DNA of 35,894 nt. Source: a virus. Below, piece by piece: positions 1-35,894 of the stretch (its first letter is position 1; each line of letters opens with the position of its first letter). The notes under the pieces were generated by a model. The model ran no database searches. It was not told the DNA's origin and saw only the letters and a list, made by a program, of their open reading frames with translations. Location: positions 1 to 35,894 of IMG/VR virus record IMGVR_UViG_3300013126_000109; one strand, 5' to 3'. A program made the translations under genes and the position numbers.

Positions 1-261
1 AAAAATAAAATGATCCCCAGGCTTAACTGCTCCGGATGTAAATAGACGACTAAATTCTTCAACTTGGCGAGACTTATAGATATTAGTGCCACCAAAATTA
101 AGAAAGGCGCCAGGAGTAGTGGCCTTAGGAATATCTTCAGGACCACTAATAACTTGAACATCATGTCCTCTCTTTCGTAGCAACGAAGGAAGGTGAGTCT
201 TCCACTCACCTGTGTACCTTGTTTCTACTGCTTCTAGATCAACGAGAAAAATTTTGGCCAT
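1..261 (-). CDS. Possible glycosyltransferase, C-terminus cut by window edge
   Basis: Only the first 87 codons are visible; the frame is open to base 1. I chose the ATG at 261 because it gives a clean start (MAKIFLVDLEAVETRYTGEW) and overlaps the stop of the upstream gene by 23 bases. The N-terminus has a beta-strand (KIFLVDLE) followed by a segment reading GEWKTHLPSLLRKRGHDVQV, as in the first Rossmann unit of GT-B glycosyltransferases, where a 'hurt the helix, GH.V.V' pattern is common. Family membership is inferred from this short pattern; the catalytic domain lies outside the window. If it is a glycosyltransferase, its place beside a DNA base-exchange enzyme and a QueD-like protein would suggest nucleic acid or virion decoration, but that is a guess. 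Confidence 0.45.
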   Translation of the reverse strand, partial: MAKIFLVDLEAVETRYTGEWKTHLPSLLRKRGHDVQVISGPEDIPKATTPGAFLNFGGTNIYKSRQVEEFSRLFTSGAVKPGDHFIF

Positions 262-493
262 TACGACGTCCATTGTTATCCCAACGAGGCCTGTTGCCTT
301 GATACGGCCTGCGTGGACGCTTACTGTTTAGGTAAGCCTGATAGTTTACTGAATCTTTACGATAAAGATCAGCAGGATTAAAATCGCAGAGTTCAAATCT
401 GCAATAATCGTGGTAGGCGTCTAGGTCATCCCACACTTTAACAACATCAGGACGATTTTCGAAATAAGAGTAGTCCTTGTAGTTACGAGCCAT
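239..493 (-). CDS. Conserved small phage protein, unknown function
   Basis: This 84-residue protein begins MARNYKDYSYFENRPDVV, a start I recognise from small proteins of marine T4-like phages. The first 50 residues are aromatic and acidic (KVWDDLDAYHDYCRFE). The last 30 are strongly basic with many Arg, Pro, Asn and Gly (RPRRPYQGNRPRWDNNGRR), which suggests a flexible nucleic-acid-binding tail. A ribosome binding site (AAGGAAG) lies about 10 bases before the ATG. It overlaps the possible glycosyltransferase gene by 23 bases and follows the QueD-like gene after 20 bases, so they probably share a transcript. No known domain is recognised. Confidence 0.75.
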   Translation of the reverse strand: MARNYKDYSYFENRPDVVKVWDDLDAYHDYCRFELCDFNPADLYRKDSVNYQAYLNSKRPRRPYQGNRPRWDNNGRRNGQNFSR

Positions 494-513
494 TTTAGCT
501 TCTTCCTTTTAGT

Positions 514-909
514 TTAGTACTTAATAAATGAACCATTTTCTCCGTCTTCGGAGACCTCAATCCAAACCTCACGATCTGGATACTTTGTGTGAATCTGAGC
601 ATATAGATCATCGCTCATCATCTCACAACTTTTGTAGTCTAGCGACAATACACCTTGGTTGCTAGAATACAATTTTTCCAACCATCGTTTGAATTGTATA
701 AATTCCACATCTCTGTCATTGTGGGTGACACTAAGCCATACCCTAAAATGAAAAATATGGCGATGGGGATTAGCCAAAAACGAGACATCATATTCATCTC
801 CTGTTGCTAGATTAGGATCAGTTGCTGCTGCGGGATATTTGTGGATGCCTTCTTTACGGAAGGTTACCCAAATCATTTTATTAGGACGAATGTCTTGCCG
901 AACGATCAT
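514..909 (-). CDS. QueD/6-pyruvoyl-tetrahydropterin synthase-like protein
   Basis: The 131-residue sequence follows the T-fold layout of QueD/PTPS. His23 comes after the first strand (FRKEGIH), a His-x-His pair sits at 49-51 (PHRHIFHFRV), a DVEFIQFKRWLEKLY helix occupies the place of QueD's DF..LK helix, an acidic CEMMSDDLYAQI helix stands where NPTSE lies, and the end is VSEDGEN. His23, His49 and His51 would be the zinc ligands. The catalytic Cys normally just before HGH is missing, so activity may differ from 6-carboxytetrahydropterin synthase. QueD supplies the pathway to preQ0 and queuosine. A DpdA/TGT-like gene lies 1.7 kb upstream in the same transcription direction, which makes a 7-deazaguanine role attractive. 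It overlaps the next gene upstream by 4 bases. Homology is judged from motifs only. Confidence 0.5.
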   Translation of the reverse strand: MIVRQDIRPNKMIWVTFRKEGIHKYPAAATDPNLATGDEYDVSFLANPHRHIFHFRVWLSVTHNDRDVEFIQFKRWLEKLYSSNQGVLSLDYKSCEMMSDDLYAQIHTKYPDREVWIEVSEDGENGSFIKY

Positions 910-1256
910 CTTTGCAATGCCTCCATCATTACAATTTTACCTAAACAGTCACCTAGATCTTGATCTTCGGTAATGACGTGCATACTGTTAAAATGGCGAT
1001 CTTTATGACTGTCATAGCTGCGAGTTTCTACAACATAACCACCAGATGCTTTGTAGATTTGCATACGCATGCCTTCACTAGATAATCCCTCGGATGCTGT
1101 TACTAGTTGAGGAACATCTGCTTCTTCGTCATCACGCATAAGCCAGTTGCGAATACGTTGCCTAACTGTTAATTTCACCTTTTTAGCCTTCCTTATTCTT
1201 CGTGTCTGATTGCCAGAACTCATCTTAGCAACAGCCACCTGTCCATAACCACTCAT
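906..1256 (-). CDS. Conserved phage protein, unknown function
   Basis: A 116-residue protein in two parts. The first 45 residues are very basic (QTRRIRKAKKVKLTVRQRIR), and the C-terminal half is a compact alpha/beta stretch (GMRMQIYKASGGYVVETRSY, then HVITEDQDLGDCLGKIVMME). I recognise the C-terminal pattern from marine T4-like phages but know no function. Its ATG overlaps the stop of the 185-residue gene by 4 bases, and its own stop overlaps the QueD-like start by 4 bases. The three genes are therefore probably translationally coupled and may act together. Confidence 0.75.
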   Translation of the reverse strand: MSGYGQVAVAKMSSGNQTRRIRKAKKVKLTVRQRIRNWLMRDDEEADVPQLVTASEGLSSEGMRMQIYKASGGYVVETRSYDSHKDRHFNSMHVITEDQDLGDCLGKIVMMEALQR

Positions 1257-1810
1257 TTGATTATCTCATCCTTGCCATATTGATCCCAATCTGTGAAGCG
1301 ATCTCTTCCCAGAAGGTCCTGTAGGTTATGACACCAAACCCCAGGATTAGTTGCTGCAAAATCTTTGTCATCAATCTTTAGTGTAGCATTATAACCTAAT
1401 TGATTTAGATATGGTAATTTTACACTAATCTGCGGAATAAATCTACGTTTTTCGGTAAGACCGCTCTCTAGCAATCCTTCTGTTTCGAAGACATCAAAGT
1501 CTAAGGTGCACCAAAGATCATATTCTGAATCTAGACAAACATAGATCATATTTTCCCAAGGACGCCAAGTTTCACTATCATTAATGCCTTTAGTTTTAAA
1601 ACTTTGATTGGCACCAAAATAGATATGCTTGATATGCTTTGATTCGTCTACATAAGATCTACTTTCCATCACCATTTCTAAAATATGATAGGGATCGTGA
1701 ACTCCTACTACAAACAGAGTTTTCATTCCATATGCAGGAGTACGTTCAATCTCTATTCCTGTAAAGAATGTAATAGTTTCAGCTACACCGGATTTATAAT
1801 CTCTTTTCAT
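1253..1810 (-). CDS. Conserved T4-like marine phage protein next to QueD-like gene
   Basis: This 185-residue protein has strong, regular sequence features: TGIEIERTPAYGMKTLFVVG near the start, then HIYFGANQSF, then LWCTLDFDV, FIPQISVKLPY, LKIDDKDF and NPGVWCH near the end. Alternating strands and helices suggest an alpha/beta (possibly barrel-like) fold. I recognise the pattern as a recurring marine T4-like phage family but cannot assign an enzyme. It overlaps its upstream neighbour by 1 base and its downstream neighbour by 4 bases. Being two genes from the QueD-like protein makes a role in the same base-modification route possible; this is inference from position. Confidence 0.75.
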   Translation of the reverse strand: MKRDYKSGVAETITFFTGIEIERTPAYGMKTLFVVGVHDPYHILEMVMESRSYVDESKHIKHIYFGANQSFKTKGINDSETWRPWENMIYVCLDSEYDLWCTLDFDVFETEGLLESGLTEKRRFIPQISVKLPYLNQLGYNATLKIDDKDFAATNPGVWCHNLQDLLGRDRFTDWDQYGKDEIIK

Positions 1811-2037
1811 TACCAGGTACTTACATCAGTGATATCAACAGTAGTATCGATGTCCTTATCGTTATCGTTGAATAGATTAAACTTGACAACAACGGTAGGA
1901 CCGATTCCGCTGCTGTTATTTTCTTCGAGAGTGAACCACTCGACTTCTTTGAAGTGAGCAGCCATTTTAGATAACTTTTCAATTTGCGATCTATTTAAAG
2001 CAAATTGATTTGGTTTGTGTTTTTTATCTTTCGTCAT
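1810..2037 (-). CDS. Small hypothetical phage protein
   Basis: 75 residues. A basic N-terminal part (TKDKKHKPNQFALNRSQIEK) is followed by a beta-rich acidic half ending DTTVDITDVSTW. It starts inside the end of the DUF465-like gene (14-base overlap) and its stop shares a base with the start of the 185-residue gene. The tight packing on both sides supports translation. No domain is recognised. Confidence 0.65.
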   Translation of the reverse strand: MTKDKKHKPNQFALNRSQIEKLSKMAAHFKEVEWFTLEENNSSGIGPTVVVKFNLFNDNDKDIDTTVDITDVSTW

Positions 2038-2233
2038 TGTAGTCTACAGTTTCGTGATCGTGTTCCCATTGCAGTTTAGTAAGTCTAGCAATTTCGTCTT
2101 TAAATTGCAACTTTTTCTTCTTCAATTCAGACATTTTTTGATCATCAAAGTTACCATTTTTTTCTAATTCGGATACTTTAATATCTAATAAACGATGGGT
2201 TTCGACTAACATTTTTATACGGTTTTCATACAT
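2024..2233 (-). CDS. DUF465/YdcH-like small coiled-coil protein
   Basis: The frame is open further upstream, but the ATG at 2233 (MYENRIKMLVETHRLLDIKV) is preferred because GAGGAAA lies 8 bases before it and the longer form would run into the HNH gene. The resulting 69 residues match the DUF465/YdcH layout: an HR.LD..V..LE helix, a short turn, then LKKKKLQFKDEIARL, a second amphipathic helix. The family is small helical-hairpin proteins of unknown function. Only 1 base separates it from the stop of the HNH gene. Confidence 0.65.
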   Translation of the reverse strand: MYENRIKMLVETHRLLDIKVSELEKNGNFDDQKMSELKKKKLQFKDEIARLTKLQWEHDHETVDYNDER

Positions 2234-2234
2234 A

Positions 2235-2645
2235 TTAGATTTCCTCAAAAAATTTAGAAAACATTTGATTGGTATAGGTATACCGTTTTTTATGATCTCC
2301 GAAAATTTTAGTTTTCTTGTTATGACAATTAGCACATAAAATTTTTAGATTTTCTTTGGACGAATTTAGTTTGTCGCCGTCGTGATGATCTATGGTTAGA
2401 CTTTCAGTGTTAGGATCTTTACAAAACCATCCTAGATAGCCGTGTTTGTTTTCGCAACCAATTGACTGCATCCATTCGTCAACTTCGAAACGTAGTGCAG
2501 TTCTGTGTGATTCACAAAAAGTTTTCCATTGCCATACAGGGCTACCGTCTAACTTATTGCTTCTTTTATGATATCCTACTTGATTATTGCAACTGGGCAA
2601 TGCACATTTAGGAGCGTGAATTTTAGCAGTTGATTGTGATCGCAT
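2235..2645 (-). CDS. HNH endonuclease
   Basis: 136 residues with a C-terminal HNH domain: LTIDHHDGDKLNSSKENL at about 82-99 followed by KILCANCHNKKT. It has the paired His of the first strand, the central Asn, and CxxCH at the end. A further zinc-type pair (CALPSC) lies near the N-terminus at 15-20. The family cuts DNA; in phages such genes are either free-standing homing endonucleases or nucleases in packaging or defence. It starts directly after the stop of the DpdA-like gene (TAAATG), with no sign that it interrupts another gene, so a homing role is possible but unproven. Confidence 0.85.
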   Translation of the reverse strand: MRSQSTAKIHAPKCALPSCNNQVGYHKRSNKLDGSPVWQWKTFCESHRTALRFEVDEWMQSIGCENKHGYLGWFCKDPNTESLTIDHHDGDKLNSSKENLKILCANCHNKKTKIFGDHKKRYTYTNQMFSKFFEEI

Positions 2646-4202
2646 TTATTCTACTTTCAATTTATCAAGTTCTTCGTCTTCTCTCTCATCCTCGTAGGCG
2701 GATTTGTCTTCCTCGCCCTCTTCGTAAAACAATGTATTAGCAATACTCTTAACACCACCACGAAGTCTAGCACCTTCTACACCATTTAAAAATCCTAGTG
2801 TAGTTGCAGTTTCGATCATTTCAAATGCTGTTGCTTTATCAGTGCAGGCAAACAGTTCTTCGACAAAACTATCAAAATAAAGAATGTTTCTGGGAACCCA
2901 GTCGCTTATCTCATCACTAAAATCATGATCTTTTACTTTGGCTCGATAAGTCCTCCAAGGCATCCTCGGCTTATTTTTAAGTTCGATATCCATTAGCTGA
3001 TTAGCTCTTTGTACCGCAACGATATGACAGTAAACATTATGACTCATCATCAACGCATAGGCAAATGAATCCCACGATGTCTTGCCTTCTTTACCGATCT
3101 TGTTTAGCATTCCCGGAGCATAGTGGCAGATATCAGCGATCGTAAGTCTGCGACCGACTTCGGATTCGAAAGGAAAAGGTATATCGTGCCGTCCGGCAAG
3201 ACCCTTATTGTCCGGGGCTTTATCCATGATAACACTCCATCGTTTAGTGGTGTGTTGGGCATTAGTATAAACCAATCCGTGAGCTGTTGCGATGAAAGGT
3301 GATGCACAGTCGAAGGAGATACTGAAATTTTCATTGACGTGTTTCCTAATCTGTCTTTGTATTGAAGTTAGATAACAACTCCAATCTAACTGAGCAGTAC
3401 CTAAGAAGTGCATCCAATCTTTGCCTTCTAACATACCGTCAAACTTCATAGTGATAAGACGTTTAAGAGTCACAGGCATTTTACACATATTGGCTCCACC
3501 CATAGCCCAACCTTCTGCAGCCTTATCTCCGTATTTGTTTACATCTGAGAATTCTTTTACACCTTGATACCAAGCTTCTGCATTCTCCCAGTTTGATCCT
3601 TGTAAAACATTCAAGAATTTAGTTCCGCCGTTAGCAGCGCCGATTCTATTGTCAATAAAATATTTGTTGTTAAACTGTGTTTTTTCAAGACAATCTTCGA
3701 ATGTTTTTAGACCGGTTTTTTCTGTGTGATTTTTATCACAGGCCCAAGTGGGAACGTCTAGCATCATCGACCAATCAGCAGTGACATCTAACCAGGTAAG
3801 AATCTTTTCACGAACTTTATTAGCAGTTGGACCTTCAAAGTCTTGCCAATCGAATTTGATAACACCCTTACCAATCTGGTAACCGCCGGAGTCGCCTAGA
3901 ATCATAGTGGAATTGCGATCTCTAGACTGTATCATTAATTCCTGTTCTAAACTTTTTTCAATATCTAATTGTGCATGTCCAGCTGAATACAAAGCGTATT
4001 TGTAATAAAAATAGCCTTGTTCTGGATTTAAAAAGTTCATTCCTTCGATGCCTCGATCGAATCCTTTAGGAATACGATCTTTGGGTATAAATTCTTCTTT
4101 ACGTTGTTTGTCTACGTAGGTACTATAGAAAGAACTAATCGCAGGCAAATACACTGCGTAGTCTTTCTGTAATGGTGTTAAATCAACAGGTTGTTTATTC
4201 AT
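2646..4202 (-). CDS. DpdA/tRNA-guanine transglycosylase-like base-exchange enzyme
   Basis: 518 residues carrying the ordered TGT-superfamily motifs. LGDSGGYQ at 102-109 holds Asp104 (general-base position). MMLDVPTWACD lies at 146-156. LQGSNWE at 200-206 and GWAMGGANM at 231-239 are base-recognition loops. HFLGTAQLDW lies at 265-274. SFDCASPFIATAHG at 296-309 holds Asp298 at the nucleophile position. TGT enzymes swap guanine for a 7-deazaguanine in tRNA; the phage DpdA branch does so in DNA. The C-terminal CxCxxC zinc site of bacterial TGT is not visible, and the acidic tail (EDEREDEELDKL) is unusual. No Shine-Dalgarno precedes the ATG, and a sigma70-like promoter ends only about 10 bases upstream, so the message may be nearly leaderless. 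The superfamily call is secure; DNA as substrate is inferred from phage context and the QueD-like gene nearby. Confidence 0.75.
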   Translation of the reverse strand: MNKQPVDLTPLQKDYAVYLPAISSFYSTYVDKQRKEEFIPKDRIPKGFDRGIEGMNFLNPEQGYFYYKYALYSAGHAQLDIEKSLEQELMIQSRDRNSTMILGDSGGYQIGKGVIKFDWQDFEGPTANKVREKILTWLDVTADWSMMLDVPTWACDKNHTEKTGLKTFEDCLEKTQFNNKYFIDNRIGAANGGTKFLNVLQGSNWENAEAWYQGVKEFSDVNKYGDKAAEGWAMGGANMCKMPVTLKRLITMKFDGMLEGKDWMHFLGTAQLDWSCYLTSIQRQIRKHVNENFSISFDCASPFIATAHGLVYTNAQHTTKRWSVIMDKAPDNKGLAGRHDIPFPFESEVGRRLTIADICHYAPGMLNKIGKEGKTSWDSFAYALMMSHNVYCHIVAVQRANQLMDIELKNKPRMPWRTYRAKVKDHDFSDEISDWVPRNILYFDSFVEELFACTDKATAFEMIETATTLGFLNGVEGARLRGGVKSIANTLFYEEGEEDKSAYEDEREDEELDKLKVE

Positions 4203-4211
4203 AGTTTATAT

Positions 4212-4240
4212 ATTGTAATTGTAAAATTAGATTTAGTCAA
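4212..4240 (-). promoter_or_regulatory. Sigma70-like promoter for the DpdA-like gene
   Basis: On the minus strand TTGACT (4240-4235) and TACAAT (4217-4212) are separated by exactly 17 bases. The -35 box overlaps the last codons of the oxygenase gene upstream. Transcription would start near 4205, only a few bases from the ATG at 4202. Confidence 0.6.
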
Positions 4241-4922
4241 GGAATTTTTTTCGTTCGTTTAGAATATTTAGGTTATCTTTTGGTTCGTCTACCAGTGTAG
4301 GAGAATCTAAGTTCAAATAACTTGTTTGATTCAGTAATCCAATTGTTCCAGATATCCAAGTGTTAAAAGAAAGACTAATTCTATCCAAATCGTTTGTAGT
4401 TCTAATAACAGAATGTTCTAAGTAAGATGGAAAAATAATAAGAGTACCTTTTTTAACTTCTATTATATTACTGTGCGTGTTAAATTGATTATAATTTTTT
4501 GGAAAAACTTTTAAAGTTGACCAGGAACATGTCTGGTTAGTATGAAATTCTATAGGAGCAGGATTGTCAGTGAAGTATAAAACTCCGCTGGCAATACTGT
4601 TTACGTGATGATGTTGATAGTGATAGGCACCTTTTTTAGTTCTGTTTAACCAAGCTATTGTAGGAAATAATTCATTGTCTACACACATAACATTTGAAGC
4701 ATAGTTATTGAGATGTGTTTGTATGAATGATTTAATTCTATATAATTCAGGTGCTTGTAAAATATCAAATCTGTCAGATCCTACTAAGATGCCGTCTGTG
4801 TTTTCGTATTTAGAATAAAGATCTGTCCTATGTACGAATCTTAATTCTTGTGGTGTAAAACTATCGATCTCCGCTACATATAACGGAGATGGAAAGATTG
4901 GAATCACATTATATTTTTCCAT
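4233..4922 (-). CDS. 2OG-Fe(II) oxygenase-fold protein (phage type)
   Basis: 229 residues. The start reads NVIPIFPSPLYVAEID, the usual opening of the phage 2OG-FeII_Oxy_5-like family. Candidate iron ligands are His104-106 (YQHHHVNSIASGVLYF) and His170 (PSYLEHSV), with Arg181 (DRISLSFNTW) as the 2-oxoglutarate-binding position. The family is predicted to hydroxylate proteins or nucleotides; substrates in phages are largely unknown. This is one of three such genes here (also 9158-9784 and 19869-20489). Its ATG shares one base with the stop of the 29-residue ORF, so it is likely coupled to the gp45 transcript. Confidence 0.75.
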   Translation of the reverse strand: MEKYNVIPIFPSPLYVAEIDSFTPQELRFVHRTDLYSKYENTDGILVGSDRFDILQAPELYRIKSFIQTHLNNYASNVMCVDNELFPTIAWLNRTKKGAYHYQHHHVNSIASGVLYFTDNPAPIEFHTNQTCSWSTLKVFPKNYNQFNTHSNIIEVKKGTLIIFPSYLEHSVIRTTNDLDRISLSFNTWISGTIGLLNQTSYLNLDSPTLVDEPKDNLNILNERKKFLD

Positions 4923-5011
4923 TATAGTGCAGACATACTGAAATAGGGATCATTAGTAGATCCCATATATGTAGTAATATATCTAGATGCTTGTGTAAAA
5001 GAATTAATCAT
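4922..5011 (-). CDS. 29-residue ORF coupled between gp45 and the oxygenase gene
   Basis: The ORF begins MINSFTQASRYITTYM and ends FSMSAL. Its ATG overlaps the gp45 stop (TAATG) and its own TAA overlaps the next ATG in the same way, giving two one-base stop/start overlaps in a row. This arrangement is typical of translational coupling and is the main reason to call it. An inverted repeat (GGGATC, 8-base loop, GATCCC) lies inside it. No homolog is recognised; it might also simply be a spacer. Confidence 0.5.
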   Translation of the reverse strand: MINSFTQASRYITTYMGSTNDPYFSMSAL

Positions 5012-5748
5012 TAAGTTGCCTGTGCTGGAATGATGTATTTGTAAGTAGCCAAACCACTGTCGAGGGTGATCTGGATAGCACCTTCGTTGCTTAAATTCAT
5101 CTTTGTATTGTTGACATCAGCGATCTTAAGAATGCTTAGGATTGGCAGAACTGGCCAAGTCCAACCGCGATCAAGTTTACCTGCAACATTCTGTGCGAAT
5201 ACAAATTCACCACCGTGTGTTGAAGCATCGCCAAAGATGAACTTTAGGTTGCCGCTGTCGGTCTTAGCGAGAAATGTTGGATGCTCGTTGTTAGCACCTG
5301 CCTGGAAGTTAAAACGCTGTACTGCCGATACTGTCGGTTCAATCTCTACATCCCACTTAACGCCACGGAACTTAACAGTCTTCATCTTTTCATTGATGAT
5401 TTCTTGATTCATAAAACGATAATCGTTTTTAAAGTCGCCGTCTTTGTTTTCGAAATGAATGCCGACTGGAATAGTTTCGCCGTTGCGTTCTGCAAAAGTA
5501 ACATTGATTTTTGCATCTTCTTTATATTCAGCACCGTCCAACAAAAACTTTAGTTTTTGTAATTGCGGCATACCAAATGTTCCTAGCATATCCGGGTAAG
5601 GATTTGCAGTTTCTCCCTCCATAATTACCGAACGGTCATCGGCCATTGAAAAGATCTGTGTTTTGTCTTCTGCACCTGTTACCTTAACTGTAGTTAAAAA
5701 GCCTAGATTTTGTGTGTGGCTTACGATGTCTTGTAAAATATCCTTCAT
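5011..5748 (-). CDS. 45: Sliding clamp, T4 gp45-like
   Basis: 245 residues, close to the T4 clamp (228). Sequence features include an early strand-turn-strand (HTQNLGFLTTVKVTGAEDKT), the central MLGTFGMPQLQKLKFLL segment, and a C-terminal domain ending LSNEGAIQITLDSGLATYKY. The clamp encircles DNA as a ring, tethers gp43, and in T4 also activates late transcription. It lies 60 bases downstream of gp43 rather than beside gp44, unlike the T4 order. AAGGAG lies 9 bases before the ATG, and a sigma70-like promoter precedes it, so it can be made independently of gp43. Confidence 0.85.
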   Translation of the reverse strand: MKDILQDIVSHTQNLGFLTTVKVTGAEDKTQIFSMADDRSVIMEGETANPYPDMLGTFGMPQLQKLKFLLDGAEYKEDAKINVTFAERNGETIPVGIHFENKDGDFKNDYRFMNQEIINEKMKTVKFRGVKWDVEIEPTVSAVQRFNFQAGANNEHPTFLAKTDSGNLKFIFGDASTHGGEFVFAQNVAGKLDRGWTWPVLPILSILKIADVNNTKMNLSNEGAIQITLDSGLATYKYIIPAQAT

Positions 5749-5771
5749 TGAGAATTCTCCTTAATATTAAG

Positions 5772-5800
5772 ATTATATTTAGATCTTGAATGAAAATCAA
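5772..5800 (-). promoter_or_regulatory. Sigma70-like promoter for gp45
   Basis: The minus strand has TTGATT (5800-5795), a 17-base spacer and TATAAT (5777-5772), about 25 bases before the start codon. The same stretch reads CTAAATA at 5782-5776, a sequence like late boxes of marine T4-like phages, so early and late recognition may overlap here. Confidence 0.65.
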
Positions 5801-5808
5801 CCACGAAA

Positions 5809-8478
5809 TTATTCAAAATCAAATAATTTGTTGAATGTGTTGTCTGATCTTGTTGAACTGATGTCCCATTCCAAAACACCAATAAGATTTTCTAATTTCT
5901 CGTCAATGACTGTGGTTTCCATTTCAGCGTCGTCAAAGGGTAAATCTTTGAACCATTGCGGTAATCTTAACTCGTCTACCGGATAAGCCACTGAAGTATA
6001 AGCCATCGGATTGTCTTTGACCTTACAGACAATGACCTTGGCACCGTCGGTAATATTCATACTGTACTTGTCGTCCATCATTCTCTTCAATGTATTCCAG
6101 TTTAGACTAGCACGAACGTGACCTGGCATATTTGCCTTACCTGCTTTCTTTTCTTTGGCAGCATATTCTGTGATATTGTTAGCACGTTTAGGACTACCTT
6201 TCTCCCATCCCGGACGAGTTTTAAATTCTGTTCTAAAATCAGTGATATATTCTAGAACTTCTTCTTTGCTCTGGCCTGTGAGAACTCTTTCAAGTACATT
6301 GCTTAAGAAGTCTTGGATAACAACCGGGGTATCTGACCGCTTGAGGTCAAGCCCCATTGCTTTAATCTTGCCTGGTTTCCCGTCGACATCTGTGCGTTTT
6401 CCTTCCTTGTCGTAGTACAAGACTGCGTATCGTTTCTTTGTGATGAATAGTCCTTTGGAAGCAACAATCTCGCGACCTGCCTTGATGACCTCTCCTCGAG
6501 TTTTTGGGACGTGGAAAGCATCTTGCATGAATCTAATAAAGGTACCATTTACAGTTTCTCCTATAGTATCGTAAAGTTCAACAACTGATTCTCGTGACCA
6601 AGGAATTGATCCTTTCTCAATGTCCTTCTTTAGCGTAGAATACGCAGAAAAGTAACAAGAGTCTGTGTCACCGTAGATAATAGCACGACCTACGTGATCA
6701 TAGTCTCCGGTTATGATTTCGTTTACTTTACTTGCCATATGTTTGGCAATTTGACGACCTGTAAGAGTTGTGGACTGTCCAATCCTATTATCAAAGAATC
6801 TGCAACCCGGATTAAGAATAGCACCATAAAGACTGTTAAGATTAATCTTTTTAACCAACTGACGCTTGTCCCAGTATTCTTCTTCAATTTTGTTGCCGGC
6901 TTGGATACATTCTTTGAGTTTGGCCTGCATTTCTTTACGTTCTTTATACCAACGTGCTAACAGCCCAGGAATGATACCTTCTTTCTCGTAGGTAAAGATA
7001 GTCCCATTGGCAGATAATATCCAAGGTTGGTTACTTTCGAATATTAAATCATAGATCTGTGCAGCACTTAAAATATCAGAGCCCCCACCCTCCCAATCTA
7101 TGGTAATTTCTCTACCTACTTCTCTGTTTATTACAGCGGTATATTCTAGAGAACCAAAAATACCTTCCCAGGCCGAAGCAAAAGATTTGCCTTTAGACAT
7201 TTCAGATTCTATATGAGCCTTTGTTCCGTCTTGACGCAACTGACCAACAATAGTCTCCGGACCCATATTCAATGCACGAATCGCCGACGGATACAGTGAG
7301 TTAATATCTAAAGAACCGATCCATTCGTGGATACCTTTTTTAGGATATGCTACATAAGCGCCTGCGGCTTGTGTGTCACCGCGATCGTCTTGTTTAGGAC
7401 GATTAGGAACAATCATACCTCTACGATGTGCCTCATTGATAATAGCCTGTTCTGTAACAGCTACAGCACCCATAGTAGTTTGTAAAAGAACTGTGTTTTC
7501 GTGTGCAATTTTGTTAGCTAGATCTAAGAATTTAAGTTTCTTATCTAATTTATCTAACAGAGCACAATCTTGTCTGTTGTATTCAATAAATTTACGGAAG
7601 TCATTATTGTATAATTGATCAAGTGTACCTTCGTAAACTGTTTTATTTTCTCCAATTTCCATCTCGCCAATAGCATCTAGTCGATACGTGTGACGTTCTT
7701 CATAGGTATATTTTCTATACAGTTCGAGACTATCTAGATGAACTCTACCAACCAAGTCATAAGTGACTGCGGCTTTACCATATTTTTCATATTCACGTTT
7801 TTTAGGAAATTGATTCCACAGACAAAATCTACGAGTATCTTCTTTGCTTAAAACTTTAGTAACACGATTAACTGTATATGGAATATCGAAACCCTCAGAA
7901 TTCCATCCACTTAATACATCGGCATCTTCTATCAAATCTAAGAATGTGTCTAACATATCTGCTTCGTTATCGAACAGCATAGTATTAGAAAACTCTTCTA
8001 CAGATTTTTTAGCTTCTTCTAAAGACAATGTTTTTGGGGGGATAGCAAGACAGATTAGAGTATCCATCCATTGTAAATGGATAGCGATAGCAGTGATAGG
8101 CATAAATGCATCGTCTGGTGACGCATAGCCTCTCTCGGGATCAAAGTCTACTTCAATATCAAAGAACGCTACATTTAATTTAGGAGAATCTACGTTAAGA
8201 TAGTGATCTTCTAAACATCTGTAGATAGGATTGATGTCGCTTTCGTAGAGCTTTTTATTTGAATGAATAGCAAGTTCTTTACGAAGCTCTTTGATATTTT
8301 TACAACTAACACGGCTCAGCGGGTCGCCGTGAATAGATTCAAACTTGCCTTTAGGGTCTTTGTAATAAAAAAGATGTTTGGCAGGATAGTCTCTAAAATG
8401 CCTATTACCTTTGTTATCTCTTTCGACGACACGAATAATGTCGTCGTTACGATCATAGAATGCGTCAACGTAACTCAT
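5809..8478 (-). CDS. 43: DNA polymerase, family B (T4 gp43-like)
   Basis: 889 residues from the ATG at 8478, chosen over an ATG 10 codons upstream because GGAGAAAA directly precedes it and the protein then begins MSYVDAFYDRND. Counted from this start, 3'-5' exonuclease motifs are FFDIEVDF (Asp107, Glu109), GWNSEGFDIPY (about 181-191) and YNRQDCALLDKL (about 290-301). Polymerase motifs are SLDINSLYPS (A, about 379-388), KKINLNSLYG (B, about 533-542) and IIYGDTDSCY (C, about 590-599). The end, FNKLFDFE, looks like the clamp-binding tail of T4 gp43. It replicates the phage genome with gp45 and gp44. All catalytic residues are present and no intein or split is seen. A late-type box lies about 80 bases upstream. 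Confidence 0.95.
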   Translation of the reverse strand: MSYVDAFYDRNDDIIRVVERDNKGNRHFRDYPAKHLFYYKDPKGKFESIHGDPLSRVSCKNIKELRKELAIHSNKKLYESDINPIYRCLEDHYLNVDSPKLNVAFFDIEVDFDPERGYASPDDAFMPITAIAIHLQWMDTLICLAIPPKTLSLEEAKKSVEEFSNTMLFDNEADMLDTFLDLIEDADVLSGWNSEGFDIPYTVNRVTKVLSKEDTRRFCLWNQFPKKREYEKYGKAAVTYDLVGRVHLDSLELYRKYTYEERHTYRLDAIGEMEIGENKTVYEGTLDQLYNNDFRKFIEYNRQDCALLDKLDKKLKFLDLANKIAHENTVLLQTTMGAVAVTEQAIINEAHRRGMIVPNRPKQDDRGDTQAAGAYVAYPKKGIHEWIGSLDINSLYPSAIRALNMGPETIVGQLRQDGTKAHIESEMSKGKSFASAWEGIFGSLEYTAVINREVGREITIDWEGGGSDILSAAQIYDLIFESNQPWILSANGTIFTYEKEGIIPGLLARWYKERKEMQAKLKECIQAGNKIEEEYWDKRQLVKKINLNSLYGAILNPGCRFFDNRIGQSTTLTGRQIAKHMASKVNEIITGDYDHVGRAIIYGDTDSCYFSAYSTLKKDIEKGSIPWSRESVVELYDTIGETVNGTFIRFMQDAFHVPKTRGEVIKAGREIVASKGLFITKKRYAVLYYDKEGKRTDVDGKPGKIKAMGLDLKRSDTPVVIQDFLSNVLERVLTGQSKEEVLEYITDFRTEFKTRPGWEKGSPKRANNITEYAAKEKKAGKANMPGHVRASLNWNTLKRMMDDKYSMNITDGAKVIVCKVKDNPMAYTSVAYPVDELRLPQWFKDLPFDDAEMETTVIDEKLENLIGVLEWDISSTRSDNTFNKLFDFE

Positions 8479-8555
8479 TTTTCTCCATATGCGATTTAGG
8501 GCTCGCAAATACCAAAAGTGCGGTTTATGGCCACGCCTACCATCTTTAACAAATT

Positions 8556-8563
8556 TATTTATA
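8556..8563 (-). promoter_or_regulatory. T4-late-type promoter box ahead of gp43
   Basis: The minus strand reads TATAAATA, an exact match to the T4 late -10 consensus, overlapping the stop of the upstream membrane-protein gene and 78 bases before the gp43 ATG. It leaves a leader of about 70 bases. A replication gene would not need late expression, so the match could be chance in AT-rich DNA. Confidence 0.4.
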
Positions 8564-8846
8564 ACATACGAATTAGACCAACTGTATCTATGGTTACCAA
8601 TAATAGGTAGTTAGCCAACATGCCAAACGATTTCCTAGTATGAGCAGCCCAAGCATACATAGCACAACCAGCGATCCAAATAGGGTAAAGAATGAGCAAA
8701 GGAGGATTGGGGACGGTGAGCGCCATAGTGATTGAACATCCAATCGATATAGCCCATGCGATAACCTCCACCAGAAAACGGAACGAGTTACTTTTCCAAT
8801 CATCTTTTATCCATTCTAAAGTAGGACGAAATAATTCGTTAATCAT
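8559..8846 (-). CDS. Small membrane protein, three predicted spans
   Basis: 95 residues with hydrophobic segments at about 24-44 (FLVEVIAWAISIGCSITMAL), 50-68 (LLILYPIWIAGCAMYAWAA) and 76-92 (MLANYLLLVTIDTVGL). The soluble N-terminus is short and amphipathic (LEWIKDDWKSNS). I recognise similar small membrane proteins near replication genes of marine T4-like phages; function unknown. It directly follows the DsbA-like gene with no gap, so both come from one message. It is not obviously a holin, since the lysis genes are 14 kb away. Confidence 0.7.
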   Translation of the reverse strand: MINELFRPTLEWIKDDWKSNSFRFLVEVIAWAISIGCSITMALTVPNPPLLILYPIWIAGCAMYAWAAHTRKSFGMLANYLLLVTIDTVGLIRML

Positions 8847-9113
8847 TCAGTCTTTCTCAGGCAAACGCTTAGTTACTCCTAAGATCATTTCGATCTCGTC
8901 CCACTCTTCTTCGTGATTCTTCCAATTATCTTTGTGTGCAATCTTGATTGCTTTATTGATAATACTGGGTTTAACCTGTAGTTCTTCTGCTACTGCTTTT
9001 ACAGTCTCTTTTAGACCTTCGCTTAAATCTTCGATTTCACGAAGTACATTTCCGCCTTCGTTGATCAATCTTTCTAATTTTGCTTTTTCTTCAGGTCCAT
9101 ACATTTTTGCCAT
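8847..9113 (-). CDS. dsbA: DsbA-like dsDNA-binding protein (late transcription)
   Basis: 88 residues, the size of T4 DsbA (89). It has the same general make-up: two charged helices (EEKAKLERLINEGGNVLREI; LKETVKAVAEELQVKPSII) followed by NKAIKIAHKDNW and an acidic helix. T4 DsbA binds double-stranded DNA near late promoters. The residue pattern TV.AVAEEL...P..INKA fits that family. AGGAG lies 7 bases before the ATG, and a good sigma70-like promoter precedes it. Not the thiol-disulfide DsbA; no CxxC is present. Confidence 0.65.
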   Translation of the reverse strand: MAKMYGPEEKAKLERLINEGGNVLREIEDLSEGLKETVKAVAEELQVKPSIINKAIKIAHKDNWKNHEEEWDEIEMILGVTKRLPEKD

Positions 9114-9132
9114 TTGTTTCTCCTAATAATTT

Positions 9133-9161
9133 ATTATACACAAAACAGATTCTAAAATCAA
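9133..9161 (-). promoter_or_regulatory. Sigma70-like promoter for dsbA - membrane protein - gp43
   Basis: Minus strand: TTGATT (9161-9156), 17-base spacer, TATAAT (9138-9133), about 20 bases before the dsbA ATG. It has the same architecture and spacing as the gp45 and DpdA-like promoters. The -35 box overlaps the last codons of the oxygenase gene. Confidence 0.7.
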
Positions 9162-9784
9162 CTCTTTAAATAAAAGTTTCCTGATACACTTATCCTATAT
9201 TCGTCCGAAGAAAAAAACGGATAAACACAATGATTTAATCTAGAAGGGAACATCACCATTGTATTCTCATATGTTTGATCTAAATCAATAAGTTGACCTC
9301 CTATCTGACCTAGAATATTAGTGAATTGAAATTCAAACGATCCTGAACAATTACGTGTGCTTGCGTAACCAGGAGCCACTTTTGATTCGCTGATTCGAGA
9401 ATAAGGAATTTTTGTCCATATTACAAAAGACATTACTCCTGAATGATTATGCATCGGATTAAATTCGTGTTTGTTTTGAAAATTTACCCATAAACTATCT
9501 AAGGTAAACGGTAAGTTAGAGGTCAATACTTCTACTGTTTTAAAATAATTATAATTGTTTTCGTATAGATCTATAAAAGGGAAAAGAAGTTTTTCTAAAT
9601 ATTCTTTAGATTTTGTTAAATTATATTCTTTTCTAATATTACCGACTAATTGAGAATTAGCGGGTACTGCTTTAGAAAAGTCTTTACTGATTTCGTCTAT
9701 TTCTGAAATTACAGGTTTCAATTCCTCACCTGTAAATTTATGCTGTAAGTATCCAAAATTATAAAAAGGTTGAAATGTAGGCAT
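9158..9784 (-). CDS. 2OG-Fe(II) oxygenase-fold protein, divergent copy
   Basis: 208 residues. Candidate ligands are His112 and His114 (MHNHSGVMSFVIW) and His185 (PSRLNHCV), with Arg197 (EYRISVSGNFYL) for 2-oxoglutarate. The N-terminus (MPTFQPFYNFGYLQHKFTGE) differs from the two other oxygenases in the window, which begin with IPIFP. It is therefore a separate subfamily rather than a recent duplicate. It starts 23 bases after a probable terminator, and AGGATC lies just ahead of the ATG. Confidence 0.7.
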   Translation of the reverse strand: MPTFQPFYNFGYLQHKFTGEELKPVISEIDEISKDFSKAVPANSQLVGNIRKEYNLTKSKEYLEKLLFPFIDLYENNYNYFKTVEVLTSNLPFTLDSLWVNFQNKHEFNPMHNHSGVMSFVIWTKIPYSRISESKVAPGYASTRNCSGSFEFQFTNILGQIGGQLIDLDQTYENTMVMFPSRLNHCVYPFFSSDEYRISVSGNFYLKS

Positions 9785-9803
9785 GATCCTTTATATAGTC
9801 AAC

Positions 9804-9833
9804 AAAAAAGCCAGTCGTTTTAAAACTGGCTTT
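9804..9833 (-). terminator. Rho-independent terminator after the 356-residue gene
   Basis: A 9-base-pair stem (AAAGCCAGT / ACTGGCTTT, 9-base loop) is followed on the minus strand by a run of T (bases 9809-9804). It lies 17 bases past the stop of the Lys/Glu-rich gene and separates the 10-15 kb run from the replication block. Confidence 0.85.
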
Positions 9834-9850
9834 GTTTGAAATAGATAATA

Positions 9851-10921
9851 TTACTCTTGTGTTTCGCTTAGAACGTCATATATTTCAAAACGTCCGCCCA
9901 TTCTTTCGTAGACTAGACCTGCATATACTTCTGCTTTAGTTGCTTCAGTAAATTTCTTTTGAGCTACTCGAGTAGCCCAATCAAACAATGCCTTGTCTAA
10001 TGGATCTATGGCCTGTTGTCCGCCGCTTTCGATAACCAATTTCATCATTTCTCGGAAGTTTGTAGGCATTTCAACTGATTCAGAAACAACTTTCTTAGAA
10101 GTCTTTACAGACTCATTTTTCTTGCCAAAATATTTTTCTTGTGCAGCACTCATACCTTTCTTACCGGTTTCTTTTTTGTCTCCACCTTTGTCCTTAGCAG
10201 CCGACTTCATTGGTTCTTTCTTGTTACCGTCTTTGTCTAAGTCTAAGAAGTCTGGCTTTGAACCTTCATCCATCTTCTTATCTTTTTTAGCCATCTTGTC
10301 TTTTTTGGCTTCTACCATAGAATCAAATTTCTTTTGAAACTTGTCCTTGTCTAATTCAGCAGCTTCCATCTTGTGACGTGTTACTGAACCTTTACCGTGT
10401 TTCTTTTCGTAATCTTTCGAAGCTTTATCTTGTTCTTTATCTTTAGCTTTCTGTTCGCGTCTTTCAGCGCCAGTCATTCCTGATTTTTCTTTTTTCTTTG
10501 GCTCTTCTTGATGATCGCTGCCATCATAGTCTGCGCCATATTTGCCCTTGTGAACATATTTTCCGTCTTTGGATTCATATTCATTTAATGCTTCGTCATC
10601 ATTCTCAGCTGATTCTTCTTTCTTTTTGGCAATTTTAGTAGCAGTGGCATGCATAACTTCTTCACCGCGTTTGCCATATCTTTTTTCAAATCCTTCTTTG
10701 TCTTTTTTCATAGACTTTACTACTTCTTCTTTCTTTTCTTTTTCTGCTTTAGACAATTTCTTTTCAGCGATTAAAGATTCAGTAAGAGGAGTAATACCTG
10801 CCAGAACTCTAAATTCTGTATCCTCGTCTAGTCTAAGAACTTCTTTTGGTTCTGTCAAAGGCTTTGATTCTGCCTGTACATCTAGCGAGTTGATTTTAGA
10901 AATAAGTGATTTGAAATCCAT
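9851..10921 (-). CDS. Lys/Glu-rich protein with processing-type sites, likely virion-internal
   Basis: 356 residues. The N-terminal 60 contain VLAGITPLTESLIAEKKLS, with I/L-x-E tripeptides (LIAE) like those cut by the T4 prohead protease gp21. Residues about 60-270 are very charged low complexity (AEKEKKEEVVKSMKKDKEGF), including DFLDLDKDGNKKEPMK, an EF-hand/dockerin-like acidic loop I associate with marine phage structural proteins. A folded C-terminal domain follows (FDWATRVAQKKFTEATKAEV, then YERMGGRFEIYDVL). It is the last gene before a terminator. A head core or internal protein is the best guess; no enzymatic motif is seen. Confidence 0.65.
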   Translation of the reverse strand: MDFKSLISKINSLDVQAESKPLTEPKEVLRLDEDTEFRVLAGITPLTESLIAEKKLSKAEKEKKEEVVKSMKKDKEGFEKRYGKRGEEVMHATATKIAKKKEESAENDDEALNEYESKDGKYVHKGKYGADYDGSDHQEEPKKKEKSGMTGAERREQKAKDKEQDKASKDYEKKHGKGSVTRHKMEAAELDKDKFQKKFDSMVEAKKDKMAKKDKKMDEGSKPDFLDLDKDGNKKEPMKSAAKDKGGDKKETGKKGMSAAQEKYFGKKNESVKTSKKVVSESVEMPTNFREMMKLVIESGGQQAIDPLDKALFDWATRVAQKKFTEATKAEVYAGLVYERMGGRFEIYDVLSETQE

Positions 10922-10922
10922 T

Positions 10923-11231
10923 TCAGTTTCCTTGTTTTTTGTTTAACCATTGCTCTGTTAGGCTATCTTTAACTTTAGCCTGAACAGCTTCTTCGAATTC
11001 TCTAGGACCTATATTGATAGCTTCGCCAGTCATTTTTTCGTATTCTAAGTAATGATATACATTACCTATATAATCTGCAGCGAGGCTAATCTTTTCTTGT
11101 ACCCAACCATCTAGTTGTTCGTTTTCTTCGATCATTCTAAACAGTTTAGCAGAATACTTGGCTAATCTTAGTAAATCAGATTTAGCCATTCTAGCTTCGT
11201 GATCGTCAAAATGCGGTTTTTCGAGGTCCAT
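10923..11231 (-). CDS. Conserved helical phage protein
   Basis: 102 residues from the ATG at 11231 (MDLEKPHFDDHEARMAKSDL). The open frame extends 18 codons further, but that would overlap the upstream gene, and the shorter start has the form I recognise in marine T4-like phages. The sequence is mostly helical, with conserved-looking AEKY-type aromatics (AADYIGNVYHYLEYEKMTGE). The gap to the upstream stop is 7 bases. Function unknown; its place among probable head proteins suggests a virion or assembly role. Confidence 0.7.
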   Translation of the reverse strand: MDLEKPHFDDHEARMAKSDLLRLAKYSAKLFRMIEENEQLDGWVQEKISLAADYIGNVYHYLEYEKMTGEAINIGPREFEEAVQAKVKDSLTEQWLNKKQGN

Positions 11232-11238
11232 ATTATAT

Positions 11239-11496
11239 TTATCTCTGTATGAAATTACCTTCACCGAACAAACTAGCCTTGACATCTAGAGCATTTTTAG
11301 CTGTACCGTCTTTGTTTTTCGGCTGGGTTACTTTGGGTTGCGGCGGAGATTTAGTGCCACTTTTTCCAGGAGAACCGGTGTAACTTTTTTTACCTCTAGC
11401 TGGACCTGGACTAATATGTGGGTTCGGTACCGCAGCAATAGCACCTGCACTAGTGGCTCCGGCAGTTGCAGCTTCAAAAATTTCCTTTATCTTCAT
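11239..11496 (-). CDS. Small Gly/Ala/Pro-rich protein with capsid-targeting-like N-terminus
   Basis: 85 residues starting at the ATG at 11496 (MKIKEIFEAATAGATSAGAI). An ATG 7 codons upstream lies inside the previous gene and is less likely. MKIKEIFEA resembles the start of T4 internal proteins (MKTYQEFIAE). The rest is disordered: GPARGKKSYTGSPGKSGTKS, then basic. It probably enters the capsid or binds DNA; both are inference. The upstream stop lies 5 bases ahead. Confidence 0.6.
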   Translation of the reverse strand: MKIKEIFEAATAGATSAGAIAAVPNPHISPGPARGKKSYTGSPGKSGTKSPPQPKVTQPKNKDGTAKNALDVKASLFGEGNFIQR

Positions 11497-11500
11497 ACGA

Positions 11501-11701
11501 TTATTTACCGCGTCCACTTTTCATATTAGCACACCAATGATACATTTTGGCTCGTTCTCCGGATGCATTTTTAGCACGTTTTCTTAAATCAGTTACAGAA
11601 CCATTGCAACTAGCACCTGCTCGCTTTACTCGACCCGGCCTACTTTTGCCTTTGCGTTTACCGTCAGCAAAATTTTCATTTATAAACTCGTGTGCTCTCA
11701 T
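11501..11701 (-). CDS. Small basic protein with capsid-targeting-like N-terminus
   Basis: 66 residues: MRAHEFINENFADGKRKG, then SRPGRVKRAGASCNGSVTDL and MYHWCANMKSGRGK. The start closely mimics the T4 internal-protein capsid-targeting peptide (MKTYQEFIAE), with an INE tripeptide as a possible gp21-type cut site. The basic body with two Cys is a type I recognise in marine phages, where it also occurs as a module at the end of larger proteins. Its charge suggests DNA binding inside the head. It starts 3 bases after the IscA-like stop. Confidence 0.65.
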   Translation of the reverse strand: MRAHEFINENFADGKRKGKSRPGRVKRAGASCNGSVTDLRKRAKNASGERAKMYHWCANMKSGRGK

Positions 11702-11703
11702 TA

Positions 11704-12030
11704 TTAAACACTAAAACTGCTACCGCAACCACAGGTTGTTTGTGCGTTTGGGTTTTTAATACTAAAACTAGAACCTGTTAAATCTTCAGTATAGTCAATC
11801 ACTGCTCCTGTCATATATTGCATACTCATAGAATCAACAACCAGTTTCCATTTATCGTCTAATGATATTTCGAAATCGTCTTCGTTCTTTTCTTCGTCAA
11901 AGGTAAAGCCATATTGAAAACCTGAACACCCTCCGCCTTGAACAAATGTGCGAAGCATAAGGTTTGGATTGTTTTCATCAATCAATAAGTCTATGACTTT
12001 CTGTTTTGCATTTTCAGTTATTTCGACCAT
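11704..12030 (-). CDS. A-type iron-sulfur carrier (IscA/ErpA/HesB family)
   Basis: 108 residues, full length for the family. Conserved cysteines are Cys35 ([11 protein letters not shown]), Cys100 and Cys102 ([12 protein letters not shown]), the three residues that hold the transferred cluster. The remaining family signature ([20 protein letters not shown]) is intact, so the protein should be active. A-type carriers pass Fe-S clusters to apo-proteins in the host cytoplasm. AGGAGAT lies just before the ATG. It overlaps its upstream neighbour by 17 bases. With the ferredoxin at 25800 it points to phage interest in host iron-sulfur chemistry. Confidence 0.95.
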
Positions 12031-12235
12031 TTTTATCTCCTACGGGTTTTTCTCCGGTTAGATAAGGCAAGCTAAACCATAACTGAAACCACTCAGGTGT
12101 TCCCGGTTTAATATTGTGCTTTTTCATAAGCTCACCTTTTTCATTCCCAGTGATACTTATGTTACTACCGTCATAGGGTTGATATCCTTTGAATTCTGTA
12201 ATACCAGCAAGACGTTTTAAATCATCGAGTTTCAT
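12014..12235 (-). CDS. Conserved small phage protein with LAGITE motif
   Basis: 73 residues. The N-terminus [17 protein letters not shown] carries an I-T-E tripeptide matching the gp21-type cleavage rule and an LKRLAGI motif that recurs in marine phage virion proteins. The body ([20 protein letters not shown], then [20 protein letters not shown]) is a recurring marine phage sequence of unknown function. It starts immediately after the stop of the 242-residue gene. Confidence 0.7.
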
Positions 12236-12964
12236 TTAATCATCGTCTTTATCTAAAATAGGAACTTTTTTGTAAGGGCTTTTATCAGAGTCCGGTTTGT
12301 CTTTTCCTGCCCATCCTAGACCTTCATCGTCATAGTCTGTTTTAGTATGTTTAATACCTTGTGCAGTTTTAGTAACGATACCGCCTTTGTGTGTTCTTGC
12401 TATTTCTTTACCATCTTCTTTTGCTATGCTTTCGGTCGCAGGAGCACCGGTTCTAGACACTTCCCATTTTTTACCAGTAGCTTGAGATTTTTTACGAGCC
12501 CAATCTTGTAGTTTATAATACTGATTCATTTCTCTTTCGTCATCTGCATAATATCCGTTACCACGAAATACTTTCCATAACTTGCCGTTGATATAGACTG
12601 CCATATTGTTGGGCGGTTCAGTATTTCCTTCATCCCAATCTTCTGGATCTCTTATTCTTTCTGACATACCTTTACTCTTTGCTTCTTTTTCTAGATCTGC
12701 TTTACGTTGCATTATTGCTTGTTTGATCTGTTTATCTTGTGCAGCGATAGGATCCATCTGTAAATCTTGCAGAGCTTTACGTTTTGCCTGCAGATCTCCT
12801 TTATCTCTAAGTTCTGTTTCAGAAACAGATTTACCTTTGTGCTTCTCGTAACCTTGCTTTTGTTCTTTTTTCTTATCTCGATGTGCGCCAGCGCCAGATG
12901 TTTGTTGTTGACGAACTACAGGATTCCGCGGTTTACTTGCTGGTATAAATTCTTTTGCTTTCAT
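12236..12964 (-). CDS. Charged multi-segment protein, probably virion-associated
   Basis: 242 residues. It begins MKAKEFIPASKPRNPVVRQQ, again like the capsid-targeting start of T4 internal proteins. A basic low-complexity stretch follows (KKKEQKQGYEKHKGKSVSE). A short folded domain is visible around 120-175 (MAVYINGKLWKVFRGNGYYA, then LQDWARKKSQATGKKWEVSR), a module I recognise in marine phages. The tail is charged (YDDEGLGWAGKDKPDSDKS). Its start overlaps the nucleotidyltransferase stop by 4 bases. Function unknown. Confidence 0.65.
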   Translation of the reverse strand: MKAKEFIPASKPRNPVVRQQQTSGAGAHRDKKKEQKQGYEKHKGKSVSETELRDKGDLQAKRKALQDLQMDPIAAQDKQIKQAIMQRKADLEKEAKSKGMSERIRDPEDWDEGNTEPPNNMAVYINGKLWKVFRGNGYYADDEREMNQYYKLQDWARKKSQATGKKWEVSRTGAPATESIAKEDGKEIARTHKGGIVTKTAQGIKHTKTDYDDEGLGWAGKDKPDSDKSPYKKVPILDKDDD

Positions 12965-14199
12965 GATTTTCTACTCTGTTTAGGACCTTTTCGAGTCTTC
13001 CATTTTTTATCTGTTGAACAGTAATAACGTCCGTAACCTTCTTCGATGCTATCAATCATTGGATCGATGCCTCTGCTACGAACTCCGCCCCTCTTACGAA
13101 TTTTTGCTAATTCTTCTAGACCATGTCGAATCTGTTCAACATTCATTTTTAATTCATCGAACTGTTTTACCATAGTTTGCCATTCGCTAGGACTGGCTTT
13201 GTCTACACGACCGGCTAAATCTTTAATCTGTCCTGCTGCTCTCATCATGCGATATTTTAGTTTAGCAGGATTACCTCCTGCGCCATAAATCATAGGATCC
13301 ATAGGATCTGCAGGATCCAATTCAATAGGTGCTTCTTTTACTTCTTTCTTTTTCGGATATCCATGTCTAATATCTAATTGATATCCTTGTAATACTTGTT
13401 TATCTAATACTCCACTGATAAATTTTTCTGCATCTTTGGCATTATCAAACTTATCACCTAAATTATATTTTCTTACTTCTCCATCAATCATTACATAGGC
13501 AATAGTGATAGGTTTTACTGGTTCTTCAGCTGCTTGTGCCGGACTACCTAATAGATTAGCAGCGGCTAACGCAGCTCCTGCTATTTTTGATTTTATTCCC
13601 TCATCTACAGATTCAGAAATGCCCATACCTTTTCGAACAGCGGCGTATAATTTTTCTGCATATTGTCCAGCACCTGTAGCATCTGCAAATGCCTCTAGAT
13701 CCCCTCCAGCTGCCATTGCTCTAGCTCGACTGGCACTAATACCAGCTACACCTTCAGCACCATCTTCTCTTTCTCCGCTACTTCTAAAATCTAAAACATC
13801 AAATTTGTAATAACCATGAGCCTTGCCTTCAACTCCATTATACATCTCTAATAATTTTTTCATTGACTCCAATCTATCACTGCCTGCTACAAAAGTTGCT
13901 GCCCTATAACCTTGATCGTAAAGATAACTAGCAATTTTAACAGGAGTATTTAGACTAGAATCTTCAACTACGGCTTGAGCGTGTTCGGGAATCATAGCTT
14001 TGATAAATTTAATTTTAGTTGAATAGTCTAATGGATTGTCTTTTTTATCTTGACTAGGACTTACAAAAATTTTATAATCTCCGCCGACTTTGGCAGCAGT
14101 ATCCAATAGTTGTTTATGTCCTAAGGTAGGAGGATTGAGCCTTCCAAATACGAAAGTGATATGTTTAGTCTCAGCTTCGAAAAGTTCTAAAAGTTTCAT
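12961..14199 (-). CDS. Nucleotidyltransferase fused to phage virion-type modules
   Basis: 412 residues. Residues 12-190 form a HIGH-type nucleotidyltransferase: FVFGRLNPPTLGHKQLL (Thr25-x-Gly27-His28 as the T/HxGH site) and GISASRARAMAAGG at 153-166 (the ISxSxxR site), similar to NMN or pantetheine adenylyltransferases. The first residues MKLLELFEAE mimic a capsid-targeting peptide. A hydrophobic Ala-rich segment (KIAGAALAAANLLGSPAQAA) lies at about 205-224. A helical region (about 280-380) follows, and the end is GRYYCSTDKKWKTRKGPKQS, a tail module I recognise in marine phage proteins. Fusion of an enzyme with these parts suggests it is packaged and injected; that is inference. Substrate unknown. 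Confidence 0.75.
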   Translation of the reverse strand: MKLLELFEAETKHITFVFGRLNPPTLGHKQLLDTAAKVGGDYKIFVSPSQDKKDNPLDYSTKIKFIKAMIPEHAQAVVEDSSLNTPVKIASYLYDQGYRAATFVAGSDRLESMKKLLEMYNGVEGKAHGYYKFDVLDFRSSGEREDGAEGVAGISASRARAMAAGGDLEAFADATGAGQYAEKLYAAVRKGMGISESVDEGIKSKIAGAALAAANLLGSPAQAAEEPVKPITIAYVMIDGEVRKYNLGDKFDNAKDAEKFISGVLDKQVLQGYQLDIRHGYPKKKEVKEAPIELDPADPMDPMIYGAGGNPAKLKYRMMRAAGQIKDLAGRVDKASPSEWQTMVKQFDELKMNVEQIRHGLEELAKIRKRGGVRSRGIDPMIDSIEEGYGRYYCSTDKKWKTRKGPKQSRKS

Positions 14200-14537
14200 T
14201 CGGATTCGTAATCTTTATTTTTAATATGTATTTCTTGCTCTTCGGCAAATTTTTTTGCTAATTCAATTAAATCTTCTTTAGGAAATTTTTTTTCTCTTTC
14301 GTCTATTTGAAATTTTTCACAATAAGATTCGCAACTGCTTTCTATTGGTCTTATATAGATTTTATAAACGTCAGGATTTCCTACATAGTCTCGATGTTTT
14401 TTGATTGCAGGAAAAAAATTCTTGCTGAGAACATCGTCGTCATTATCGATATAATACTTTAAATCGTTAATCCAATTGATATCTTGTTCTTTTTCGTTAG
14501 GAGAACCTATTGGAGACCATAATTCATTTAATAACAT
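14196..14537 (-). CDS. Conserved phage protein (MLLNELW type)
   Basis: 113 residues from the ATG at 14537. The longer open frame is rejected because it lies wholly within the upstream gene, and an AGGAG site embedded in that gene's last codons is correctly spaced for the shorter start. The sequence (INDLKYYIDNDDDVLSKNFF, then HRDYVGNPDVYKIYIRPIES) is a pattern I recognise from marine T4-like phages. The C-terminal helix is acidic and charged. It overlaps the nucleotidyltransferase gene by 4 bases. Function unknown. Confidence 0.75.
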   Translation of the reverse strand: MLLNELWSPIGSPNEKEQDINWINDLKYYIDNDDDVLSKNFFPAIKKHRDYVGNPDVYKIYIRPIESSCESYCEKFQIDEREKKFPKEDLIELAKKFAEEQEIHIKNKDYESE

Positions 14538-14538
14538 A

Positions 14539-15129
14539 TTACCAGCTCCTGCAAGACCAATAACGTGCTTTCCAACGAGGTCCTGGATTTTTGCAGTTAT
14601 GACGTGCCCTAAAAGACTTACGTCTTTTAGGATTCGATTTCTTAATACGCATTTTTTTATCGCCAAAATTTACTTTAACGATATTACCATTGGGCTTGCG
14701 AACATAGACTTTTGATTTTTTTACATCGCCTGGTAGTTTTTTGCCTAAAGGAACATTCTTACCTCGATACTCGGCTTCGTCTATTTCTGAATTTTCTTCA
14801 ACACTTTCTTTTGGCACACAGTTTGGAACTGTGCGTCCGCCTTTTTTCTTTGTACCGACAGGTTTGTATCCTTTCCAACAAGGATTGTCTTTGGGATCTC
14901 GCAGTCCTTCGGAAAGTTCGCCGTCTAAAAATACAGTCCCGTTTTCTGTAAGATGAGTTAATCCAGTTTCGTCTAATTCTACGACGATTCCGTCTTCTGT
15001 GAATCCCACAACCTCAGTAACTACTTCTAAATCTGGGCTGAAGCTGAATCCTATCGAATCGCCTAACTCTGGGATAAGGGATTCTTGAGTGTTTTCAATT
15101 GATGTTAATTTGTCTAAAAGGTCTCTCAT
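14539..15129 (-). CDS. Cys- and Lys-rich virion-type phage protein
   Basis: 196 residues. It begins MRDLLDKLTSIENTQESL, another leader with an I-E site. A beta-rich domain (about 25-70) is followed by DNPCWKGYKPVGTKKKGGRT (with VPNCVPK after it) and by RKSFRARHNCKNPGPRWKAR, two short Cys/basic modules I recognise as recurring in marine phage proteins, often at protein ends. Overall charge at the C-terminus is strongly positive, suggesting DNA contact in the head. A late-type promoter and a start-occluding hairpin lie immediately upstream (15128-15161), supporting late, virion-related expression. Confidence 0.7.
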   Translation of the reverse strand: MRDLLDKLTSIENTQESLIPELGDSIGFSFSPDLEVVTEVVGFTEDGIVVELDETGLTHLTENGTVFLDGELSEGLRDPKDNPCWKGYKPVGTKKKGGRTVPNCVPKESVEENSEIDEAEYRGKNVPLGKKLPGDVKKSKVYVRKPNGNIVKVNFGDKKMRIKKSNPKRRKSFRARHNCKNPGPRWKARYWSCRSW

Positions 15130-15161
15130 AGTATCTTCCGTAAGGTGATACTATATTTATC
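15128..15161 (-). promoter_or_regulatory. Late-type promoter overlapping a start-codon-occluding hairpin
   Basis: The minus strand reads GATAAATA (15161-15154) followed at once by an 8-base-pair perfect inverted repeat, ATAGTATC and GATACTAT, with an 11-base loop. The 3' arm includes the first two bases of the ATG at 15129, and the GGAA Shine-Dalgarno sits at the loop edge. A late transcript starting about 6 bases past the box would lose most of the 5' arm and be free to translate, while read-through RNA could fold and be silent. T4 genes such as e and soc use this layout. Confidence 0.5.
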
Positions 15162-15173
15162 GATCTTTAAGGC

Positions 15174-15548
15174 TTAGTAAGTATATCGGATTTGTGTAAT
15201 AGTACCTTGCATAAGTCTATATGCAGCTCTGATCCATACGAAATTACCGGTAAAATTACGTGTTTCGGTAATTAACAATGGGGTACTGTCTAAAGCCTGT
15301 ATTTCTGATCCGTTATCGTATTCTACGTCGAACCAGTCATTAAGAGAAGGATGTGCTTCTAAGGTTGCTTGTATCTTAACATCGCCTAAAAAATTATCAA
15401 AATCAAAGACAATAGTGTGCAATGCTGAAGATTTTTTATGGTATCCTGCAGCTTTTTGTTTATTGCTGTATTGATATTCTACGCCCGAAGTTCCGTCCCA
15501 GGTTTCGACAGAAGTAGATGACAATAAAATGATGTTTTCGTTGGACAT
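15174..15548 (-). CDS. Probable structural beta-rich phage protein
   Basis: 124 residues, beta-rich, no signal peptide. Notable segments are KKSSALHTIVFDFDNFLGDV, ATLEAHPSLNDWFDVEY and TRNFTGNFVWIRAAYRLMQG. I recognise this layout (HTIVFDFDNF.G...IQATL, then TGNFVWIRA) from marine T4-like phage virion proteins; its arrangement resembles a jelly-roll module of tail or head decoration proteins. GATAAATA stands directly before the ATG, but it is also the end of the upstream gene. Exact role unknown. Confidence 0.65.
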   Translation of the reverse strand: MSNENIILLSSTSVETWDGTSGVEYQYSNKQKAAGYHKKSSALHTIVFDFDNFLGDVKIQATLEAHPSLNDWFDVEYDNGSEIQALDSTPLLITETRNFTGNFVWIRAAYRLMQGTITQIRYTY

Positions 15549-15551
15549 CTC

Positions 15552-16226
15552 TTATTTATCGACTACACTGTATTCATATACCCTGCCCATAGCTTCGTTG
15601 GCACGTAATTTCAGCAACAGCAATGTATGTTCGTCTTGTACGTAAATGTATCGGCGATCCCAGTTCCAATTAGTATCAATAAACCATTTTTTTACTTTTT
15701 CAGATATTAAAATTTTAGGATTTTGTTGATCTAGCCAAGCAAGATATTTGTTTTTATTTGGTATGTCGTTTTTAAACTTATGAGGCAACAGATATACTTT
15801 GTATTTGTAAATCCCGTGCGGTAATTTTTGTACAGGAATCAAACCAGTATTAAGAATATCTAATTGATTATTATCTGGTATTGATATATAGGCGACTTTA
15901 TCTGATAGATCTTTATCAATAGAATCGCAAACAGTTTTATCGTTAGTATAGATATCAATTCTATTACTTTCAATTCTTTTAGCATAGGCATCTTTATCAT
16001 ATGAATTTAGAATACGTGCTAATTTAGTAATAGGTAATTTATTGTTATGTGCCTTAATAAGACTACTTTGTCTGTAACCGTTACCTTCGGGATAAGCTTC
16101 CTTATCAAAATCTACCAATTTTTCAATAGAATTAATTCTCATAACAGATATACCAGGTATCAACAGAGATACCTTATATACCCATTTATTGTAGAACTTT
16201 CTATTTGTATATTTTATTTTAGTCAT
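15552..16226 (-). CDS. Hypothetical phage protein
   Basis: 224 residues with no recognised domain. The N-terminus is basic (KIKYTNRKFYNKWVYKVSLL), followed by mixed alpha/beta and two lysine-rich segments. Near the C-terminus WFIDTNWNWDRRYIYVQDEH is followed by a Leu-rich helix (TLLLLKLRANEAMG), which suggests a folded domain. It overlaps the ClpA-like gene by 8 bases, so it probably belongs to the same operon. The function cannot be inferred. Confidence 0.65.
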   Translation of the reverse strand: MTKIKYTNRKFYNKWVYKVSLLIPGISVMRINSIEKLVDFDKEAYPEGNGYRQSSLIKAHNNKLPITKLARILNSYDKDAYAKRIESNRIDIYTNDKTVCDSIDKDLSDKVAYISIPDNNQLDILNTGLIPVQKLPHGIYKYKVYLLPHKFKNDIPNKNKYLAWLDQQNPKILISEKVKKWFIDTNWNWDRRYIYVQDEHTLLLLKLRANEAMGRVYEYSVVDK

Positions 16227-18540
16227 TTTCTAATAAAGGAATCGGCTCGCCTCTTTTCAAGGCCTTACGTTGTTCCTTGGTCAGTGTCATTTCTTTTTTA
16301 AAAAAAGAAAATGTTATGTCGCCGTCTTGTAAATTTATCAATGCTTTACCGCCTTCTTTCAGTTCCCCGAATAGCACTTGTCTACTTAACGGTGATTTAA
16401 TTTTATTATCAATCAGTCTAGCTAATGGTCGAGCACCCATCTTACTATCGTAACCTTTTTCAGCCAACCAAGTAATAACTTGCTGATCTGCAATGATTTC
16501 GATGTTCTTTTCTTTTATCTGTTGATTCAAATCAAAGATAAATTTCTCAACGATTTTTCTAACAGTTTCCTGTGATAGCTTGGTAAATTTAATCGTTGCA
16601 TCTAATCTATTCCTAAATTCAGGAGCAAAGAATTTTTTAACTGCCTTATCATCTTCACCATCCTTACTTAGATCACCGAAGCCAATAGTGTTCTTTTCGT
16701 TGTCGGCAGCACCTAAGTTACTGGTCATAATAAGAATGGTGTTACGACCATCTGCGACCTTGCCGTTACTACCGGTGACAAAACCGTTATCCATAAATTG
16801 GAGAAGAATGTTTGTTACATCGGGGTGAGCTTTTTCAATTTCGTCTAGGAGTAAAACACAATTTGGAGTTTCTTGTAGTTTGGTAATCAGTTGACCTGCA
16901 TTATCTTCATAACCCACATAACCAGGAGGTGCACCGATAAGTTTAGCTACACTGTGTTTTTCTTGATATTCACTCATATCGAATCTTACCAAGGGTAGGC
17001 CCATCTTCAAACTTAATTGTTTGGCAGTTTCTGTTTTACCGCAACCAGTAGGCCCAGCAAATAAGAAACAACCAATCGGTTTATTAGGTAACTTCATCCC
17101 TGCCTGTGCCACAAATATTTTGTCTAGCAAATTGTCTACCGCCGTATCTTGACCGTAGACAACTTCTTTCATTCCAGATTCTAGATCGGCAAGATTTTTA
17201 CTTTCTTTTTGCGCCACAGTTTCTAACGGCATATTGATCATCTTGCTTAATTCATAAGTGACCTGTTCAACATCGACTATTTGTTCAACGCCTTCCATTG
17301 TTTCGTCGTCTCGAAGTTTATATCTTGCTGATGCGCAATCGATAATATCAATGGCCTTGTCTGGAAGTTTTTTATCAGGCATATATTTTATAGATAATTT
17401 CACTGCCTGTTCGATCGCTGCTTCTGTGATCTTCACGTTATGATGTTTTTCATAGTATTTTTTAATACCTTTGATAATCTTCACTGTTACTTCGCTAGTT
17501 GGTTCATCTACTGTCACACGCTGGAATCTGCGCATCAATGCGCGATCTTTTTCAAAGTGCTTGCGATATTCTTCCCAGGTAGTGGAAGCAATAAGTTTAA
17601 TTACACCTTTGGTAAGGACAGGTTTCAAAATATTAGCTAGATCGTTGCTAGATTGATTAGCAGCACCTGCGCCTTGCATCATATGTGCTTCGTCGATGAA
17701 TAGGATAATTTTGCCTTTCTTTTCTAGTGCAGTAAGAACAGCTTTAATCCTTTCTTCAAAGTCACCTCGATATTTAGAACCAGCAAGCAATGAACTGATA
17801 TCTAAAGTATAGACTTGATGATCTTGAATAAACTTAGGAACCTTCTTTTCAAAGATCTTTCTTGCTAGACCTTCGGCAATCGCAGTTTTACCAACACCCG
17901 GCTCGCCAACCATTAGAACATTACATTTGTTTCTACGTGCTAATATGAGTTGAATTTTTTCCAGCTCTTCATCTCTACCAATAACAGGATCAATCTTACG
18001 TTGTTTAGCTTGTAAACTTAAATTTGTACAGAATTGGTTTATTATTCTTTCAATTTGATTAGGAGTCACTACTGCATTCTCGCTTTCATTTTCTTCGTCT
18101 TCCCCGGTTAACTGATCGTGGAAATGTTGAATAAATTTTTCTTTGTTTACTCCGCCCTTACTTAAAAAATAGAAAGCGAAAGAATTTTTTTCATTGAGAA
18201 TGCTTAGAATAACATCTATGATTTCAATTTTTTGTCTGCCACTAAACAAAACCTGTGAAAAACATCTATTCAATACTCTTTCTACTGAATTAGTTTTTTT
18301 AGGTCTACAATTTTCGTCTTCGGTTTTAATATCGCTTAGATTATTGATGATATAATTTTCTAAATTATTTTTAATAAAATTAACATCGGCACCAAATTGA
18401 TCTAAATGATTGAAGGATTTTTCGTCCAACATTATACTATATACTAGGTGTTCTAATGTTATGTATTCATGTTGATTTGATTTGGCTAATTCAATAGCAG
18501 TTTCGAAAATACTTTGAAGGCTCTTGCTAGGTTCAATCAT
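16219..18540 (-). CDS. ClpA-like AAA+ unfoldase
   Basis: 773 residues, close to E. coli ClpA (758). The N-terminal repeat domain (1-145) has the family's EHLVYSIM. AAA domain 1 has Walker A GEPGVGKT (212-219), Walker B ILFIDEAH (279-286) and arginine finger ALMRRF. AAA domain 2 has Walker A GPTGCGKT (496-503) and VLLLDEIEKAH (562-572). There is no ClpB-type middle domain. An IGF tripeptide at 619-621 (NTIGFGDLS) sits where ClpA has its ClpP-docking loop, so the protein could feed substrates to host ClpP; no ClpP gene is in the window. It starts at the stop of the deformylase gene, forming a DnaJ-deformylase-ClpA run. Both ATPase sites look intact. Confidence 0.95.
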   Translation of the reverse strand: MIEPSKSLQSIFETAIELAKSNQHEYITLEHLVYSIMLDEKSFNHLDQFGADVNFIKNNLENYIINNLSDIKTEDENCRPKKTNSVERVLNRCFSQVLFSGRQKIEIIDVILSILNEKNSFAFYFLSKGGVNKEKFIQHFHDQLTGEDEENESENAVVTPNQIERIINQFCTNLSLQAKQRKIDPVIGRDEELEKIQLILARRNKCNVLMVGEPGVGKTAIAEGLARKIFEKKVPKFIQDHQVYTLDISSLLAGSKYRGDFEERIKAVLTALEKKGKIILFIDEAHMMQGAGAANQSSNDLANILKPVLTKGVIKLIASTTWEEYRKHFEKDRALMRRFQRVTVDEPTSEVTVKIIKGIKKYYEKHHNVKITEAAIEQAVKLSIKYMPDKKLPDKAIDIIDCASARYKLRDDETMEGVEQIVDVEQVTYELSKMINMPLETVAQKESKNLADLESGMKEVVYGQDTAVDNLLDKIFVAQAGMKLPNKPIGCFLFAGPTGCGKTETAKQLSLKMGLPLVRFDMSEYQEKHSVAKLIGAPPGYVGYEDNAGQLITKLQETPNCVLLLDEIEKAHPDVTNILLQFMDNGFVTGSNGKVADGRNTILIMTSNLGAADNEKNTIGFGDLSKDGEDDKAVKKFFAPEFRNRLDATIKFTKLSQETVRKIVEKFIFDLNQQIKEKNIEIIADQQVITWLAEKGYDSKMGARPLARLIDNKIKSPLSRQVLFGELKEGGKALINLQDGDITFSFFKKEMTLTKEQRKALKRGEPIPLLEND

Positions 18541-19034
18541 TATTTTATTTTCCTTAATTTCTTCATTGCTAATTGTAACTTTAATTGACTTACTTTGTCA
18601 ACGAAACATATACCATCTAGATGATCATATTCGTGCTGGAAACATTTTGATAGATAACCATCAACTTTGATTTCTTTAATATTGCCCTTTGAATCTTGAT
18701 ACTCTGCAATAACCCATTGAGGACGTTTGATCATTAAAAACAATCCCGGATAACTTAAACAGCCTTCTTGATCTAACACAGTATCTTTACTGGTTTCAAT
18801 AATTTTAGGATTAAAAAGAGCGAAAGGTTCCGGAAATCCAGGTATTTTTTTACTGCCCATTACAAATACCCTCTTAGTAATGTTAATTTGATTGGCTGCT
18901 AATCCTATTCCGTTGTTGTTAATCATAAATTCGCAAAGACTATTTTCAAATAATTCAGGATCTCCATCTTTACTAAAATTCCAATCTGTGCTTTTTTCTA
19001 CAAGACTCTGATAGACGCCTAATTTAAATTCCAT
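18540..19034 (-). CDS. def: Peptide deformylase
   Basis: 164 residues with all three motifs: GIGLAANQ (42-49), EGCLSYPG (90-97, metal ligand Cys92) and HEYDH (134-138, ligands His134 and His138, catalytic Glu135). The enzyme removes the formyl group from new proteins. Phage copies are common in marine T4-like phages and are usually short, lacking the extra C-terminal helix; here about 25 residues follow HEYDH, so it is of that compact type. It overlaps the DnaJ gene by 11 bases and the ClpA gene by 1 base. Confidence 0.95.
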   Translation of the reverse strand: MEFKLGVYQSLVEKSTDWNFSKDGDPELFENSLCEFMINNNGIGLAANQINITKRVFVMGSKKIPGFPEPFALFNPKIIETSKDTVLDQEGCLSYPGLFLMIKRPQWVIAEYQDSKGNIKEIKVDGYLSKCFQHEYDHLDGICFVDKVSQLKLQLAMKKLRKIK

Positions 19035-19863
19035 TTTTTCTAATAGTCTCCAATAGATTTTTCTGTGATGCGTCCAAATTTCTAGGAATATCTATCTTTA
19101 TTTTCATTAAAAGATTACCGCGCTGCTTTGTTCGCATATTAGGCATACCCTCGCCTCGACAACTTAATACAGTTTCAGGTTGTGTACCTTGGGGTATAGT
19201 AATTGTAATGGTCTTATTATCAATCGTGGTTATATTTAAACTAGAACCTAAAATCGCATCCCAGACGCTGATTGTTTTTTCTATTATCAACGAATCCCCC
19301 TCTCGCCTAAATAGAGGATGCGGTCTTACCCTTATATTGACGATTAGATCGCCTGCTCGTAGATCCGGAATAGAATCGTCACCTATTCCGGAATATTTTA
19401 TCTGCTGACCATTATCTATTCCGGGAGGTATTTGTATATTGATTACTTTGTTTTTACCTCCCGGAATCCCTACCTCTGCATTGATTTCTTTCCCCGACAA
19501 CACATCTTCTAGAGTTAAATCTATGGTTATGTTTAGCGATTTATTTTTACGAACTGGTCGTTGATTAAATCCGAAACCAAATTGATTAAAAATGTCGTGT
19601 ATATTGTCTGATCCAAAATGGAACTCAAACGGGCCTTGATTCCAACTATGCCCTGTGTTTTGTGTATTAGGATCAATTCCGGAATCAATCATACGTTTTT
19701 TTTCCGGATCGCTGAGAGTTCTATAAGCTTCTTCAATTTCTTTGAATTTTTTCTCATCACCTCCGCGATCGGGGTGATGTTTCATAGCTAGACTTCTGTA
19801 AGCTTTTTTAATCTCTTCTTCGGAGGCCCCTCTTCTTAATCCTAATGTTTCGTAATAGCTCAT
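19024..19863 (-). CDS. DnaJ-family co-chaperone (no zinc finger)
   Basis: 279 residues. The J domain (1-65) includes HPD at 30-32 (MKHHPDRGGDEKKFKEIE). A Gly/Phe-rich linker follows (FGSDNIHDIFNQFGFGFNQ), then the two beta domains of the substrate-binding region (EDVLSGKEINAEVGIPGG; RVRPHPLFRREGDSLI; GDLIVNIRV). The CxxCxGxG zinc region of DnaJ is absent, making it like CbpA/class II J proteins. It would stimulate host DnaK. A stand-alone DnaJ is unusual in T4-like phages. It lies 5 bases after the oxygenase gene with only a weak Shine-Dalgarno, and leads the DnaJ-deformylase-ClpA run. Confidence 0.92.
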   Translation of the reverse strand: MSYYETLGLRRGASEEEIKKAYRSLAMKHHPDRGGDEKKFKEIEEAYRTLSDPEKKRMIDSGIDPNTQNTGHSWNQGPFEFHFGSDNIHDIFNQFGFGFNQRPVRKNKSLNITIDLTLEDVLSGKEINAEVGIPGGKNKVINIQIPPGIDNGQQIKYSGIGDDSIPDLRAGDLIVNIRVRPHPLFRREGDSLIIEKTISVWDAILGSSLNITTIDNKTITITIPQGTQPETVLSCRGEGMPNMRTKQRGNLLMKIKIDIPRNLDASQKNLLETIRKNGI

Positions 19864-19868
19864 TCTTT

Positions 19869-20489
19869 TTAACCTAATTTAAAAATTGCAGTATTGTTAT
19901 TTACTAGCTGTGTTTCGGTATCGAACCCACCTTTGACAAATGTATTAAATGCAATACTTCTTCTTATATTATTAGTTTGATTAATTCTAACCTGATGAAA
20001 TAAAGAAGATGGAAACAATAATAACATATTATTTTCAATTGGTACAGTCCATTCTGTAGAATTAAATTCTGTATATGATTTACTTTTAAAATTCATAGTA
20101 AAGGGCAAGGACATTCTATCAAATGAAATAGAATTTTCTGAAGTTTCTACATCTATGTAATAGCAACCAGATATTATACTGTTAGTATGATTGTGTAGTG
20201 AATGTGGTTCTTTAAAATGATTTTCATTTTTCCAAGAATTTGTAATGTATAACTGGCAATCAGTTTTAATTATTTCTTCAGCATAGACTCTAACATTATC
20301 TTCGAAAAGTCTTTTTAAATCTTTCAAACTCTCATGTTCTAAGAGATCTGATCGTAAAGAAGTTTTATTCCCAAGCGATTTATCACTAACTACTGAGTTT
20401 TTTATAACAGCATCTTCGGATGATGTTAATGATCGTAGTTTGATTCTATAGACAGCTATTGGAAAAATAGGGATAATTTCTGCAATCAT
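19869..20489 (-). CDS. 2OG-Fe(II) oxygenase-fold protein, second IPIFP-type copy
   Basis: 206 residues, beginning MIAEIIPIFPIAVYRIKL, the same opening as the 4233-4922 protein. Candidate ligands are His99 or His101 (SLHNHTNSIISGCYYI) and His165 (PSSLFHQV), with Arg177 (RRSIAFNTF) for 2-oxoglutarate. The pattern N/H-H-x-NSI-SG is shared with the first copy, so these two are paralogs or close relatives. No Shine-Dalgarno precedes the ATG; a 10-base-pair hairpin ending in a T run lies directly before it (20493-20517). Confidence 0.72.
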   Translation of the reverse strand: MIAEIIPIFPIAVYRIKLRSLTSSEDAVIKNSVVSDKSLGNKTSLRSDLLEHESLKDLKRLFEDNVRVYAEEIIKTDCQLYITNSWKNENHFKEPHSLHNHTNSIISGCYYIDVETSENSISFDRMSLPFTMNFKSKSYTEFNSTEWTVPIENNMLLLFPSSLFHQVRINQTNNIRRSIAFNTFVKGGFDTETQLVNNNTAIFKLG

Positions 20490-20492
20490 AAA

Positions 20493-20517
20493 AATAGGAC
20501 TGTTTAACAGTCCTATT
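20493..20517 (-). terminator. Perfect hairpin with T run directly before an ATG
   Basis: AATAGGACTG and CAGTCCTATT form a 10-base-pair perfect stem with a 5-base loop, followed by TTT and then the ATG at 20489. It lies 27 bases after the stop of the secreted-peptide gene, so it can end that transcript. AGTAAATA (20524-20517) overlaps the first stem bases, so it may instead be a late leader whose hairpin is removed when transcription starts there. Confidence 0.65.
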
Positions 20518-20543
20518 ATTTACTGCCTTATCTTCAATGCAAA

Positions 20544-20771
20544 TTATTTCTTGACTGGAACCGCAGTACCTTCGTGCTTCTTGTGTACTTTTACTTCTTT
20601 ACAATTTTGTTTAGGCTTGTTTGTTTTTGGATCTATGATAGGTTTACCATCTTTGCCTTGTGCGTCAACGCAAACTTTTTTAGTCTCTGGTTTCTTATCA
20701 TGACTGTCTGCATATACCGCAGGATACGATAATGCTAGTGCTAGACCTGCTACAAAAATAATGTGTTTCAT
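20544..20771 (-). CDS. Small secreted lysine-rich protein
   Basis: 75 residues. A classical signal peptide is visible: MKHIIFVAGLALALSYPAVY followed by ADSHDK, with a likely cleavage after the Ala of AYA. The mature part (about 53 residues) is very lysine-rich and has two Cys (KKVCVDAQGKDGK; KQNCKEVKVHKKHEG), which could form one disulfide in the periplasm. AAGGAG lies just ahead of the ATG. Its place at the end of the lysis-type cassette suggests a periplasmic role, but its function is unknown. Confidence 0.7.
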   Translation of the reverse strand: MKHIIFVAGLALALSYPAVYADSHDKKPETKKVCVDAQGKDGKPIIDPKTNKPKQNCKEVKVHKKHEGTAVPVKK

Positions 20772-20780
20772 ATATTCTCC

Positions 20781-21344
20781 TTAGATTTCCGGATGATCGG
20801 GTTGTTCAGGCATAGGTTTGCCTGTACTGCTCATTAATGGTGATGCTGACATCGCTCCAAAACCTCCTCCTGCAATAGGTGCCGCAGCACCAAATGCTGA
20901 TGTAGCAGGTGCTGCTCCAAATGGCGAAGGAGATTTATAACTAGCACTAAATCCGCCAATATTAGCAGATGCACTAAAGCCACCGCCGCTTGGTCCTGAT
21001 CCCGGCGCCGGGCTAATTGTTGGAGCTTTTGTTGCTGCTTCGAGGGCTTTCATTTTGGCATCTTTATCGTTACCGGCCAACATAATTCCTGACAATGTTC
21101 CTGTTAGGAACGTTGCGATAGGAATAATCAATTCAAAGAACTTTTGATCAATCGGCGAAATAGCATTTAAAGGTTGTGTTACAAAAATTATAGAATATAG
21201 CACAACAAAAACAATACCGGTTAACGTTAATGCAAGACAGATTCCAATAAAAAATCTCAACCTGGCCATTAATTGTTCTTCGGTATAGATAAAGTGTTCT
21301 CCTGTTTCTTTATCTTGTTTTATAAATTTAGATAAAATTTCCAT
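20781..21344 (-). CDS. Two-span membrane protein with Gly/Ala/Pro-rich tail, holin candidate
   Basis: 187 residues from the ATG at 21344, which overlaps the upstream stop (TAATG) and has AGGAT 8 bases ahead; an ATG three codons earlier is also possible. Two membrane spans lie at about 30-52 (RFFIGICLALTLTGIVFVVL) and 67-88 (IPIATFLTGTLSGIMLAG). The remaining 90 residues are low complexity (PAPGSGPSGGGFSASANIGG, then AAPATSAFGAAAPIAGGG). Two spans and location in the lysis cassette make a holin possible, but the long tail is atypical. Confidence 0.65.
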   Translation of the reverse strand: MEILSKFIKQDKETGEHFIYTEEQLMARLRFFIGICLALTLTGIVFVVLYSIIFVTQPLNAISPIDQKFFELIIPIATFLTGTLSGIMLAGNDKDAKMKALEAATKAPTISPAPGSGPSGGGFSASANIGGFSASYKSPSPFGAAPATSAFGAAAPIAGGGFGAMSASPLMSSTGKPMPEQPDHPEI

Positions 21345-21616
21345 TATCTGCATCCTTTATTATCAACTACTACTGGAGCTATTGAAGCCGGCACTCCGTC
21401 TTTTGGAGGACCCAATCTTGGATCGCGTTGTCCTTTAAATATATGTTCTGGACAAGTTCTAGTTACATCACACAACGGAAGTTTGCACATATCTTTATCC
21501 CAGTTCGCAGGATTTTGACAGGGATAACGGAAACTATCACCTCCAAATATAGCTAGACCCAACGGTAGGGCAAGTAAAATAATTACCCATTTAAATAATT
21601 TCAAATCTGCATTCAT
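21344..21616 (-). CDS. Small Cys-rich protein with N-terminal membrane anchor
   Basis: 90 residues. One hydrophobic segment at 8-25 (LFKWVIILLALPLGLAIFGG) would be a signal anchor or signal peptide. The rest, outside, has five cysteines (YPCQNPANWDKDMCKLPLCD; RTCPEHIF; NKGCR) and several prolines, so disulfides in the periplasm are likely. It lies between two membrane-protein genes in the lysis cassette. Function unknown. AGGAGCGG lies just ahead of the ATG and a late-type box 35 bases upstream. Confidence 0.65.
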   Translation of the reverse strand: MNADLKLFKWVIILLALPLGLAIFGGDSFRYPCQNPANWDKDMCKLPLCDVTRTCPEHIFKGQRDPRLGPPKDGVPASIAPVVVDNKGCR

Positions 21617-21650
21617 ACCGCTCCTTCTGTTCTAACATAAAATACAATGT

Positions 21651-21658
21651 TATTTACC
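21651..21658 (-). promoter_or_regulatory. Late-type promoter box in the lysis cassette
   Basis: The minus strand reads GGTAAATA, 35 bases before the ATG at 21616, in the 80-base gap after the EF-hand membrane-protein gene. It is one base off the RATAAATA form seen elsewhere in the window, and its position in a real gap supports it. Confidence 0.4.
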
Positions 21659-21696
21659 CAAAAAATCTATAAAACACTATCTTGAATAAACTATTA

Positions 21697-22062
21697 CTAT
21701 AATTCGGGTTCGGACGGCTGCGGCACACGTTTTGGACTAGGTGCAGGTGAAATCCTACTGACTACTGAGCTTTGTCCTTTGCTCATCCAAGCAGTGACAC
21801 CCATATAGGCACCTACTACTCCGGCTTGTGCAATATAAAATAATCCTAGTAGATCTGCCAGTGCTTCGACTCTGCTGTCGGATATAACAGGGCTGAATAG
21901 CAGAACAGTAAAAACGATCATAGAAATAATAGCTACCCAGGCCATTCTACGTTGGCTGTCTGCTTTTTCTTCTCTAAGTTCCAGTTCTAGTAAACGATCG
22001 CTAGCTTCGATATCTCTACGCCCGATTTTGCCATCATTGTCAGTGTCGAATACTGGACTCAT
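21697..22062 (-). CDS. EF-hand membrane protein, possible holin or lysis regulator
   Basis: 121 residues. An N-terminal calcium loop is textbook: DTDNDGKIGRRD at 6-17, with Asp6, Asp8, Asp10, Lys12 and Asp17 in the EF-hand positions. A charged helix follows, then hydrophobic spans at about 42-60 (MAWVAIISMIVFTVLLFSPV) and 69-92 (LADLLGLFYIAQAGVVGAYM). The tail is Pro/Ser-rich (ISPAPSPKRVPQPSEPEL). Two spans beside the spanin genes fit a holin, and the calcium loop could sense ions; both are inference. It overlaps the o-spanin gene by 4 bases. Confidence 0.65.
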   Translation of the reverse strand: MSPVFDTDNDGKIGRRDIEASDRLLELELREEKADSQRRMAWVAIISMIVFTVLLFSPVISDSRVEALADLLGLFYIAQAGVVGAYMGVTAWMSKGQSSVVSRISPAPSPKRVPQPSEPEL

Positions 22063-22331
22063 TTTACTTCATCGAATATTTGCTTCTGCGCATTATACCA
22101 CTCGATCCAGCCATCGACTTTGATTTTACATTCGTGATATTGTGCGTAGTTGTCAGCAACAACACCGATAACTTTTGATAGTTGTTCTGTGCCCGGTTCC
22201 ACGGTCTTTAATGCAGGACAAGCCTTCATCAGTTCTTCCGGAACGCCTGGAAATGTTCTTTTGACTGGTGCTGTGGTTCCCAGACAGCCTGCTAATAAAA
22301 ACGCCGGAAGAATTAAAATTAATCGTTTCAT
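22059..22331 (-). CDS. Outer-membrane spanin (Rz1-like lipoprotein)
   Basis: 90 residues with a lipoprotein signal: MKRLILILPAFLLAGC, lipobox LAGC with Cys16 as the acylation site. The mature part (about 75 residues) is short, with a helical end (DGWIEWYNAQKQIFDEVK). It starts 4 bases inside the i-spanin gene, the usual arrangement for paired spanins. o-Spanins join i-spanins across the periplasm and disrupt the outer membrane at the end of infection. It is longer than lambda Rz1 and less proline-rich, so the call rests mostly on the lipobox and position. Confidence 0.75.
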   Translation of the reverse strand: MKRLILILPAFLLAGCLGTTAPVKRTFPGVPEELMKACPALKTVEPGTEQLSKVIGVVADNYAQYHECKIKVDGWIEWYNAQKQIFDEVK

Positions 22332-22795
22332 TTCTTTTCTTCCTTTAGCTGTCCAGTAGCTGCCATATTAAGTATATCGATAGCTTCTGGTGCGACTTTA
22401 CATTGTGCATCGATTACCCTTTCTTTCTCAACAATAATATTCTTAACTACTTCCTGCACTACTTTTACTTCTTTGATTTTTTCCACTATCTTAGTTCGTA
22501 TCTCTATATTCTTTTCTTTAGATTTCTGTTCAGCAATGGCTACTTTTTCTTCTAATTCACGAACACGCTCACGCCATACCATTTCTGTGCCATAGCTGCC
22601 GAACACATAAGCACCGACAGTGAGAAAAATTATTCCTAATATTTCTGCAGGAAATTTATATTGACTTAGTAATGGCAACCAGCGAACAATTTTGCTGATA
22701 ATGTATAATCCAACTCCTACTGCTACCAGTGCATAGCTTACCCATACAAAGAATGTATCGGGAATAAAACTCAGCATCCAGCTAGTAAGCCACAT
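22328..22795 (-). CDS. Inner-membrane spanin (Rz-like)
   Basis: 155 residues. Hydrophobic spans occur at about 14-35 (TFFVWVSYALVAVGVGLYII) and 50-68 (PAEILGIIFLTVGAYVFGSY). A long charged coiled coil follows (RVRELEEKVAIAEQKSKEKN, then KEVKVVQEVVKNIIVEKERV), then a short tail. A membrane anchor plus periplasmic coiled coil is the i-spanin plan, although two spans are more than the usual one. It lies between the endolysin and the lipoprotein gene. It would assemble with the o-spanin to fuse the two membranes. Confidence 0.7.
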   Translation of the reverse strand: MWLTSWMLSFIPDTFFVWVSYALVAVGVGLYIISKIVRWLPLLSQYKFPAEILGIIFLTVGAYVFGSYGTEMVWRERVRELEEKVAIAEQKSKEKNIEIRTKIVEKIKEVKVVQEVVKNIIVEKERVIDAQCKVAPEAIDILNMAATGQLKEEKK

Positions 22796-22797
22796 TG

Positions 22798-23427
22798 TTA
22801 ATGCGCTCCAAAGATATGCAGTGCGTGATTATAATGTTTCTGTCTATCTTCTAAACCAATAGTACCACCGTTAATACGTTTGGTCAGTGTTAGGATATCT
22901 CCTTTGTCGGCCCACTGATTGAGATTATTTTGTTCCCAGAAGAAACAGGCTGATTGCACAGCACCTTCAAATGTCTGTAGGTATTCACTGGCTTCTTCTA
23001 CCGGGATGTCTAACGAAGCAGCAAAAAATGTGTAATTGTCTTTCCCAGTCAGCTGAATTAAACCTCTACCGCAATATCTCCAACCATCGCCGCTGGCTTC
23101 ATCCCCATTGCCCATACGATTTGCATAGACTCTGTTGGCGATTTTTTCTGGCTTATTGGCATAGGCCGCAGCAGTAGCATCGTCCGGAAAGTACTTAGGA
23201 AACACTTTACGCAGGCTAGGTGCTTTGTAGTTTAGGTTTTCTTTTAAGAAAATAAAACCACCGCTTTCGTGAGCGCATTGTGCTAAGAAAGCTGCTACAC
23301 GTTGTGGTGTGTTAATTTGATACTCTGGAAGTATTTCTGACACAGCTTTGTACCAATTATCCAAATATGGATTCTTCGGAATCATTTCTTTAAGTTGATC
23401 TTTGGTAAAGTTGAATGTAAAACTCAT
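22798..23427 (-). CDS. Endolysin, GH19 chitinase/lysozyme-like
   Basis: 209 residues matching phage GH19 lytic enzymes: FLAQCAHESGGFIFLKENLN at about 48-67 (catalytic acid Glu54, second carboxylate candidate Glu63), DGWRYCGRGLIQLTGKDNY, and a C-terminal INGGTIGLEDRQKHY. The fold is complete with no added cell-wall-binding domain and no signal peptide, so it would need a holin to reach the peptidoglycan. It lies directly ahead of the spanin pair and its stop is 2 bases before the next start. It breaks glycan strands at the end of infection. Confidence 0.9.
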   Translation of the reverse strand: MSFTFNFTKDQLKEMIPKNPYLDNWYKAVSEILPEYQINTPQRVAAFLAQCAHESGGFIFLKENLNYKAPSLRKVFPKYFPDDATAAAYANKPEKIANRVYANRMGNGDEASGDGWRYCGRGLIQLTGKDNYTFFAASLDIPVEEASEYLQTFEGAVQSACFFWEQNNLNQWADKGDILTLTKRINGGTIGLEDRQKHYNHALHIFGAH

Positions 23428-24173
23428 TAGTCTATCCTTTTAAGTAACATGGCCTGACCTTTGTTATCGAACAAAAAGTTCTCGCCAATTTTGGTAATAT
23501 TGTAATCCCCTAATACTTTAGTTAACCAAAAAACTTCGCTGGTTGATTCTTGATCTACTGTAATAGTATCTTCTGTGTTTTCTAAAATGTTCTTGGTGTC
23601 ATCTTCGCCTATTATTTTTAATTTAATAACTTTGTCAAAAGGTTTTTTAATAGTGATAATATCATTTTCTAAACTTAGATCGTCCATAAGGGTTTTGCTG
23701 AAGAATCGTTTGATGCTTTCGGTTTTTACTCTGTTCATGAAACCTTCGTAGGCCATTGGAGTTTCTGGAACGATTTTTCTTAACATTTCTTGATTAGCTT
23801 CGTGTACAGTTGATTCTTTGTGGTATTTGAATTTCCACTTATCGTTACCTGTGAGTTTATTAATACCGTGAGTTAGTTCTTTGATATTTTCTGATAGTTT
23901 TTCGTTTCTTGAAAGTTCTATAAAAACAAAGTATTCGCCTTGATCATTTTCTCCAGAACTTACATCTGCATCCAAAACAAAACCATAACCCTTTTCTACA
24001 AATTCCATTAGATCTTTTGCCGGTGCCCGATCTTTAACTTTAAAAGATAATACGCAGACATCTCGATCCTCACCCATTTTTGATCTATATGTGTCTATAT
24101 CAAAAATAGGATGTACTAGATTAAGTAGATCTTCTGATCTCAATCCCTCATTAAGCTGCTGGTTGTTCTGCAT
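23427..24173 (-). CDS. Conserved T4-like marine phage protein, role unknown
   Basis: 248 residues from the ATG at 24173 (MQNNQQLNEGLRSEDLLNLV). Earlier in-frame starts are inside the upstream gene; AGGATC lies 7 bases before this ATG. Recognisable family segments are PIFDIDTYRSKMGEDRDVCV, ELMEFVEKGYGFVLDAD-like KDLMEFVEKGYGFVLDAD, and VLGDYNITKIGENFLFDNKG at the end. I know this as a conserved marine T4-like phage protein, probably structural or assembly-related. It overlaps the previous gene by 23 bases and shares one base with the endolysin gene. Confidence 0.8.
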   Translation of the reverse strand: MQNNQQLNEGLRSEDLLNLVHPIFDIDTYRSKMGEDRDVCVLSFKVKDRAPAKDLMEFVEKGYGFVLDADVSSGENDQGEYFVFIELSRNEKLSENIKELTHGINKLTGNDKWKFKYHKESTVHEANQEMLRKIVPETPMAYEGFMNRVKTESIKRFFSKTLMDDLSLENDIITIKKPFDKVIKLKIIGEDDTKNILENTEDTITVDQESTSEVFWLTKVLGDYNITKIGENFLFDNKGQAMLLKRID

Positions 24174-24684
24174 TAGACTGATCCTGTACTTGAGTTTCTG
24201 ATGCATCGACGTTGTTATTGACAGCACCAAATTGATTTATGATATCTTCAACTTTATTTTTGTCAAGATTTTTATAACCTCGATTAATGTCTTGCATTAA
24301 TTTTTTAGGCATCAAAATTTTAACTAGCCAAATGTCTTCGATATCGATTTTACCTTTGCGTGTTCCTGATCTGATATCGTCTGGATTTTTTATTTTCCTT
24401 ACTTTTTTTAATGTTGATTCTGCAAATTTAACCTTGCATCCATAATCTAATAATCTAAGACCACCCTTAGGTTCTGGCATTTTATCTCTAGGCCACATAA
24501 ATGTGCATTCGACAAAATATCTGTGCTCCTTGGGACCTGCTACTAATTGCCCATCTAACCAATTATCGTAAACATAGGTATCTAATTCGTCGATTACACG
24601 TTCAAAATCTTTGAGTAAGTTTAAGCTATTATTAGAACCGTAAATTTGTTCTACATTGCTTATAATGTCTTTTATATCTGCCAT
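24151..24684 (-). CDS. Conserved T4-like marine phage protein, partner of the 248-residue protein
   Basis: 177 residues: helical N-terminus (NSLNLLKDFERVIDELDTYV), beta-rich middle (ECTFMWPRDKMPEPKGGLRL), and IWLVKILMPKKLMQDINRG. The last 25 residues are low complexity (VDASETQVQDQSNAEQPAA). I recognise it as the usual neighbour of the 248-residue protein in marine T4-like phages, so the two may act together. A late-type box lies 16 bases before the ATG, and GGGAG is the Shine-Dalgarno. Confidence 0.8.
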   Translation of the reverse strand: MADIKDIISNVEQIYGSNNSLNLLKDFERVIDELDTYVYDNWLDGQLVAGPKEHRYFVECTFMWPRDKMPEPKGGLRLLDYGCKVKFAESTLKKVRKIKNPDDIRSGTRKGKIDIEDIWLVKILMPKKLMQDINRGYKNLDKNKVEDIINQFGAVNNNVDASETQVQDQSNAEQPAA

Positions 24685-24699
24685 GGAGTTCTCCCAATG

Positions 24700-24708
24700 T
24701 ATTTATTC
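24700..24708 (-). promoter_or_regulatory. Late-type promoter box for the 177-residue gene and lysis cassette
   Basis: The minus strand reads GAATAAATA in the divergent gap between this gene and phoH, 16 bases before the ATG at 24684. Transcription would start near 24694, leaving a short leader containing GGGAG. This is a good late-promoter position, since the downstream genes include the endolysin and spanins. Confidence 0.6.
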
Positions 24709-24763
24709 CGCCTAAAACTTAAACATAACTTATAATAAAATTGGCTTCGAGTTAAATAAGTTT

Positions 24764-24806
24764 GTGCTCGGTACGGGCACAACGGTTAAAGGTCCGTGCC
24801 TAGCAC
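24764..24806 (+). promoter_or_regulatory. Stable hairpin in the phoH leader
   Basis: GTGCT (24764-24768) pairs with AGCAC (24802-24806) and GGTACGG (24770-24776) with CCGTGCC (24794-24800), including one G-T pair. A single C/T mismatch lies between the two stems and the loop is 17 bases. It ends 4 bases before the AAAGGAGGG ribosome site (24811-24819). A TATAAT at 24731-24736 could be the -10 box, but no good -35 is seen. It could be an RNA regulatory element or a stabilising leader. Confidence 0.6.
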
Positions 24807-24829
24807 TTATAAAGGAGGGCTAACCTTAT

Positions 24830-25564
24830 ATGAAGCGTAAAAGAGCAGCAGTACTGAAAGCTACTAATTATCAAGAAGAGTCTAATGTAATAAAGCTAGT
24901 AGACAAAAACTATCAAAAACGTCCGAAAGTCCAACTATACCCTAAAAATCTTAATCAAGAAAATTACCTGTTAAAACTTAACAATGAGCAAAAGATGATT
25001 ATTTTTGCCATTGGCCCAGCAGGCACGGGTAAAACTATGTTGGCTGTACAGTGGGCGATTGATCAGTTGAAATACGGATCAACTACTAAAATTATCATAA
25101 CTAGACCAGCTGTTTCAGTAGATGAGCAACACGGGTTCCTGCCAGGTGATCTCCAACAAAAAATGGAGCCTTGGACTAAACCTATAATGGATGTGTTTGC
25201 CGAAAACTATAATGCTAGAGAAATTACTAACATGATAACAGAGGGGGTGATTGAAACCAGTCCTCTAGCATATATGAGAGGTCGAACATTTAAAAATGCT
25301 GTAATTATTGCAGATGAGATGCAGAACGCTACACCTAGTCAAATGAAAATGCTGCTTACTAGGTTAGGTCAAGGTTCTAAGATGATTGTTACTGGAGATT
25401 TGCAACAGGCAGACCGTCCTTCAAATAACGGACTGCTCGAATTCCTTGGGTTGTATAACAACTTTGCAAATCACAGATATGTAGATATCTGTCACTTTAC
25501 AGTAGGTGATGTTGAACGCCACGAGGCGGTTAAGGAGATTCTAGCAATATACGGAGATAATTAA
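24830..25564 (+). CDS. phoH: PhoH-like ATPase
   Basis: 244 residues. Walker A is GPAGTGKT at 62-69, Walker B IIADEMQNATPSQM (about 155-168), and the family signature GSKMIVTGDLQQADRP follows. The N-terminus is basic and disordered (MKRKRAAVLKATNY). PhoH is a phosphate-starvation-linked P-loop ATPase found in many marine phages; its molecular role remains unclear. A strong Shine-Dalgarno (AAAGGAGGG) stands 11 bases before the ATG. It is the only plus-strand gene in the window, with a structured leader and a 22-base palindrome just past its stop, so it is regulated separately from its neighbours. Confidence 0.95.
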   Translation: MKRKRAAVLKATNYQEESNVIKLVDKNYQKRPKVQLYPKNLNQENYLLKLNNEQKMIIFAIGPAGTGKTMLAVQWAIDQLKYGSTTKIIITRPAVSVDEQHGFLPGDLQQKMEPWTKPIMDVFAENYNAREITNMITEGVIETSPLAYMRGRTFKNAVIIADEMQNATPSQMKMLLTRLGQGSKMIVTGDLQQADRPSNNGLLEFLGLYNNFANHRYVDICHFTVGDVERHEAVKEILAIYGDN

Positions 25565-25803
25565 TCGTTAGGGAGGTAGGGGATCAATTGATCCCCTAAC
25601 AACCGTTTATAGAATTCTAACATATCATCGAATCCTGCCTGAGGATTAATAGAATTCATGACACATTTTTTCTCTTTGAAATCGAGAATGACTTTGGCAG
25701 TTTGATAGTGTCGAGTTTTTAAACTATTTTTAAAATCAGTGATCTCGTCCCATTTACCGTTGGGTTTCTGTATATAAGAAACGATCATGTATCTGTACTT
25801 CAT
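25561..25803 (-). CDS. Small conserved phage protein
   Basis: 80 residues: [20 protein letters not shown], then [20 protein letters not shown] and ending [13 protein letters not shown]. The strand-strand-helix look and the pattern are ones I recognise from marine T4-like phages; function unknown. Its 3' end converges with and overlaps phoH by 4 bases, and it carries the 22-base palindrome. It starts with ATGA overlap at the ferredoxin stop. Confidence 0.7.
25577..25598. repeat. 22-base perfect palindrome past the phoH stop
   Basis: The sequence TAGGGGATCAA and its exact complement meet without a loop (TAGGGGATCAATTGATCCCC plus TA), 12 bases after the phoH stop and inside the last codons of the convergent gene. 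It could work as a bidirectional terminator (no T run on either side) or a protein binding site. It contains two GATC and one CAATTG. Confidence 0.6.
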
Positions 25804-26123
25804 TCTTCTAACAACGGCAACTTATTAGGTTTACCATTCCATTGTTCTGCATCGGGCAAAGCAGATTTTCTTTTAGTTATGTTAGGCCATTTAGAACTTA
25901 ATCGACGATTTAGATCAGTCCAGAACACCACATCGATATTTTGGTCGTTGTCGGGAACAATGGCATCAACTGGACATTCAGGCACACACACTGCACAGTC
26001 GATACATTCGTCGGGATTAATCACTAGGAAATTAGGACCTTCGTAAAAACAATCAACTGGGCAGACTTCTACACAATCGGTATGTTTACATTTAATACAG
26101 TTTTCTGTAACCAAATAACTCAT
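25800..26123 (-). CDS. fdxA: Seven-iron ferredoxin, FdxA type
   Basis: 107 residues, nearly superimposable on Azotobacter ferredoxin I. All nine cysteines are kept: Cys9, 12, 17, 21, 25, 40, 43, 46 and 50 ([37 protein letters not shown]). By homology Cys9/17/50 bind the 3Fe-4S cluster and Cys21/40/43/46 the 4Fe-4S cluster. The C-terminal tail ([19 protein letters not shown]) is also family-typical. It would carry electrons in the host cytoplasm. It lies directly downstream of gp44 (1-base overlap). This type is proteobacterial, unlike the plant-type PetF found in cyanophages. Confidence 0.95.
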
Positions 26124-27040
26124 TATACTATCCTTGCAAGTTTGACTAGAGTAGCAGATAAATTTATTTCTGGATCAACTATGAGAGTGTGATCCACTAA
26201 CCCTTGTTTAATAATCAATATAGCTTTATCTTGATTTTCTTCTGAACCAAAAATATCTAAGTTGTTATACAACCAAACAAAAACTTCCTCCATTTCTTCC
26301 GCCCTTAACTTACCGCAGAGCATTTTTCTCGCCTCATTGATTTTACCATCCTTGAATAATTTAACCATATCAAACTTCCAGTCGGCTTCGCCTGCATCTC
26401 CTTTGTTTGGTGCAGCCAATTTATTATCCTGGACGTTTTGTTGTATAAGATTAATACACTTTCGAAGATCGGGGTAAGTTACCTTGACATAATCGTCTAG
26501 CGTGTCAAGATCGAACTCCACAGCCTCTTCAACAAGAACAGTAGCAACACGAGCGGTAAACTCAGTAAGATCCGTTCGCTCAACGTGAAATCCTTGACAT
26601 CGTGAGTGTATAGCAGGGATAATACGATTAGGGTAGTTACAGGTGAGGATGAAACGAGAAGTTGCATGATACTCTTCCATGACCCCACGTAACGCCGCTT
26701 GAGCGTTCGGACTAAGATAATCAGCTTCATCTAATAGCACCACCTTAAAAGGTCCAAACGGAATCATCTGGACAAAGTTTGTAATTTTATCTCGGACATC
26801 GTCGACTGAGTTAGTACGCGATGCGTTGATTTCTAGGACATCGTAATCTTCGATGCCTAATTCTTGTATAAGAATTTTAGCAAGAGTTGTTTTGCCTATG
26901 CCCGCAGACCCACTGAGCAATAGATGAGGGATACTTTTATCTTTGATCCAAGTTTCTATTTGTTTGCGCTGATGTTCGTCTCTGAACACATAACCATTAA
27001 TTGTTTTTGGCCTGTATTTCTCTACCCATAATTCTTTCAT
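26123..27040 (-). CDS. 44: Clamp-loader ATPase large subunit, T4 gp44-like
   Basis: 305 residues (T4 gp44 is 319). It begins [20 protein letters not shown], then Walker [12 protein letters not shown] (43-53), Walker [14 protein letters not shown] and the SRC box [10 protein letters not shown]. It forms the ATPase ring that loads gp45. Its partner gp62 is normally the next gene; here a ferredoxin follows, and gp62 is not recognisable anywhere in the window. gp43 and gp45 are 18 kb away, so the T4 order is broken. Confidence 0.93.
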
Positions 27041-27122
27041 TATTTTCCTCTGTGTCTTTTGCCCATTCGCCTTCGATCATAAAACAAGGTTCTGGTGGTT
27101 CGTGATAGTCTTCGTCATTCAT
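26997..27122 (-). CDS. 41-residue acidic small ORF overlapping gp44 start
   Basis: MNDEDYHEPPEPCFMIEGEW followed by [10 protein letters not shown] and a basic end. It is acidic and has no recognised domain. Its ATG overlaps the stop of the 55-residue ORF in an ATGA, and its last 14 codons run into gp44 in another frame. The chain of ATGA overlaps is the support; the reading is short and could be chance. Confidence 0.5.
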   Translation of the reverse strand: MNDEDYHEPPEPCFMIEGEWAKDTEENNERIMGREIQAKNN

Positions 27123-27286
27123 ACTAGTTCTTCTACAATGCCTAATACTTCGGCCACGATAATCAAAGATCCTCCGATAATCAAGTTTCCGAAACAGATA
27201 TTGGCACCTGCTAGGATTCGAAATCCGCTTTTTACTAGACTGACGTAAAAATGTCCTTTACTTGTATCTTTGGGTTGTATATTCAT
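27119..27286 (-). CDS. 55-residue single-span membrane ORF
   Basis: MNIQPKDTSKGHFYVSLVKS followed by GFRILAGANICFGNLIIGGS and LIIVAEVLGIVEELV. One hydrophobic segment covers about 22-50. ATGA overlaps join it to the genes on both sides. Its length is below common gene-calling cut-offs. It is probably a small inner-membrane protein; function unknown. Confidence 0.6.
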   Translation of the reverse strand: MNIQPKDTSKGHFYVSLVKSGFRILAGANICFGNLIIGGSLIIVAEVLGIVEELV

Positions 27287-27471
27287 TGTTTGTCCTTGAC
27301 ATTTCTATTGGTGTATTCGGAATTAGGATCAATGATTTTATATAAGTTGAAAGGTTTCCAGTACCTGTGTAATAAATTATTAATTATAATAACAGCTACA
27401 AACCAAACAATTAATCCTAACATTGCTAAAATGCTGCTGGCTAAAAATACAGCAGCTACGTCCATATTCAT
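27283..27471 (-). CDS. 62-residue single-span membrane protein
   Basis: An N-terminal span at 4-30 (DVAAVFLASSILAMLGLIVW plus FVAVIII) is followed by a charged soluble tail (LHRYWKPFNLYKIIDPNSEY). It starts in an ATGA overlap with the cytidylyltransferase and ends in another with the 55-residue ORF. Function unknown; the tail lies on the cytoplasmic side if the positive-inside rule holds. Confidence 0.65.
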   Translation of the reverse strand: MNMDVAAVFLASSILAMLGLIVWFVAVIIINNLLHRYWKPFNLYKIIDPNSEYTNRNVKDKQ

Positions 27472-27902
27472 TGTTTCAATCCTTTTTCTACTTCAGCGGC
27501 CACTACACGATTCCGTAGTTCTGTTGTTGAAAAGGAATGCTCCCGCCTATTAAAGTAAAACTCCATACCCTTGTTGATACATTCCCATTTGCCAGTAAAT
27601 TCTTTTTCGGCATATTCATCTCCTAATATTCTAACATTGATAGGATAAGAAAGCAAGATATCTACCAGATCTTTTTCTGTAGCATAGGGAATAACTTCAT
27701 CTACATATTTGCAGGCCTTGACCTGAACAAATCTTTCAAAGACACTTTGTACGGGTTTGTTTTTTTCTGTTGGACGATCAATAGTCGGATCAGTCTGTAA
27801 TCCTACGATAAGATAATCGCATTGTTTTTTGGCTTCCTCTAACATCAGAAGATGTCCGGCGTGGAACAAATCAAATGTTGAGCAGGTAAATCCGATCTTC
27901 AC
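27468..27902 (-). CDS. Cytidylyltransferase-family enzyme (TagD-like)
   Basis: 144 residues from a GTG at 27902 that overlaps the upstream stop (GTGA). An in-frame ATG nine codons earlier gives a longer form with a non-conserved extension. Family motifs are HAGH at about 14-17 (STFDLFHAGHLLMLEEAKK) and STTELR near the end (HSFSTTELRNRVV). It resembles glycerol-3-phosphate cytidylyltransferase, which makes CDP-glycerol, but the phage substrate is unknown. It sits among nucleotide-related genes (MazG-like upstream). Confidence 0.85.
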   Translation of the reverse strand: MKIGFTCSTFDLFHAGHLLMLEEAKKQCDYLIVGLQTDPTIDRPTEKNKPVQSVFERFVQVKACKYVDEVIPYATEKDLVDILLSYPINVRILGDEYAEKEFTGKWECINKGMEFYFNRREHSFSTTELRNRVVAAEVEKGLKQ

Positions 27903-28309
27903 AATACATCCATTTCCGGAGATATCCATCCGTTACCGTTAGATTTAGAAACGAAAGACTTTAAATTAGGTGCTTCCCAACCTAGAGGTTTAAGAACTTT
28001 ACCATCTTCACGTTTACGAACCTTACCAGTTTCTCGATCAATCTTGGCAAAGTTGGTTCGCATAACTTCTTTCCAAGCACCTTCGGCATCTGCACCCATA
28101 CTATGGATAGTGCCAATGGTAACAACAAGAATATCTATCAGAGCATCTAAAGTTTCTACACTGTCGTTGTTATCAATTGCAACAGCCAATTCTCTAGTTT
28201 CTTCTTGAATAAGTTTAAGATACATATTGAATTGAGATTGATTAAATGTGTCTGTGCTTTGATCACAGGCTTTCATAAATTTTTCTTGATCTCTAAAAGC
28301 ATTGGTCAT
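27899..28309 (-). CDS. MazG-like nucleotide pyrophosphohydrolase
   Basis: 136 residues. The helical all-alpha NTP pyrophosphatase pattern is visible: LIQEETRELAVAID (EExxEL metal-binding helix) and ETLDALIDILVVTIGTIHSM (ExxDxxxD-type second helix). The C-terminal RETGKVRKREDGKVLKPLGW is family-typical of phage MazG/PRA-PH relatives. These enzymes hydrolyse nucleoside triphosphates or related nucleotides; a role in tuning (p)ppGpp or dNTP pools is proposed in phages. The gene overlaps the cytidylyltransferase start by 4 bases. Confidence 0.85.
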   Translation of the reverse strand: MTNAFRDQEKFMKACDQSTDTFNQSQFNMYLKLIQEETRELAVAIDNNDSVETLDALIDILVVTIGTIHSMGADAEGAWKEVMRTNFAKIDRETGKVRKREDGKVLKPLGWEAPNLKSFVSKSNGNGWISPEMDVL

Positions 28310-28318
28310 TTCGTTTCC

Positions 28319-28558
28319 TTAGGACTTTAGAATGTTAATAATACGTTTTTTTTCCTGTTCTTGCAACCAGTCTTTTTCCAACTGACCGAAATCGGGTGCA
28401 TCGATTATTGATTGATCTACGATATTCTTAAGAATGTATAATTCTTTTTTGAATTCAAAAGAAGCAAAACCGTCGTTATATGGACTGCTACATTCTCTTG
28501 AAAGGGAGTGGATCTGATTGACTATATCAGCCAAATCCCAATTTTTTTTGAAACCCAT
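28319..28558 (-). CDS. Small conserved helical phage protein
   Basis: 79 residues: MGFKKNWDLADIVNQIHSLS, then NDGFASFEFKKELYILKNIV and a charged end (KDWLQEQEKKRIINILKS). All-helical pattern familiar from marine T4-like phages; no function assigned. The ATG shares a base with the co-chaperonin stop; the MazG-like gene starts 9 bases later. Confidence 0.7.
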   Translation of the reverse strand: MGFKKNWDLADIVNQIHSLSRECSSPYNDGFASFEFKKELYILKNIVDQSIIDAPDFGQLEKDWLQEQEKKRIINILKS

Positions 28559-28956
28559 TACCTTACAAAATCGTCTGGTCGTATAGTAGCTGTTGAACCG
28601 TGACCAAATTCTTGTCCGATATATGCATCGTTTGGCCTTTCATCTGAGACTGCTAAGATGCTGGATACTTCGACTTTTTGAATTTCTTTATCACTGTCTC
28701 CGTCGTTGATTTTAATTTTACGAGTCCAACGACCGTGCTCTATAAGAATCCATTGACCTTCTTTTATATCTCGCTGTTTAGGACCTACTTTGTATACTTT
28801 CCCCCATCTAGGTTTAACACCGTGTGCTTTACCATCGTCACTTAGAATAACGATTCCGCCTTTGGTAACCTGTTCTCCTAGATCCATGTCTGTGATAATA
28901 ACATCATCATTTAAGGCACGAATCTGTATATGTTTTACATCGTAGGTAGTAGCCAT
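28558..28956 (-). CDS. GroES-like co-chaperonin (T4 gp31-type)
   Basis: 132 residues, slightly longer than T4 gp31 (111). It has the co-chaperonin barrel pattern: IRALNDDVIITDMDLGEQVT, then a mobile-loop-like GGIVILSDDGKAHGVKPRWG, then KVYKVGPKQRDIKEGQWILI and HGRWTRKI. The extended C-terminus (GQEFGHGSTATIRPDDFVR) is unusual. Such proteins replace GroES on host GroEL and help fold the major head protein. It overlaps the next gene by 1 base. AGAGGTAATT lies before the ATG. Confidence 0.82.
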   Translation of the reverse strand: MATTYDVKHIQIRALNDDVIITDMDLGEQVTKGGIVILSDDGKAHGVKPRWGKVYKVGPKQRDIKEGQWILIEHGRWTRKIKINDGDSDKEIQKVEVSSILAVSDERPNDAYIGQEFGHGSTATIRPDDFVR

Positions 28957-28958
28957 AA

Positions 28959-29189
28959 TTACCTCTTGTTACCCCGAGAACCTAATTCTTCTTTGATAGC
29001 TCTAGGATTATTTTTATAGTAATCTTGTAGTATCTCTTCTCTGGTTTTAACTACTTTGCCCCCTGTGCCAATGATATCACCTCTTGCATTCATTTTTGCA
29101 TTGCCAACAGCAGGTTCTTTTTCATTTTTAAGAGCCAACTTTTCTAAATCAACTTCCTTACCTCTCATACTTGTGTATGTTTTACCCAT
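28959..29189 (-). CDS. Small conserved phage protein
   Basis: 76 residues beginning MGKTYTSMRGKEVDLEKLAL, then VGNAKMNARGDIIGTGGKVV and REEILQDYYKNNPRAI. The pattern (KTYTSMRGK..D..KL...N....AVGN..MNARGD) is one I recognise as a recurring marine T4-like phage protein. Function unknown. AAGGAGAC lies 9 bases ahead of the ATG. It overlaps the polymerase III-like gene by 8 bases. Confidence 0.72.
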   Translation of the reverse strand: MGKTYTSMRGKEVDLEKLALKNEKEPAVGNAKMNARGDIIGTGGKVVKTREEILQDYYKNNPRAIKEELGSRGNKR

Positions 29190-29658
29190 TTTTAGTCTCC
29201 TTAAAAAATTCCTCTATAGGTAGATTATATTTAACACTATCTATTTTATGAACTCCTAGTAAAAAGAGTACATAGCTGGCAACTGAGCTGCCCCTACCGA
29301 CACCCCAAACTACATTGTTTGACCTTAGTGTATCAACAATGTACTTAACTGTTTTAAGAACAGGTAGAAAATTATTTTGTTTATAAAGTTCCAATTCTTC
29401 TACTAATCTGCTATAATTTTCTTCCGGACACTGATTAACTAAAAATTCTTCAATATCCAAATCTTTATACTCTTGAGGTATAAACCAATTCGTTTGATAA
29501 ATTGTAGTAGGGGGTATTGGATAATCTAAATGTTCTTGATATACACGATCGATATATTGATCTAGATCGTCAGAACAAAGGCAATGTTCCAAAATGTCTG
29601 GTCCATATTTTAGTACGCCTTTTATCAGTTGGTCGCTGGTATTAGTTTCAGTCCACAT
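29182..29658 (-). CDS. Stand-alone DNA polymerase III alpha-like fragment
   Basis: 158 residues. The C-terminal half, VVWGVGRGSSVASYVLFLLG followed by VHKIDSVKYNLPIEEFF, matches the DnaE core segment that normally reads GRGSGAGSLVAYALGIT.VDP..Y.L.FERF. The N-terminal half is helical and without known motif. The catalytic PDxD aspartates are absent, so it cannot polymerise alone. It may be a module co-opted as a binding or accessory protein, or the remains of a larger gene; it is neatly spaced between intact genes, which argues for a functional small protein. Confidence 0.7.
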   Translation of the reverse strand: MWTETNTSDQLIKGVLKYGPDILEHCLCSDDLDQYIDRVYQEHLDYPIPPTTIYQTNWFIPQEYKDLDIEEFLVNQCPEENYSRLVEELELYKQNNFLPVLKTVKYIVDTLRSNNVVWGVGRGSSVASYVLFLLGVHKIDSVKYNLPIEEFFKETKNG

Positions 29659-29881
29659 TAATCAGTTGATCCAAATCAGTATCATTTTGTCCTTGACTTT
29701 TTCGAAGATATCTTTTAGACATTTCTTCTTTATATATTGTAACAAATGTACCTAGTTGTGTCAACAGTTCAGGTTTACCTAATCTTACCGCTGCGTGATA
29801 TTTTTTGGTGACTTCAAACAGTTTGGATTCTACTTCGGAATCTTTAAGATGAGATAAATCACCGACAAAAGGATGAAGCAT
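29648..29881 (-). CDS. Small conserved helical phage protein
   Basis: 77 residues: MLHPFVGDLSHLKDSEVESK, then LFEVTKKYHAAVRLGKPELL and TQLGTFVTIYKEEMSKRYLR. Helical throughout with an acidic tail. I recognise the pattern from marine T4-like phages; function unknown. It overlaps the Pol III-like gene by 11 bases and begins 1 base after the virion-type gene stop. Confidence 0.7.
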   Translation of the reverse strand: MLHPFVGDLSHLKDSEVESKLFEVTKKYHAAVRLGKPELLTQLGTFVTIYKEEMSKRYLRKSQGQNDTDLDQLINVD

Positions 29882-29882
29882 A

Positions 29883-30497
29883 TTAACTGAAATTGCCTAG
29901 ATAGTTCAAGAAAATATTATCAGAATCGTGTTGCCAAACTTCAATGATCACAGGATTAGTTTTAGATGTTAGGGTAATCTGCGGACTAGCACCAACTACT
30001 GGAAAAGTAGAATTTTTCTTGAATACTGTACCACCTTCTGTGGTAAAGGTAATTGTTTTGTTTTCTGTAGCTGCTGTATCTAGATATATTTCTAAGATTA
30101 TTTTACCAACTCCTGACACTACATTAATATCGGGATCATCTAAAGTTGGGAAATTTCTAAATACTAGATTTGAACTTTCTTGTATTCTAATAATTTGATA
30201 TTGGCCCTGCTCAAAATCTATCTCTCTGTTGGCTGAAGTTACAACTATTTGTCTTTTTCTTGTAATGAAATTTTGTGTGTAAGCTTCATTTAATAATTTA
30301 TAATTGAAACTGTTATCGGTATCTGTTTTAGCTGTGTTTTCCAGCAAATCAGTTAATTCTCTATTGGCTTCATAAAGGCCGTTATAAATGGTATCAAAGT
30401 TATCTCTAAATGTTTGTGTGTCATTATCCTGTCCTGCTACAGGAAAATTTACATCAATATTATAAACGACTCTGCTAGTTGATAGTCTTTCTGTCAT
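29883..30497 (-). CDS. Virion-associated beta-rich protein
   Basis: 204 residues. Helical N-terminus (NFDTIYNGLYEANRELTDLL) as in trimeric fibre-associated proteins, then beta-rich repeats (IVVTSANREIDFEQGQYQII; INVVSGVGKIILEIYLDTAA; TFTTEGGTVFKKNSTFPVVG) ending FLNYLGNFS. It belongs to the tail/fibre block and is likely a fibre adaptor or structural protein; exact role unknown. It overlaps the 920-residue gene by 4 bases, with a late-type box inside the end of that gene. Confidence 0.65.
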   Translation of the reverse strand: MTERLSTSRVVYNIDVNFPVAGQDNDTQTFRDNFDTIYNGLYEANRELTDLLENTAKTDTDNSFNYKLLNEAYTQNFITRKRQIVVTSANREIDFEQGQYQIIRIQESSNLVFRNFPTLDDPDINVVSGVGKIILEIYLDTAATENKTITFTTEGGTVFKKNSTFPVVGASPQITLTSKTNPVIIEVWQHDSDNIFLNYLGNFS

Positions 30498-33256
30498 GGT
30501 AATTTTTCTCCGCGTTGTGGGAACGCAAGGTATTTATTCTCTATTTCACCCTCTAAAACGTCAATTAGATAACGATCAGCAGTGAAATCTATCTTTTTAA
30601 AATCAAATCCGTTGGCCTTAATTCTACTGATTATATAGTCACCTTTACCTGATTTAGCATAACAAAGCACCAGAGCTTTGGTATATCCTAATTCTACAGG
30701 AGATGTGATTTGGGTAGATCTCATCCAAAGAGGTAAAAAATCTCTGTCTCTATCCCCAATAGATTTTATTCTCTTTCGCATATTTTTTATTGAGTTTGGA
30801 AATACACGCTGATGATCGCTGTCGCTGGCAAATGGTATATCACTGTCTACTTTAATAGCATCATAGCTGACGATTACTTTACTGTTTATGTTGTCGGGCA
30901 AACTAATCGTATCACTGATGCTTACACCGTTTTCTTCAAATTCGTCTACGATTTCAACATACACAGCTTCGTAAACGATTTCTTGAGTTATAGGATCTTT
31001 AGCCAGTGCTTTTTTAATTTCACCGAATCTAATCTGTTTTCTATAATGATTTCTACTCATCGCCTGTACAAATTTTACAGCATCAACGCTTTCTATTCCT
31101 GAAAACACTAAAACTTTTATTTCCGATTGGACCCCGTAATTTGAATCACCATATCTATAAATATCTTCTATTTTGAAAATATTCGCGTCAGTGATAAAGT
31201 TAAACCAGTTTAATCTATTTGATTTAGATTGTAGAGCCACCATATACAGATTAGCGAAAGTTTTTTGATTATCAGTTACTACTGTAATAGAAAATTCTTT
31301 TATAGATTCAGCATAGTTAGCCGTATCTCTGGCTTTTACATTGAAAATAAATTTTTTATCAAATGACGTATTCTCGTCATCGAACGTAGTGGTGTATGCA
31401 CGAGATCCGGTAGAACTGTCTTCGTTAGCGTTTATACTATCAGTACGCTCATAAAATCTAGTAAGACCATCGATACCGTTACTTAGATCTCCAAATTGTC
31501 TTACTTTGCCTACGATCAGGCCCGTGCCTAATAAACTTAATCCCGGTGGTAAATTACCGTTGACTAATTCGTACACAGGAAAATTTCCGTAGAGTAAGCT
31601 ATTAGCTACCAGTTGTTTTCTGCTAGGTTGATTGGGTTTAATAGTTCCTAGATCACTGTCACTGAGCCATTCGATAGCACTTTCTATCTCGCCTATGATA
31701 TCTATAGTGAAAGTTTTTTCTGCGGTGGAAACTCCTAATCTCCAATAATCAGTTGATGCATCGGGAATTTGATTTTGATTATCTGCGATAGCAACATAGA
31801 TGAATCCTTCATATCTCACAGATTCGCCTTCGAAATATGTAGACGTTCCGTTCCAGTCACCTCTTAGAGTAGATTCGGTAAGGTCTGCAGGAAAGTTCAC
31901 AGCGATCATTGTGAACTTGTAATTTTTTGTAACAGCAGATTGATAAGGTACCTTTCCGGCTAGATCTCCTGTTAGACTATCTAAGGTCAGTCCCGGAGGA
32001 AACACACTGTTAGTTTCTTTTTCTATGACTTCCCAATAGGAAGTATTGGGGGCTGTAAATTTGCCTAACTGTGTGTTTATCAGTGTGTTTGACCAATACG
32101 AACCTTCTACCGGGTTTTGATTTATATGATTCGAAACGCAGACCCAGGTTAACCTGTTATAGATTACCGCATCTCCAACTTTGTAATTAATAGAAGATGA
32201 CCAATTTCCTCTTAAGCTGTAAGTAAATTTTGGCAATATTCCCGATATTTCATATTTGCCGTCGACTGTGATTTCGCCTGTTTCTTTTAATTTGTAACTA
32301 CCTGGATTTGTATTAGATTTATAATAAACTATAGTACCAGTAAATTCAGTAGGATCATAGACATCTAAAAATATAGTCAAGTAATTATTAGCCCTTCTGC
32401 GACCTAAATAACCAGGAGTGATCCATTGCGGAACCCTATCACCTGCAGAATCAGCTCTAAATAGATTAGTATCTACTTGCACAATGCTGTTATCTGCTCT
32501 AAGAAATTCTTCAGTGACTACATAAATTTTAAAGAGTCTTCGAATTTCATTTCTGCCATCAGTGGCAGCAACCACAAAAGCATAAGGTCGGCTAAGACGT
32601 CTAGGAGCTCTAACGGGTTCATTGTAATCGAAAGTCACAGCATCATAAAAATAACTGTCAAAACCATTCGATCTAGCCTGTGGCACGTCTAATGGTAATA
32701 CATCAAATGCACTGGTATCGTACGCACCTGTTGGATTTTCACTGTACTCTACGGCAAATATTGGATCAGTAAATCCGTAGATCCTTCCCTGAGCAGTTAA
32801 TGTTAGTCCCGGAGGAAGCTCTCCGCCGTTAGGCACAAGATAATATTCTAATGTATCGCCTGCTATCTCATCTGTATCTCTAGCTTCTAATTGGAAATCT
32901 ATATAACTGTTGTCGAGGGCATAATAGGCTTCACCTTGACCAACTTGTAAAAACCCCTCTTCGGTGATCCAGCGCGGTGCGTCTGATCCGTCTATGGATA
33001 TAGAAAATGTTCGATCTTCTAGATCAGACGAATCCCTTGCTCTAATCACAAATCTGCTCTCAGTAAATTTTCTTACCTCAGTAGGGGTACCAACGATAGC
33101 AGATCCGCTGAGCCTTAGACCACGGGGTAATGCTCCTGAAATTAATTCAAAACTTACAGGACTACTATCCGATGATGCTTGTAGTTGAACAGTGATAGTC
33201 TGACGCTCTTGATAGGTTCCTAAACTACCAGCTGCCGTTGTCCAGGATATAGTCAT
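30494..33256 (-). CDS. Large tail/baseplate structural protein with Ig-like and carbohydrate-binding repeats
   Basis: 920 residues. At least four He_PIG-type Ig repeats are marked by LPxGLxL: GALPRGLRLSGSAIVGTP (41-58), LPPGLTLTAQGRIYG (147-161), FPPGLTLDSLTGDLAGKVP (419-437), LPPGLSLLGTGLIVGKV (569-585). Two modules look like chitin/carbohydrate-binding type 3 domains: NWSSSINYKVGDAVIYNRLT and its end NPVEGSYW (351-388), and DWNGTSTYFEGESVRYEGFI with its end DASTDYW (467-505). A different C-terminal domain follows (LDINSKVIVSYDAIK-like region). No signal peptide. It is probably a host-surface-contacting tail or baseplate wedge protein. AGGAG precedes the ATG. Confidence 0.8.
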   Translation of the reverse strand: MTISWTTAAGSLGTYQERQTITVQLQASSDSSPVSFELISGALPRGLRLSGSAIVGTPTEVRKFTESRFVIRARDSSDLEDRTFSISIDGSDAPRWITEEGFLQVGQGEAYYALDNSYIDFQLEARDTDEIAGDTLEYYLVPNGGELPPGLTLTAQGRIYGFTDPIFAVEYSENPTGAYDTSAFDVLPLDVPQARSNGFDSYFYDAVTFDYNEPVRAPRRLSRPYAFVVAATDGRNEIRRLFKIYVVTEEFLRADNSIVQVDTNLFRADSAGDRVPQWITPGYLGRRRANNYLTIFLDVYDPTEFTGTIVYYKSNTNPGSYKLKETGEITVDGKYEISGILPKFTYSLRGNWSSSINYKVGDAVIYNRLTWVCVSNHINQNPVEGSYWSNTLINTQLGKFTAPNTSYWEVIEKETNSVFPPGLTLDSLTGDLAGKVPYQSAVTKNYKFTMIAVNFPADLTESTLRGDWNGTSTYFEGESVRYEGFIYVAIADNQNQIPDASTDYWRLGVSTAEKTFTIDIIGEIESAIEWLSDSDLGTIKPNQPSRKQLVANSLLYGNFPVYELVNGNLPPGLSLLGTGLIVGKVRQFGDLSNGIDGLTRFYERTDSINANEDSSTGSRAYTTTFDDENTSFDKKFIFNVKARDTANYAESIKEFSITVVTDNQKTFANLYMVALQSKSNRLNWFNFITDANIFKIEDIYRYGDSNYGVQSEIKVLVFSGIESVDAVKFVQAMSRNHYRKQIRFGEIKKALAKDPITQEIVYEAVYVEIVDEFEENGVSISDTISLPDNINSKVIVSYDAIKVDSDIPFASDSDHQRVFPNSIKNMRKRIKSIGDRDRDFLPLWMRSTQITSPVELGYTKALVLCYAKSGKGDYIISRIKANGFDFKKIDFTADRYLIDVLEGEIENKYLAFPQRGEKLP
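30531..30538 (-). promoter_or_regulatory. Late-type promoter box for the 204-residue virion gene
   Basis: The minus strand reads AATAAATA inside the last codons of the 920-residue gene, 34 bases before the ATG at 30497, which has GGAG 11 bases ahead. Position and match fit a T4-like late promoter. Confidence 0.5.
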
Positions 33257-33265
33257 TGATACTCC

Positions 33266-33856
33266 TTAGATCAACGGTGTCGTAACCGTTCCAAAATTTA
33301 TAGATATTCTACTTGGTACTGTGATTAATCCAAAGTCAATGTTTGACGCAGATAAATTGAATTGTACTACACTATCGTAATCATTGGATAACGGTCCAAA
33401 ATCAACATTTGTTAAAATATTAGTTATTGGCAAATCTGTATCTATAGTAATTACATTATTGCTTGAAGTAACCGTTAAATTATTACCTCCTTGCATAGTC
33501 AATACAGTATTTGCTGATACACTAGTGCCGCTAGGAACCGCAGATGCAATCCCACTTTCAGTTATAATCTTAGTGAACGCATCAGGAGTATTATTTGATA
33601 TTACAACAGTGTCAGTAGTTGAAGACAGCAAAATTTTATTATTGCCAGCTACTAGTTTTTTAAATTCTAAGTCAAGACCGTTTTTTTGTTTGAAGATTCC
33701 TTCGCCGTTCACAGTTTCAGGAACATTCTTACCGCTTACTGATAATTCAGAATCTAACGCTGTAAAATTAGCATTTACTTTTTGAAACGCGGTGCGTAGG
33801 TCATCACCTAGTCCGTCATTTACAAGGTTACCTATGTTTATCGTTTGTATGGCCAT
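33266..33856 (-). CDS. Fibre-associated structural protein
   Basis: 196 residues beginning MAIQTINIGNLVNDGLGDDL, an opening shared by many marine phage fibre proteins (TINIG...NDG.GD.LR.AF.K.N.NF). A beta-rich stalk-like middle (VVISNNTPDAFTKIITESGI) and repeated Thr/Asn/Val strands follow, ending INFGTVTTPLI. It is likely a trimeric fibre or connector. A weak late-type box precedes it. Confidence 0.7.
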   Translation of the reverse strand: MAIQTINIGNLVNDGLGDDLRTAFQKVNANFTALDSELSVSGKNVPETVNGEGIFKQKNGLDLEFKKLVAGNNKILLSSTTDTVVISNNTPDAFTKIITESGIASAVPSGTSVSANTVLTMQGGNNLTVTSSNNVITIDTDLPITNILTNVDFGPLSNDYDSVVQFNLSASNIDFGLITVPSRISINFGTVTTPLI

Positions 33857-33876
33857 ATCGCGCTCTCTTTATTGTA

Positions 33877-33884
33877 TATTTACC
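33877..33884 (-). promoter_or_regulatory. Possible late-type promoter box
   Basis: The minus strand reads GGTAAATA 21 bases before the ATG at 33856, in the short gap after the LamG-domain gene. It is one base off the window's other boxes, so the call is weak. Confidence 0.35.
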
Positions 33885-33885
33885 G

Positions 33886-34605
33886 TTAGGGCACCAACAG
33901 CAATTTAGTGAATCCCGCGCCTACTGCCGCAGTATTTGATCCACCGTAGGGATTCGCTGAAGATTCTGCGGTCAGTGCTGATGTTGGTGTTGTAAAATTA
34001 CCTGTGTAGACCGCCAGCCCTTTTACGAATCTAAAGTTAGTGATATAGCCTACCCAGGCAGCATTAGTGGCAGGAGTATTGGTATTACCGATATATAATG
34101 CAGTAGTATTATCTGTGATATTATTAGTGTCCGCGAAACTGCTGCCTCTCAGTGTACCGTCCCTATACACACGGGTAGTTCCACTCTGGCGGACCACGGC
34201 CCAGTGATACCAAGTGTTGATCGATGTCGACGACGCAGAACTGTAGCGGAAACTGTCGTTGGCCCAATAATAGAATGTCGATGATTCTATGCTGACACCT
34301 ATTTTGATCGTGGGATAATTGCCTACGGTCCACGCTCGTTGGAACTGGCTGGTATTGGTCTGATAGCCAAACCATTCTACGGTAAAATCGCCTGTGCCCA
34401 CGGCCCAATCATTGCTGCCAGGAAAACTGATATATGAATTTACATTGCTTGAAAAACTATAACTGTTGCCACCGCCCGCGAATGGACTCTGGGCTACCAC
34501 AGTTACAGCAGATCCAGTGGTCTGAGAGGGATTGGCAAAAGGCGGTGCTGCGGCTATGACTCGCCTACGACCAAACTTGCTGACTCCCGTGAAACTGCTG
34601 AGCAT
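33886..34605 (-). CDS. LamG/concanavalin A-like lectin domain protein
   Basis: 239 residues from the ATG at 34605, chosen because AGGATT precedes it and it begins 1 base after the upstream stop; longer in-frame starts lie inside the fibre gene. The LamG-type layout is clear: NSYISFPGSNDWAVGTGDFT, VEWFGYQTN, STSINTWYHWAVVRQSGTTR, VYRDGTLRGS, and YITNFRFVKGLAVYTGNFTT. In phages this fold sits on fibres or capsid surfaces to bind sugars. It directly follows the fibre gene in one operon, so it may be the receptor-binding part or a decoration. Confidence 0.82.
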   Translation of the reverse strand: MLSSFTGVSKFGRRRVIAAAPPFANPSQTTGSAVTVVAQSPFAGGGNSYSFSSNVNSYISFPGSNDWAVGTGDFTVEWFGYQTNTSQFQRAWTVGNYPTIKIGVSIESSTFYYWANDSFRYSSASSTSINTWYHWAVVRQSGTTRVYRDGTLRGSSFADTNNITDNTTALYIGNTNTPATNAAWVGYITNFRFVKGLAVYTGNFTTPTSALTAESSANPYGGSNTAAVGAGFTKLLLVP

Positions 34606-34606
34606 A

Positions 34607-35894
34607 TTAGAATCCTGTGAGTTGGCCCAGCACAGTATATAGGCCATCATTTATTATGCTGAATGTCACAACATCGATCCTGCTGTTGCTAGGTGTTGGC
34701 GTAGTGTTGCCCTGCCACACATGCGGCACACCATTTCCGTCTATCTGCACCGCTGAAGGATAATAGCCAGTGGCTCCTTGTTCTATAACTATCGTGATTG
34801 CTGTAGCATAACCATTTGCGAGGCTTAGATTAGTAAGGTTTACGGTCCAGTTAGCCTGTGGTGTTATATGATAGAATATGTGTCCCGCTGAACAATCGTG
34901 TGTTACCACGCCACCGGCGACACTATTTTTAGTCTGTAACTTTTCGTGTACACCGTCTTCTATTTTAAGTATACCTGTAGTAATATTACCAGCAGTTAAA
35001 AGGTTAGTTGCCGAGTTAAAAGTTAAATCAACATCTGCTCTTAGTATTTCTTCACCGTCTCTATTCTCAACGAAAGTTATAGAATAGTTTGTGTCAATGC
35101 CGTTGGTGTTTGTGATATCAACCGTGGCCGCATTACCAGCGAATGCTGTGGTCTGCACCGTGCCGTCTGGGAATGCGAGATCACCATCTTCACCAAACTG
35201 CCATCTACGCAGAGTGGAATCTGATAAGTTGATATCTATGTTGATAGCACCTTCGCTGCGGATAGCACCTGGTAAAGTTAGTCCGCCGTCAATGTTGAAC
35301 AGCCAAGATTTCGTGCTGCCTTCCGAATCTGTGGACTGCAATGCTATGCCTCGATTATTGGCTCCTTGTAGCGTAAAATATGTGTCTAACTCTGGAGATG
35401 GATTGTAAGTCTGTGCTGTGCCAGCACTGTCTACGATTATAGTGGCAAATGTTGGTGAACCTGTGGTCGACAGTTCAATGTCCTGGTCAGTGACTGTACC
35501 AGTCCAGGCTGTGGTTTGTGTTGTATTATCGGGGAATCGTAGGTCACCATCCTCACCAAATCGCCACCTACGCAGAGTTGAGTCTGATAAGTTAATATCG
35601 ATGTTGATAGCATCTTCGCTGCGGATAGCACCACCTAAGGTTATATCACCTGCCACTGACAAGGATACATTTTGTATAGTCACAAGATTATTTTCAATAA
35701 CTAGATTGTTGTAACCTCCAATAGTGAAATTGATCTGCGAAGCAAGACCATTTATGTTTTCTACATCCACATTTTGGCTGTTAACATTGACAAAATTTCC
35801 TACTGCCACTGTGAGTTCTGTGGCATAAATCTTATTATCTACTGCATCTATCATCAATGTGCTGTCATCAGCAAATACTGATCCTTTGAAATCA
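34607..35894 (-). CDS. Tail fibre protein, N-terminus beyond the window
   Basis: The frame is open to the right edge (reading DFKGSVFADDSTLMIDAVDN), so the start lies outside the window. At least 428 residues are visible. GSVFADDSTLM.DAV is a motif of T4-like marine phage fibres. A unit of about 40 residues occurs twice (INIDINLSDSTLRRWRFGED with its end FPDNTTQTTA, and INIDINLSDSTLRRWQFGED with its end FPDGTVQTTA), 121 codons apart, giving fibre-like repeats. The C-terminal part (YPSAVQIDGNGVPHVWQGNT) is likely the distal tip. The LamG gene follows directly. Confidence 0.85.
   Translation of the reverse strand, partial: DFKGSVFADDSTLMIDAVDNKIYATELTVAVGNFVNVNSQNVDVENINGLASQINFTIGGYNNLVIENNLVTIQNVSLSVAGDITLGGAIRSEDAINIDINLSDSTLRRWRFGEDGDLRFPDNTTQTTAWTGTVTDQDIELSTTGSPTFATIIVDSAGTAQTYNPSPELDTYFTLQGANNRGIALQSTDSEGSTKSWLFNIDGGLTLPGAIRSEGAINIDINLSDSTLRRWQFGEDGDLAFPDGTVQTTAFAGNAATVDITNTNGIDTNYSITFVENRDGEEILRADVDLTFNSATNLLTAGNITTGILKIEDGVHEKLQTKNSVAGGVVTHDCSAGHIFYHITPQANWTVNLTNLSLANGYATAITIVIEQGATGYYPSAVQIDGNGVPHVWQGNTTPTPSNSRIDVVTFSIINDGLYTVLGQLTGF
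35171..35270 (-). repeat. Direct repeat in tail fibre gene, copy 1
   Basis: About 100 bases encoding IRSEGAINIDINLSDSTLRR and the FGEDGDLAFPDGT segment. It matches the 35534-35633 copy at most positions, 363 bases (121 codons) away, in the same frame, so the repeat is of protein structure and could allow recombination. Confidence 0.75.
35534..35633 (-). repeat. Direct repeat in tail fibre gene, copy 2
   Basis: Second copy of the 35171-35270 repeat, coding for IRSEDAINIDINLSDSTLRR and FGEDGDLRFPDNT. Differences are scattered, many at third codon positions, which indicates selection on protein sequence after an old duplication. Confidence 0.75.

Follow-up and report, generated by a model that had tools for sequence, protein, structure and literature searches.

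Organization of the locus

The stretch of DNA analysed here, hereafter the window, comprises 35,894 nucleotides of the IMG/VR record IMGVR_UViG_3300013126_000109, from a virus of aquatic bacteria. The first-pass annotation correctly placed an open reading frame (ORF) at positions 12961–14199; its product, encoded by the minus strand, has 412 residues, which we divide into a short leader, a nucleotidyltransferase domain and three C-terminal modules, B, C and D (Table 1). Megablast of positions 1–25000 of the window against cultured phages returned no match. The ORF that follows overlaps the end of the nucleotidyltransferase ORF by 4 bases (ATGA), and its counterpart in two related loci, L125 and L144, is fused to the nucleotidyltransferase ORF. 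Modules of three ORFs in the operon recur in virion proteins of isolates confirmed by mass spectrometry; among these ORFs are the one at 14539–15129, which matches S-SZBM1_139 (49% over 45 aa), a protein detected in virions (PMC9146016), and the one at 9851–10921, which matches S-SCSM1 ORF92 (47% over 58 aa, E = 3e-9). The leader of the small ORF at 11501–11701 is closer to T4 than that of the nucleotidyltransferase.

Other genes of the window include, inside the putative cargo operon, one for an IscA/ErpA-like small protein (11704–12030, minus strand; phrog_17776, E = 5e-43), its likeness to IscA being read from the Cys pattern; a proteostasis-like run at 16219–19863 (minus strand) comprising a ClpA-type ATPase (phrog_4871), a peptide-deformylase-like protein and a DnaJ-like protein; and, at 27468–27929 (minus strand), a second HIGH-type nucleotidyltransferase of 153 aa, nearest to the HldE C-domain and glycerol-3-phosphate cytidylyltransferase models at scores under the equivalog cut-offs.

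Table 1. Features of the nucleotidyltransferase ORF and its neighbours (window coordinates; ↓, putative cut)
Feature	Position	Strand	Basis
Whole ORF, putative cargo polyprotein NTase-B-C-D, 412 aa	12961..14199 (incl. stop)	-	Sequence, Pfam/phrog matches, architectures
Leader MKLLELFE, residues 1-8, capsid-targeting-like, LFE↓A candidate cut site	14176..14199	-	Homologues, T4 CTS
HIGH-type nucleotidyltransferase domain, residues 9-196, PPAT/NMNAT fold	13612..14175	-	Pfam, conservation, model
Residues 197-200, putative cut sites ISE196↓S and VDE200↓G	13600..13611	-	Motif, low pLDDT at 199-201
Module B, signal-peptide-like start, residues 201-223, GIKSKIAGAALAAANLLGSPAQA	13531..13599	-	Sequence; similar cassettes elsewhere
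Module B, folded part, residues 224-289, beta-beta-alpha-beta at 231-280, ends VKE289↓A	13333..13530	-	Model
Module C, residues 290-387, APIELDPADPMDPMIYG..., helical hairpin 311-376, ends IEE387↓G	13039..13332	-	Relatives, model
Module D, residues 388-412, GYGRYYCSTDKKWKTRKGPKQSRKS, basic, low-confidence/disordered	12964..13038	-	Relatives, model
Neighbour ORF, modules H (LSE↓GLRDPKDNPCWKGY) and G (IDE↓AEYRGKNVPLGKK...)	14539..15129	-	H common to S-SZBM1_139
Neighbour ORF, KPRN.. (weak DUF7230) and module E (MSE↓RIRDPEDWDEGNTEPPNN)	12236..12964	-	Pfam, relatives
Small ORF MRAHEFINE↓NFADGK..., T4-type leader directly before module F	11501..11701	-	Sequence
Small ORF MKIKEIFE↓AATAGATSAG..., leader, then presumed post-cut sequence of relatives' capsid protein	11239..11496	-	Sequence
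ORF with module MDE↓GSKPDFLDLDKDGNKKEPMK	9851..10921	-	Match to S-SCSM1 virion protein ORF92

The nucleotidyltransferase domain

An intact HIGH-type nucleotidyltransferase with the PPAT/NMNAT fold occupies the first ~195 residues. The motifs NPPTLGHK and GISASRAR, already pointed out in the first-pass annotation, are present, with the [T/H]xGH and ISxSxxR-like elements in the right order (NPPTLGH, ISASRAR), and a Pfam search placed PF01467 (CTP_transf_like) on residues 17–118 above its cut-off (E = 3e-5; 24.6 versus 21 bits). This match covers the N-terminal half only, as do those to phrog_3041 (‘cytidyltransferase’, 2e-44) and phrog_395 (7e-37). The active site, for which decay had been considered, is not degenerate, since N22, P23, P24, G27, H28, S155, A156 and R160 are invariant in the 21 relatives compared. 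The AlphaFold2 model has a pLDDT >90 over most of residues 12–195, and VIA comparisons with PPAT, NadD and NMNAT, made, as for Foldseek, with residues 11–195, gave Z scores of 12.5–14.1 at 2.8–3.4 Å over 145–163 residues. Adenylyltransferase activity is a very likely property of the domain. As to the substrate, the folds effectively tie (PPAT leads with Z 14.1, NadD at 13.5 and NMNAT at 13.0 being about 1 or less below) and none of the NCBIfam equivalogs passes its cut-off, the best NMNAT/NaMNAT model, NF006479, reaching 21 bits against 164. The earlier suggestion of an NAD-type substrate therefore does not stand as worded. By our estimate, NMN or NaMN is a possible substrate, phosphopantetheine a rather unlikely one, and the rest of the probability falls to some other compound. 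A sequence search of the PDB gave weak NMNAT and PPAT matches only.

Relatives are widespread. At E ≤ 1e-5 the protein matches 524 cultured phage records, mostly of Synechococcus and Prochlorococcus myoviruses, and in almost every case the match runs through roughly the N-terminal 200 residues; >500 viral contigs encode relatives as well.

A capsid-targeting-like leader and homologues in virions

The likeness of the N terminus to T4 internal proteins, claimed in the first-pass annotation, is real: MKLLELFEAE is laid out as the start of IPII and IPIII, which in the T4 record reads MKTYQEFIAE↓A. T4 gp21 cleaves after L/I-X-E, and the capsid-targeting sequence (CTS) corresponds to the first 10 residues of IPIII, where Asp at position 10 prevents processing (PMC9026906); the window protein has the same short N-terminal leader ending in L/I-X-E, here LFE↓A. 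Among 61 distinct homologues, 57 have [ILVMF]xE among their first ~12 residues, in leaders that otherwise vary widely (MLLNELFE↓A, MRINELFE↓A, MFLTELYE↓T, MKKFSEIIE↓A, MRFRQFIIE↓A). An automatic leader scan of the predicted genes of two relatives gave a weak excess (3 versus 0.8 and 5 versus 0.8), its regular expression having rejected leaders such as ELFE↓A, and was left out of the proof.

Virion presence, proposed earlier for the window protein, is documented for homologues. S-SZBM1_140 (362 aa) was found in purified virions with 2 peptides and 13.5% coverage (PMC9146016), S-SCSM1 ORF91 by mass spectrometry (PMC9602691) and S-CREM2 ORF154 with 3 peptides (PMC10665884). The window ORF matches the first of these at 34% identity over about 190 residues (E = 1e-32) and the second at 37% identity over about 190 residues (E = 1e-35), and both carry the leader (S-SZBM1 MRFRQFIIE↓A, S-SCSM1 MKSFLQFLKE↓A). 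In S-SCSM1, the genes around ORF91 (89, 90, 92 and 93) all have virion-protein annotations, and the S-SZBM1 gene next to S-SZBM1_140 (457 aa) is listed in the virion table (PMC9146016, Table 1). Packaging is well supported; that it proceeds through the leader is highly probable, and removal of the leader by gp21 is nearly as probable.

Exchangeable C-terminal modules

None of 50,697 cultured phage records contained a match to module B or C. In relatives, the C-terminal modules occur in many combinations: the nucleotidyltransferase (NT) chains comprise NT, NT-C, NT-B-C, NT-B-C-D, NT-C-B-D, NT-D, NT-C-D, NT-B-D, NT-C-E and NT-R, and chains without the enzyme comprise R-E, R-E-B, R-E-T and H-G. 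Module E belongs either to the nucleotidyltransferase protein or to its neighbour. Two long proteins with other N-terminal domains also end in these modules, one of 1133 aa (L044/L052) in C, B and D and one of 1041 aa (L042) in C-D. The first-pass annotation had described an enzyme joined to an Ala-rich hydrophobic stretch and a Lys-rich marine phage tail module. The Ala-rich stretch (residues 201–223) exists and recurs in other proteins; so does the Lys-rich end (residues 388–412), for which nothing ties it to a phage tail, and we rejected a role of the C-terminal modules as phage-tail parts for want of evidence, taking ‘tail’ as C-terminal. The annotation missed that the C-terminal parts are shuffled modules with prohead-protease-type borders, which suggest a processed polyprotein instead of a single fused structural enzyme.

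The long proteins (L044/L052 3817–7218; L042 3259–6384) have a phrog_19290-like N terminus with ‘GDIDTQI’, a ligase-like part (‘VKVDGFGARFG...YEGIILN’) and a second HIGH-type nucleotidyltransferase (GHxGHQQL) followed by modules C(-B)-D, the parts being separated by borders of the INE↓A and ISE↓A types; Pfam made no useful call on the fused 1133-aa L052 protein. The neighbour of the nucleotidyltransferase gene in cultured cyanophages (phrog_455; L100 1721–2914, S-SZBM1) carries a KWDG motif of ligase type, and the nucleotidyltransferase domain of the window protein is itself matched by the phrog_455 profile; on these grounds, the sequences suggest that the fusion partners in L042 and L052 correspond to split genes in cultured cyanophages.

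A protease-like motif at module borders

Module borders carry [LIV]xE↓[AGSN], the consensus of the T4 gp21 prohead protease. Borders were sought blindly, by all-against-all protein comparison, as the points at which proteins become alike while their upstream parts are unlike, and were clustered by downstream sequence, which gave 54 clusters and 995 border points with no motif assumed. Across the 54 clusters, the motif-free analysis gave its strongest enrichment (z = 7.4) for Glu at the first conserved position. Within the border zone, strict [LI]xE occurred in most contexts of 17 of the 54 clusters (4.3 expected) and [LIV]xE in 27 (6.5 expected), where some clusters are different entry points of one module and the independent modules number about a dozen; 100,000 simulations peaked at 15 and 19, respectively, and never reached the observed values. 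Strict [LI]xE alone had been weakly significant in an earlier, smaller border set (P = 0.011) and became strong in the larger one. A first statistic on raw BLAST ends (156/461 versus 75) was too fuzzy and was replaced by the refined borders.

Within module-bearing proteins, [LIV]xE[AGSTN] reaches 2.26 times the shuffled level (1.29 in other proteins), compared with 1.02–1.34 for control motifs with D, Q or K for E or with altered spacing. The window protein has such sites at E8↓A, E196↓S, E200↓G, E289↓A and E387↓G, plus one inside the fold, E79↓D, and model confidence falls at residues 199–201, 284–308 and 372–411. At P3, roughly every second internal border shows V, or in some cases M, residues that, to our knowledge, T4 gp21 has not been described as accepting. 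In a border set whose anchors were picked by eye, module F had a hydrophobic P3 in 24 of 36 contexts, some borders being without it, and the motif was absent from the border of the KPRNF module.

A shared block at capsid, leader and internal sites

Peptidase_S77 (gp21) and the Gp23 capsid protein are encoded in all four relatives that have head genes on the contig; gp21 is absent from the 36-kb window fragment. The capsid proteins of these four relatives read KYLAE↓SATAGATSAGN (KHLVE↓T in one), at a site equivalent to SFLTE↓A in T4 and SFLAE↓A in S-SCSM1, and by this analogy KYLAE↓S would mark the mature N terminus. In a small protein beside the relatives’ loci this block comes after the leader (MKIREIFE↓TATAGATSAGN), and in L053/L055 it follows an internal border (ESMQE↓TATAGATSAGN). 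Because one block thus occurs at the presumed capsid cut site, behind N-terminal leaders and at an internal border, the borders are probably protease sites, and we regard the shared ATAGATSAGN block as the best argument, one from sequence, for this reading.

Small proteins whose post-leader start copies the capsid post-cut sequence ([A/T]ATAGATSAG) form a family found at many loci, including L182 43121–43306. The S-SCSM1 virion protein ORF97 (61 aa) resembles the N terminus of the S-SCSM1 capsid protein (GPTAGYDP versus GPTAGFDP).

A proposed head-cargo polyprotein and its alternatives

We propose, with a probability of roughly 0.6, that the gene product is a CTS-targeted head-cargo polyprotein that is packaged into the prohead and cut into an enzyme and peptides. 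The N-terminal 8 residues, acting as the T4 capsid-targeting sequence does, would bring the chain into the prohead core, where the prohead protease (a gp21 homologue) would cut after Glu8 and further, most likely, after Glu196/200, Glu289 and Glu387, yielding a free nucleotidyltransferase, module B with its signal-peptide-like start, a helical piece (C) and a basic peptide (D). Judging from sequence, the odds modestly favour such internal cutting. The released enzyme and modules may remain with the packaged DNA and be ejected into the next host, where the enzyme would probably adenylylate, at an early stage of infection, a substrate resembling phosphopantetheine or nicotinamide mononucleotide, presumably to the benefit of the phage. 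Weighing against the proposal are the V or M at P3 of many borders, the borders that deviate from the motif, the redundancy among border clusters, the absence of gp21 from the 36-kb fragment and the small peptide numbers behind two of the virion detections.

A less probable reading, though the strongest competitor, holds that only the leader is removed, the rest being one multidomain inner-head protein in which each border [LIV]xE is a leader relic from ORF fusion. In its favour, the nucleotidyltransferase fusions of L125 and L144 keep the start of the next ORF inside the chain (MRSKEF../MRAKEF..), and a leader immediately precedes some modules that form ORFs of their own (F in the window; L026). 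A relic should decay evenly, however, and the other borders have lost the M-K/R..E-F/L pattern, yet P1 Glu is almost fixed and P3 is hydrophobic while P2 varies; the borders moreover fall in low-confidence linkers. It is improbable that the protein is an ordinary auxiliary metabolic enzyme of the infected cell, its detection in virions being carry-over and its C-terminal parts incidental mosaic tails. The authors of two of the virion studies allow for carry-over (PMC10665884, PMC9602691) and stand-alone forms of about 200–206 aa exist (for example, L106, L147 and L153), but these still have the leader, and genes next to those of the S-SCSM1 and S-SZBM1 enzymes are listed as encoding virion proteins. 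A protease-free reading, with the motif as a Glu-rich flexible linker that recombination favours, would suit the disordered borders rich in S, E and G but is very improbable, given that changing the Glu or the spacing removes most of the enrichment and that the same block lies at the capsid-protein cut position.

Relation to known systems

A virion-carried NMNAT-like enzyme, which the first-pass annotation had considered a novel takeover tool, has already been published (PMC9146016, PMC9602691, PMC10665884); what is new is the set of shuffled C-terminal modules with gp21-type borders. The cyanophage enzymes concerned (S-SZBM1_140, S-SCSM1 ORF91 and S-CREM2 ORF154; phrog_3041/phrog_395) share the homologous nucleotidyltransferase domain, and those of S-SZBM1 and S-SCSM1, like the window protein, have a T4-type leader and adjoin other virion-protein genes, whereas modules B and C lack cultured-phage counterparts and the papers propose no polyprotein. 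In the open-licence literature we found no T4-like phage for which cargo polyproteins with borders of the gp21 type are described, and the novelty is accordingly provisional.

T4 IPI–III and Alt, which are injected accessory proteins, likewise have a short N-terminal leader ending in L/I-X-E↓A, but the T4 internal proteins have one cargo per ORF, whereas the window protein strings together several modules that can be exchanged, each border bearing a site. Prohead proteases also cut T4 gp22, gp67 and gp68 and the phiKZ and SPN3US head proteins after Glu in a short motif, several times in gp22 and gp67; these are scaffold, shell and inner-body proteins, in contrast to a chain of an enzyme and small modules. 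The window scheme would work as T4 internal proteins combined with gp22-type multiple cutting. Polyvalent proteins, many-domain phage polypeptides thought to be injected, have been likened to polyproteins (Iyer et al. 2017, PMC5512222), and the window protein resembles them in holding several unrelated domains in one chain (NT-B-C-D and the other architectures). Their release was ascribed to an embedded peptidase domain (PMC5512222), whereas Pfam finds only PF01467 in the window protein and thus no embedded peptidase; that paper mentions neither ‘cyanophage’ nor ‘marine’.

If the polyprotein reading is correct, one address tag would deliver several proteins into the next host, and many odd mosaic ‘hypothetical’ proteins of marine and freshwater T4-like phages would be explained as strings of head cargo whose members act separately. 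A sequence rule, M[K/R]..[E/Q][F/L][I/L]xE-type leaders plus [LIV]xE↓[AGSN] borders, would then predict injected proteins and their mature ends, so that mass-spectrometry data already available for virions could be used to test what these phages inject.

Module B as a candidate export cassette

A cut after VDE200 would leave module B with the start GIKSKIAGAALAAANLLGSPAQA↓AEEP, which has a Lys-rich beginning, an Ala/Leu core and an AxA end. Similar K/R- and Ala-rich cassettes ending in AxA lie behind xE sites elsewhere (GWKDKLGAAALAGSLAFGAAGANA↓R, GWKDWVAGAAIGAAALGGHGDADA↓A and GWKEKLAGAALAGSMALGMGGNAQA↓H), the signal-peptide likeness of module B and of these cassettes being a pattern recognized by eye. 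Export of module B to the host envelope after injection is conceivable but doubtful on this pattern, and a role as ejection channel or membrane anchor is equally conceivable. Similarly speculative is the wider idea that early effectors of a whole family of aquatic T4-like phages are combinatorial polyproteins with one tag, whose modules are swapped freely at protease sites and in several of which the cut itself would create a new N-terminal Sec or Tat signal; virions would then carry effectors that, after injection, go to the host envelope. In L037 (5983–7452), a Tat-like twin-arginine sequence, SRRSFLRGAGALATGAALGATGANA, lies mid-chain at residues of about 200–230 and replaces the Sec-like start of module B.
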